This document shows, piece by piece, positions 1-46,471 of a stretch of DNA of 46,471 nucleotides; the stretch's first letter is position 1; every line of letters starts with the position of its first letter. Location of the stretch: contig JARNMJ010000032.1 in the NCBI GenBank assembly GCA_029432795.1, forward strand, positions 1 to 46,471, in the 5' to 3' direction. Under the pieces are notes generated by a model that ran no database searches, was not told the DNA's origin, and was given only the letters and a program-made list of their open reading frames with translations. Source of the DNA: Pontiellaceae bacterium B12219. Its GTDB lineage: Bacteria; Verrucomicrobiota; Kiritimatiellia; Kiritimatiellales; Pontiellaceae. The position numbers and the translations under genes are program-made.

Positions 1-281
1 AACCCCATAAGAAGCCAAACTTCTTCACGCGTTGCATCTTCTTACAGTTCAGACCTAAACTCATTCATCCGTTTCATAGGATTTTTGACAGAACCTCGTT
101 TTTACTTATCCAGCTCGAATGCTGAATGGTCATAGCTTATAAAAAGAAAACCGTTGTTGTTCGGGACCGAACGCTGCGTTGACTCCGGACACCACGGTGT
201 CCGGAGCAGCAACCTGATTCAGGGCGATGTGGTCTGCCGGCGCCTTCAAAAAGCCCCAATAACATCACCCTGGATCTGTGC
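1..281. other. Non-coding flank downstream of the first minus-strand gene
   Basis: No convincing CDS is visible in these 281 bases. The only clear structure is a strong inverted repeat at 183-206. The sequence may belong to a gene or mobile element that continues outside the window. Confidence 0.5.
183..206. repeat. Perfect 11-bp inverted repeat (hairpin)
   Basis: CTCCGGACACC at 183-193 and GGTGTCCGGAG at 196-206 are exact reverse complements with a 2-nt centre. The hairpin lies about 75 nt downstream of the stop codon of the minus-strand gene at 282-2298. No T-run follows on either strand, so it is not a standard intrinsic terminator. A REP-like element or an mRNA 3'-end stabiliser are alternatives. 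Confidence 0.55.
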
Positions 282-2298
282 TTATGGGGTTACGACTCGG
301 TAGAAGATTGCATTGTTGGTTGCCGGCCATGAAACGGTCATAGGTGATTCAGGCAATGACGGGAAACTGTTGACGATATCCCAATTCCCGAAGACCAGAT
401 TATCAGTCGACTCAATGCGGTATGCCCGACCGACCGTTCCGGAGAACTGAACCATAAAATTTCCGTCGGAAATACTGGAACCGACAAATTCCCCCGCTTC
501 AGTGGCATCCTCGGAAAGGGTTGCTTCGCTGATATCCAAGGTCGTCGTCCCGGCTAACCTTTTCTGCACAGATGCATAGTAATGCCCGGTTCCGAAAGCA
601 CTGGCAAAGTGACCATTTGTAAAGGTACCACTGACCGGATACATCGGGCCACCGGATGTTGTAAGGAGGCCATCAAAATAGATGATAAAGCCGTCCTGAT
701 CTGCGACGATGATGGAACTGAACCCATCATTCACACTCTCTTCCGTTGCCTGATAAACAGCACTTGTAATGGTTCCGGCGGAATTATCGGACAATAGAAT
801 CGCCATCCCATTGCCTATACCGCCACCGCCGACCCTCACAATGAAATTACTGGTGGAGCTGCCGCCCGACATAATGGGCTCTGCTGCGATTCCGAACTCA
901 ACTCCTCTTGATCTGAGCTGGGAGCTGTCGGTGTGGTTTACCGAATCGACCGTCAGACTGATCATGACTGTATCATTGGATGTCAGCGTAGCTCCCAGCA
1001 GCGTATCGATATCATCAATTCCCGCAAATCCGCCCGCAAAGAAATCCGGTCCGTCATTCGACAGCAACAGATCCGGAGTGGCTCCTGTGAGCTGAATATT
1101 GGCAGCAGTTGTTCCTCCGCCGAAATCATTCTGAACAGCGCCGTATTATCGGTTGCTGCTTCAAAGAGCACCAGGCCATGAGACGGTAATGCCGGAATTT
1201 CCGGGTAATAGCTTACATCCAACGCCGCTTCAAAGGTGTTGGTTACGCCGGACCCCACTTCGGTCCAGTTGATGGCTAATACAGAATTTGCAGAGTCTCC
1301 AATTCCCTCAAGGCCGACGGAGTTGGTAAAGGTTACTGTGATGTCTTCATCCTGATTGGCCAGTCCCAGGGTAGGATTGACCATGGAAGCACTGAATCCG
1401 TTGGATGCCACCAGCGAAACAATCTCGATATCGCTCGAAGAGTTCGCGCCGGCACTGTAGGAAATTCCTATGATTCCGTTAGCAGTCGTATCGGGAGCAA
1501 AAAGTTCGAAGGAAAGCGAATCCGGCGCCACCGTAATGACGGGGTCTTCCTGAACCTCCACCGCAACACCCGCTTCACTGATCGTGGAAATCAGAGGATC
1601 CGTGGCGGCACTGGTGTTGAATCGCTGTGCAGCATAATACAAATGACCACTGCCGAAATAATTCACAAAGTCGCCGTCCGCAAAGGTTCCGGATACGGTT
1701 GCCGAAGTATCGCCGTTACTGATTCCGGGAACACTGGAGTTGGCGATGATGACATCCGATATCGTTAAGGAGTAACCGGCAACACCGGCAACAATTTCCA
1801 TACTGAATCCATCAAGTACACTGGCTTCCTGAGCGTCGAAACCAAGACTCCCGTTGGCCAGCCAGGAACCCGCAAGTAAAACATCCGAACCATTGTTGCC
1901 CGCCTCGATCCCTATCACAAAATTATTGGTATCACTAAGTTCTCTGATATCAAGAAATGCAACATCCCCAACGATTCCAAACTGAACACCGTTGGCACGC
2001 CAGGTACCCGTAATTGAGTCAACCGTCAAAGACAGTGTTACCGTATCAGTGGCGGCCAGGTTACTCACGTTTAGCGTGTTTATGTTATCGGTGCTTGCAA
2101 AGCCCCCCATATTAAAGTTTCCGTTCGCATTGGTAATCACCAAATTCCCAGGCCCCCCCGTCAGCGTCATCGCCCCGGAACCGCCGGCCTCGTTATCGAC
2201 CAATGTTGTATTATCCGGTGCCGCGTCATAAATCGTTGCTGCACCAGCAACGCCAACCAGCCCTGTTACCACAGCAGCCATGAATGTATTTTTTTCAT
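282..2298 (-). pseudogene. Secreted tandem-repeat protein, interrupted by two frameshifts
   Basis: The reading frame is broken twice. A good ribosome site (AAGGAG) precedes ATG at 2298, but the A7 run after it puts this start out of frame and it stops after 10 codons. One extra A would give MKKNTFMAAVVTGLVGVAGA, a normal signal peptide continuous with the long frame. The second break is near 1130-1136: one missing G shifts the frame between '..DNTAL' and 'NDFGGG..'. Restored, the product is about 670 aa: signal peptide, repeat domain A of about 220 aa, a beta-sandwich-like middle, repeat domain B homologous to A, and a C-terminal module ending YRVVTP. A and B share 'S.xDGFS..IVA..G' and 'VSGTF..G.F...FG.GH.Y'. 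No catalytic motif was recognised. A surface or carbohydrate-binding role is a guess from context. Decay, phase variation or assembly error are all possible. Confidence 0.7.
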
Positions 2299-2415
2299 AT
2301 CTCTCCTTATTGCTGTTGTTTTCCCTTTATTAAAAACAGGCCCCTTTTCTGATTTTCTCCGCTATAAATGAAAAAAGAGCCCTGTAGGCATCGGATCTGA
2401 CACCCATGTAATCTC

Positions 2416-2444
2416 TAACTCCGGCAAGTTGGGAAATGTGACAT
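2416..2444 (-). promoter_or_regulatory. ECF-type promoter candidate of the sugar regulon (copy 1)
   Basis: In gene sense it reads TGTCAC, 17 nt, then AGTTA. The + strand carries TAACTCCG at one end and GTGACAT at the other. It lies about 118 nt upstream of the start at 2298. The spacing is identical to copies at 3664, 9137 and 10407. Confidence 0.6.
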
Positions 2445-2549
2445 AAAAAATTTATATAAATGTTACGGTTGAAATATGATACATGACGGGAATCTTCCTG
2501 CGAATTGAAGAAACCGCTCTGTTTCCCGCCAAGCGGCTTAGAGCATTCT

Positions 2550-3602
2550 TCAGCGTTTTTTAATCCGGAAGACGTGTGAGCAGCTGCCGTGGTTCGGCGT
2601 CGTATTGACTCCCGTTGCCAGATAGAGATACGCCGGTTGATCATCAATGAACAAAACCTGCGCACGTTCCATATGACCATCCAGCTTTCCCCGGTATGCC
2701 GTACCATTCTGCAAAGCCTCTTCGCCCACATAGTGGGCCAGGTCTTCGTAAGCGCGGGTGACATCTTTTCGGTCGAAATGAAATCCATCTTTCGATTTCC
2801 ACAACAGACCACCGCCACTGGAGCCTTTTGAGGCTCCGAAATCGCGACTGAGCATATAGACCGAACCGTCCAGACTGAAGGCATAGGCATCTTCGAGCGG
2901 CATGGTGCTCGGAGTCACATATTCCGGGTGATGCCTGTACGGTCCTTCGAGTGTATCCGAAACCATTACACCATACATATATTTGCGTTTGTTTGCTTCC
3001 GGCGACGGGAAGACCACCGACTTAATATACAGCAGATACTGCCCGTTGTGTTTGATCAGAGACGGGTTGGAAACCCCGAGCCGGGCGGTATAATTCCAAT
3101 CGGTGGGATCGGTGGATTTCCGCGCGATCGTTCCGTCCGGCTCAGCTCCGGCGGCCGGCTTCCAGTCATCGGAAAGATCGTCGGCGACAACCATGATAAT
3201 ACGCTGCGTCTTCAGCTTGTCGTTTTCATTTACGATAAAACAGAGCACATATTTTCCATCGATTTTTTTAATCGACGGATTATGCGGCGAATTAAATTTC
3301 CCATCCTGATCGGGCACAGCCACGCGCACAAATTCAAACGGTCCCTCCGGCTTGTCGCCGACATAGTGCGCAATCTCACACTCCCGATGCCACCCGTTAA
3401 AATCCTTCCGCGTCGCCGTTGGCCAGCGAGCCACATAAAGATGCACCTTACCATCCGGGCCGATTACGGGCGATGAACCCCAGACATGCATACCTTCCGT
3501 TTCCACCGCCTTGCCCACATATTCAAACTCGAATTCACAGGGCTCCGCCATGCTAAGCATGGTAAGCGCACATCCCAAAAACACCAAAATACTGAATTTC
3601 AT
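2550..3602 (-). CDS. Secreted GH43-like five-bladed beta-propeller hydrolase
   Basis: The 350-aa product begins with a signal peptide (MKFSILVFLGCALTMLSMA). It then shows the repeated blade pattern of GH43/GH117-type propellers: 'HVWGSSPVIGPDGK.HLYVARWP', 'SPHNPSIKKIDGKYVL', 'GVSNPSLIKHNGQYLLYIKS' and 'EDAYAFSLDGSVYML'. It is clearly a paralogue of the gene at 9238-10296, with the same order of motifs across its length. Such propellers usually cleave terminal sugars from plant or algal polysaccharides. Because sulfatases and a GH95 fucosidase surround it, a sulfated marine glycan is a plausible substrate, but the linkage cannot be assigned. It is probably transcribed alone from the ECF-type promoter at 3664-3692, 62 nt before the start. 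The family-level call is solid in fold but tentative in GH number. Confidence 0.75.
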   Translation of the reverse strand: MKFSILVFLGCALTMLSMAEPCEFEFEYVGKAVETEGMHVWGSSPVIGPDGKVHLYVARWPTATRKDFNGWHRECEIAHYVGDKPEGPFEFVRVAVPDQDGKFNSPHNPSIKKIDGKYVLCFIVNENDKLKTQRIIMVVADDLSDDWKPAAGAEPDGTIARKSTDPTDWNYTARLGVSNPSLIKHNGQYLLYIKSVVFPSPEANKRKYMYGVMVSDTLEGPYRHHPEYVTPSTMPLEDAYAFSLDGSVYMLSRDFGASKGSSGGGLLWKSKDGFHFDRKDVTRAYEDLAHYVGEEALQNGTAYRGKLDGHMERAQVLFIDDQPAYLYLATGVNTTPNHGSCSHVFRIKKR

Positions 3603-3663
3603 TTCTCTACTCCAAATCGTTAAATACAGGAAAATCGCGCGATACCGGTCCGCACATTTCCCT

Positions 3664-3692
3664 TAACGCCGAATAGATCAACAAAGTGACAT
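3664..3692 (-). promoter_or_regulatory. ECF-type promoter candidate of the sugar regulon (copy 2)
   Basis: In gene sense: TGTCACTTT as -35, then CGGCGTTA containing the -10 CGTTA, with 17 nt between TGTCAC and CGTTA. It lies 62 nt upstream of the GH43-like start at 3602. It is the copy closest to the consensus. Confidence 0.7.
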
Positions 3693-3960
3693 CAGATAAC
3701 GATCGGGTGTTATGGAGTGGGTTTGAGTTTTCGGCGATCCTTGTTGACCTGGATGCCCTTTTTTCGGGCCTGCGGGTTAAACAGGCTTTCAGCAGGTTTA
3801 TTGCTCAGATTAATGCGCAACGATTTTGCAGGCAACCCACCGGCTGCCGCTTCATACTAAACTCCTGATCCGCTCTATAAATTTTTGGTTCTACGTCGAT
3901 TTTTGTGGTGGAGCCTGTGATTTCAAGAGCCTCTATCGCGTACTCCGAAAATTTATTTGC

Positions 3961-3994
3961 AACGGATTAACAGGAGCAACAGATTAACAGAAGC
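3961..3994. repeat. Two-copy 17-bp tandem repeat
   Basis: AACGGATTAACAGGAGC (3961-3977) is followed directly by AACAGATTAACAGAAGC (3978-3994), with two differences. It is intergenic and of unknown role. Confidence 0.75.
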
Positions 3995-4188
3995 GGCATA
4001 AGTCTATATTGAAAAACCTGTTACATTCACACACAGCTCATAAAATCATTTTTTTGGACAGCAAAAAAGTAACCCTGCGAATGAGCGTTCCTTAAAAATA
4101 TCATCCGTTGCCCCTTCATAAAATTCTACGTAGACCAATTTTTTACACTTTAAAACTTCTGCATAACGAATGCAGGAAAACTATTTAG

Positions 4189-5997
4189 CTATTGCAAATT
4201 AACCCGATAGAAGGCCGATGCCGGACGGTCCGCCGTTTCAACCTCCCCTGATGCTCCATAGAGCATGATGTCGTCGAAGCGGGTTCCATTGGCGGTGCCC
4301 GGTGCGCCATAGAGATAAAAGGTCCAGACGACATCCTCACTGCTGGAAAAGTTATCAAAATCAACCTCCACCAACGCGACGGAAGCGTTCGCGCCTACGG
4401 GTGCATAATTCCGGAGGACAAACGTTTCGGTGCCGCCCACGCTATAACTGACATCCACTTTGGCACCGCTTGAATGCTGGTCCGCATAGAAAGAGAGCGA
4501 GTCATAATCTACGGTTTCACCGTTCGTCTGGAGCGTAAAGGAGAACCAATCACCCGCCGTTGCCGCCGCGCTCTGACTGGCCAGATTGACGTCCGCCAGA
4601 TTGAAACCGGGCGATCCGGAGGCGCTGGTATTAAACAGCGCATTCGCCAGCACGAAGGCCGAAGACCCGCCGCCGCTCAACGAACCACCCTGGACCAGAC
4701 GCGTGGCCGTCGTGCTGTTTGCTGTATCCACGGAATCGAACGCATCAGTATTAAAATCGCCGTTGTTTCCGGTCTGAGCATCGTAATGGGCCAGCACAGT
4801 CGTCATAACGGGGCCGTTGGTTTCGCTAAGCGATTGCGACCATACGGTATGAGTTCCATCCGCCGGATAGTCCAAATCCGCCTCTTCCCAGACGATCAGG
4901 TCAGCGCTTTGCTCCACGGTGTATTCATTCCCCGCTTTGCTCGGCCAGGTTATCGACACGTCATTATTCGACACCGCGATGCCCGTGACTTTAAACAATG
5001 AAGCCGCATTGGTCGGACTGGTTCCGGCCCGGAATTCAAAGCCGTCCTTCTGGCCGTCTCCGTCAGAATCCGGATTATTCGGGTCCGTTCCCAGCTCATT
5101 TTCCCGGTCTGTCGATAGGCCATCATAATCAACATCCAGCGCTTCCAACGCAATCATCTCCGCCGCGTGGGCCGATCCGAGCGTCGCCTGCCCCACTCCG
5201 GACAAATGGATATTATAATCATCGTAGGTGTCGCAGCCATCCGCATCAGCAAACCCGGCAGCATCCACATTCGCGGCGACGGTTTCCTGTGCAAGCCGCA
5301 CGGTGTAGGCGCCGGTGGATGAATTTGTAATGTCCGAATACTGATTGGAAGAAAGACCTCCGATGACAAACGGCAGACTCAGCCCGCCGAACACATCGGT
5401 ACGGACACGGGCAATCAGATCGGTCAGGTTTGCTTCATAATTCGCCGCATTGGATGCGCTCGTATCCGCCTCGCCCTGCTGCCAGATCATGCCGATCAGT
5501 TCATAGGTATGTCCGGCGGCGGTCAGTGCGGCAAGTCCCTCTTCAACCGTCGTTAAAAAGACCCCATACAGATCCCCCGTTGCGGACCATTGCGTATGCA
5601 GATTACTGCCGCCGTGGGAATATTTCAGAATCGCAATATTGTTCGAAGGAAAAGCGGCGGCCAGATCGTGCCCAAAGGTCACCTCCGGTCCGAATTCAAT
5701 CACACCGGGAGTCGCAGGCGGGCTGTTTTTACCGTGCCCCGATCCCGGAGCCAGATCAATCCAGGTGTCTTCCGGCAGCGTATTATTGTCAGCACCCGTC
5801 AGCGTCTTGTGATAATAAAACAGCACATTGGTCTGGGCCGCCTGCAGTCCGGCCGGCAGCTGAGAGGCATCGCCGCGCCCTGTTGCGTTGGACTGCCCGC
5901 CGATCAGATAAACCTTGTAATGTTTTGCCTGGCACACCGTGCTGGCGATTCCCCATAAAATGAACGTCATTATTGCCGGAACGTATTTTATTTTCAT
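4189..5997 (-). CDS. Secreted SGNH-type carbohydrate esterase (SASA/DUF303) with C-terminal modules
   Basis: The start at 5997 has GGAG six bases upstream. An in-frame TTG 12 bases earlier overlaps that site and is not used. The 602-aa product has a signal peptide (about residues 1-24) and an SGNH hydrolase block with 'LIGGQSNATGRG' (nucleophile Ser36), 'GMIWQQGEADTS' and a late His in 'YNIHLSGVGQ'. This fits the sialate O-acetylesterase-related SASA family (PF03629), which in sugar loci usually removes acetyl groups from polysaccharides. An Asp-rich calcium-binding-like linker follows ('DYDGLSTDRENELGTDPNNPDSDGDGQ' region), then a short 'YTVEQSADLIVWEE' module, a beta-sandwich of about 170 aa and a tail ending FYRVNLQ. 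It lies 28 nt downstream of the sulfatase at 6026-9070, so the two probably form one operon. Confidence 0.8.
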   Translation of the reverse strand: MKIKYVPAIMTFILWGIASTVCQAKHYKVYLIGGQSNATGRGDASQLPAGLQAAQTNVLFYYHKTLTGADNNTLPEDTWIDLAPGSGHGKNSPPATPGVIEFGPEVTFGHDLAAAFPSNNIAILKYSHGGSNLHTQWSATGDLYGVFLTTVEEGLAALTAAGHTYELIGMIWQQGEADTSASNAANYEANLTDLIARVRTDVFGGLSLPFVIGGLSSNQYSDITNSSTGAYTVRLAQETVAANVDAAGFADADGCDTYDDYNIHLSGVGQATLGSAHAAEMIALEALDVDYDGLSTDRENELGTDPNNPDSDGDGQKDGFEFRAGTSPTNAASLFKVTGIAVSNNDVSITWPSKAGNEYTVEQSADLIVWEEADLDYPADGTHTVWSQSLSETNGPVMTTVLAHYDAQTGNNGDFNTDAFDSVDTANSTTATRLVQGGSLSGGGSSAFVLANALFNTSASGSPGFNLADVNLASQSAAATAGDWFSFTLQTNGETVDYDSLSFYADQHSSGAKVDVSYSVGGTETFVLRNYAPVGANASVALVEVDFDNFSSSEDVVWTFYLYGAPGTANGTRFDDIMLYGASGEVETADRPASAFYRVNLQ

Positions 5998-6025
5998 CGT
6001 TATCTCCAACCGGTGAACGGTCTGC

Positions 6026-9000
6026 TTATTTCGTATAAATATTCAGTTTATAAAACAGGTGATCCGGTGTCGTCGCGCGGGGCTCCAACAGCACCTTGTC
6101 ATATGCTTCGCCCAGTTCACCGACAGGCAACGGATTTGCCACTGTATAAAATTCCGTATACGGATACCAGTTCGTTAGATCTTCAGAAACCAGCACTTCC
6201 ACGCCCAGCCCGGCCTGATTATAACGATAATACGAAAAGGCAACATCGGCCGCATTGGTTTGAATCATGGAAAAGGACGGTACAGAGTCAATCGCATCCG
6301 GATTACTGCCCAGGGTCTGCTCGATAAAATTACTGACGCCATCGCCATCACTGTCGTCCTTTCCGCTGTGATTCAAATTGCCGAAGACATCCATCTCATA
6401 GCTGTCGACCAGATCATCCTCATCGCTGTCCACATCGGTCCATGCAGCCGGACGCACATTTATAATCAGCTGCAACGCTTCATTCTGATCGGGCGTCGAC
6501 GGATCATCGTTTACTGAAAAGGCTGACCCCACATTACCCACCGGATCAAACGCGATGCGGAAGCCATAATTGGATACGGTTCCGTCAATCCACCCTTCAA
6601 CAATCGATGTGACGTCAAAACCGGCATCAGTTCCGGGAATGCCTGCTGTACCGCTGAAAAATCCTGAGGATCCCACCGGCGTTCCGAAATCGCCGTTATT
6701 TCCAAATACAAACGCATCCGCAACGCCGGTGCCGTTAAAGGAGGGATAACTTCCCGCCGTGGCAGTCCAGCTTTCGGTTACACGCGCCAACTGGAGGTCC
6801 TGATCATAAAGTGAATTGAGCCGGTCAAACTGGTGAATACGCAGTCGCGCGCTCTCAAACCCGGCTGGAACAGCACTCAGATCAAATTGCAGAAAGAGCC
6901 GGGTTTTTAATTCATACTGATTGGATAACCGGGAACGAACATACAGGGGGCCGGACGAAGTCCAACTGCCCACCGCCGCAGGATCATTGACCGTTCCGTT
7001 ATACCCCGCCAACTGAACAACAGATGGACTCAATTCAATTTCACCGCTGCTCCCGGAAGGAACTGAACCGGCATTATTGGGACTTGTAAACACCGACAGC
7101 TCAAAGTCATCGTCCGCCCCGTCCGCATCCGTATCTGCACTCAGCGGATTCGTTCCCCAGATCAATACCTCATCCCCGTCGGGAAGGCTGTCCGCATCGG
7201 AATGCGGGCTCATCGGAAGCGTTCCATAGGTCTTCACTTCATCATAATCGCCCAGACGGTCATCGTCGGAATCCGCATCGACCGGACTGGTTCCAATCTC
7301 ATATTCCTCCAGATTGGTTAAGCCGTCCGGTTCCAGATCGCCGGGGGCATCGGATGGATCATCCCGATCAAGCCCTTCGTAGGCGTTCTCATAATAATTG
7401 GCGATGCCGTCCTCATCACTGTCAATAGGCGGGACATTGCTGTCGCCGTCGATTCCATACGTGGTATTTCCGCGAATTTCATTCAACAGGGCATAAAGCT
7501 CCGCTTCTTTTTCGAGATCGGCCTGTGTTGCAGAAAGCAACCGATTCGTCCGTTCACCGGGATCATCCAGCAGATTAAACAGCTGCTTCGGAGATCCGAA
7601 CACGGTTCCGCCAATACCACTGATATAATTGTTATCCGCATCATAGGTTGCCGTGTATCCCCCGCTGCCGGTTCCATCGATCAGTTTCCACTCCCCGTTC
7701 TTATCCACAATCGCCAGCTGCCCGTTCATAGAATGCTGAATAATTCCTTCCCGGCGATCTTCCGGCATACTTTCCCCCAGCAGAATCGGCAGGAAGCTCT
7801 CGGAATCGGGGGCTTCATCGGGCGTGAAATCATAGCGCAGATATTCCGCCATCGAGGCATAAAAATCCCCCTGCCAACAGGCAAAGTCACTGGTGCCCGG
7901 CGTAACCACACCCGGCCAGCGAACCAGATACGGAACGCGGGTGCCGCCTTCCCAATTATCGCGTTTAACGCCGCGAAACGCTCCGTTCCCATCGTGCTCC
8001 GGCAAGCTGTTATCCTGCGCAATCCGTTCGATTCCATTGTCGCTCGAAATAAAAACCACGGTATTGCTCACCAGGCTGTCATCGGTCAGCGGATTCCCAT
8101 CCGGATCTTCCAGAGCATCCAGAATCTGCCCCGTATAATGATCGGTCTGAACCAGATAGTTTCCATATGAAAAAGAGGTCGCATTGGTAAATTCCGCCTG
8201 TAATGCCCAGGGATTGTGCGGTGCAGGCATTGGAATATAAATAAAGAACGGTTCCTTATCCTCCCCCCGAGCCTGAATGAGTTCCGCAACCTTAGCCGCC
8301 TGAACCTGCAGATAATCCGCCACCACAAAAGTAGGATCATAAACACCGGGCCTGATAGTTCCGGTAGAATGAGCGGAATTAACCGGGGCGCCTTCCAACA
8401 GATCCGCATTGGTTGCCGCAACCGCCTGGCTGAAATCAACCGCTCCGTTGGTCACGATGCCGCCTTTAAACAACACCGTGTCATTTTCAATCCAGACATA
8501 GGGAGGCATATCAAGCGAAGCCGCGGTTCCGAAAAAATAATCAAACCCATGATGATACGGCGTACTGGTCAGGGCATGAGAAAAATCAATCCTGTCACCG
8601 GATGTCGTCGCAGGATCATTATCCAGAACATTCGTATTATTCACCAGGTCGTCGACCGGTTCCCCCGCCGGATCATAGAACTGCATGCCGATATGCCATT
8701 TGCCCACCATGGCGGTTTTATAGCCCAGCGACTGAAACATCTTTGCAAACGTAAAGCGGTCATCTTCAATCAATGAGGGCGTATAGCCGCCATTCACTCC
8801 GGTTTTCAATGAAGTCCGCCAGCAATACCGCCCCGTCATCACCGCATACCGCGACGGCGTACAAACCGCATCCGCTGAATGCCCCGCCGTAAACCGCATG
8901 GCACCTGAAGCAAAGGTGTCCAGGTTGGGAGTGAGCGAAGTCTGGGCGGTGTCATACACCCCCATATCGCTGTAGCCCATGTCATCATAATAGATCATGA

Positions 9001-9070
9001 TCACATTAGGATTTGCCAGGCTAAGGATCGGTAGAAAAGTTCCCAAAAGCAGGATTGATCTAATCGTCAT
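6026..9070 (-). CDS. Large modular secreted sulfatase with DNRLRE-type domain
   Basis: The start is ATG 9070, preceded by AGAGGA; an open frame continues 11 codons upstream without a better site. The 1,014-aa product has a signal peptide (1-20), then an S1-type sulfatase domain to about residue 460. That domain has metal-binding 'YYDDMGYSD' and the formylglycine signature C70-T-P-S-R, whose cysteine an FGE-type enzyme would convert. Later motifs 'GKWHIGMQ' and 'SSDNGIE' fit. Asp-rich TSP3-like repeats follow (about 545-670), then a roughly 200-aa beta-sandwich matching the DNRLRE/CBM96-like pattern ('LFLQFDLSAVPAGFESARLRI', 'FDVTSIVEGWIDG'), more Asp-rich repeats and a terminal 'VEVLVSEDLTNWYPY' module. 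It is roughly twice the usual sulfatase length. The additions suggest attachment to a glycan or the cell surface. It is probably transcribed from the promoter at 9137-9165 together with the esterase downstream. Confidence 0.88.
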   Translation of the reverse strand: MTIRSILLLGTFLPILSLANPNVIMIYYDDMGYSDMGVYDTAQTSLTPNLDTFASGAMRFTAGHSADAVCTPSRYAVMTGRYCWRTSLKTGVNGGYTPSLIEDDRFTFAKMFQSLGYKTAMVGKWHIGMQFYDPAGEPVDDLVNNTNVLDNDPATTSGDRIDFSHALTSTPYHHGFDYFFGTAASLDMPPYVWIENDTVLFKGGIVTNGAVDFSQAVAATNADLLEGAPVNSAHSTGTIRPGVYDPTFVVADYLQVQAAKVAELIQARGEDKEPFFIYIPMPAPHNPWALQAEFTNATSFSYGNYLVQTDHYTGQILDALEDPDGNPLTDDSLVSNTVVFISSDNGIERIAQDNSLPEHDGNGAFRGVKRDNWEGGTRVPYLVRWPGVVTPGTSDFACWQGDFYASMAEYLRYDFTPDEAPDSESFLPILLGESMPEDRREGIIQHSMNGQLAIVDKNGEWKLIDGTGSGGYTATYDADNNYISGIGGTVFGSPKQLFNLLDDPGERTNRLLSATQADLEKEAELYALLNEIRGNTTYGIDGDSNVPPIDSDEDGIANYYENAYEGLDRDDPSDAPGDLEPDGLTNLEEYEIGTSPVDADSDDDRLGDYDEVKTYGTLPMSPHSDADSLPDGDEVLIWGTNPLSADTDADGADDDFELSVFTSPNNAGSVPSGSSGEIELSPSVVQLAGYNGTVNDPAAVGSWTSSGPLYVRSRLSNQYELKTRLFLQFDLSAVPAGFESARLRIHQFDRLNSLYDQDLQLARVTESWTATAGSYPSFNGTGVADAFVFGNNGDFGTPVGSSGFFSGTAGIPGTDAGFDVTSIVEGWIDGTVSNYGFRIAFDPVGNVGSAFSVNDDPSTPDQNEALQLIINVRPAAWTDVDSDEDDLVDSYEMDVFGNLNHSGKDDSDGDGVSNFIEQTLGSNPDAIDSVPSFSMIQTNAADVAFSYYRYNQAGLGVEVLVSEDLTNWYPYTEFYTVANPLPVGELGEAYDKVLLEPRATTPDHLFYKLNIYTK

Positions 9071-9136
9071 TTTATTCCTCTTAGTAGTAGTTAATCTGAA
9101 CATCCAATCTCAGAAGGATCTGTCACTAATAGGCTT

Positions 9137-9165
9137 TAACGCCGTACAGGCGCATAAAGTGACGC
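9137..9165 (-). promoter_or_regulatory. ECF-type promoter candidate of the sugar regulon (copy 3)
   Basis: In gene sense: CGTCACTTT as -35 and CGGCGTTA containing the -10, with 17-nt spacing. It lies 67 nt upstream of the sulfatase start at 9070. Confidence 0.7.
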
Positions 9166-9237
9166 AATCTACGCATGATTTCACAGGGCGAGCCGAACCA
9201 ACTGCTCCCGCTTATGGTTTCAGCAAGTTAGCGATAT

Positions 9238-10296
9238 CTACTTTAGACCGGAGCAGGATGAATTCGGGGGATTGATCCGGAAAAGGCAGGAGTGGCTTCC
9301 ATCGCCTCCGGTCAGATTTACACCCGATGCCAGATAGAGATATGTCGGATGCCCATCCTGCAGAAGCACCTGGGGACGCTCCATTTTTTTACTGCGCAAT
9401 ACCTTGGATCTGGAGAGCAACTGCTTATCCAGATACTGACTCATTTTATCGTACCCCAGAATGGGCTCGGAAAAATGAATTCCATCATCCGATGGCCAGA
9501 GATAGCCCGTTCCAGCTTTGTTGTCCGTGGTCAGAAGATATATCTTTCCATTCTCATAAAAAGCATACCCATCCTCAATCGTCGTTGAATTGCTCGTTAA
9601 CGGTTCAGGTATAAATTCATACGGTCCCTCAACCTGATCAGCAACCGCAACCCCCATGCGCCGCACATCACCCTTTCTCATTGCCTTGTAGTACAGGAAA
9701 AACCGGCCGTCAGGATGCGCTAAGAGTGCCGGGTTATTCACCCCGACCGTCGATTGGTAACTCCAGATGGAAGGGTCGGCCGGAGACGCAAGAATCATCC
9801 CATCATTTCCCACTTTTTTCCATGGGCCTTCGGGCCGGTCTGCAATCATCATTCCAATCCGCTGTGAAGCAACCTGTTCCTGTTTCACTCCGCCGCCATT
9901 GGCAATGTAGGTGAGTACATAACGTGCCCCCACCTTTTGGATTGTGGGATTATGCGGAGACTGAAAATCCCAGCTTCCTTCTTTCCCGCTCCCCTTCACC
10001 ACGACCTCCTGAAAGACAAAGGGGCCTTCCGGGCTGTCACTCACATAGCGGGCAATTTCGCAATGGGTTAACCAGGCCTTGAATTCTTCTTTGAGCGGCC
10101 AGCGCGCAACAAAAAGATGCGTCTTTCCTTCCGGTCCGATAACCGGACTGGACCCCCAGACATGATAATCCGGCTCCTCCACCGCAACCCCGGCATATTC
10201 CAGACGATCCGCCCAGGATCGATCGGGTTGTTCTTTACCGGAAACCGTGACCGCACCGATGAACAGCCCCGCGAATAACATCCATTTTACCTTCAT
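9238..10296 (-). CDS. Secreted GH43-like five-bladed beta-propeller hydrolase (paralogue)
   Basis: The start is ATG 10296, with AAGGAA six bases upstream; an in-frame TTG at 10314 is not used. The 352-aa product has a signal peptide (MKVKWMLFAGLFIGAVTVSG) and the same blade order as the protein at 2550-3602: 'HVWGSSPVIGPEGKTHLFVARWP', 'HCEIARYVSDSPEGPF', 'SPHNPTIQKVGARYVL', 'GVNNPALLAHPDGRFFLYYKAM' and 'TIEDGYAFYENGKIYLL'. The central part has diverged more than the first third, suggesting related but distinct substrates. It is monocistronic, with its own ECF-type promoter at 10407-10435. The exact glycoside hydrolase family and linkage cannot be fixed from motifs. Confidence 0.75.
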   Translation of the reverse strand: MKVKWMLFAGLFIGAVTVSGKEQPDRSWADRLEYAGVAVEEPDYHVWGSSPVIGPEGKTHLFVARWPLKEEFKAWLTHCEIARYVSDSPEGPFVFQEVVVKGSGKEGSWDFQSPHNPTIQKVGARYVLTYIANGGGVKQEQVASQRIGMMIADRPEGPWKKVGNDGMILASPADPSIWSYQSTVGVNNPALLAHPDGRFFLYYKAMRKGDVRRMGVAVADQVEGPYEFIPEPLTSNSTTIEDGYAFYENGKIYLLTTDNKAGTGYLWPSDDGIHFSEPILGYDKMSQYLDKQLLSRSKVLRSKKMERPQVLLQDGHPTYLYLASGVNLTGGDGSHSCLFRINPPNSSCSGLK

Positions 10297-10406
10297 ATTT
10301 ATTTCCTTTATCAATCACTAAAACTTCATTCGCATGGAAGCGGCTGATGCACAACCACACACGATAAGTTAATCCCGTCTCGAAAATTGATTCCGCATAT
10401 ATACGT

Positions 10407-10435
10407 AAACGCCGAAAAAACGCCTGAAGTGATAT
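10407..10435 (-). promoter_or_regulatory. ECF-type promoter candidate of the sugar regulon (copy 4)
   Basis: In gene sense: TATCACTTC as -35 and CGGCGTTT as -10, at the conserved 17-nt spacing. It lies 111 nt upstream of the start at 10296. Confidence 0.6.
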
Positions 10436-10553
10436 AATTTATCGACTGCGCTGCAGAACAGCCGTTCCTTGTAGCTTAAGGAACTCCGGTATAACTGCAG
10501 ATAGCTCATAGCCTCATTCATTCAACGTGGAAGAGAATTTCTTTAGATTGCGG

Positions 10554-12935
10554 TCATAAATTAACCGATTTATTTTTTTCGATCTTCACGTTCTTCGTTT
10601 TATCGCCATAGCGAACAACACAGGGATTTCCCAATTTGGAATGCAGCGCAGCCGATGTAAGGACGCCATTTTCCCACTCCATATCGACTTCAAATCCGCC
10701 CCTGGCGCAAAGCCCCTTAGCGGAGCCATTCGCCCAGGCTTTAGGTAAGGCGGGGAGCAGAACGATTTGTCCCGCATGGGATTGAATCAGCATTTCGATC
10801 ATGCCCGCGGAGGCGCCAAAGTTGCCGTCGATTTGAAATGGAGGATGTTTATCAAAGAGATTATTGTACGATGATTTTTTGAACAGCAGGCCGATATTTT
10901 CATGCGCCTTTTCCCCTTCCATAAACCGCGCCCGGAAGTTGATAATCCATGCCCGGCTCCAACCGGTATGCCCGCCGCCATTCGCGAGCCGGTGTTCGAT
11001 ACTTTTCCGCGCGGCTTCCACCATTTCCGGACTGGTATACATGTTGTACTGCCTCCCCGGATAGAGCCCATACAAATGGGAGATATGGCGGTGCCCTTCA
11101 TCACTCTCCGTCAACTCCTCGGTCCATTCCATAAGCCGCCCATCCGATCCAATCCGGGGCACAGCCAACTGATCGAGCGCACACTGAACGGCCTGGGTAA
11201 AATCATCTTCCACACCCAATATCTGCGCGGCCTCCAGCGTATTGTTAAATACATCCCATATAATCTGCTGATCCATTGCGGGGCCCATCGTCAGACTGCA
11301 CTCCGCCTGACTTCCGGGCATAAAGAATTTATTCTCTGGAGACGTACTCGGGCCGGAAACCAATTTACCCGTTTTTGGATCTTCAACCAACCAATCAAGA
11401 AAAAACAGCGATGCTTCTTTCAAAACCGGATACGCGCGATTTTTCAGAAACATCCGATTTCCAGTGAATCGATAATGTTCCATAAAGTGCTGTGTGGCCC
11501 AGGCACCACCGACCACCCACTGCCCATACTGAACGTTTCCGGAAGGAGCCGTCCCATGCCAGACATCGGATGCATGGCCCGCAAGAAAACCGCCGCAACC
11601 ATACAGATCCCGCGCAGTTCTTTTTCCTCCCGGAACCAGTCGTTCGATATAGTCCATAAACGGAAGATGACATTCTGAAAGGTTGGCTGTCTCCGCATGC
11701 CAATAGTTCATCTGCATATTGATGTTCAGATGATAATCACTGTTCCAGGCCCCTTTTATATCTTTACACCAGATTCCCTGAAGATTAGCCGGCAAGCTGC
11801 CGGGTCGGGACGATGCGATTAAAAGATATCGGCCGTATTGGAAATAGAGTGCTTCAAAGTCGGGATCAACCTCCCCGTTCTTATACCCCTCCAGTCTGGC
11901 CACGGTTGGCTTGGTTGATGGGGACCCAAGTTTCAGCTCAACCCGGCGAAAAAGGGATTGATGCGATTTGATGGAATCGGCCTTCAACGCGGCGTACCCT
12001 TTCTGCATGGCTGCAGCAAGAGTGCTGTCGCATTTTTTCGTTAAATCATATGTGAACGGATGATCTGTATCGTTCCGGTTGTAGTCGGTGGCGGCAGCAA
12101 TGTAGAACACGACGGAATCCGCGCCCTTGACAGTCAACACACCGTCTTTCGCCTCCGTAGATCCATTTTTTGCGACAACCTTGTAGACCGTTACAAACTT
12201 GACGCCCAGATGCGACTTTCCATGCGAGGCCTGGCCGGTTGCAATCAGTGTGTCGATTCCATTTGTTTTGACTTCAAATATGCCCTCCCGCTCAACACGG
12301 GAACGAAACGAAACAGAGCCGGGTTTGTCCGCCGAAATGTTGATAACAATAACCTGATCCACCGGGCTCGAGCTCACTTCACGGATATAATTAACCCCCT
12401 TACTTTTATATCGGGTCGTCGCAACAGCTGTATCAAGATCCAGCGATCTTCGGTAACCGGACACTTTTTCAACCGGGCCGAAATCAAAATAAAGTTCCCC
12501 CATCGTTTGATAGCTTCGGGGAGAAAAGCGCCCCGGCAAAATCGCCTGTTGCTTTTTCTGCGCCTGAACGTATTCCCCGTCAAACAGGAGCTGTCGCACT
12601 TCATCAATCGTGCTCCTTACATTTCCTTCAACCTCGGGAATCGGCGGACCTGCCCAAATCGATTCTTCATTGAGCTGGATAATCTCCTCGGAAACACCGC
12701 CATAGACCATCGCTCCAAGCCGACCGTTTCCAACGGGCAAAGCCTCCTCCCAGTGTGTTGCAGGCAGGTTATACCACAAAGATAAAGGCTGAACTGGCGG
12801 CTTATTCAGAGGCTGTACTCTTGCCGTTTCCTTGTAGTTCAATTTCTTCTTGGAAGCGGCCTCTGCATCCATGCCGAAAAAAAACGCCAGACTCATTAAC
12901 AGCGTCATGTTTAGGTTAATGAATCTCTGGTTCAT
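10554..12935 (-). CDS. Secreted GH95 family glycosidase, probable alpha-L-fucosidase
   Basis: The 793-aa product has the usual GH95 length and motifs. After a signal peptide comes the family's opening block '[28 protein letters not shown]...[16 protein letters not shown]'. The (alpha/alpha)6 barrel contains '[10 protein letters not shown]' near residue 405, with the two Asn that help activate water. '[10 protein letters not shown]' near 533 has the presumed general-acid Glu, and '[14 protein letters not shown]' near 702 has the Asp base. GH95 enzymes invert alpha-1,2-L-fucose or alpha-L-galactose linkages. The secretion signal places it outside the cytoplasm, consistent with sulfated-fucan breakdown alongside the two sulfatases. 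AGGAAA precedes the start. A divergent copy of the regulon promoter lies at 12999-13027. Confidence 0.9.
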
Positions 12936-12998
12936 GGAATCTTTCCTACATCCTGATTTCGATATATTCTCTTTTTATTATTCAAACTCTCCCCCTCT

Positions 12999-13027
12999 AA
13001 CCGGGTCATTGTTCAGCGCAAGGACAT
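12999..13027 (-). promoter_or_regulatory. Weak candidate copy of the sugar-regulon promoter (copy 6)
   Basis: In gene sense: TGTCCTTG, then CCGGTTA, with a spacer one base longer than the other copies. It lies 64 nt upstream of the GH95 start, the same distance as copies 2 and 3. It was assigned mainly by position and the ATGTCC end. Confidence 0.35.
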
Positions 13028-13136
13028 CGCTGGAAAGTACGGACTGTTTACCCGCCATAGGCGACCGCTGAAACCAATACAAAACAACTCAACCAGATTC
13101 TCTGCATCGTCCGCATCCGTTGCCTTCTTTTCAGTG

Positions 13137-14573
13137 TTAAGGATGCCAGGGTGTGTTTCCGCCTTTCTCGCGGAGAAACCGGGCATCGACCGATTCATAC
13201 CAGGTATGCAGGCGCTTGCGCATCTGCTCCACCTTCTCAGGATATTTCGCCGCCAGATCGTTCCGCTCACCGATATCCCGCTTCAAATCATAGAGGTGTA
13301 CCCGCCCGTCTTCATAGCGCTCCACCAGTTTATAGTCCCCCTCACGAATGGCCCCGCCGGGAAAGCCGCCCTGATTCGCATAATGCGGATAATGCCAGAA
13401 GAGCGATTCCCGGTTCAGCGTCCCGCCCTTGAGCGCGGGCAGCATATTGATTCCGTCAATATCGTGTTTCACGTCAGCTCCAGCAGCCGCCGCGACCGTC
13501 GGGAACAGATCGATTGAGCAGATCGGTTCGGCACTGATCGAATTCGGACGGGTAACCCCGGGCCAGCGCACGATCCACGGTTCACGAATGCCGCCTTCGT
13601 AGACCCATCCTTTCCCGCCTCGCAGCGGAAGGTTGCTCGTCGGCGATCCTTCCGACGTGGAAAGCCCCCCGTTATCGGAGGTAAAAATAACGATGGTACG
13701 GTCAGCCACGCCCGAATCTTCCAACTGTTGGAGAACCGTTCCGACCGCTTCGTCCATCGCCTCCACCATGGCGGCATAAACCGCGTGCTTCTGCAGCACG
13801 CGAACATTGCGCGGCTTGTTCGTCGGCCAAACCTGTTCTTCTTCAGCAAATCCATCCCCGGAAACTTGCGCGGCTTTCTCTTTATATTTTTCCACCAGAT
13901 CGGGGCGCCCCATCAGCGGTGTGTGCACGGAGTAGAATGCGAGATAGGCAAAGAAGGGTTTGTCTTTATTCTGTTCAATGAAGCCGGCGGTTTCCCGCGC
14001 CAACCGGGCAGGAAGATGTTCCCCTTCCGGGCTTTCTTCTTTGATTTCCGGATTTTTAAACGGTGCGAAGTATCTACCCCCGGTATACGGCCCGCCCTTT
14101 TTCCACCCGCCGATGTTGACGTCGAAGCCCCGATTCTGGGGATAGTATTCCTCGGACTCCCCTAAATGCCACTTTCCGGCAAAGAAGGTGGCATAGCCCT
14201 GAGCCTTCAACACCTGTGCAATGGTGATTTCATCCAGCGGCATGTTGTGGTTCAAAGGAGCCGGATTAAATGTTGCTGCCCTGTTTTTACCTCCGAAGAA
14301 ATGGGTCGCCCGGGCGCGGGTCGGATATTTTCCGGTCATCAGGCTGTAGCGCGTGGGAGAACAGACCGGATTGGCGGCATAGCCATCCGTGAAGCGCATT
14401 CCCGATTTCGCCAGCCGGTCGATATTCGGCGTGTCATAGAAGCAGTTCGGGTTATTGGCCCCCACATCCATGTAGCCCAGATCATCCACCAGAAAAACCA
14501 CCACATTCGGAGGTGCACTTTCAACCACCATAGCCGACAAATAAAACAGAATTGCAGCAACAAACCTTTTCAA
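13137..14573 (-). CDS. Secreted S1-type sulfatase
   Basis: The 478-aa product has a signal peptide (MKRFVAAILFYLSAMVVESA), the N-terminal metal site 'FLVDDLGYMDVG' and the formylglycine signature C71-S-P-T-R. Downstream motifs are 'GKWHLGE', 'FTSDNGG' and 'LPLRGGKGWVYEGGIREP', all typical of family S1 sulfatases that desulfate carbohydrates. Unlike the sulfatase at 6026-9070 it has no accessory modules and ends soon after the catalytic domain, with 'WHYPHYANQGG' and 'DGRVHLYDL' near the C-terminus. It needs a formylglycine-generating enzyme, and none is encoded in this window. It appears to be transcribed singly from the promoter at 14605-14633, 32 nt before the start. The substrate is unknown; context suggests a sulfated fucan or related algal glycan. 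Confidence 0.92.
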   Translation of the reverse strand: MKRFVAAILFYLSAMVVESAPPNVVVFLVDDLGYMDVGANNPNCFYDTPNIDRLAKSGMRFTDGYAANPVCSPTRYSLMTGKYPTRARATHFFGGKNRAATFNPAPLNHNMPLDEITIAQVLKAQGYATFFAGKWHLGESEEYYPQNRGFDVNIGGWKKGGPYTGGRYFAPFKNPEIKEESPEGEHLPARLARETAGFIEQNKDKPFFAYLAFYSVHTPLMGRPDLVEKYKEKAAQVSGDGFAEEEQVWPTNKPRNVRVLQKHAVYAAMVEAMDEAVGTVLQQLEDSGVADRTIVIFTSDNGGLSTSEGSPTSNLPLRGGKGWVYEGGIREPWIVRWPGVTRPNSISAEPICSIDLFPTVAAAAGADVKHDIDGINMLPALKGGTLNRESLFWHYPHYANQGGFPGGAIREGDYKLVERYEDGRVHLYDLKRDIGERNDLAAKYPEKVEQMRKRLHTWYESVDARFLREKGGNTPWHP

Positions 14574-14604
14574 ATCAATCTCCCATTCGCTTTAACACAA
14601 TCCT

Positions 14605-14633
14605 TAACGACTGCATTTGAGCAAAAGGGACAT
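14605..14633 (-). promoter_or_regulatory. ECF-type promoter candidate of the sugar regulon (copy 5)
   Basis: In gene sense: TGTCCCTTT as -35 and CGTTA as -10, exactly 17 nt apart. It lies 32 nt upstream of the sulfatase start. It is more degenerate than copies 2-4 between the two boxes. Confidence 0.5.
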
Positions 14634-14636
14634 TTT

Positions 14637-14651
14637 TTCCAATGATTGGAA
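14637..14651. repeat. TTCCA-N5-TGGAA palindrome
   Basis: This intergenic copy has arms extended to TTTTCCA and TGGAAAA. A second copy lies 32 bp away at 14669-14683, so the pair sits on about the same helical face. Both are upstream of the sulfatase promoter. Confidence 0.85.
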
Positions 14652-14667
14652 AAGTGAAACGGGAAAC
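14647..14667 (+). repeat. Heptanucleotide array (three units)
   Basis: TGGAAAA, GTGAAAC and GGGAAAC follow each other without gaps. The array overlaps the right arm of the palindrome at 14637-14651. Confidence 0.5.
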
Positions 14668-14668
14668 C

Positions 14669-14683
14669 TTCCAGCCATTGGAA
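14669..14683. repeat. TTCCA-N5-TGGAA palindrome
   Basis: Exact intergenic copy with spacer GCCAT, centred 32 bp from the preceding copy. Confidence 0.85.
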
Positions 14684-14726
14684 AAACCAACCCGGACCGT
14701 CAGAGCCGACTTTTCCTGACGCCGGA

Positions 14727-16790
14727 CTAATCGCGGATTTTAACCGTCACCGTTTCCGGCAACTGCGAAAGCTGTTCCGTCGAAAACTGATCGGGGGAAA
14801 TGATGAGCGTCCTCAACGAGGTAAACAGATTGATCGGCTCCAGATCTGTTACCTTGGTCCTGCGAATATCCAGCGATTGAATAGGGAGCGACCTGATCTG
14901 ATTCAGATCACAGAGACCGGTTCTCTGAGCATCCAATGACCGGATATTCAGGAAACGCAACGGGCTTTCTCCGGAGCTCTGCTCAGAAGACATTGCAAAT
15001 TGCTTCAACTGGTCTCCGCGCAACAGCAATGATCCTCGATCAGGATTATATTCAAACCGACCCTTGGTCCACCGCGTATTCCAACCTGCGAATATCGCAC
15101 GCACGACTTTTTCATATCCGGTCCGGTCCTCGCGCAACTCATTATCGCACACGAGCAATTTTTCCATTAACGGTTTCCAGCTGGTTTTCGATGCATGAAT
15201 ATCGCCAATCAAATCCGCCAGCTGATCAATACTTAACAGGTCGCCCGTCTTAAGCGCTTCATATTTACGGCTAAGCTCATGCAGCCACACACGCCCCCCA
15301 TTATCGAACTCAAAATATTCATTCGCCTGGGCAAAGTCCTGCATGACAAAATAGCAATATCCGATTTGCGACATGCGATAGGGGTTGGGCTCCTCTGACT
15401 GGAGAAATTTATAACGTTGAATCGACAGTTCGAGCGCCCGGATAGGATCCGAGTAGATCAAAATCCGGGACAGTTCCAAAGCCTCAAACTCCAGATTGCC
15501 CGCCAGCGTTCCCAACAGGCTCATATTCCGGTTCAGCTCCTTACGATAACGTGCAAGAGCCACTTCGGCCTCCTGTCGCCGACGTTCAGCTTCCTTCCGT
15601 TGAATTTCGGTTTCCTGCTGCTGGCTTTCAGCCAGCTGATACGCTCGACGGGTTTCAACAATGCTGTTCTGAAGTTTCTGAATGAAGAGCGCTGTTGTGA
15701 TCACCACAACAACGACCGCGGTCAGTCCCACCCGGCAGGCCGCCCGATTGCGTTTATAAAACAGCGCCGCTTCCTTAAAGAAACCCGCATTTTCGGCAGA
15801 CGTCGAAAAACCGGAGAGGAAATTTTTCACATCATCGCGCAGCGCTGAAACGGATCCGTACCGATGAGCCGGCTTCAAGGCCAGCGCTTTCATGACGACT
15901 GCATTCAACCCTTTGGGAACCGATTTCTTCGGAAATGCAGAGGCCGGGGAAACCACTTTTCCCGCCAGGGTGAATTCCCGGATCATTTCCGGATCGCCTT
16001 TAAACGGAGGTTGCTGGGTCAGTATGGCATAGAGAATACAACCGAGTGCATAGACATCGGTCTGATAGGTTTTTTCCCCGTTCTTCTCGAACTGCTCAGG
16101 AGCCATATAGCCCGGTGTGCCTTTCAACTCTCCGGACAGCGTCATATTATTGAGCAGGTCTGGGTTAAAAAGTATCGCGTCGAATTCCTGTCCTTCGCTC
16201 TCATCCGCACCGGCAACCTTGCCGAGCCCCCAATCGCAGATAAACACTTCGCCGAAACGTCCGATCTGTATATTTTCCGGCTTCAGGTCAAGGTGCAGCA
16301 CCCGCTGTGAATGCGCATAGGAGATGGCATCGCAAAGCTTGATGAATATTTCCAGCAGCTGTTCCCTGCTCATCCTGTTCTTTTTCAGGATATCAGCCAG
16401 CGAATCACCCCGCTTCAAATCCATGGTAAAGAAAGGCAGTCCATCCGGTGAAAGACCGATATCATGCACGGAAATGATGTTGGGATGCTCCAGCAGGGCC
16501 GTGAGCCGGGCTTCACGCAGAAAAGGCTCGTAAAGCTCCGCCGGTGCATTGACCCGCAGTTCAGCCATCGCCACCTGCCGCCCGGTTTTAGTATCGAAAA
16601 CCCGGCTCACTTTTTTCATGCCCCCGCGGGCCAGCACTTCCGCATCGGTATATCGATCTCCCGAATATCGGAGCTCCGAATAAATAATGCCCTGCCCCTC
16701 CGACGAAACCTCAGCCTCTTCCAGATAGAGCGAAGAGAGCCGCCTCGCCATATCGCCAAACTTATTCTCCTTGGAAGGCGGTGTGTTCAT
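14727..16790 (-). CDS. Membrane-anchored Ser/Thr kinase with WNK-like lysine placement
   Basis: The 687-aa product has a cytoplasmic Hanks-type kinase domain (about 45-330), a membrane segment (353-371), a charged coiled coil (372-420) and an outer C-terminal region of about 265 aa ending in leucine-rich-like segments ('LRFLNIRSLDAQRTGL', 'PIQSLDIRRTKVTDLEPI'). The glycine loop is 'ARGGMKKV' (54-61), and the beta3 motif reads 'VAMAEL', with Ala76 where the ATP-anchoring Lys should be. Other landmarks are E93 (alphaC), H166-L167-D168 with K170 and N173, D186-W-G in place of DFG, and A-P-E at 230-232. Lys59 occupies the third-glycine position, as the catalytic Lys does in eukaryotic WNK kinases, so the domain may be active despite lacking the beta3 Lys. 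The start codon overlaps the sigma-factor stop (ATGA), indicating coupled translation. The outer region could sense a ligand or membrane stress; this is inference. Confidence 0.88.
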   Translation of the reverse strand: MNTPPSKENKFGDMARRLSSLYLEEAEVSSEGQGIIYSELRYSGDRYTDAEVLARGGMKKVSRVFDTKTGRQVAMAELRVNAPAELYEPFLREARLTALLEHPNIISVHDIGLSPDGLPFFTMDLKRGDSLADILKKNRMSREQLLEIFIKLCDAISYAHSQRVLHLDLKPENIQIGRFGEVFICDWGLGKVAGADESEGQEFDAILFNPDLLNNMTLSGELKGTPGYMAPEQFEKNGEKTYQTDVYALGCILYAILTQQPPFKGDPEMIREFTLAGKVVSPASAFPKKSVPKGLNAVVMKALALKPAHRYGSVSALRDDVKNFLSGFSTSAENAGFFKEAALFYKRNRAACRVGLTAVVVVVITTALFIQKLQNSIVETRRAYQLAESQQQETEIQRKEAERRRQEAEVALARYRKELNRNMSLLGTLAGNLEFEALELSRILIYSDPIRALELSIQRYKFLQSEEPNPYRMSQIGYCYFVMQDFAQANEYFEFDNGGRVWLHELSRKYEALKTGDLLSIDQLADLIGDIHASKTSWKPLMEKLLVCDNELREDRTGYEKVVRAIFAGWNTRWTKGRFEYNPDRGSLLLRGDQLKQFAMSSEQSSGESPLRFLNIRSLDAQRTGLCDLNQIRSLPIQSLDIRRTKVTDLEPINLFTSLRTLIISPDQFSTEQLSQLPETVTVKIRD

Positions 16791-17395
16791 ACCGACTCCA
16801 GCTCATTTCGCAGATGCTGGATTTCCTTCATCAACCGTTCCTTCACCCGGTTTTTCAGCTTGGTAACTGAATTGGGTTTCACGCCGAGATGCTCCGCAAT
16901 CTGCGCCGTACTCCTGCCATCGATACTCATGGAAAAGGCTTCGATTGCACGCTCGGAAAACAACGTTGAAATATTATTCAGCGCCAACTGAACGATATGG
17001 ACCTCCCACTCTTCCTGAATAATCTTCTTCACATCAGGCTCTGTAATCATCGGCATATTGTCGATGGTTTCGTCCTCCGCAGCGGCAGCATGTTTGCGGG
17101 TCCGTCGCTGCATTGCCCGAATATGGTCCAGCACCGTATTCCGGATCAACCGGCTCAACCATGTGCGGAACCGCGCACGGTCCTGATCATAGATATGGTT
17201 GGGCAGGCTCTTCCAGATCTTCAGCAGAATCTCCTGCGCCAGATCATCAACATCAACGGAATAGAGATTCATCTGGTGCAGGACCATATAGATGAAATCA
17301 CGGTAATAGGATGCAAACTCCTCCCAGGCCGCATGATCGTCCTGATTCTTCGCCCGCATCAACAGCGTCTGTCTGGTTTGCCATTCTTCACTCAT
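16787..17395 (-). CDS. ECF-type RNA polymerase sigma factor
   Basis: The 202-aa product contains sigma region 2 ('VDDLAQEILLKIWKSLPNHI....RFRTWLSRLIRNTVLDHIR', about 49-95) and region 4 with a helix-turn-helix ('RSTAQIAEHLGVKPNSVTKLKNRVKERL', about 160-187). Regions 1 and 3 are absent, which fits the ECF group. It overlaps the kinase gene by 4 nt, so kinase and sigma factor are made together. Phosphorylation or sequestration of the sigma factor by the membrane kinase is a reasonable inference, since no anti-sigma factor is encoded nearby. It sits directly upstream of the sulfatase/hydrolase locus, whose genes carry a shared TGTCAC-N17-CGTTA element. It is therefore the natural candidate to read those promoters. 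No ribosome site is evident before ATG 17395. Confidence 0.85.
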   Translation of the reverse strand: MSEEWQTRQTLLMRAKNQDDHAAWEEFASYYRDFIYMVLHQMNLYSVDVDDLAQEILLKIWKSLPNHIYDQDRARFRTWLSRLIRNTVLDHIRAMQRRTRKHAAAAEDETIDNMPMITEPDVKKIIQEEWEVHIVQLALNNISTLFSERAIEAFSMSIDGRSTAQIAEHLGVKPNSVTKLKNRVKERLMKEIQHLRNELESV

Positions 17396-17900
17396 ATGTG
17401 TAAAAAACTATCACGCATCCGTAAATCTGTCCCCATATAAGATTAACGAGATGAACGTCAGATCATGTTCCTCTCACTGAACATAAGGATCACCGGCCTA
17501 AACCGTTGTTTTTAATGGCCTATGTTTGGCGCAAAAACCGCTCGCCGTTTATTCCGGAACCCAGAAGCATGGTTGATTCAATCATTCCTTTCATAGAACT
17601 TTGGGCAGAACCTTACAAAAGAACATAGCGGGCAAACAGGCTGGGAACAAAATCCGCATGTGGGATATTTGTCCCCACCCTTACCGCATTCCAGAATCCG
17701 GAACGAAAGATCCCGTGCATCCTTCTTTTTCATAAATCTATTAAAAAAAAGCGCTTAACTACCGTGCTGTTCGCTCCTTGCAAGGATCAGAGAACGAAGG
17801 TTTCTTTTTTGCGCGGCTAGCCCGCATCCACTGGCATGCTTGGTGCATTAGGACCGTCATCACTTGGATACCATCCATTAACACATAAGGAGAGATGACT
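17396..17900. other. 505-bp divergent intergenic region
   Basis: The region separates the minus-strand sigma/kinase operon from the plus-strand stress cluster. It contains the sigma-54 promoter at 17832-17847 and presumably the promoter of the sigma-factor gene. A TAACG at about 17449-17453 resembles the -10 side of the sugar-regulon element, but the matching TGTCAC is missing. No gene is supported here. Confidence 0.55.
17832..17847 (+). promoter_or_regulatory. Sigma-54 (-24/-12) promoter
   Basis: TGGCAT then GGTGCAT places GG (17833-17834) and GC (17845-17846) exactly 10 nt apart, the invariant sigma-54 spacing. It lies about 55 nt before the micro-ORF at 17901. The promoter at 23082 shares the stretch TGGTGCATTAGG. 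Confidence 0.8.
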
Positions 17901-18011
17901 ATGTCCAAACAGAAGCCCGGGCGGAAAACGCCTAAACTTACGCTGAAAGAAAAGAAACGGCTCCAACGGGAGAAAAACGGAATCGTCGCCGGGAAGGCGG
18001 TAGCCCGTTAA
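17901..18011 (+). CDS. Basic 36-aa peptide, first gene of a sigma-54 cluster
   Basis: This short frame begins 8 nt after a strong AAGGAG and encodes a highly basic peptide (start MSKQKPGRKTPKLTLKEKKR, end AGKAVAR). An in-frame ATG two codons upstream is too close to the ribosome site. Its last seven codons lie in repeat R1a, whose second copy encodes the same AGKAVAR end at 18613-18651. It is the first gene after the sigma-54 promoter. I do not recognise the family. The Lys/Arg content would suit binding to RNA, the ribosome or DNA, next to HPF. Confidence 0.55.
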   Translation: MSKQKPGRKTPKLTLKEKKRLQREKNGIVAGKAVAR

Positions 18012-18056
18012 CGGGTAAAAAGCCCCTCCTCCGCTCCCATGCGGGGAGGGCCGAAT
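17988..18056 (+). repeat. Repeat R1a: coding tail plus double hairpin
   Basis: This stretch of about 69 bp is close to 90% identical to R1b at 18628-18698. Both contain the codons for AGKAVAR-stop, a palindrome (CCCGTTAACGGG) over the stop codon, and a second stem (AGCCCCTCCTCCGC / GCGGGGAGGG). The two copies flank the HPF gene. Confidence 0.75.
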
Positions 18057-18160
18057 CACTGGTATGACAGCAGTACGGTAAGGTCCTTATTTTTCAAGGT
18101 GGCGGGGGAGTTCCCCGCCGTTGATACATCAGAACAACCATTAGACAAGGAGTCGATGAA

Positions 18161-18574
18161 ATGCATGCATCCAAGCAAATCACATCCACAGCTTCTTACT
18201 TCAACAATGAACCCACCGCGGGGGTTCCCGTGACGGTTCGATTCCGGCACATGCACGGGTCGAAACACGTACTCACCGTGGTGGATCAACTGATGGAAAA
18301 ATTTGATAAATACGCACTGTCGGATGCGCACGCCACAGTGGTTGTGACCAAAACCCGTCACCATGAAGGCAAAGGAGCCTTCGAGGTGAAGGTTCGACTG
18401 GCGGTTCCCGGCGAGCCTCTCTATGTGGCCCGAAGCCGGGAAATGCTGGGCGCTCACGACGGGATCTACCATGCACTGGGCGATTGCTTCGAACGGGTCG
18501 AACGCCAGCTCGTGAAACGCCACGAGCGCCGCATCGCCCGCCGCATCCCCCGCACCTACGAAAATGCCGCCTAA
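18161..18574 (+). CDS. hpf: Ribosome hibernation promoting factor (HPF/RaiA family)
   Basis: The 137-aa product carries one S30AE domain: 'VTVRFRHMHGSKHVLTVVDQLMEKFDKYA', then the beta-strand block 'ATVVVTKTRHHEGKGAFEVKVRLAVPGEPLYVARSREMLGAHDGIYHALGDCFERVERQL' and a basic tail (KRHERRIARR). Such proteins bind the 30S decoding region and promote 100S dimers or block initiation in starved cells. It lacks the long-HPF C-terminal dimerisation domain. The start at 18161 has AAGGAG 8 nt upstream; an ATG 6 nt earlier is out of frame. The sigma-54 promoter at 17832 would control it, matching the classical 'sigma-54 modulation protein' association of this family. Repeats R1a and R1b bracket the gene and could tune its mRNA level. 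Confidence 0.85.
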   Translation: MHASKQITSTASYFNNEPTAGVPVTVRFRHMHGSKHVLTVVDQLMEKFDKYALSDAHATVVVTKTRHHEGKGAFEVKVRLAVPGEPLYVARSREMLGAHDGIYHALGDCFERVERQLVKRHERRIARRIPRTYENAA

Positions 18575-18612
18575 ACCAGGCGCTGAAACAAAAGAGACAA
18601 CTCCAACAGGAG

Positions 18613-18651
18613 ATGAATAAAAAACCCGCCGGGAAGGCGGTTGCCCGTTAA
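18613..18651 (+). CDS. Possible 12-aa micro-ORF (MNKKPAGKAVAR)
   Basis: AACAGGAG precedes an ATG, and the frame encodes 12 residues ending AGKAVAR, the same tail as the 36-aa peptide at 17901-18011. The stop codon lies in the same palindrome. It could be a translated leader for the hairpins downstream, a decayed duplicate of the first peptide, or a by-product of the repeat. Confidence 0.3.
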   Translation: MNKKPAGKAVAR

Positions 18652-18698
18652 CGGGCAACAAAGCCCCTCTTCCGCTTCCATGCGGAGAGGGGCTGAAT
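18628..18698 (+). repeat. Repeat R1b: coding tail plus double hairpin
   Basis: Second copy of R1a. Here TTGCCCGTTAACGGGCAA is a perfect 18-nt palindrome, and GCCCCTCTTCCGC pairs with GCGGAGAGGGGC with a single bulge. No U-run follows, so it may be a processing or attenuation structure rather than a simple terminator. Confidence 0.75.
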
Positions 18699-18743
18699 AG
18701 TTAATCAGGAGTCGAAGGACTCCGTTTTCAGGATAATTACAGA

Positions 18744-19307
18744 ATGGAAGCTTTAAAAGAATCCTGGTGGCTGTTGCCGCTGTTCATTTTTGCGGCACGA
18801 ACAGTGGATGTGAGTCTGGGAACCTTGCGGGTCATCTTCATTTCGCGCGGACATCAATGGCTGGGACCCTTGACCGGATTTTTCGAGATCCTGATCTGGC
18901 TGCTGGCAGTGTCGCAGATTATGTCCAACCTCGATAACTGGATCTGCTTTCTGGCTTATCCTTCCGGCTATGCAGCGGGGGCCTATCTGGGCATGTTCAT
19001 TGAACGGCAGCTCGCACTGGGCTATGTGGTGGTGCGGATCATCCCGAACGGTGAACCGCTCCAGCTTGCCCAATTGCTGCGGGCCGAAGGGTTCGGGGTT
19101 ACGACCGTCAATGCCGAGGGGGCAAACGGCCGGGTTTCCATTCTGTTCTCCGTGGTACGCCGCAAAAAGCTGGCCGGCGTACTGCGGGTGATCCGCAATT
19201 ACCACCACAAGCTCTTCTACACCATTGAAGACGTCCGCCAGACCAGCGAAGGCATTCACCCGGTTCTTTCAGACCGCAGACGAGTGGCCATGCGGGCGGG
19301 CAAATAA
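18744..19307 (+). CDS. DUF2179/DUF5698 membrane protein (YebE/UPF0316-like)
   Basis: The 187-aa product has three predicted membrane helices in residues 1-95 ('WWLLPLFIFAARTVDVSLGTLRVIFISRG', 'WLGPLTGFFEILIWLLAVSQIM', 'WICFLAYPSGYAAGAYLGMFIE'). A soluble DUF2179 domain of about 80 aa follows ('GYVVVRIIPNGEPLQLAQLLRAEGFGVTTVNAEGANGRVSILFSVVRRKKLAGVLRVIR'). The architecture and motif order match the UPF0316 family of Bacillus YebE. The biochemical role is unknown. DUF2179 resembles small ligand-binding regulatory domains, and the same domain ends the YitT-family protein at 26436-27362. It sits between hpf and the DUF1538 gene, likely in the same sigma-54 unit. Confidence 0.82.
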   Translation: MEALKESWWLLPLFIFAARTVDVSLGTLRVIFISRGHQWLGPLTGFFEILIWLLAVSQIMSNLDNWICFLAYPSGYAAGAYLGMFIERQLALGYVVVRIIPNGEPLQLAQLLRAEGFGVTTVNAEGANGRVSILFSVVRRKKLAGVLRVIRNYHHKLFYTIEDVRQTSEGIHPVLSDRRRVAMRAGK

Positions 19308-19472
19308 TTGAAGCGGCAACAGATCGGCTGATCGAGCTCTGAGGATCGGGCATGTCAACAACGCCCCCTTCGCAACTGATTTGTACGCGGATTCAGGTAT
19401 TGTGATTCAAGACCCTTGTTTTTGATTTTTCGGCTTGGTATCGTTTTGATTTCATACTGAACTGATCTTCAT

Positions 19473-21551
19473 ATGCAAACCTTACCTAAAATCCATATCC
19501 CCCTGCGCGCCGCGATAGCGATGGTGCGCGACTATGCCCGCTCAAGGGTGATGGAACAGGTAAAATCGGTGGCCTTCATCATTCTGTATCTGATCGGTTT
19601 TCAGATGCTGGTGCTCCGCACCGCCCCGGCTCAGGCACTGCAGATTTCCGTTGGTGTGGGCATGGTCGTCTTTGGACTGACCTTTTTTCTGGAGGGACTG
19701 TTTCTTGGTCTGATGCCCTTAGGGGAACGGGTGGGACTGCAGCTTCCTCAGCGCGGCGGAATTGTAGCGATTATTGTCTTCGGCCTGCTGCTCGGGGTCG
19801 GCTCCACCCTTGCGGAACCCGCCATTGCCGCGTTGCAGGTGGCGGGGCAGAGTGTGACGCCCTGGGTTGCGCCTCTGCTGTTTCGGCTGCTCGAAAATGA
19901 ACCGGGAAAATTGGTGATTTCCATCGGGGCCGGGGTCGGAGTGGCCGTGGCCTTCGGGATGGTACGTTTCTACTATGGAGTTTCGATCAAGCCGTTTGTC
20001 TTTATCCTGATTCCACTGCTGCTGATCGCTTCGGTCGCTTGTGCACTCGATCCGAATTTAAACTCCATTATCGGATTAGCCTGGGACGCCGGCGCAGTAA
20101 CCACCGGACCGGTGACTGTTCCATTAGTGCTCGCCCTCGGCATCGGGGTTTCCCGTGCCATCGGCAAGCAGAAAGGCGGCTCTTCCGGATTCGGAATCGT
20201 GATGATGGCCTCCGCTTTTCCCGTTCTGGGCGTGTTGATTCTGGGCGCCATGCTGAACAGTTCGACGCCCGCTCCCGTCTCCGAAGCGGATTTTTTTTCC
20301 CCGGCTCATCGCCAAACCGCATTGCAGCTGGTTGATTCGGATAATGAACTCCTGAGCATGGCCTTCCAGCGCGGCGGCGAGACGGGCCGCCAGGCCTTTT
20401 TTGCAGATGAAGAAAAATACCGGGAAACGGTGACCTCGCTGAAGGATCCCGTCGTTCGCCGCAATCTGCTGGGAAAGATGTCCCTTCAGGAGTGGTTCCT
20501 TCAGCGGGCCTCGGATACCGAACGCGCCTGGATTCCGGTTGAATTTCTTCAAAAAGCGCCCCTGACAGAAAATTCAGGCTCCGAAATCGTATCGGTTCTC
20601 CGCGTCGAATCCGGACGCGCCATGCGCGCGGTCATTCCCTTGACAGCCTTGCTGTTGATCGTTTTGCTGCTTTTCCTTCGCGACAAATTACAACGCGCGG
20701 ACGAAGTGGTTCTCGGAATTGGATTCACGATCATCGGCATGATCCTGCTGGCCAGCGGCATACACCTTGGGCTGGCCCCGCTGGGCGATCAGGTTGGACG
20801 CCCCCTGCCACGTGTTTTTCAAAGTGTCGCCCTCGAAGAAGGGCGCATTTTACTGGAGCCCTTCGATCCCGGTCAGGTGCTCACTTCCTTCCAATTAAAC
20901 GGGGAGTCCGAGCAGTTTTTCTATTTAAAAGATCGCCGCGGAACGCCGCGCCCCGTTCCGTTCGATCCGGCACGGTACGATCCGCAAACCCAGCGCTACG
21001 AGCACATCATTAAGCGCCCCCCGTTGTTTGGCCCGAAGTTGACGCTAGCCGGTATTGGACTGGTTCTTCTCTTTGCGTTCGGTATGGGCTTCGGCTCCAC
21101 TCTTGCCGAACCGGCACTCAGGGCACTGGGCCGCACCGTGGAAGAATTGACCGTTGGAACGATCAAACGGACCGATGTGGTGCGCGCCGTTTCCATCGGG
21201 GTCGGACTCGGACTGATCGTTGGCGTCGCGCGAATTCTATATGAAATTCCGACCATCTGGGTCGTTGTTCCGCCCTACCTTCTGCTCTTGCTGCTCACCT
21301 TTTGGAGTGAAGAGGAGTTTGCCGGGATTGCCTGGGATTGCGGTGGCGTCACGACCGGCCCCGTAACGGTTCCGCTGGTGCTCGCCATGGGAATGGGCAT
21401 TGGCGGCGAACTGAATGTAATCGACGGCTTCGGCGTGCTGGCCATGGCCTCGGCCTATCCCGTCATCACAGTATTGCTTTACGGGATGATCGTACGCATC
21501 CGACAGCGCCGCAGTTTTGAACGCACTGAAAAGGCGAATGAAAATGGATAA
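19473..21551 (+). CDS. Fused double-DUF1538 membrane protein
   Basis: The 692-aa, very hydrophobic product contains two copies of the DUF1538 unit in one chain. Copy 1 (about 30-270) has 'GVGSTLAEPAIAAL' (from 109) and 'WDAGAVTTGPVTVPLVLALGIG' (from about 203). Copy 2 (about 390-680) repeats them as 'GFGSTLAEPALRALG' (from about 540) and 'WDCGGVTTGPVTVPLVLAMGMG' (from about 620). About 120 hydrophilic residues lie between them, and another soluble loop lies in copy 2. The repeated 'TTGPVTVPLVL' helices look like half-site pore elements of an inverted or tandem-repeat transporter. The substrate is unknown. The stop codon overlaps the start of the PII-like gene (ATGGATAA), so the two are translationally coupled. 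This parallels channel/PII pairs such as AmtB-GlnK and suggests PII-type gating. No strong ribosome site precedes 19473. Confidence 0.85.
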   Translation: MQTLPKIHIPLRAAIAMVRDYARSRVMEQVKSVAFIILYLIGFQMLVLRTAPAQALQISVGVGMVVFGLTFFLEGLFLGLMPLGERVGLQLPQRGGIVAIIVFGLLLGVGSTLAEPAIAALQVAGQSVTPWVAPLLFRLLENEPGKLVISIGAGVGVAVAFGMVRFYYGVSIKPFVFILIPLLLIASVACALDPNLNSIIGLAWDAGAVTTGPVTVPLVLALGIGVSRAIGKQKGGSSGFGIVMMASAFPVLGVLILGAMLNSSTPAPVSEADFFSPAHRQTALQLVDSDNELLSMAFQRGGETGRQAFFADEEKYRETVTSLKDPVVRRNLLGKMSLQEWFLQRASDTERAWIPVEFLQKAPLTENSGSEIVSVLRVESGRAMRAVIPLTALLLIVLLLFLRDKLQRADEVVLGIGFTIIGMILLASGIHLGLAPLGDQVGRPLPRVFQSVALEEGRILLEPFDPGQVLTSFQLNGESEQFFYLKDRRGTPRPVPFDPARYDPQTQRYEHIIKRPPLFGPKLTLAGIGLVLLFAFGMGFGSTLAEPALRALGRTVEELTVGTIKRTDVVRAVSIGVGLGLIVGVARILYEIPTIWVVVPPYLLLLLLTFWSEEEFAGIAWDCGGVTTGPVTVPLVLAMGMGIGGELNVIDGFGVLAMASAYPVITVLLYGMIVRIRQRRSFERTEKANENG

Positions 21552-22686
21552 TTTTTCCGAAACCAGACACGAGGTAGCCCGTATCACCTGCATAGTGCAT
21601 CAGCAGCTGAGCGGAGAGGTGACCAACTGCCTCCGCACGTTGGGCGTCCAGAGTGTGCTGGTGGAAAGTGCCCGCTGTGTTCGGCAACGGATGCGAGCCC
21701 GGTTTTCGGGCCTGCCGGGCTTGTTGGTGAACCTCACCGATGACCCGATGGAAATCTTTCGAACCACGGTTCCGCGTGCATCCGCCGAACGGGTGGTCCG
21801 GGCGCTGGCAGCCACCGCCGATCTGCATACCCCCGGCCACGGATCGATCTATGCACAGGATCTATTCGAAGTTGCTCGTCGCTGCGATCCTCCGGAGATC
21901 CAACCCGGAGTCGACGGGGATGAGATCGTTCTGCGGGATATGACCCTGCTGACCGGTATTCTTTCAATGGCCGGAAGCGGAGATGCTCTGGCGGGCATCG
22001 CCCTGAAACTCGGGGCCGCCGTTCCCGTGATCAGTCTGGGATCAGGCACCGGAATCCGGGATCGACTGGGTCTGTTACGAATCACCATTCCCCCGGAAAA
22101 AGAGCTGGTTCACCTGATGGTCCCCACGCACGATGCCGCCGGATTGCAGCGTTTATTGATTGAAGAAGGACGGTTCGATCGGCCCGGCGGCGGCTTTTTA
22201 TACCAGACTCCGATCCGTGCCGGAGTGGTCGATCCGTTGATGCGGATCGGGCGCCAGGAACATGCCGCCAGTATTGAGCAGGTGATTGCCGCCATCGACG
22301 ACTTGAAAAAAGGAACCGCCTGGCGAAAACGGTTTTTGGGATTGGAACCCGGCATTGATTCTGCGAGACGATTGGTGCGGAACCACCGCGAAATCGGCTT
22401 CATCTGTACCGAAGGTCAAACCGCTGCATTTGTCTATGCAGCCATGTGTGCAGGAGCTGCGGGGGCCACCACAGCACGGTTGCGGCGCCTGTGTTTCAAG
22501 GATACCGATGACGGAGTCGCGGCCTGCGAACGGGGAATCCTCTGCGTACCGGCGGCAATGGCATCTGCTGTAGTGGATGCCCTCTGCCAAGTTGCCGTTT
22601 CGTGCGGAGATCCGGTTTTCCGTCTGCAACTGATCGACGCCCCCATCGTTTTTTCTCATCAACGCAATGGAGAGTCACAACCCTGA
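21544..22686 (+). CDS. Multi-domain PII-like regulatory protein coupled to DUF1538
   Basis: The 380-aa soluble product appears to contain three PII-like ferredoxin-fold units. Unit 1 (about 8-110) ends 'VVRALAATADLHTPGHGSIYAQDL'. Unit 2 (about 130-235) has 'GLLRITIPPEKELVHLMVPTHDAAGLQRLLIEEG....GGGFLYQTPI', the characteristic end of PII-like subunits ('G.G..Y..P'). Unit 3 (about 285-375) has 'GFICTEGQTAAFVYAAMCAGAAGATTARL' and 'GILCVPAAMASAVVDAL'. A single chain would then imitate the usual PII homotrimer. ATG 21544 lies inside the last codons of the DUF1538 gene and follows AAGGCG. The likely role is ligand-dependent control of the partner transporter. The ligand (2-oxoglutarate, nucleotide or bicarbonate) cannot be read from the sequence because T-loop signatures are not conserved. 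Confidence 0.7.
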   Translation: MDNFSETRHEVARITCIVHQQLSGEVTNCLRTLGVQSVLVESARCVRQRMRARFSGLPGLLVNLTDDPMEIFRTTVPRASAERVVRALAATADLHTPGHGSIYAQDLFEVARRCDPPEIQPGVDGDEIVLRDMTLLTGILSMAGSGDALAGIALKLGAAVPVISLGSGTGIRDRLGLLRITIPPEKELVHLMVPTHDAAGLQRLLIEEGRFDRPGGGFLYQTPIRAGVVDPLMRIGRQEHAASIEQVIAAIDDLKKGTAWRKRFLGLEPGIDSARRLVRNHREIGFICTEGQTAAFVYAAMCAGAAGATTARLRRLCFKDTDDGVAACERGILCVPAAMASAVVDALCQVAVSCGDPVFRLQLIDAPIVFSHQRNGESQP

Positions 22687-23136
22687 CCCCCGACTGAACA
22701 TCAGTCTTCCGAACCTTGGAAACTGCCGAATTCTGGTTGTTTTGCGTTTCCACCATAACCATCGCACAGCTTTACGGCAATCCGACGGCCCGGTTGGAGG
22801 AACCCCTTCAAAGCGGCGCACCGCCGCAATCCTGGCTATCGACCGCTAGACTCTCCGGAACAAACTGAAAACCCGGCACGCTCCGGACGGGACATTTTTA
22901 CCCGCCCGGGGCAATTTCCCGCACTTTCCACCGGGCAATGGCCCGCCCACCCTTCCAGGCCCGCCACGCCATTACAAATCACCTTAAACTTTCACAATCC
23001 CTGAATATCGTGATGGATACAAAAACCCCTACCCCTTCCACATTCTTCCATTACCCCCGATAACCGGTCGATTTTCTGCATTGGCACATCTGGTGCATTA
23101 GGGAAGCTCCAAACAAAAACAGGGAGGGTTGAGAAC
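22687..23136. other. 450-bp intergenic region ending in a sigma-54 promoter
   Basis: The region is GC-rich with short C- and G-runs and no supported gene. The only recognised element is the sigma-54 promoter at 23082-23097. The first 200 bases may carry the 3' end of the preceding operon, but no clear terminator is present. Confidence 0.55.
23082..23097 (+). promoter_or_regulatory. Sigma-54 (-24/-12) promoter
   Basis: TTGGCAC then GGTGCA: GG at 23083-23084 and GC at 23095-23096 are exactly 10 nt apart. TGGCAC is a perfect -24 box. It lies about 40 nt before the first ORF of the cluster. Confidence 0.85.
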
Positions 23137-23328
23137 ATGCAAGTGTATTTGATTTCTGCATTGGCCCATCGGGCCAGAGAAAAACATCAGGTTTTTTCCG
23201 CACCGCGTCTGAGCGGCAATCGGAATGCCATCCGTATTCCAAGGCTTTTCCCGACCCTGTGGCGCATGGTGCAGGTACGTTGGCGGACAGGCCGCATGGC
23301 AACTACCGCGAAACAACTGAACAAATAA
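23137..23328 (+). CDS. Small basic protein of unknown function (63 aa)
   Basis: The frame begins 9 nt after GGAGG and directly follows a sigma-54 promoter, mirroring the micro-ORF at 17901 in the first cluster. The product is basic and Arg-rich ('LAHRAREKHQVFSAPRLSGNRNAIRIPRL' region) with no signal peptide or membrane segment. I do not recognise a family. The gap to the next gene is only 28 nt. It could be a true small protein or a leader peptide. Confidence 0.5.
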   Translation: MQVYLISALAHRAREKHQVFSAPRLSGNRNAIRIPRLFPTLWRMVQVRWRTGRMATTAKQLNK

Positions 23329-23356
23329 TAACCAAACAAAAGAAAGGAATAAAAAA

Positions 23357-23782
23357 ATGAAAGAACAACCCATCATCATGACCTGGCCGGATCACGCACG
23401 GCTCACCAAATTACTCGAAGAGCATCGCATCCTGAATCCCCAATCCGATCGGCAAGCCTTCGAAAAACTGGGCAAGGAGCTGGCTCGTGCACAACTGGTC
23501 GCCGAGCAGGACATTCCGGCGGACATCATCACCATGGGATCCGTGGTAAAGGTTTTCGATCTGGAGCTCGACGAGGACTACCATTTCACCCTCTCCTGGC
23601 CCAATAAAGCCAATATATCCGAAAACCGGATCAACGTGCTCGCCCCCCTGGGTATGGCGTTGCTGGGAAGCCGCGTCGGACAGGAAATTGAATGGCCGCT
23701 CCCGGATGGAAAATGCCAGCTGAGAGTCGATGAAATTTTATTTCAACCGGAGAATAACAGTACTCGCTCTGCAGCGTGTTAA
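23357..23782 (+). CDS. Rnk/GreA-GreB family transcription elongation factor
   Basis: The 141-aa product has a short N-terminal helical part ('PDHARLTKLLEEHRI..' ) and a GreA/GreB C-terminal domain (about 50-130): 'ADIITMGSVVKVFDLELDEDYHFTLSWPNKANISENRINVLAPLGMALLGSRVGQEIEWPLPDGKCQLRVDEI'. The lack of the long N-terminal coiled coil and the length match Rnk (regulator of nucleoside diphosphate kinase), which binds RNA polymerase and competes with Gre factors. AAGGAA precedes the start. It lies between the small ORF and the USP-EIIA gene (13-nt gap) in a sigma-54 cluster, so a role under nutrient stress is likely. Confidence 0.82.
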   Translation: MKEQPIIMTWPDHARLTKLLEEHRILNPQSDRQAFEKLGKELARAQLVAEQDIPADIITMGSVVKVFDLELDEDYHFTLSWPNKANISENRINVLAPLGMALLGSRVGQEIEWPLPDGKCQLRVDEILFQPENNSTRSAAC

Positions 23783-23795
23783 AGGAGCATGTAAA

Positions 23796-25022
23796 ATGAA
23801 GAACCAACCGATCCAGATGGCTGTACTGGCTTCGTGCGGAGCCGAAGAAGAAATATTCAGGTATGCGAAATCCCTCACCACCCGGAGCGAGGCTCGCCAC
23901 CACCATGTATTTGTTCCGAGTTTCGCCGTTCCGGGAGACGAAGCTGGAGCGGTTGCTGAAACCCGTCGACTCGCCACGTCCACAAAGCTCGACCTGATCA
24001 TCTCCGAATGGTTGGACGATACCCGGGCCATGCAGGGCTTGATCCACCTCGCCCAGAAACGTGAAATCCCGGCGGTTTTCATGCGTACGACGAATCAGCC
24101 GAAGATCGGCAGGATTGTCGTCGCAACTGGCCGCGGCCCCAACCTCTATGAACAGATGTGGCTCGCACGGGAAACAGCGAACGGGCTCGGTGTTCCCGTG
24201 GATATCCTGCACTGGACTCCAGCAGAGCATTTCGACGCATGCGATGAATCTCCAGACAACGATCCACTTGAAAAAATGTGCGTGCGGTTGCTCGATATGC
24301 AAGTGAACACCATTCACTGCCGCGGTCCCTATTTTGCAAGCGCCATCGCGGGAAGCCTGCGTCCGGACGACCTGCTGGTGATCGGTGCCCCCAGCCCTCT
24401 GCGACTGGTGGCCGACTTTGCAGGCACCTTGCCCGACCAACTGGCGAAGCAGATCCCGAACCCGTTGATTCTGCTATCGAGCCCGCCGCTGGGCCACACC
24501 AGTCTGCGGCGCCTCTTGTGGGGGCGGCTGATCAAACCCCAGTTGCGTTCCCGCCCCAAGACAGTGGCACTGGAATGCCTGGTGGATAATCTAATTCGCC
24601 ATAACCAGCTGCCATCCGCCAATAAGGAGGATATGCTCGAACGCGCCTTGCAGCGTGAACAGATTTCATCCACGGCCATGGATTGTGAAACAGCTTTTCC
24701 CCACGTTGCGCTACCCGGATTCTTCGGTGTGGCCGGAACGATGGGAATCTTTCCCGAAGGCATCGACTTCGGCAGTGCCGACGGCTCACCGACACGCTTT
24801 GTTTTTCTGCTCGTGACCCCGGAAGGGTTCAGCGATGAATATCTTGCAATCCTCTCAAAGATATCCAAACGAATGCTCGCCCCCTCGGTTCGCAAAGCAC
24901 TGCTGGCCTGCAAAACCGCTGCAGAAGCCATCGAAATTCTAGAATTGAACCCGGACTTCCCCTTTGAGCACGGTTTGTCTAAACCGTATTTCAACGAGAA
25001 GCAGGATGCCATGGCGGTATGA
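23796..25022 (+). CDS. Universal-stress-like protein fused to a PTS EIIA (Fru/Ntr) domain
   Basis: The 408-aa protein starts after AAGGAG (8 nt). Residues 1-245 look like two universal-stress-type alpha/beta folds: 'MAVLASCGAEEEIFRYAKSL....HVFVPSF', 'GRIVVATGRGPNLYEQMWLARETANGLGVPVDILH' and 'DLLVIGAPSPLRLVADF'. Residues about 255-395 form an EIIA type-2 domain with the phospho-His motif 'AFPHVALPG' (His303), 'IDFGSADGSPTRFVFLLVTPEG' and 'YLAILSKISKRM'. EIIA-Ntr proteins regulate potassium transport and stress responses by phosphorylation state. Fusion to a USP domain suggests that nucleotide or stress sensing is joined to that state. It is the last gene of the sigma-54 cluster, followed by a terminator at 25225. 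Confidence 0.82.
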   Translation: MKNQPIQMAVLASCGAEEEIFRYAKSLTTRSEARHHHVFVPSFAVPGDEAGAVAETRRLATSTKLDLIISEWLDDTRAMQGLIHLAQKREIPAVFMRTTNQPKIGRIVVATGRGPNLYEQMWLARETANGLGVPVDILHWTPAEHFDACDESPDNDPLEKMCVRLLDMQVNTIHCRGPYFASAIAGSLRPDDLLVIGAPSPLRLVADFAGTLPDQLAKQIPNPLILLSSPPLGHTSLRRLLWGRLIKPQLRSRPKTVALECLVDNLIRHNQLPSANKEDMLERALQREQISSTAMDCETAFPHVALPGFFGVAGTMGIFPEGIDFGSADGSPTRFVFLLVTPEGFSDEYLAILSKISKRMLAPSVRKALLACKTAAEAIEILELNPDFPFEHGLSKPYFNEKQDAMAV

Positions 25023-25224
25023 CGCGTCTGACCTCCCTTTCAGAACGTTGAGCCCTTGCCAAACCAATGCTCACCATCGTGAGTCCGTTTGCATTTCCGG
25101 ATCGCCACGCGAAGGTTCAAGGCTGATGAACTGAAATTCCGATTGGAAGAACACCGCTGTTTTCAACTTGCGCAGCTGAAGGTAACGCCCAGGAGCAATC
25201 CGGAGCGTTTTATTAATCGTCTAA

Positions 25225-25249
25225 GGGCACTCGAACGAGTGCCCTTTTT
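25225..25249 (+). terminator. Intrinsic terminator after the USP-EIIA gene
   Basis: GGGCACTCG and CGAGTGCCC form a perfect 9-bp stem with an AA centre, followed by five Ts. Confidence 0.92.
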
Positions 25250-25281
25250 CATTAAATACACCCTGTTATTATTACCGTTTC

Positions 25282-25372
25282 TTAATATTCAAATCATAAT
25301 TCTCTAACAGATTCATCCCATCCTCACCTTTTCTTAACATTTGAATCACATTTCCCTAACGGGATCACTACA
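25282..25372 (+). promoter_or_regulatory. Pho-box-like 11-bp phased repeats before pstS
   Basis: Two blocks of hexamers recur every 11 bp: TTAATA, ATCATA, CTAACA, ATCCCA at 25282, 25293, 25304, 25315, and TTAACA, ATCACA, CTAACG, ACTACA at 25334, 25345, 25356, 25367. An 11-bp direct-repeat spacing is the hallmark of PhoB/PhoP-type OmpR-family sites. Similar pairs precede pstC. Confidence 0.7.
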
Positions 25373-25429
25373 TCGTGCACACCGTTTTAATGAAGAACGG
25401 ATATAAAATTTAACCAAGGAGATAGTCCC

Positions 25430-26248
25430 ATGAAAAAACAGATCCTGACCGCCACCGCCGCCCTTGCCCTCGCAGGAGCGGCCCATGCGTCAGAAACCAT
25501 CGTAATCGACGGTTCCACCACAGTGGGTCCGATTGCCAAAGCCTTTGCCGAATATTATATGGCGGCCAATCCCGAAGTGAATATCACGGTTTCCGAATCC
25601 GGCAGCGGCAACGGTGCAAAAGCAATGGTTAATGGAACCTGCGATGTTGCCATCATGTCCCGCCCGATGAAAGACAGCGAATTCAAAGCCGCAGCCGATC
25701 ATGGTGCCCAACCGGTTGCTCACGTGGTAGCTCTCGACGGCCTGCCGATTCTGGTTCACCCCTCCAACCCGGTTCAGGATCTGACCGTTGAGCAGATTCG
25801 TAAAATTTTTCTCGGCGAAATCAGCAATTGGAGTCAGGTCGGAGGTCCGAATAAGGAAATTGTGACCATTTCCCGCGATACCAACTCCGGCACCTACGAA
25901 ACCTTTGCCGGCCTGGTAATGAACAAAGAAAAAATCGGCGAAAAATGCGAATATGTCGGTTCTAACGGAGCAATTCGTCAGCGCGTTCAAACCACTCCGG
26001 CAGCTATTGGTTATGCCGGACTCGGTTTTGTAGACAAAACCGTAAAAGCCCTGAAGGTCAATGGAATCTATCCTTCACCGGAGACCGTACAAACAGGGGA
26101 ATATCCGATTGCCCGCCCGCTGTTCATGTACACCAACGGTTATCCAAAACTGGGAAGTTCCCTCTATCAGTTCATGACCATTCATCTGACGGAAGACGGC
26201 CAGGAAATGGTTGAAGAAATCGGTTTCGTTCCGGTGACTGCATACTAA
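25430..26248 (+). CDS. pstS: Phosphate ABC transporter substrate-binding protein PstS
   Basis: The 272-aa product has a signal peptide (MKKQILTATAALALAGAAHA) and the PstS pattern: 'IDGSTTVGPIAKAFAEYYMAANPEVNITVSESGSGNGAKAMVNGTCDVAIMSRPMKDSE', 'ISNWSQVGG', 'ISRDTNSGTYETFAGLVM' and 'AIGYAGLGFV'. The Ser/Thr/Arg/Asp residues of these loops bind phosphate. AAGGAG precedes the start. The Pho-box-like repeats lie 60-150 nt upstream and a strong terminator follows, so it can be expressed separately and more strongly than the membrane components. Confidence 0.95.
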   Translation: MKKQILTATAALALAGAAHASETIVIDGSTTVGPIAKAFAEYYMAANPEVNITVSESGSGNGAKAMVNGTCDVAIMSRPMKDSEFKAAADHGAQPVAHVVALDGLPILVHPSNPVQDLTVEQIRKIFLGEISNWSQVGGPNKEIVTISRDTNSGTYETFAGLVMNKEKIGEKCEYVGSNGAIRQRVQTTPAAIGYAGLGFVDKTVKALKVNGIYPSPETVQTGEYPIARPLFMYTNGYPKLGSSLYQFMTIHLTEDGQEMVEEIGFVPVTAY

Positions 26249-26273
26249 CGGAATGTGATGCGTAATGATTAAG

Positions 26274-26299
26274 GCGCGATCTTCGGATCGCGCTTTTTT
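26274..26299 (+). terminator. Intrinsic terminator after pstS
   Basis: GCGCGATC and GATCGCGC form an 8-bp stem closed by a TTCG tetraloop, followed by six Ts. Confidence 0.95.
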
Positions 26300-26435
26300 A
26301 TTGCCCGGCCAATGCGTGTTTTTCTTTCTTGAGGATTGCAAACGCAAAATCGCGATTTACTCTAAACGCAATTCAAGACTCACTTTATCGCCCGCCACTG
26401 CAGAAAAATTACGCCCTAATTCATTCCAGACGATT

Positions 26436-27362
26436 ATGACCCCAACTATAAAAAAAAGATTCCGAAATCCGTTTCGCTCCCACACCGGAACCATCTGCCG
26501 GGAATATGCATCGATCATACTCGCCGGAATCCTCTATTCCTTTGCTCTGAAATATTTTGTACTCCCCTCCCAGGTTGTGCTGACAGGGACGGAAGGTATT
26601 GCCGCGGCACTTTCCTATTTCTTTGAAAGCAACCTCCTCTTCATTTTGCTCTATTCACTTTTTCAGGCCTCTCTGATTGCGTTCGCCTTCATTGGTGTCG
26701 GAAAAACATTTGCATTGCGCTCATTAACGGTAGTCATCACCGTGGTCACCCTGCTCGCCTTGCTTCCTGATCTGCGAGTAGCCGACCCGGAACCTCAGAA
26801 CGAACGCATCATTCTCGTCATTTTCGGCGGACTTTTAGCAGGCGTAGCCAAAGCACTGGCCTTCCGGAATCGCGGTTCCACCGGCGATGAAGACATTCTC
26901 GGCGCATATTTTGCCATGAAATACCTGAAACCGGTCGGATCGATTGCCGTAATTGCCGCCGTGATATCCACCGGATTTGGACTGACGCTGGCGTTCATCA
27001 AGACGGATCACATTGAACCGGTAGTCAACACCCTCATGTATACCTCTCTCTATATTTTCATCTCCACAGAAACACTGAACAACCTGTACCGTAAATTCAA
27101 ACTCACGATGCTTGCCATTATCACCCAAAACCGGCAGGAGATCGGCGCAGCCATCAAAAAAGCAACCTCGCACCGAACCTACACCGTGCAACCGGTCACC
27201 GGCGGACATACCAGCGATGCCTTCTGGGAAGTTAAAACCATTGTTACCCAGGAAGAACTCCCGCATGTGGTCGATGCCGTGGAAGAGTCCGACCCCTCCT
27301 GCTTCCTCTATCATCATGATATTGAGGGTATTTCCCGGGGCTATTTCATCGCCCCGTTTTAA
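26436..27362 (+). CDS. YitT-family membrane protein (DUF161 + DUF2179)
   Basis: The frame extends upstream through the pstS terminator, so the start is taken at ATG 26436. It gives 308 aa with five or six membrane helices ('IILAGILYSFALKYFVLPSQVVLTG', 'LLFILLYSLFQASLIAFAFIGVG', 'LTVVITVVTLLALLP', 'RIILVIFGGLLAGVAKALAFRN'). The YitT signature 'RNRGSTGDEDILGAYFAMK' follows (usually GGSxGGTDI), then a C-terminal DUF2179 domain from about 220 ('TMLAIITQNRQEIGAAIKKATSHRTYTVQPVTGGHT'). The function of YitT proteins is unsettled. It sits between pstS and pstC, both with Pho-box-like repeats, which hints at a link to phosphate or a counter-ion. It is the second DUF2179 protein in the window. Confidence 0.82.
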   Translation: MTPTIKKRFRNPFRSHTGTICREYASIILAGILYSFALKYFVLPSQVVLTGTEGIAAALSYFFESNLLFILLYSLFQASLIAFAFIGVGKTFALRSLTVVITVVTLLALLPDLRVADPEPQNERIILVIFGGLLAGVAKALAFRNRGSTGDEDILGAYFAMKYLKPVGSIAVIAAVISTGFGLTLAFIKTDHIEPVVNTLMYTSLYIFISTETLNNLYRKFKLTMLAIITQNRQEIGAAIKKATSHRTYTVQPVTGGHTSDAFWEVKTIVTQEELPHVVDAVEESDPSCFLYHHDIEGISRGYFIAPF

Positions 27363-27385
27363 CAGTCTAATACGCCCTGATTTTC

Positions 27386-27430
27386 CTCACATTCATCTAA
27401 CATTAATTATCCCCTAATCTTTCACTAACA
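27386..27430 (+). promoter_or_regulatory. Pho-box-like repeats before pstC
   Basis: CTCACA (27386) and CTAACA (27397), then CTAATC (27414) and CTAACA (27425), form two pairs each 11 bp apart, matching the spacing of the pstS repeats. They lie 45-90 nt before pstC. Confidence 0.6.
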
Positions 27431-27475
27431 TTATCCCCCCACTCTCTGACGCGTTCTTAAGGGAATTATGCGTCT

Positions 27476-28618
27476 ATGAGCAAAAAAGCTAATACAAGCC
27501 TAATCATGAGTGATGCCGCCAGCCGGCAGCAGCGAATCAGCAGCCTGCTGGGTCAAGCCATCCTCTTTTTAATCACGTCACTTTCCACGATTACGGTTTT
27601 CTTCATCTTTTACTTCATCCTGAAGGACGCCATCCCGTTCTTTAAGAGTGAAGGATTTAAAGAATTCTTCACCACCACGCGCTGGTACCCTTCGGGATCG
27701 CCGGCCGAATTCGGCGCTTTGCCGATTTTTGTCGGAACCGGACTGGTCACACTGGGAGCCATTGTGGTCGCGGTTCCGCTGGGCATTGCCGCTTCGGTCT
27801 GCCTCAGCGATCTGCTCCCTTTTAATGTTAGACAGATTGTGAAACCAGTCATTGAAATCCTCGCCGCGATCCCCTCCGTGGCCTACGGTTTCTTTGCGCT
27901 GGTTGTTTTCGCCCCCCTGCTTCAAAACCATGGCGGAGCCATTCTTTCAACGGGCGTCTGGATTGTGCTCGGCCCGATCTTTGCTCTTTTAACCATGGTG
28001 CTTGGCGACCTGCTTCTCGATAAATTGCGCAATACGATGAGCCCGAAGGTCGCCACTTCCATCGTTTTTCCAATCCTTGGAACGCTGTCCTTTCTTTTCC
28101 TCTATCGGCTCTCTGCAAATCTAAGCGGCGTTGAAATCAGCTCCGGAACCAACGCGCTGAACGTATCCATCATTCTCGGCATCATGGCCCTTCCAACGGT
28201 CGTCAGTGTTGCCGAAGATGCGCTTCAGGCCGCCGGTCGCGAATTGCGCGAAGGCTCTTATGCCCTGGGAGCCACACGTGCCGAAACCATTATCAAAACC
28301 ATCATTCCCGCATCGGTCAGCGGCATCCTTGCTGCGGTTATTCTGGGCGTGATGCGTGCCATCGGCGAAACCATGGTGGTCTGGATGGCTTCCGGCAATG
28401 CCGCGCGCATTCCGGAACCATGGTACAACATGCTGCAGCCGGTCCGCACACTGACGGCCACCATCGCCGGCGATATGGGCGAGGCCGACCATGTGACCGG
28501 CTCCTCCCGTTTTCACGTTCTATTTGCCATGGCGTTCTGTCTGCTCGCCTTCTCATTCATCATGAACCTTATAAGCGAAATCATTGTTAAGCGTTCGCGT
28601 AAAAAGCTGGGTAAATAG
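27476..28618 (+). CDS. pstC: Phosphate ABC transporter permease PstC
   Basis: The 380-aa product has six predicted membrane helices and the permease EAA-type loop 'EDALQAAGRELREGSYALGATRAETIIKTIIPASVSGI', followed by 'GVMRAIGETMVVWMASGNA'. This is the typical PstC C-terminal signature that docks PstB. It is longer than E. coli PstC (about 319 aa), with extra sequence between helices 3 and 4. It is the first gene of pstC-pstA-pstB-phoU, preceded by Pho-box-like repeats. A TTCCA-N5-TGGAA palindrome lies inside it at 28068. Confidence 0.93.
   Translation: MSKKANTSLIMSDAASRQQRISSLLGQAILFLITSLSTITVFFIFYFILKDAIPFFKSEGFKEFFTTTRWYPSGSPAEFGALPIFVGTGLVTLGAIVVAVPLGIAASVCLSDLLPFNVRQIVKPVIEILAAIPSVAYGFFALVVFAPLLQNHGGAILSTGVWIVLGPIFALLTMVLGDLLLDKLRNTMSPKVATSIVFPILGTLSFLFLYRLSANLSGVEISSGTNALNVSIILGIMALPTVVSVAEDALQAAGRELREGSYALGATRAETIIKTIIPASVSGILAAVILGVMRAIGETMVVWMASGNAARIPEPWYNMLQPVRTLTATIAGDMGEADHVTGSSRFHVLFAMAFCLLAFSFIMNLISEIIVKRSRKKLGK
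28068..28082. repeat. TTCCA-N5-TGGAA palindrome (in pstC)
   Basis: Exact copy with spacer ATCCT inside the pstC coding region. Confidence 0.85.
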
Positions 28619-28622
28619 AGTC

Positions 28623-28657
28623 GTGAAACTGGAAACCGGAAATTTGAAACCTGAAAC
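28623..28657 (+). repeat. Heptanucleotide array, five units (pstC-pstA gap)
   Basis: GTGAAAC, TGGAAAC, CGGAAAT, TTGAAAC, CTGAAAC lie end to end, all fitting NNGAAAY. The array starts 5 nt after the pstC stop. Confidence 0.8.
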
Positions 28658-28711
28658 CAATCATCCCCGGAATGCTGTGTATTCGGCATATTCCGTGGTT
28701 CCTGAAATCCC

Positions 28712-30058
28712 ATGCGCTTAGAAACCCGAAAACTACTCGATAAAGCCTTCTCCGGCCTGGGTCTCATTTCAATTGCCGTCATGGCCATTGCCCTCTTGCT
28801 GATCCTCACTCCGATCGTATGGCGCGGCTCGAAAGCCTTCATTTTTAAAGGAACCATCGAACACCGCCGCGTCATGCTGGAGTTATTTGATCGGGGGAAT
28901 CCTGAAAAATTTAATCAGGAATCTGCCGATGCTGCAGCCGCCCGCGCTCCGGTCTATCAAATGATGGAAGCTTTCGAGGCGGAAATGAAGGCGATGGACC
29001 GCAAAAAACGCAAAGAATATAAGGCGCCGTTCAGAGAAGTGGAAAACGCACTGGAAGAACTGCTCGGTCCGATGCCCGGTCAGCGTACTCCCGTTCTGCT
29101 GCGCCAGCGCTACGGCCAAACCCGCTGGGACCGTGCACTCGTTAAACTCCATGAAACGCTTTATTCGGAAGAGTGGGACTATTCCAATGCCGATGCCATG
29201 GGGGTGCTGGTTGAAAAACCGCGTGTCGACTTTTTCACCGGAACGGAACTGGAGCCTCTTTTCCAATATCTGGAAGATTACCTGCCGGAAATGATGCAGC
29301 CGAAAACCACCTTCTACTATCAGTTTATTACCGACAAATCGAAAGATTCCCACATCTTCGGAGGAATCTGGCCGGAAGTGCTCGGCACGATTTATCTCAC
29401 AATCGGCGCCATGATTTTTGCCATTCCCATGGGCGTGATTGCCGCGATCTATCTTTGTGAATATGCCAAAGAAGGCCGCATCATCAGCTTCATCCGCATT
29501 TGCATCAGCACCCTGGCCGGCGTTCCGAGTATTGTTTTCGGGCTGTTCGGGCTGGCCTTCTTTTTGAATACGATTCAGGTGTCCGACTCCAAGAGTGTGT
29601 TGGCCGGATCGTTGACCCTTTCCCTGCTTATTCTGCCCACCATCATCCGATCTTCGGAAGAAGCCATTCTCGCCGTTCCGCGGGCCTATAAAGAAGCCTC
29701 GCTCGGGTTGGGGGCCAGTCGGTGGCACACCGTGCTGACTGTGATTCTTCCGGCCGCGATGCCCGGCATTCTTACCGGCATCGTCATCAGCATGGGCCGT
29801 GCTGCCGGCGAAACGGCCCCCATCATCTTTACCGCCGCAGTGAGCGTCGGGGCGCCGCTTAAAATCTGGGAAACCTTAAGCCAGCCCACCCCGGCCCTGC
29901 CCTGGAATATTTACAACCTGTGTACCGAACATGAAGCGGTCGATGAAATCCGGCATGTGCAATACGGCATGGTATTCACGCTCGTGGCCATTGTGCTGCT
30001 GCTGAATCTGGCCGCCATCCTGATGCGCGCAAGAATCTCGAAGAAACTCAGAGGATAA
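28712..30058 (+). CDS. pstA: Phosphate ABC transporter permease PstA with large periplasmic insertion
   Basis: The 448-aa product ends like normal PstA: 'GGIWPEVLGTIYLTIGAMIFAIPMGVIAAIYL', 'LAGVPSIVFGLFGLAFF', 'AYKEASLGLGASRWHTVLTVILPAAMPGILTGIVISMGRAAGETAPIIFTA'. Between helix 1 (about 20-38) and helix 2 (about 225) lie roughly 170 extra hydrophilic residues, where classical PstA (about 280-300 aa) has a short loop. This segment is charged and helical ('MMEAFEAEMKAMDRKKRKEYKAPFREVENALEELLG') and should lie outside the membrane, near PstS. Its role is unknown; docking of PstS or sensing is possible. No clear ribosome site precedes ATG 28712. A palindrome copy lies at 29261 within the insertion. 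Confidence 0.9.
   Translation: MRLETRKLLDKAFSGLGLISIAVMAIALLLILTPIVWRGSKAFIFKGTIEHRRVMLELFDRGNPEKFNQESADAAAARAPVYQMMEAFEAEMKAMDRKKRKEYKAPFREVENALEELLGPMPGQRTPVLLRQRYGQTRWDRALVKLHETLYSEEWDYSNADAMGVLVEKPRVDFFTGTELEPLFQYLEDYLPEMMQPKTTFYYQFITDKSKDSHIFGGIWPEVLGTIYLTIGAMIFAIPMGVIAAIYLCEYAKEGRIISFIRICISTLAGVPSIVFGLFGLAFFLNTIQVSDSKSVLAGSLTLSLLILPTIIRSSEEAILAVPRAYKEASLGLGASRWHTVLTVILPAAMPGILTGIVISMGRAAGETAPIIFTAAVSVGAPLKIWETLSQPTPALPWNIYNLCTEHEAVDEIRHVQYGMVFTLVAIVLLLNLAAILMRARISKKLRG
29261..29275. repeat. TTCCA-N5-TGGAA palindrome (in pstA)
   Basis: Exact copy with spacer ATATC, encoding FQYLE in the periplasmic insertion of PstA. Confidence 0.85.
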
Positions 30059-30063
30059 GAAAC

Positions 30064-30116
30064 CACGCAAGACACTGAACACACGGAAGCAATACGAAAT
30101 AGGCACTACGCAATAG
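30064..30116 (+). repeat. Nonamer plus heptamer arrays (pstA-pstB gap)
   Basis: Three 9-mers (CACGCAAGA, CACTGAACA, CACGGAAGC) are followed by four 7-mers (GCAATAC, GAAATAG, GCACTAC, GCAATAG; the first shares its GC with the third 9-mer). The array fills almost the whole gap and ends next to the pstB ribosome site. Confidence 0.7.
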
Positions 30117-30126
30117 AGGCTTTACT

Positions 30127-30948
30127 ATGTCCGAAGAAATCACGATGAAAAAAATTGATACGTTTGCCGAACATGGCGACGGAAATCAACCCCACGAAAC
30201 ACACTTGTCCATCCGCGACTTCTCGCTTTTTTACGGCGACTTCGAGGCCGTCCGGAAAGTGAATATGGACATCCCGAAAAAGATGGTCACCGCCATGATC
30301 GGCCCGAGCGGCTGTGGGAAAAGTACATTACTTCGCTCGATCAACCGCATGAACGACCTCATTCCTTCCACCAGTGCTGCCGGCGAAATAAATTTCGAAG
30401 GGCATAATATCTACGCCCGGAACATCGACGTCGTCACCTTGCGTGCCCGCGTTGGAATGGTCTTCCAAAAACCCAATGTTTTCCCCAAATCCATTTTTGA
30501 CAACGTGGCATACGGCCCCCGGTTGCAAGGCATGCGAAACAAGCAGGAACTCAGTGAAATTGTTGAACAAAGTCTGCGTCAGGCAGCTATTTGGGATGAA
30601 GTGAAAGATCGGCTTCAGGCGAATGCGCTCGGCATGTCCGGCGGTCAGCAGCAGCGCCTCTGCATCGCCCGCGCCCTGGCCATTAAACCGGAAATTCTGC
30701 TGATGGATGAGCCGACTTCCGCGCTCGACCCCAAAGCAACGGCTCTGATTGAAGATCTCATTGGTGAGCTTCGGCAGAACTACACGATCGTTATTGTTAC
30801 GCACAATATGCAGCAGGCGGCCCGCGTTTCCGATCTGACCGCTTTCATGTATGAAGGCGTCCTGGTGGAATTCGGAAAAACCAAGCAGCTGTTCACCAAC
30901 CCGGCAAACCCGCAGACCGAAAATTATATTACAGGAAGATTTGGATAG
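30127..30948 (+). CDS. pstB: Phosphate ABC transporter ATPase PstB
   Basis: The 273-aa product has all ABC ATPase motifs: Walker A 'GPSGCGKST', the PstB-type '[11 protein letters not shown]', Q-loop '[27 protein letters not shown]', signature '[18 protein letters not shown]', Walker B '[14 protein letters not shown]' and switch His in '[16 protein letters not shown]'. An extension of about 25 aa precedes the usual PstB start, but GAGG before 30127 supports it. It powers phosphate import through PstC/PstA. Confidence 0.96.
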
Positions 30949-30960
30949 AGGGACTGACGA

Positions 30961-31012
30961 GTGAAACGTGAGCCGTGATTTCCCCCTTCCCGTCTCAATT
31001 TTCACGCCTCAG
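30961..31012. repeat. Heptanucleotide arrays in opposing orientation (pstB-phoU gap)
   Basis: GTGAAAC, GTGAGCC, GTGATTT at 30961-30981 are followed by three units on the other strand at 30992-31012 (TTGAGAC, GTGAAAA, CTGAGGC read on the minus strand). The layout is the same as at 38049-38097. Confidence 0.7.
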
Positions 31013-31029
31013 TCTCCGAAGGAGACCCC

Positions 31030-31686
31030 ATGGCAAAACATCTGGAAAAAGAACTCGAACGCCTTAAAAAGCTGATCTACACGCTCAGCGCCCGCGTGGA
31101 CGATAACCTTGAACTCGCAGTTAAATCCTTTCAGGAAAGCGATATCGAGCTGGCCCGAAAAGTCCGGGCCGATGACACGAAGATCGACGATCTCGAACTG
31201 GAAGTGGAAGAGGAATGCCTGAAAGCACTCGCCCTTTACCAGCCCGTCGCCATTGACCTTCGGTTCATTATTGCCGTCATGAAAATGACCAGCGATCTGG
31301 AACGGATCGGCGATCTGGCAGCGGACATTGCCAAAAACGGTATGCGTATTAACCAGGCTCCCAAACCGAAAATTCCATTAGACCTGCACCAGATGACCTA
31401 TCTGGTTAAAACGATTGTGCGGAAGAGTCTGGACTCGCTGATCAATATCGATTCCTACCTTGCGCGGGAAGTGATTCAGGACGATCTGGAAATCGATGCC
31501 ATGAAATCGGAAATGAAAGATGAAATTGTTGAGGCCCTGAAACGGGAACCCGAACACGCGGAATCGCTCATTACCCTGCTGGCCATCACCCACCGCCTTG
31601 AACGCATTGGCGACCACGCCTCGAATATTGCCGAAGACGTGATCTATATGGTGGAAGCCGAGATTGTCCGGCATCAGACGCTGTAG
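31030..31686 (+). CDS. phoU: Phosphate signalling protein PhoU
   Basis: The 218-aa product is an all-helical tandem of two PhoU three-helix bundles. The metal-cluster motifs E(D)xxxD appear as 'DDTKIDDLELEVEEECLKAL' and 'DDLEIDAMKSEMKDEIVEAL', each followed by the second helix ('FIIAVMKMTSDLERIGDLAADIA' and 'TLLAITHRLERIGDHASNIAEDVIYM'). PhoU connects PstB activity to the PhoR/PhoB-type two-component system and prevents excessive phosphate uptake. GGAG lies 5 nt before ATG. It is the last gene of the pst operon. No phoR or phoB is present in the window. Confidence 0.95.
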   Translation: MAKHLEKELERLKKLIYTLSARVDDNLELAVKSFQESDIELARKVRADDTKIDDLELEVEEECLKALALYQPVAIDLRFIIAVMKMTSDLERIGDLAADIAKNGMRINQAPKPKIPLDLHQMTYLVKTIVRKSLDSLINIDSYLAREVIQDDLEIDAMKSEMKDEIVEALKREPEHAESLITLLAITHRLERIGDHASNIAEDVIYMVEAEIVRHQTL

Positions 31687-31704
31687 TTTCCAACCATTGG
31701 AAAC
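31686..31704. terminator. Palindromic hairpin between convergent phoU and mscS genes
   Basis: GTTTCCA and TGGAAAC form a perfect 7-bp stem around ACCAT, in the 25-nt gap between the two stop codons. It is also an exact copy of the TTCCA-N5-TGGAA palindrome (31688-31702). There is no T-run, so bidirectional termination is only a possibility. Confidence 0.5.
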
Positions 31705-31711
31705 GCGCCCT

Positions 31712-32959
31712 TTATCCGTTCAACCGAATCGATGCCACATCGAGCCCGCTCGGCTGCTGATACACCCGCAGATCGAATTCGGGGAGTGCAGCCAGAATAT
31801 GGTCGAAGATGTCGGCCTGAATACCTTCGTAATTTGCCCAGTTTTTATCTGAACTGAACACATAAATTTCGATTGGAAGCCCCTGCGGGGTCGGCTGCAG
31901 GTGGCGCACCAGAAAGGTCATGCCTTTATGAATTTTCGGATTGCTGTGCAGATAGTTCACGAGATACGCACGGAAAATTCCAAGGTTGGTCTGCCGCCGT
32001 CCGTTCAGCATGGTTGAAGACAGATCAAGCTCCCGCTCGGCATTCGCGGCATTGATTTCCTCCTGCTTTTTCCCCACATATTCTTTCAGCAGTTCCATAC
32101 ATTGGAACTTTTCGAGCATGGCCTCGTCGGCAAAACGGACGGTATTCATATCGATGCAGATGGAACGCTTGATGCGCCGCCCGCCGGATTCGCTCATGCC
32201 GCGCCAGTTTTTGAAAGAATCAGAAATCAGGGCATAGGTCGGAATTGTCGAGATTGTTTTATCCCAGTTACGCACCTTCACGGTATTCACGGCCACTTCA
32301 ATCACATCACCGTCGGCACCGTATTTGGGCATTTCAATCCAATCGCCCTCCCGGACCATATCGTTGGCCCCCAGCTGAATCCCGGCCACAAATCCGAGGA
32401 TCGTATCCTTGAACACCAGCATCGTCACCGCAGTCAAACCGCCCATCAAACCGAACAGATGCCAGGGCTCTTTATTCAGCAGCACTGAAATAATAAAAAT
32501 TCCGGCAAAAAGGTAGAGCACAATCAGCAGTGCCTGAAACAACGGACGAATCGGCTTTCGCTGCGAATTCGGATCGGAATGATAGATGTCAGAAACCGCA
32601 TCGAGAAAGGCTTCCACCGAACGGGCACCAATCAGAATGATCGCCGCAAAAACAATGTGCTTGATCAGCTCCATCTGTCCCGGAGCCAGTCGATCGATGC
32701 AGAACAGAATAAATGTCAGCGGAATCAGTCGCAGAAGGCGGTGAAACATCCGCGATTCAAATAAGGCATCATCCCAGCTATTGGTTGTTTTCAGCGTAAC
32801 CTGCCGAATTAACTTCAACAGATAGTTCCGCAGCAGCCAATACATGAAATAGGCCAAGGCAAAAACAGCAACAGTCAATGCAACGACCGCCGCTTCATCG
32901 GCCAGAGCCTGCGGTACTCCAAGTGCAATAAAATGTTCTGTAACCCACGTTTTCAGCAT
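31712..32959 (-). CDS. MscS-family mechanosensitive channel (YbdG/MscM type)
   Basis: The start is ATG 32959, preceded by AGGAAGGA; the frame extends 9 codons further without a site. The 415-aa length equals that of E. coli YbdG. About five membrane helices occupy residues 20-200, followed by the MscS pore/beta domain 'LVFKDTILGFVAGIQLGANDMVREGDWIEMPKYGADGDVIEVAVNTVKVRNWDKTISTIPTYALISDSFKNWRGMSESGGRRIKRSI'. This last stretch is diagnostic for the YbdG subgroup. The protein would release solutes on osmotic down-shock at the inner membrane. It converges with phoU. A palindrome copy with 7-bp arms lies at 32091-32109. Confidence 0.9.
   Translation of the reverse strand: MLKTWVTEHFIALGVPQALADEAAVVALTVAVFALAYFMYWLLRNYLLKLIRQVTLKTTNSWDDALFESRMFHRLLRLIPLTFILFCIDRLAPGQMELIKHIVFAAIILIGARSVEAFLDAVSDIYHSDPNSQRKPIRPLFQALLIVLYLFAGIFIISVLLNKEPWHLFGLMGGLTAVTMLVFKDTILGFVAGIQLGANDMVREGDWIEMPKYGADGDVIEVAVNTVKVRNWDKTISTIPTYALISDSFKNWRGMSESGGRRIKRSICIDMNTVRFADEAMLEKFQCMELLKEYVGKKQEEINAANAERELDLSSTMLNGRRQTNLGIFRAYLVNYLHSNPKIHKGMTFLVRHLQPTPQGLPIEIYVFSSDKNWANYEGIQADIFDHILAALPEFDLRVYQQPSGLDVASIRLNG
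32093..32107. repeat. TTCCA-N5-TGGAA palindrome (in mscS gene)
   Basis: Exact copy with spacer TACAT. The arms extend to AGTTCCA and TGGAACT. Confidence 0.85.
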
Positions 32960-33084
32960 AGCATTCCTTCCTGTTAATAATGACAAATTATGGTTTTATG
33001 TCCTAAAAAGCATCAGCATATCGTTGATTGTTTGATCCTCTAAAGGGCAAAGTTTCACTAATTGGATAAGGAAAACTTCACGGT

Positions 33085-33909
33085 ATGCATAAACTGTTCA
33101 TTTTTTCACTGCTGCTGGCAATCGGTGTCCAGGCAGAAGACAAACCGAAACCGGATAATACGGTTCCGTTTAAGGAAACACCGCAAGGTGAATTACGGCT
33201 GCATATTTTCAACCCCACCGGCCTTGAAAAAGGGCAGAAGCGTCCGGCGGTCATCTTTTTCTTCGGGGGCGGCTGGAATTCCGGAACACCCGACCAATTC
33301 TATAACCAGGCGGCCCATCTCGCCAAGCGCGGCATGGTGGCGATTGCTGCAGAATACCGCACCCAAAACAGCCACAGTACGGATCCGCGAGCATGCGTGA
33401 TGGATGCAAAATCCGCCATGCGCTGGGTGCGCAGACGGGCCAATAAACTGGGAATCGATCCCAACCGAATTGCGGCCGGCGGCGGATCGGCCGGCGGCCA
33501 TCTCGCTGCGGCAACCGCCACCCTCACCGCCTTCGACGAACCCGATGAGGATACGGAGGTCAGCTGCAAACCACAGGCACTCATTCTGTTCAATCCCGTG
33601 TTTGATAACTCCGAAGCCGGCTATGGCTACAACCGGGTGAAAGACTATTGGCAGGAGTTTTCACCGATGCAGAACCTTCACAAAGGCCTGCCGCCCACCA
33701 TCATTTTTTTGGGCACCAACGACAAGTATGTTCCCGTTGCAACGGCCGAAGAATATCAGCGTATCATGAAAGCCAACGGCGACCGGTGCGAACTTTTCCT
33801 CTATAAAGACCAGCCCCACGGCTTTTTCAATAAAGCCAAATACAAAGAAACCGTTGCCGAAATGGATAAGTTTCTCGTATCGCTCGGATGGTTGAAGCCC
33901 CTCAAATAA
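33085..33909 (+). CDS. Secreted alpha/beta-hydrolase esterase (BD-FAE/HSL-like)
   Basis: The 274-aa product has a signal peptide (about 1-17) and the alpha/beta hydrolase landmarks of the acetyl-hydrolase/BD-FAE group: oxyanion loop 'FFFGGGWNSG', nucleophile Ser135 in 'GGGSAGGHLAAA', Asp213 in 'FLGTNDKYVP' and His245 in 'DQPHGFF'. Such enzymes remove acetyl or feruloyl esters from polysaccharides or small lipids. It stands alone, divergent from the channel gene, outside the sulfatase locus and without the ECF-type element, so its regulation is separate. The substrate is unknown. Confidence 0.82.
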   Translation: MHKLFIFSLLLAIGVQAEDKPKPDNTVPFKETPQGELRLHIFNPTGLEKGQKRPAVIFFFGGGWNSGTPDQFYNQAAHLAKRGMVAIAAEYRTQNSHSTDPRACVMDAKSAMRWVRRRANKLGIDPNRIAAGGGSAGGHLAAATATLTAFDEPDEDTEVSCKPQALILFNPVFDNSEAGYGYNRVKDYWQEFSPMQNLHKGLPPTIIFLGTNDKYVPVATAEEYQRIMKANGDRCELFLYKDQPHGFFNKAKYKETVAEMDKFLVSLGWLKPLK

Positions 33910-34068
33910 ACAGGGTGCAGCCTCCAACCTCTTGAAACCGCCGGGCGAGATTGTGCGCAGGAATCCGCTTCGGCACAACAAGCCTGTATTATTTCTTCCT
34001 ATCCTTGGAAACCTCGATAAAATACGACTCATTTAGTATTCATTCGATTTCAAGAGGAGAAGAGCATC

Positions 34069-34989
34069 ATGCAGCACCCGAACATCAATGGCCGAGCCGT
34101 CGCAGATACGCTGCTCGAAAAAATCGCACAGGACGTCATTAAACTGAAGAAGGAAAACTGGCTTCCGAAACTGGTCTCGATCAAAGTCGGCGAAGATAAA
34201 TCGGTCGATCTGTATGTGCGCAATCAGAAGCGCAATGCCGACAAAGTCGGCATTGAATTTGTGGAACGGCATTATCCCTCCGATATTTCCGCCGCCGAGG
34301 TCACGGCCGCCATCACCCACCTGAATGTTGATCCAACCGTAACGGGCATCATTCTCCAGCGCCCGGTTCCGCCGCACCTGCCAATCAAGGCTCTGCAGGA
34401 AACCATTCATCCGCTGAAAGATGTCGAAGGGATGCACCCGAAATCGATCGGCAACATTGTTTACGGCGAACTGGAACTGGCCCCCTGCACCGCCATGGCC
34501 TCGGTTGAACTGCTTAAAAGCACCGGGGTGAAACTCCAGGGATTGGAAGCCACCGTCATCGGCCATTCCGAGATTGTCGGCAAACCGATCGCCTTCCTTT
34601 TAATGGCCGAAGGCGCAACCGTTACAGTCTGCCACCACATGACCCGCGAAGTGAAAATCCACTCCCGCCGGGCGGATGTGGTTTTCGTGGCGGTCGGCAA
34701 AGCTGGTCTGCTTACCGGCGATATGATTAAACCCGGCGCCGTGGTCATCGATATCGGCATTAATGTGATTGAAGCACCCGACGGCACCTCAAAAGTGGTC
34801 GGCGACTGCGACTACGAATCGTGTCTGGAAACCGCCGGCTGGATCACGCCCGTTCCGGGCGGTGTCGGTCCGGTAACACTGGCAATTCTTATGCGGAATA
34901 CGGTTACAGCCGCACAGCGCCTGCAGAAGCACTACCACATGCACTTCCATGGCAACGGATTAACCAACGACCATATCAACGCGATCTAG
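34069..34989 (+). CDS. folD: Methylene-THF dehydrogenase/methenyl-THF cyclohydrolase FolD
   Basis: The 306-aa product has the FolD N-terminal substrate block 'LVSIKVGEDKSVDLYVRNQKRNADKVGIEF' with the catalytic Lys in 'YVRNQKR', the 'GIILQRPVPPHLP' and 'DVEGMHP' motifs, the Rossmann region 'VIGHSEIVGKPIAFLLMAEGATVTVCHHMT' and 'ITPVPGGVGPVTLAILMRNT'. It interconverts methylene-, methenyl- and formyl-THF in the cytoplasm. GAGGAG precedes the start. It leads folD-focA-fhs, so formyl-THF, formate and THF exchange can proceed in either direction. A short His-rich C-terminal tail ('KHYHMHFHGNG') is unusual. Confidence 0.94.
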   Translation: MQHPNINGRAVADTLLEKIAQDVIKLKKENWLPKLVSIKVGEDKSVDLYVRNQKRNADKVGIEFVERHYPSDISAAEVTAAITHLNVDPTVTGIILQRPVPPHLPIKALQETIHPLKDVEGMHPKSIGNIVYGELELAPCTAMASVELLKSTGVKLQGLEATVIGHSEIVGKPIAFLLMAEGATVTVCHHMTREVKIHSRRADVVFVAVGKAGLLTGDMIKPGAVVIDIGINVIEAPDGTSKVVGDCDYESCLETAGWITPVPGGVGPVTLAILMRNTVTAAQRLQKHYHMHFHGNGLTNDHINAI

Positions 34990-35020
34990 CTCAGGAACAC
35001 TGCGGGTAAGGAAACCGGAT

Positions 35021-35857
35021 ATGGAAGAATCATACTTAGATGCCTATCAACCGGCGGAAATGGCGAAACGGGCGGAGGCATCGGCCATCCGCAAAGCCAA
35101 CCGCGATATCATCTCCGCTTTCTTTCTCGCCGTACAGGCCGGATCGTTTATTGCATTCGGTGCAGCCTTTTTCACCCATGTCGTACACGATATGGAATTA
35201 GGCTTCGGGCTGACCAAACTCATCGGCGGGATGACGTTTTCTCTCGGTCTCATTCTAGTCATCATTGCCGGGGCCGACCTGTTCACCGGCGATACCCTGA
35301 TGGTGATGGGCTGTTTTTCCGGCAAGGTGAAAGTCAACAGAATGCTGAAAGGCTGGCTCTTCGTTTTTCTGGGAAATCTCTTCGGCTCGCTGGCGATCCT
35401 GATGCTGGTTTACTTCAGCGGGCACTGGCTGACCCATGACGGGGCCGTTGGAGCACAGGCCCTTTCCATTGCCAACGCCAAAGTGAACCTCACCTTCACG
35501 CAGGCCTTTGCCAGCGGCATGCTGTGCAACATCCTGGTCTGTCTGGCCATCTGGCTCTGTTACAGTGCCCGATCGGTGACGGATAAAATTCTCGCCATCA
35601 TCTTTCCCATCACCGCGTTTGTAGCAATGGGATTCGAACACTCGATTGCCAACATGTATTTCATCCCCGCCGGACTGTTGCTGAAGAGCAACCCTGACAT
35701 CGTCGCAATGTTGAGCCACCCCGATCTTTCCAACCTGACGCTGAATGGCTTCATCGTTAAAAATCTTATTCCCGTCACTCTGGGAAATATGATCGGCGGC
35801 GCTGTCTTTGTTGGAAGCATCTACTGGATACTTTACCTCTGGAAGCGCAATAAATAA
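35021..35857 (+). CDS. Formate/nitrite transporter family protein (FocA-like)
   Basis: The 278-aa product has six membrane helices and FNT motifs: 'AGSFIAFGAAFF', 'GADLFTGDTLMV', the omega-loop segment 'NAKVNLTFTQAFASGMLCNILVCLAIW' and 'PITAFVAMGFEHSIANMYFIPAGL' with the central pore histidine. FNT pentamers pass formate, nitrite or hydrosulfide. It lies between folD and fhs (31-nt and 41-nt gaps), so formate is the most likely substrate. A palindrome copy occupies the gap to fhs. Confidence 0.88.
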   Translation: MEESYLDAYQPAEMAKRAEASAIRKANRDIISAFFLAVQAGSFIAFGAAFFTHVVHDMELGFGLTKLIGGMTFSLGLILVIIAGADLFTGDTLMVMGCFSGKVKVNRMLKGWLFVFLGNLFGSLAILMLVYFSGHWLTHDGAVGAQALSIANAKVNLTFTQAFASGMLCNILVCLAIWLCYSARSVTDKILAIIFPITAFVAMGFEHSIANMYFIPAGLLLKSNPDIVAMLSHPDLSNLTLNGFIVKNLIPVTLGNMIGGAVFVGSIYWILYLWKRNK

Positions 35858-35859
35858 TA

Positions 35860-35874
35860 TTCCAAGCGCTGGAA
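35860..35874. repeat. TTCCA-N5-TGGAA palindrome (focA-fhs gap)
   Basis: Exact intergenic copy with spacer AGCGC, 25 nt before the fhs start. Confidence 0.85.
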
Positions 35875-35898
35875 CCTCGAATTTAAACGGAGAGCTCT

Positions 35899-37662
35899 AT
35901 GAAACTCGATCCCACCAAAATGGCCGACTGGCAGATTGCCGAAGCCGCTGAAAAAAGTATGAAACCCATTCAGGAAATCGGTCAAAAGCTAGGTCTGAAG
36001 GAAGGCGAGCTGATTCCCATGGGGGCCTCCGTTGCCAAGATTGACTACACCAAAACCTGGGCGAGGCTGAAGAATGCTCCCATTGGGAAATATGTCGATG
36101 TCACGGCCATCACCCCCACTCCGCTCGGCGAAGGAAAAACCACAACCACGATGGGACTCGTTGAAGGTTTAGGCATCATTGGCAAAAAACCCGTGGGTGC
36201 CATTCGCCAGCCCAGTGGCGGACCGACCTTCAACATCAAAGGTTCCGCCGCCGGCGGCGGGTTGGCGCAATGCATTCCTCTCGCCCCTTTTTCGCTCGGA
36301 CTGACCGGCGATATTGATGCCATCACCAATGCACACAATCTCTGTATGGTGGCCCTCACCGCCCGCATGCAGCACGAGCATAATTACGACGATGAAAAAC
36401 TGGAGTCGCTCGGCCTGAAGCGCCTGGACATCAACCCCGAACGCGTTCAGATGAAATGGGCCATGGATTTCTGTGCGCAGGCCCTGCGCAACATCACGAT
36501 CGGGCAAGGCGGAAAAATGGATGGTTACGAAATGGAGTCCGGTTTCCAGATTTCCGTTTCGAGTGAAATCATGGCCATTCTGGCCGTCGCCAACAGCCTC
36601 AAAGATATGCGCGACCGCATCGGAAAAATCGTCGTGGCGTACAGCCGTTCAGGGAAGGAAGTCACCACCGCCGATCTCGAAGTGGACGGCGCCATGACCG
36701 CTCTGATGGTGAATGCGCTGAATCCGAACCTGGTGCAAACCATTGAAGGCAATCCGGTGCTCGTTCATGCCGGACCGTTTGCCAACATTGCCATCGGCCA
36801 GAATTCGGTGATTGCCGATATGCTCGGCATTCGAATGGGCGAATACCTCGTTACCGAAAGCGGATTTGCAGCCGACATCGGTTTTGAAAAATTCTGGAAT
36901 CTCAAATGCCGCTACTCCGGACTCAAGCCGGATGCAGTGGTCATTGTCGCCACCGTCCGCGCCCTGAAAATGCACGGAGGCGGGCCAACCGTTAAACCCG
37001 GAAAACCACTTGATAAAGCCTACACCGAAGAAGAGCTGACTCTGCTGGAAGCCGGCTGTTCCAACCTGATTGCCCACATTAATATTGTGCGGAAAAGCGG
37101 TGCCACCCCGGTGGTCTGCATCAATGGATTCCACACCGACACCAAAGCCGAGCACGATTTAGTTCGCCGTATTGCCGCCGAAAACGGTGCACGCTGCGCG
37201 GTTTCCGAACATTGGAAACTCGGCGGCGAAGGCGCTGTTGAACTGGCCGAAGAAGTCGTTGCCGCCTGTGAAGAGGAAAACCATTTTGAGTTCCTCTACG
37301 AGCTGGATCTTCCGCTGAAAGACCGGATCTATAAAATTGCCACCGAACTGTACGGTGCCTCCGGCGTGGAATGGTCGGAAGTTGCTGAGCGGAAGATTAA
37401 AGCCTTTCAGAACGATCCCGAAATCGCCGCAATGGGCACCTGCATGGTGAAAACGCACCTCAGTCTTTCACACGATCCCGACTTCAAAGGCGCGCCTACC
37501 GGCTGGAAACTTCCGATTCGCGATGTCCTGATTTATAAGGGAGCCGGCTTTGTCGTCCCGGTGGCCGGCGACATCAAATTACTTCCAGGCACTGGAAGCA
37601 ATCCCGGTTTCAGGCAGATTGATGTCGATGTGGAAACCGGAAAAGTGACGGGCTTGTTTTAA
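35899..37662 (+). CDS. fhs: Formate-tetrahydrofolate ligase
   Basis: The 587-aa product shows the conserved P-loop '[16 protein letters not shown]', then '[21 protein letters not shown]', '[14 protein letters not shown]', '[21 protein letters not shown]', '[21 protein letters not shown]' and '[24 protein letters not shown]'. It condenses formate and THF using ATP, or runs in reverse to gain ATP. It is about 30 residues longer than typical clostridial enzymes. With folD and a formate transporter next to it, it forms a compact formate/C1 unit that could serve purine synthesis or ATP recovery from formyl-THF. Confidence 0.95.
37583..37597. repeat. TTCCA-N5-TGGAA palindrome (in fhs)
   Basis: Exact copy with spacer GGCAC, near the end of fhs where it encodes LPGTGS. 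Confidence 0.85.
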
Positions 37663-37680
37663 AGGCTCCGTGCATTCTTA

Positions 37681-38040
37681 TTACTGCACGGCATATTCTT
37701 CCAAGGTCTGGAGTTCCAGAAATTCCAGCACGGAAGCATGCGTGGATTCCAGCCGGACCTTCGGAGCCTTACCGGCTTCGTAGGCCTGAATCCAGCGCGA
37801 CAGGCAGAGACACCAATAATCGCCGGCTTCCAATCCCTGGAAACCGTATTCCGGCATCGACGTGGAAAGATCATTTCCGACTGATTTTGAATAAGCCAGA
37901 AATTCGCTGGTCATCAGCACGCAGATCGTATGCATGCCCTGATCATCCGCCCGGGTGTCGCACTTGCCATTTCGAAAAAATCCGGTAACCGGATCCATAC
38001 TGCACGGAATCAGATCTCCGCCTAAAATATTTTTAGCCAT
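37681..38040 (-). CDS. DUF2237 family protein
   Basis: The 119-aa product matches the DUF2237 family along its length: 'AKNILGGDLIPCSMDPVTGFFRNGKCDTRADDQGMHTICVLMTSEFLAYSKSVGNDLSTSMPEYGFQGLEAGDYWCLCLSRWIQAYEAGKAPKVRLESTHASVLEFL'. Several Cys residues and the 'GDYWCLC..RW' core are typical. The function is unknown. The start is placed at 38040. The leader has no ribosome site and consists of a heptanucleotide array, so expression may depend on readthrough from the mqn gene upstream. An exact palindrome lies inside at 37828 and a near copy at 37699. Confidence 0.82.
   Translation of the reverse strand: MAKNILGGDLIPCSMDPVTGFFRNGKCDTRADDQGMHTICVLMTSEFLAYSKSVGNDLSTSMPEYGFQGLEAGDYWCLCLSRWIQAYEAGKAPKVRLESTHASVLEFLELQTLEEYAVQ
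37828..37842. repeat. TTCCA-N5-TGGAA palindrome (in the DUF2237 gene)
   Basis: Exact copy with spacer ATCCC. Confidence 0.85.
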
Positions 38041-38048
38041 GTTTTTTC

Positions 38049-38097
38049 GTGAGACGTGAGGCGTGAAAAGTTCACGGCTCAATCGTCACGTTTCACG
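38049..38097. repeat. Heptanucleotide arrays in opposing orientation (mqnEC-DUF2237 gap)
   Basis: GTGAGAC, GTGAGGC, GTGAAAA (38049-38069) are followed without a gap by four units read on the other strand (CGTGAAA, CGTGACG, ATTGAGC, CGTGAAC; 38070-38097). The array supplies the stop codon of the mqnE-mqnC gene. Confidence 0.78.
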
Positions 38098-40273
38098 CTC
38101 CCAAAGTTTCTTCGTCGTAGACTTTGATGGTGTCATACTGAGTGGTCCGTTGCGCAGGAACCCATCCGGCTTCCCGAATCAGATGAACCACCAGCTCTTC
38201 ATCCACCTTGTAATCAACGCCGGTTGCACTCACAACTTCTTCCGTCATCAAGACACCGCCGTAATCGTCGGCACCAAATTGAAGTGCCAGTTGAGAAACA
38301 TCCGGTCCTTCAGTCACCCATCCGGCCTGCAGATGCGGAACATTGTCCAGAATGATACGCGCCATGGCAATGAGCCGCAGATAATCGACACCGTTTTGAC
38401 GACGCGGACAATCGAGATCGGTCATATCCGGCGAAAAACTCCAGGGAATAAAGGCCGTAAAGCCGCCGGTGCGATCCTGCACATCGCGAACTTTAATCAG
38501 GTGCTCCACCCGCTGTTCCGTTGTTTCGCCGAAACCGTACACCATGGTGGCGGTGGTTTTCAGGCCGATGCTGTGCGCATCTTCCATCAGATCCAGCCAC
38601 GCTTTGGAGCGGGTTTTCTTCGGGCTGATGCGTTTACGGATATCATCGTTCAGAATTTCAGCACCGCCGCCCGGAAGCGACTGCAGGCCCGCGTCTTTCA
38701 AGCGCTGGAGACATTCTTTAATGGAAATATGTTCCATGGCCGCCATAAATTCGATTTCGGTCGGAGAAAGAGAGTGAATCCAGATATCGACGTTATCGCG
38801 AATACCGGAAAGACACGCTTCGTAATATTCCAGTTTCAGCTCCGGATGCAATCCCCCCTGAATCAGAATCTGGGTGGCACCGGCTTCGGCCGCGGCTTTC
38901 ACCTGCGCCACAATTTCTTCCGGACTCTTGACGTACGCATTGTCATTTTCCTGCTTCGTGTAAAACGCGCAGAATTTGCAATCCACCACACAGACATTGG
39001 TGGTGTTCAGATTCTTATCGAACACATAGGTGGCCAAATCACCGGGGACCGCACGACGGCGGCAGATGTCGGCAACGCGCCCCAATTCCTGGAACGGTGC
39101 TTCGTCGTAAATGATCACAGCGTCTTCTGCACTGATGCGCTCGCCCGCTTCAACACGGTCGAGAATCGTTTTCCAACGGCTGGAAACCACCGGAGCTTCC
39201 GGCATGGCATTAATATCCGGCTGACCTTCAATTTGTTCATAAATACTATTGGTCAGAATCGGGGTGTGTCCGAGGTTGGCCAGAAACTCTTCCATTTCCT
39301 CGGCGGTAAAGAATTTCTGACTCTGCGGTGCGCCGCCTTCTTTGGCAATACGCTCCTCGAGGCTGGTTCCGCCGATGTCGTCCACGCCGCTGTGCGTCAG
39401 CACGCCGAGCAGCTTACGGTCCATATAATTCACCAGCATGCGGACATGCGGGAAGTTGTCGAGATAGATTCGGGTAATGGCCGCCACACGAATCTGGCGG
39501 TCGCCGGACGGTCCGTATTTCAGCCCCAGCGCGGTTCCGTTGGTTTGGAACGGCAACGGAATGGCCGCCTGAAAACCGCCGGTTTCATCCTGCAGATTCC
39601 GAAGCCGGGAAAGGTGGTCAATCAGGTGCCAGTCTTCTTCAATATGACCGAACAGCATCGTGGCATTCGTGGGGATGCCCAGAGAATGCGCTTCGCGGTG
39701 AACATCCAGCCAGTGCTCGGCCAAAATCTTGGTCGTGGCAATTTTTTTACGAATTTCGCCATGGAAGATTTCAGCACCGCCCCCTGAAATGGAGCCGAAC
39801 CCGCAGGCCTGCAGGCGTTGCAGACATTCGCGAATGGAAATGCCCGCGTTCCCGGCAATCCAGTGAATTTCAACGGCCGTCATGCCCTGCAGCAAAACGC
39901 CCGGAAGCATTTCGCGGGAAAGGGAAAACAGGTCTTCGTAATATTTCATATCCAGTTCCGGAATCATGCCGCCGACGATGTGCAGATCGGTCAGGTTCCA
40001 GTTCTGGGCGCGCTCCAGATTTTTGCGGGCATCTTCGAGCGAAGTGATATAGGCATCTTTCGCGCCTTCCGGACGCCAGAACGAGCAGAGGTTGCACTCG
40101 ACCACGCAGAGGTTGGTCGGATTCAGGTTATGACTGTGCACATAATAGGTTTTATTGCCGTGCCGTGCCCGGCGGATGGCATCGGCACGCGCCATGAGTT
40201 CGGGGGTCGACATATTCTGGAGCATGTCCAGTGCTTCGGCATCTGTAATACGATTTTGCGTAAAATCACTCAT
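38093..40273 (-). CDS. Fused aminofutalosine synthase / cyclic dehypoxanthinyl futalosine synthase (MqnE-MqnC)
   Basis: The 726-aa product holds two complete radical SAM enzymes of the futalosine menaquinone pathway. The N-terminal half has the cluster motif C56-x3-C60-x2-C63 ('LNPTNLCVVECNLCSFW') and ends 'THSGVDDIGGTSLEERI', like MqnE. The C-terminal half has C428-x3-C432-x2-C435 ('TNVCVVDCKFCAFY') and ends 'QFGADDYGGVLMTEEVV...REAGWVPAQRTTQYD', like MqnC. The layout resembles FbiC of F420 synthesis (CofG-CofH), but the tail motifs favour MqnC. MqnE joins SAM to the chorismate-derived enolpyruvyl benzoate. MqnC cyclises the later intermediate after nucleosidase cleavage. No other mqn gene is in the window. 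AGGTAGG precedes the start. A palindrome lies in the linker at 39171. Confidence 0.8.
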   Translation of the reverse strand: MSDFTQNRITDAEALDMLQNMSTPELMARADAIRRARHGNKTYYVHSHNLNPTNLCVVECNLCSFWRPEGAKDAYITSLEDARKNLERAQNWNLTDLHIVGGMIPELDMKYYEDLFSLSREMLPGVLLQGMTAVEIHWIAGNAGISIRECLQRLQACGFGSISGGGAEIFHGEIRKKIATTKILAEHWLDVHREAHSLGIPTNATMLFGHIEEDWHLIDHLSRLRNLQDETGGFQAAIPLPFQTNGTALGLKYGPSGDRQIRVAAITRIYLDNFPHVRMLVNYMDRKLLGVLTHSGVDDIGGTSLEERIAKEGGAPQSQKFFTAEEMEEFLANLGHTPILTNSIYEQIEGQPDINAMPEAPVVSSRWKTILDRVEAGERISAEDAVIIYDEAPFQELGRVADICRRRAVPGDLATYVFDKNLNTTNVCVVDCKFCAFYTKQENDNAYVKSPEEIVAQVKAAAEAGATQILIQGGLHPELKLEYYEACLSGIRDNVDIWIHSLSPTEIEFMAAMEHISIKECLQRLKDAGLQSLPGGGAEILNDDIRKRISPKKTRSKAWLDLMEDAHSIGLKTTATMVYGFGETTEQRVEHLIKVRDVQDRTGGFTAFIPWSFSPDMTDLDCPRRQNGVDYLRLIAMARIILDNVPHLQAGWVTEGPDVSQLALQFGADDYGGVLMTEEVVSATGVDYKVDEELVVHLIREAGWVPAQRTTQYDTIKVYDEETLGA
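39171..39185. repeat. TTCCA-N5-TGGAA palindrome (in mqnE-mqnC)
   Basis: Exact copy with spacer ACGGC, located in the linker between the two radical SAM halves. Confidence 0.85.
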
Positions 40274-40326
40274 AAAAAACCTACCTGTTCGTTAATTGGA
40301 ACTAATTTGGTATAGATTCCGCCTTA

Positions 40327-40347
40327 TTTCCACTTCAAACTTCCACT
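40327..40347 (-). repeat. Heptanucleotide-like array (mqnEC-pyrC gap)
   Basis: Read on the minus strand: AGTGGAA, GTTTGAA, GTGGAAA, partly overlapping the palindrome at 40341. It is weaker than the other arrays. Confidence 0.45.
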
Positions 40348-40355
40348 TATTGGAA
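40341..40355. repeat. TTCCA-N5-TGGAA palindrome (divergent mqnEC-pyrC gap)
   Basis: Exact intergenic copy with spacer CTTAT, between two divergently transcribed genes. Confidence 0.85.
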
Positions 40356-40504
40356 AACAGGCCGCATCATCCATTTTCTCACATTTCAGTCAACAAAATG
40401 AAAGCCGGAGTATCTGTACGCCTTAAGCGTTCGTGCTGGTGATGGTCGTAAAATAAGCTTACTGATCGTTGCATCGGAGCACCGCTTTACATAATGTGCC
40501 CCGC

Positions 40505-41824
40505 ATGCAAACTTTACTGATCACCAACGCGAATCTTGTGAACGAAGGTAAATCCCGCCCTTCCGACGTATTCATTAAAAACGGACGCATTGAAAACATT
40601 GCACCGTCTCTCTCGCTCGATGCCGACCAGGTGATCGATGCCAAAGGCAAAGCCTTGCTTCCCGGCATGATCGACTGCCATGTCCACTTCCGTGAACCGG
40701 GACTGGAAGGCAAAGCCGACATGCATTCCGAAAGCGGAGCAGCCGTGGCTGGCGGAGTGACCTCCTATATGGAAATGCCCAACACCAAACCGGCCGCCAT
40801 CACCAACGCGGTGCTGGAAGATAAATTTGCGCTCGCCGCTACCAAAAGCATCGCCAACTATTCCTTCCATCTCGGCGCATCCAACAGCAACATCGATGAA
40901 TTGCTGGCGATGGACCCGAAAACCGTCTGCGGTGTAAAACTTTTCATGGGCGCGTCCACCGGCGGATTGCTGGTCGACCGCACCGAACAATTGGAAAATA
41001 TTTTCGGGCAGATCAAAGTGCCGATTTCCCTGCATTGCGAAGACACCAACACCATTCGGGAAAATGAAAAGGCGGCCCGCGAGAAATACGGCGAAAACAT
41101 CCCCTTTTCCGAACATTGGAAAATCCGCTCCGAGGAAGCGTGCTACCGCTCCTCCGCCCTCGCCGTCGAGCTCGCCACCAAATACGATTCGCAAATTCAT
41201 ATTCTGCATCTGACCACCGCCAAAGAACTCGAACTGTTCAAGGCCGGCCCGGTTTCGGGTAAAAAAATAACCGGCGAAGCCTGCCCGCACATGCTCTGGT
41301 TTTCTTCCGACGACTACGATGAAAAGGGTGCCTTCATCAAATGCAATCCCTCCATCAAAACCCCGGCCGACCGCGCCGCCATCCGGCAGGCCGTAATCGA
41401 CGGCGTCATCGACACCATCGGGACCGACCACGCGCCGCATCTTTACGAAGAAAAACTGAACCCCTATGGTTCCGCGCCCTCCGGACTTCCGCTCATTCAA
41501 AGCGCCATGACCACTGCCCTCGAATTCTTCCCGCTCGAAATGGTCGCCGAGAAAACAGCCCATAACCCCGCACGGATTTTCCAATGTCTGGAACGCGGCT
41601 TCATCCGCGAAGGCTATTGGGCCGACCTCGTGCTCATCGACACGGAAACGCCCTCCACCGTCACCAAAGAAAACATTAAATACAAATGCGGCTGGTCGCC
41701 CTTTGAAGGCGTCACCTTCAAATCCACCATCGACACCACCCTCGTAAACGGACAGATCGCCTACCAAAACGGCCAGATTAATGACGCCGTCCGTGGCCAG
41801 CGTCTGTTGTTTAACCGTTCGTAG
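40505..41824 (+). CDS. pyrC: Dihydroorotase
   Basis: The 439-aa product is a type-I dihydroorotase. It has zinc ligands 'DCHVHFREPGLEGKADM', the carboxylated-lysine region 'VCGVKLFMGASTGGLLVD', 'LHCEDTNTI', 'IHILHLTTAKE', 'GEACPHMLWF' and catalytic Asp in 'DTIGTDHAPHLYEEK'. It closes carbamoyl-aspartate to dihydroorotate in pyrimidine synthesis. ATG 40505 is taken as the start because homologous sequence begins there; no clear ribosome site precedes it. The downstream gap consists of a REPIN-like element at 41821-41874. Palindromes at 41579 (exact) and about 41109 (one mismatch) lie inside. Confidence 0.93.
   Translation: MQTLLITNANLVNEGKSRPSDVFIKNGRIENIAPSLSLDADQVIDAKGKALLPGMIDCHVHFREPGLEGKADMHSESGAAVAGGVTSYMEMPNTKPAAITNAVLEDKFALAATKSIANYSFHLGASNSNIDELLAMDPKTVCGVKLFMGASTGGLLVDRTEQLENIFGQIKVPISLHCEDTNTIRENEKAAREKYGENIPFSEHWKIRSEEACYRSSALAVELATKYDSQIHILHLTTAKELELFKAGPVSGKKITGEACPHMLWFSSDDYDEKGAFIKCNPSIKTPADRAAIRQAVIDGVIDTIGTDHAPHLYEEKLNPYGSAPSGLPLIQSAMTTALEFFPLEMVAEKTAHNPARIFQCLERGFIREGYWADLVLIDTETPSTVTKENIKYKCGWSPFEGVTFKSTIDTTLVNGQIAYQNGQINDAVRGQRLLFNRS
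41579..41593. repeat. TTCCA-N5-TGGAA palindrome (in pyrC)
   Basis: Exact copy with spacer ATGTC, encoding FQCLE. Confidence 0.85.
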
Positions 41825-41874
41825 TTCCGCCTTCAGGCGGTCCATTTCGCAGAGCCGCCTAAAGGCGGTACTAC
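41821..41874. repeat. REPIN-like inverted repeat (GTAGT.CCGCCTT.AGGCGG)
   Basis: The arms at 41821-41840 and 41855-41874 match as reverse complements at 18 of 20 positions. Each arm also contains its own palindrome (CCGCCT/AGGCGG). They enclose a 14-nt centre. This nested structure is that of a REP doublet. It overlaps the pyrC stop and fills the gap to the next gene. Confidence 0.8.
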
Positions 41875-41883
41875 ATACTTTTA

Positions 41884-43659
41884 ATGAACCCACCCTATCT
41901 CCAATATAAAGAATTCATGAAAGAGCGCTATGGCGAACCGCTCTTTCGCGTTCCGATCGATTTTAATACCGGTTGCCCAAACCGAGAGCTCGACGGGTCC
42001 GGCGGTTGCACCTTCTGCAATGTGCGCGGTTCCGCCGCGGTGCAGACCATCGGCAAGGATTCGGTTGAAGACCAGATGAAGGAAGCAATCCGTTTTGCGC
42101 GCGATCGCTACGGGGCCAAAAAGTATATGGCTTATATTCAGGCCTTTTCCGCCACCTTCGGCGAAAGCCAGCAACCGAAATATCTCGCCTTGCTTGATGC
42201 CTTCGATTTCACGGCAGTGAGCATCGGTACCCGTCCCGACTGTCTGACGCCGCAGGCGTATGATTTTCTGGTGGAGTTGAACAAACACATCGAAGTCTGG
42301 GTGGAGATCGGCGTTCAGACCGTGCACGATCGCACCTTGGAACGCATTAACCGCGGGCACGACTGGGCTTCCAGCGAAGAGGCGATTCTCAAACTGCATG
42401 ACCTGGGCATCAAGGTTGCGGTTCACGCGATTCTCGGTCTGCCAGGTGAAACAGCCGAAGATTTCCAGCAGACGGCCGATACCATTGCGGCCCTGCCGAT
42501 CGATGCGGTGAAGATCCATAATCTGCATATTGAAAAGGGAACCACATTGGCGCTGGAACATGCCCTCACACCGCTTCCCGTTTTGATGGAACACGACTTC
42601 GCCGAACACCTGATGGATTTTATTCGCCGACTTCCGCCTAATATTCCGATCATGCGACTGACGACTGATACGCTCGACGAAGAGCTGATTGCCCCGATTT
42701 GGAATATGGCCAAAGGTCAGTTTAAAGACTACGTCATTCAACAGATGACCTGCCGCGAATGGCGACAAGGCGATCTTTTCGGAAACTTGATACCGGAAAC
42801 CGAAAACCGGAAACCGAAAGTGGTACCCACAGAAGACGGGTCGATCACCTTTTGGAACGAAGACTACAAAGAACACTACCACACGCCGGCCGGGGCACGG
42901 TTGGAGGCGGAGGAAAAGTATATTGTTCCGAGCAAATTACGCGAGCGATTGAAACAAGGCGATGTCCACCTGTTGGATGTCTGTTTCGGGTTGGGATACA
43001 ATTCCTTGGCGGCTATGGAGATTGCTGGAGGGACGCTGTCCTCAGCGTCTGCAGACCGTGAGGACACGGTCCCTCCACAGCTCAACATCACCGCACTGGA
43101 AATGGATCGCCGCGTCGTCGGTGCCGCCGCACAGAATATCCAGGCCTTGGACACCGATTCCAAGGACTGGAAAAAAATCCTCTCAGATCTTTATAAAAAT
43201 CAGGAAGCACGGATCACGGATCAATCGTCAATTGTCCTGCATTGGGGCGACGCGCGCTACACCATCACGAAACTGCCGCCATCGACCTATGATCTGGTCT
43301 ATCTTGATGCCTTTTCCACCCAGCGGAATGCTGAACTGTGGACCGTGGATTTCTTCAAAAAACTGAAACGGGTCATGAAGCCGGATGCCGTATTACTGAC
43401 CTATTGTGCGGCAATCCCGGTACGGGCCGGACTGTTGGAAGCCGGATTCTACGTTGGCGAAACGGAACCGGTTGGTCGAAAACGCGGCGGCACGATTGCG
43501 GCTGTGCGCGCTGAGGACATCGAAATTCCATTGACCGAACCGGAACAAATCATGATCCGCGAATCCTCCCGTGGATTACCCTATCGCGATCCGCATGGCG
43601 TCTGGACGAATAAAGAAATTCTGCGCAACCGACAGGAACGTATAATCCAGTACAAGTAG
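41884..43659 (+). CDS. Fusion of TIGR01212/YhcC radical SAM protein with MnmC-like methyltransferase
   Basis: The 591-aa product joins two enzymes. Residues 1-297 match the TIGR01212/YhcC radical SAM family: C31-x10-C42-x2-C45 ('CPNRELDGSGGCTFC'), 'GTRPDCL', 'EIGVQTVHDRTLERINRGH' and 'HAILGLPGE'. Residues about 320-591 match the MnmC methyltransferase domain (DUF752): 'FWNEDYKEHYHTPAGARLEAEEKYI', SAM loop 'LLDVCFGLGYNSLAAMEIA', 'YDLVYLDAFSTQRNAELWT' and 'LLTYCAAIPVRAGLLEAGFYVGE'. MnmC-type domains methylate the tRNA wobble uridine modification, so a tRNA role is likely. The linker (299-313) is encoded by a heptanucleotide array. Residues 381-398 ('GGTLSSASADREDTVPPQ') are encoded by an inserted inverted repeat placed just after the SAM loop. 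Confidence 0.82.
   Translation: MNPPYLQYKEFMKERYGEPLFRVPIDFNTGCPNRELDGSGGCTFCNVRGSAAVQTIGKDSVEDQMKEAIRFARDRYGAKKYMAYIQAFSATFGESQQPKYLALLDAFDFTAVSIGTRPDCLTPQAYDFLVELNKHIEVWVEIGVQTVHDRTLERINRGHDWASSEEAILKLHDLGIKVAVHAILGLPGETAEDFQQTADTIAALPIDAVKIHNLHIEKGTTLALEHALTPLPVLMEHDFAEHLMDFIRRLPPNIPIMRLTTDTLDEELIAPIWNMAKGQFKDYVIQQMTCREWRQGDLFGNLIPETENRKPKVVPTEDGSITFWNEDYKEHYHTPAGARLEAEEKYIVPSKLRERLKQGDVHLLDVCFGLGYNSLAAMEIAGGTLSSASADREDTVPPQLNITALEMDRRVVGAAAQNIQALDTDSKDWKKILSDLYKNQEARITDQSSIVLHWGDARYTITKLPPSTYDLVYLDAFSTQRNAELWTVDFFKKLKRVMKPDAVLLTYCAAIPVRAGLLEAGFYVGETEPVGRKRGGTIAAVRAEDIEIPLTEPEQIMIRESSRGLPYRDPHGVWTNKEILRNRQERIIQYK
42780..42821 (+). repeat. Heptanucleotide array inside a coding region (linker)
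   Basis: CGGAAAC, TTGATAC, CGGAAAC, CGAAAAC, CGGAAAC, CGAAAGT: six units, 42 nt, so the frame is kept. They encode the linker segment around PETENRKPKVV. The units match the intergenic array at 28623. Confidence 0.82.
43026..43077. repeat. REPIN-like inverted repeat inserted in the methyltransferase domain
   Basis: The arms TGGAGGGACGCTGTCCTCA (43026-43044) and its near reverse complement (43059-43077) agree at 17 of 19 positions. The element is read through in frame and adds about 17 residues between conserved methyltransferase strands. Confidence 0.8.
43158..43172. repeat. TTCCA-N5-TGGAA palindrome (in the methyltransferase domain)
   Basis: Exact copy with spacer AGGAC, encoding DSKDWKK. 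Confidence 0.85.
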
Positions 43660-43881
43660 AACAGCTACTGAGCAGCCATACATACACCTTTGCGCTACCC
43701 CGACCTGGCTCCTCAGCCCGCAAAGACGACAACCCTCTCAACAGAAACCCCTTACACACAAATCATAAAACACAACCTGTATTTTTAATTATTTAACGAC
43801 TGTAAATTACTTATATCTTATTTATGTATTACGTACACAGTTCCAAATATCGGAACAGTAAATCTAACTAAGGAAATGCAG

Positions 43882-44469
43882 ATGAAGAAAATGCTACAAA
43901 CCTCATTGTTCGCGCTCGCAGCACTAACGATTTCGGCAACCGCCGGCTCCCCTTACCTTGGACTTAGCGGCGGCTTAACGCTATTGAGCGAATCAGATGT
44001 CAGCGACTCTACAGGTGATATTAAACTCTCGTATGATACAGGTTACAACATTGAAGGCGCTTTCGGATATACCTTTGGTGCATGGCGTGCCGAGGCTGCT
44101 CTGGGATGGTTAGAAAGTGATATGGACCAAGCTACGTTCATGGGAGTTTCAGTACCTATCGATGGCAGTATCTCGGCATGGACAGCCATGTTGAACGGAT
44201 ATTATGACATTAACACGGATTCCGCTTTCACGCCGTTTGTACTTGCAGGCATCGGATTTGTTGGTGCTGAAGGCGAACTTAGCGGAGCAACGGAAGATGA
44301 TTCAGTTCTTGGAATGCAGTTAGGTGCCGGGATTGGCTACACTGTCAGTTCAAATGTTATTATCGACCTGAAGTACAAATATCTCTTCGCTCAAGACCTT
44401 ACTTTTGACGGAACCGATATTTCAGTTGGCGGAAGTTTGATTCAAATTGGTGCTCGGTATAATTTTTAA
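43882..44469 (+). CDS. Small outer-membrane beta-barrel protein
   Basis: The start is ATG 43882, six bases after AAGGAA; the ATG two codons earlier touches that site. The 195-aa product has a signal peptide (MKKMLQTSLFALAALTISATA). It then shows alternating amphipathic strands typical of eight-stranded OmpA/OmpW-like barrels: 'YLGLSGGLTLL', 'GYNIEGAFGYTFGAWRAEAALGWLES', 'WTAMLNGYYDIN', 'FTPFVLAGIGFVGAEG', 'GMQLGAGIGYTVSSNVIIDLKYKYLF', and it ends with the aromatic 'IQIGARYNF', the outer-membrane insertion signal. The function is unknown. An AT-rich promoter region precedes it and a terminator follows, so it is monocistronic. Confidence 0.85.
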   Translation: MKKMLQTSLFALAALTISATAGSPYLGLSGGLTLLSESDVSDSTGDIKLSYDTGYNIEGAFGYTFGAWRAEAALGWLESDMDQATFMGVSVPIDGSISAWTAMLNGYYDINTDSAFTPFVLAGIGFVGAEGELSGATEDDSVLGMQLGAGIGYTVSSNVIIDLKYKYLFAQDLTFDGTDISVGGSLIQIGARYNF

Positions 44470-44513
44470 TCACTTTCCGGAGTTTTTGTCCTTTTAACCA
44501 CGAGGACTACAGC

Positions 44514-44543
44514 AAGGCGCGGTTTTCCGCGCCTTTTATTTTT
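44514..44543 (+). terminator. Intrinsic terminator after the beta-barrel gene
   Basis: AAGGCGCGG and CCGCGCCTT form a 9-bp stem with a TTTT loop, followed by TTATTTTT. Confidence 0.93.
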
Positions 44544-44594
44544 CCCTGCCTGCTCTTCCAATGCTTGAAAAACTGTGGTTAATTCCCACGCATT

Positions 44595-45620
44595 ATGACG
44601 AACGATACCCATTTAACCGAAGATTTACGCATTACCGAGCTCAAAAAGCTGGTAACACCTTCCCGACTTAAAAAAGAACTCCCGCTGGGCAAAGAGCTGA
44701 CAGAAAAAGTTCTGGCCGACCGCACCACGGTACGCGATATCATCAATCTAAAAGATGATCGCCTGCTCCTGGTCATCGGACCATGCTCGATTCACGACCC
44801 GGTCGCCGCACTCGACTACGCCCGACGGCTGGCCAAACTTGCAGAGCAGGTGAAAGACCGCTACTTCATTGTGATGCGGGTCTATTTTGAAAAACCACGC
44901 ACCACTATCGGATGGAAGGGTTTCATTAACGATCCGTATCTCGACAATACGTGCGACATGGAATACGGCCTCCACTCGGCTCGTAAATTGTTGCTCGATA
45001 TCGCCAAACTGGGCCTGCCGATTGCCACTGAATTTCTCGATCCGATCGTTCCTCAGTATACCGCCGATCTGATCAGCTGGTCGGCAATCGGAGCACGCAC
45101 CACCGAATCGCAGACGCATCGGGAAATGTCGAGCGGGCTGTCGATGCCGGTCGGGTTCAAAAACGCCACAGACGGTAATATTGAAATTGCCATCAACGCC
45201 ATTGAATCGGCCAGCAACTCGCACAGTTTTCTGGGTATCGATCAGGATGGACATACCGCTGTGGTCACCACCACGGGGAATCCGAATACCCACCTCGTTT
45301 TGCGTGGCGGAAAACAGCCCAACTTTGAACTGCCGGAAGTAACCTATGCCGCCTGCAAACTGGAGGCAGCCGGCCTTCCGGCTTCACTGATGGTGGACTG
45401 CTCGCATGCCAATGCCTGCAAAGTTGCCCGTAATCAGATTAAGGTTTGGAACAGCATTCTGGCCCAGCGCTCCAAGCCCGGTTGCCCGATCACCGGTGTG
45501 ATGATTGAAAGCTTCATCGAAGAAGGTAATCAGAAGATTTCCGGCGATTTGGTGTATGGCAAGTCCATCACAGACCAGTGCATCGACTGGGAAACGACTG
45601 AAAAAATGTTATTGGGTTAA
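44595..45620 (+). CDS. 3-deoxy-7-phosphoheptulonate (DAHP) synthase, class I AroF/G/H type
   Basis: The 341-aa product shows the class-I DAHP synthase blocks: 'LLLVIGPCSIHDPVAALDYARRLA', 'MRVYFEKPRTTIGWKGFINDP', 'ATEFLDPIVPQYTADLISWSAIGARTTESQTHREM', 'LSMPVGFKNATDG', 'LRGGKQPNF' and 'SLMVDCSHANACK'. It condenses phosphoenolpyruvate and erythrose-4-phosphate in the first step of the shikimate pathway. That pathway also supplies chorismate for the menaquinone route at 38093-40273. The N-terminal extension typical of feedback-sensitive AroG is present. Which aromatic amino acid inhibits it cannot be told. Confidence 0.94.
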   Translation: MTNDTHLTEDLRITELKKLVTPSRLKKELPLGKELTEKVLADRTTVRDIINLKDDRLLLVIGPCSIHDPVAALDYARRLAKLAEQVKDRYFIVMRVYFEKPRTTIGWKGFINDPYLDNTCDMEYGLHSARKLLLDIAKLGLPIATEFLDPIVPQYTADLISWSAIGARTTESQTHREMSSGLSMPVGFKNATDGNIEIAINAIESASNSHSFLGIDQDGHTAVVTTTGNPNTHLVLRGGKQPNFELPEVTYAACKLEAAGLPASLMVDCSHANACKVARNQIKVWNSILAQRSKPGCPITGVMIESFIEEGNQKISGDLVYGKSITDQCIDWETTEKMLLG

Positions 45621-45627
45621 TGCTCTT

Positions 45628-45648
45628 GGCGCTTTCATCGAAAGCGCC
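45628..45648. terminator. Hairpin between convergent DAHP synthase and exonuclease genes
   Basis: GGCGCTTTC and GAAAGCGCC form a perfect 9-bp stem around ATC, 8 nt after the stop of the DAHP synthase gene. No long T-run follows on either strand. It probably acts bidirectionally or protects the ends. Confidence 0.65.
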
Positions 45649-45656
45649 TGTCCCAT

Positions 45657-46262
45657 TTACATCGAGGCCAGCTCACCCACCGTAATGGATTCCCATCCGG
45701 ACTGTTCGAGCAGATGCTCCAGCAACATCGCAGAGGCCACCGCGTCGTACAACGCATCGTGCGCCTCTTTTTCTTTGCAATGCTCGTCCACCTTCGGCTT
45801 CAGGTCCAGCAGAACAATCAGATCGTCCAATGCATAGGAAGCACAGCCCGGCCAGACCTTGCGGGCAACCCGGAGCGTATCGATCCAGATGCCGAACCGG
45901 TGCATCGGAGCCATCAGGCGGGTAAACTTTTTTTCCGTTCCCACATTATGGGCACAGAGCGGATAGTCCGTCAGACGGGAACAGATGGTCGGCCAAAGCT
46001 CCTGCGGTGCGGGGGCCTCGGCAATTTCCTCGCGTAACCGTGCATGGCGACCGGGAGCGTGCGGATTAAACGGCCGATTGGCATCCACCTTCAGCAAACT
46101 CTCAAACATCGAGTCCGGATTTACCGTCCCGTTTTCCAGCGTAACCATGCCGATCTGCCAAGGCTCGGTCGGGAATCCCCGCACCGAACCGGTGGTTTCA
46201 TAATCCAATACAGTGATACGGCTATTTAAAATGAGCGAAGCAAAATCCATGGCCCGTATCAT
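45657..46262 (-). CDS. DnaQ-like (DEDDh) 3'-5' exonuclease
   Basis: The 201-aa product has the three exonuclease motifs: Exo I 'VLDYETTG' (Asp and Glu), Exo II 'LCAHNVGTEKKF', and Exo III 'EAHDALYDAVAS' with the DEDDh histidine and aspartate. It resembles the epsilon-type and oligoribonuclease-like superfamily. It has neither a polymerase nor a BRCT domain, so its target (DNA proofreading, repair or RNA) is open. GGAG lies 7 nt before ATG 46262, favouring it over the internal ATG four codons later. Confidence 0.87.
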   Translation of the reverse strand: MIRAMDFASLILNSRITVLDYETTGSVRGFPTEPWQIGMVTLENGTVNPDSMFESLLKVDANRPFNPHAPGRHARLREEIAEAPAPQELWPTICSRLTDYPLCAHNVGTEKKFTRLMAPMHRFGIWIDTLRVARKVWPGCASYALDDLIVLLDLKPKVDEHCKEKEAHDALYDAVASAMLLEHLLEQSGWESITVGELASM

Positions 46263-46426
46263 CCAGATTCTCCGGTCAATTGATAGAATTAACCACTACT
46301 GTCCCAACGTTTTGGATGCAGGATTTTGCAAGTAACATAAAATGAAGACGTTGCGCAATAATTCAGATCGTTCCGACTTGAATCGGATTCCCGAATATAA
46401 TCGCCCGAATTTCAGGAGGGCGATCC

Positions 46427-46471
46427 ATGTATTCCGGAACAACGATCTTTTCACAGCTGATGCAACAGCTT
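46427..46471 (+). mobile_element. Start of an IS4-type transposase (truncated by the window end)
   Basis: A strong AGGAGG lies 7 nt before an ATG encoding MYSGTTIFSQLMQQL. This closely matches the N-terminus of IS4-family transposases carrying DUF4372 (usually 'M.SG.TIFSQLM'). Only 15 codons are inside the window. The left end of the element is probably near 46300, where ACTGTCCCAACGTTTTGG could be part of a terminal inverted repeat; the right end is not available to confirm it. Confidence 0.75.

Follow-up and report, generated by a model that had tools for sequence, protein, structure and literature searches.

The gene at positions 14727..16790 (minus strand) of the window, that is, of the whole 46,471-nucleotide stretch of Pontiellaceae bacterium B12219 DNA analysed here, encodes a receptor-like Ser/Thr kinase of 687 residues in which the lysine normally found in strand β3 is replaced by alanine and a lysine appears instead in the glycine loop, as in the eukaryotic WNK kinases. 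This protein belongs to a large family of bacterial membrane kinases with the WNK-type lysine, apparently undescribed so far (the comparison was made without the O'Boyle 2025 kinase atlas, PMC12233097, where a mention is possible). Taken as a whole, the data are best explained by a catalytically competent, WNK-style kinase, a reading to which we would give roughly two chances in three. The lysine contacting the ATP phosphates would have been shifted from β3 (Ala76) to the end of the glycine loop, at the start of β2 (Lys59), where it would pair with Glu93 of helix αC and with the α and β phosphates of ATP, while Asp168 would act as the catalytic base, and Asn173 and Asp186 would hold the metals.

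The relocated lysine and its family

The kinase domain spans residues 47-318 (15837..16652; like all features below, on the minus strand unless stated otherwise), matches PF00069 with 131 bits and adopts a normal kinase fold in its AlphaFold2 model (pLDDT 79). The glycine loop reads A54-R-G56-G-M-K59-K-V61, with a lysine at the third glycine position (codon 16614..16616), equivalent to Lys233 of WNK1, and strand β3 reads V73-A-M-A76-E-L, with an alanine (codon 16563..16565) where the catalytic lysine is expected, at the position of WNK1 Cys250. In the model, Lys59 is the first residue of β2 (model residue 24, strand 24-31), and Ala76 lies within β3 (model residue 41, strand 36-43). The earlier note, made from the letters alone, had described both of these positions and the retention of Glu93 (codon 16512..16514), Asp168, Asn173 and Asp186, and each was found exactly as noted. 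Lys170 is also present, and two features were absent from its list: the catalytic loop carries HLD instead of HRD (H166-L167-D168, 16287..16295), which makes this a non-RD kinase, and the metal-binding motif is DWG instead of DFG (D186-W187-G188, 16227..16235). The protein has the Pkinase fold and the invariant DxKxxN and D(F/W)G motifs of Hanks-type kinases; their β3 lysine is an alanine in 128/128 swapped members. A fold search with the kinase model returned PknB first (Z 30.6), with no WNK among the matches listed, which is uninformative either way, and a search of a viral fold library gave generic kinases only.

Chance or assembly error behind Lys59 and Ala76 is excluded, because the same residues recur in two orthologues (L010 and L011, 71-75% identical), in six paralogues and in all 128 family members. 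The orthologues and paralogues share the other key residues too, and seven of the eight kinase genes of the host genome carry the swap. Between orthologues, the kinase domain is 83-91% conserved vs 51-62% for the ectodomain.

A search of genome contigs with the single protein retrieved the two orthologues, a swapped relative at greater distance (L012) and several canonical kinases, and alignment-based genome searches were needed to reveal the lysine-swapped family. For these, a profile built from ten swapped domains was searched against 193 genomes of the class, 388 genomes of the phylum and 245 genomes of the phylum to which a Planctomycetota genome belongs. From the 160 loci retrieved for the reading of key positions, and with 187 kinase domains aligned, mostly from the window's phylum and the Planctomycetota, a simple pattern emerges: 128 domains combine loop lysine with β3 alanine, 52 have glycine with lysine, five have alanine with lysine, two are gapped at one or both sites, and none of the 187 has both lysines or neither. 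Since retrieval used the swapped profile, these counts are not estimates of prevalence, and it is the absence of mixed states that is informative. The covariation of Lys59 and Ala76 that had been proposed as a check is perfect: homologues with a normal β3 lysine do exist, every one of them without the loop lysine, and a search for loss of Lys59 in close relatives found no case.

The swapped domains, with a mean pairwise identity of 45%, occur in about 58 genomes from 16 family-level groups within the window's phylum, and in one genome from the Planctomycetota search (G506). The latter holds nine high-scoring copies, one of which was read and verified (L237); these copies may perhaps stem from horizontal transfer or misplaced contigs. 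In 198 genomes of Actinomycetota no match was found at 1e-66, in a search run without a positive control, so that this is not proof of absence. Two family members (G131:C19:12927-13778 and G173:C24:2180-3049) carry in-frame stop codons and are either pseudogenes or sequence errors.

Residues changed with the swap and the case for activity

Between 80 non-redundant swapped rows and 41 canonical DWG rows, divergence is greatest at columns 76, 59, 167 (arginine to leucine) and 175 (methionine or leucine to glutamine, arginine, histidine or asparagine). The catalytic loop reads HLD in 77/80 swapped rows and HRD or HCD in the canonical relatives, and the metal motif of the swapped rows is DWG in 79 of the 80 and DFG in the remaining one. 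By contrast with these columns, Glu93, His166, Asp168, Lys170, Asn173, Asp186 and Gly188 are invariant in 80/80. The changes form two layers. Lys223 (codon 16122..16124), a basic residue that directly precedes the P+1 loop GT, together with Gly227 and Thr274, is shared with kinases that have HLD alone and thus marks the whole clade, whereas Lys59, Ala76 and Gln175 belong to the swap itself. Residue 175 (codon 16266..16268) is a catalytic-spine position at the base of the adenine pocket (Leu173 in PKA) and is mostly polar in the swapped clade. The HLD-only kinases, with loop glycine and β3 lysine in place (L212:862-4344, L214:596-3874 and L218:817-4155), keep leucine or methionine there, and are possible evolutionary intermediates or reversions.

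In inactive WNK1, the αC glutamate is hydrogen-bonded to the arginine of HRD (PMC1821047). Because this arginine captures the glutamate there, its loss here would free Glu93 for Lys59 and could ease the formation of the relocated Lys-Glu pair; it would also remove the usual dependence on an activation-loop phosphate. The swap is not strictly dependent on HLD, since two swapped kinases (L216 and L219, from genomes G400 and G429) have kept the HRD arginine.

The earlier note had left the choice between a WNK-like enzyme and a pseudokinase open, and the first of these is favoured by the alignments, since Lys59 was gained exactly where the β3 lysine was lost and the other catalytic residues are fully kept. 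In WNK kinases, the loop lysine is necessary for catalysis (PMC1821047). A conserved pseudokinase family, whose members, with or without bound nucleotide, would retain or let go of the sigma factor as allosteric scaffolds and transfer no phosphate, is the strongest competitor, even though we consider it unlikely. The β3 lysine and the HRD arginine are both missing, the polar Gln175 in the spine could make nucleotide binding weaker or different, the host genome with its eight Hanks-type kinases gave no hit for a PP2C_2 phosphatase, and the usual rule, based on the loss of the β3 lysine, would class the swapped kinases as pseudokinases (PMC12599244). However, such a family would have to gain a loop lysine in exactly those sequences without a β3 lysine, with zero intermediates, and keep all other catalytic residues invariant at 45% mean pairwise identity, whereas most described pseudokinase families have also decayed at HRD or DFG. 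None of the bacterial families ActPs1-3, GLW, CP1, DYD and DLHK (PMC12599244), compared by their descriptions, fits the proteins studied here, where the catalytic and metal-binding aspartates are invariant and the lysine is relocated. If the swapped proteins are indeed active, applying the missing-lysine rule to bacterial 'pseudokinases' would wrongly annotate what is perhaps the predominant class of kinases in some bacteria. Two matches to FHA proteins, which are phosphothreonine readers, occur in the host genome, on contig C133 (G000), and count, together with the seven swapped kinases out of eight, in favour of the active reading.

Some enzymes of the kinase fold catalyse other reactions, such as AMPylation in the case of SelO. 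With this precedent, an active fold with altered chemistry or nucleotide may be imagined, in which the swap and Gln175 shift the choice of base or the orientation of the nucleotide, with some other modification of the sigma factor or of a different partner; the co-occurrence of Gln175 with the swap, and the L/M kept by the three unswapped HLD rows, would agree with it. Nevertheless, we regard it as improbable, given that DxKxxN and the metal-binding aspartate are all canonical and that WNK, swapped in the same way, functions as an ordinary protein kinase. A bolder extension of the WNK-style reading, and a long shot, is that the regulatory logic of WNK has been reproduced too: the emptied β3 pocket would bind an ion or small ligand, possibly a halide or another anion, of relevance for marine bacteria, and so gate a non-RD LRR receptor kinase phosphorylating the sigma factor.

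Phylogeny and likeness to known kinases

The origin of the swap was addressed by an IQ-TREE phylogeny of 71 domains, with the trait columns 59, 76, 167 and 175 masked and WNK sequences left out. All swapped rows, together with the HLD-only L212, L214 and L218, form one clade with support 99/95, and canonical DWG kinases outside this HLD clade are its nearest relatives. The free tree requires two changes. As an alternative, the swap may have arisen separately in several sub-clades, but a single origin is not rejected (p-AU 0.397); in a set of 136 rows, with columns 59, 76 and 167 masked, a tree that unites the swapped rows in one clade is 38.8 log units better than the free quick tree. The swap would thus have arisen among canonical DWG kinases, in a lineage in which the HRD arginine also gave way to leucine, and the possible orders are HRD to HLD followed by one swap, one swap reversed in the L212 group, or two gains.

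The closest known relatives are kinases of the PknB type (PknB from Mycobacterium tuberculosis and the PknD model PRK13184): in a profile search of solved structures PknB comes first with 189 bits, followed by the bacterial StkP and PknA, and the PknD model scores 211 bits. They share the layout of N-terminal kinase, transmembrane helix and sensor domain, but keep the β3 lysine, a residue other than lysine at the third glycine position and HRD; the kinase studied here has no PASTA domains. No WNK appears among the best 60 sequence matches to solved structures, the lowest of which scores 94.8 bits.

The likeness to WNK kinases is nonetheless close. In the WNK1 N-lobe, with its sequence checked against PDB chains, the loop lysine and the β3 cysteine (Lys233 and Cys250) are 17 residues apart, exactly as Lys59 and Ala76 are, and BLASTP aligns the two N-lobes with 37% identity over 60 columns, placing lysine opposite lysine and alanine opposite the cysteine of WNK1. 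Both have a loop lysine, a β3 strand without one, the αC glutamate, and the catalytic Asp, Asn and Asp retained as in active kinases. Contrary to WNK kinases, the present family is of bacterial lineage, has alanine instead of cysteine in β3, HLD instead of HRD, and DWG instead of the chloride-binding DLG, and combines a transmembrane receptor layout with sigma-factor neighbours. Since canonical bacterial DWG kinases, and not WNKs, stand closest to this family, the resemblance suggests convergence, so that this solution was apparently found at least twice in evolution. The independent bacterial occurrence that had been proposed is supported in this way by the perfect covariation, by the catalytic residues kept throughout a diverse family and by its bacterial relatives. 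That the family descends directly from eukaryotic WNK kinases, or was exchanged with them, is hardly credible: N-lobe scores to WNK1 are slightly higher for swapped than for canonical members (mean 75.5 vs 66.1), but the best profile matches are bacterial, canonical bacterial kinases are nearest in the tree, and DWG plus HLD stand here against DLG plus HRD in WNK.

In the literature, WNK was regarded by Kannan et al. in 2007 as the sole functional family of eukaryotic protein kinases without the β3 lysine (K72), and in the 2025 review on bacterial pseudokinases WNK is mentioned just as a eukaryotic case (PMC12599244). The former study also noted that, in the CAK-chloro kinase-like family, the positive charge has moved from position 72 to 55 (Arg55, Met72; PMC1821047). 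That shift is alike, but it concerns the choline/aminoglycoside-kinase group, uses arginine rather than lysine, and comes with the replacement of the αC glutamate by phenylalanine. Numerous and diverse in bacteria, the swapped kinases would be a second family to have relocated the lysine, by convergence, and would offer a natural replicate. Such a replicate makes testable whether loss of the HRD arginine is needed for the relocation, whether sensitivity to nucleotides or ions is altered, and in which order the changes occurred, the last of these because members of all three kinds are available, canonical, HLD-only and swapped.

Sigma factor, ectodomain and gene neighbourhood

The kinase gene is translationally coupled to the gene of an ECF-type sigma-70 factor of 202 residues (16787..17395; PF04542, TIGR02937), located directly upstream, whose stop codon overlaps the kinase ATG by 4 nt (ATGA). 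The coupling to a sigma factor suggested earlier therefore holds for the gene studied, and extends to half of the family without being universal: an ECF sigma gene is adjacent to 63/127 swapped kinases (47 upstream and 16 downstream) vs 2/42 canonical ones, and in 30 of the 47 pairs with the sigma gene upstream, the two genes share 4 nt, as ATGA, GTGA or TTGA, in the frame of the kinase. A sub-clade with the loop NEGGMK[AS]I (L088, L090, L093, L103, L105, L106, L108 and L111) has its ECF sigma gene directly downstream and not upstream.

For the sub-group of the family to which the kinase studied here belongs, the output would be the coupled ECF sigma factor, probably through direct phosphorylation. 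Adjacent kinases that directly phosphorylate an ECF factor have been described for EcfP with PknT and EcfK with PknS (PMC8999054, PMC13147305). These ECF43 pairs also unite the gene of a transmembrane Hanks-type kinase with that of an ECF sigma factor, and sigma phosphorylation is their output. However, no lysine swap has been reported for their kinases, and ECF43 sigma factors lack the acidic DAED motif and have a phosphorylatable threonine there, whereas the partner sigma factor here reads DVDDLAQE and an acidic DxxD is typical of the 63 partner sigma factors. Since the acidic motif is kept, the known activation route of ECF43 is not directly transferable, and phosphorylation would act elsewhere, for instance on the linker, or the kinase would act on another partner.

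A single transmembrane helix is predicted at about residues 352-370 (15681..15737; hydropathy 2.3 over 19 residues), followed by an ectodomain (14730..15677) whose AlphaFold2 model (pLDDT 91.9) consists of a helix of 70 residues, likely a coiled-coil stalk, a TPR-like bundle (about 15252-15512) and an LRR-like C-terminus (14730-15119). PDB matches of this model are TPR and LRR proteins with modest Z scores of 8-9.5, and relatives carry LRRs recognised by Pfam (LRR_4) or an F5/8 type C domain. The arrangement, in its predicted sidedness, is that of LRR receptor-like kinases, with the kinase on one side of one transmembrane helix and the LRR region on the opposite one. Another swapped kinase (L084:2851-5085) has an F5/8 type C, galactose-binding-like domain at the end of its ectodomain, which suggests direct carbohydrate sensing in that protein; L095 is alike in the alignment.

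Downstream, the genes on the same strand encode, in order, a sulfatase (13137..14573; PF00884, 201.6 bits), a GH95 enzyme of the alpha-L-fucosidase family (10554..12935; PF22124, 568.8 bits), a GH43 family glycosidase (9238..10314; PF04616, 45.6 bits), a second sulfatase with a CBM96/DNRLRE-like region (6026..9103; PF00884, 125.7 bits), an esterase and another GH43 enzyme. The orthologues have comparable neighbours, a sulfatase and an alpha-L-fucosidase in L010, and a sulfatase and a GH2 enzyme in L011. Since sulfatases are abundant in Pontiella (PMC10880615), this proximity is only weakly suggestive. The ectodomain would sense an extracytoplasmic cue, most likely connected with a sulfated polysaccharide, and the ECF sigma factor would drive the nearby sulfatase and glycosidase genes. 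Control by the sigma factor would then probably serve polysaccharide genes, which points to a receptor kinase/sigma route for polysaccharide utilisation. Scans for promoters and terminators found no signal above chance. The divergent neighbours, at 18161-19307 of the window on the plus strand, encode an S30AE ribosome-hibernation-type protein and a DUF5698/DUF2179 protein.
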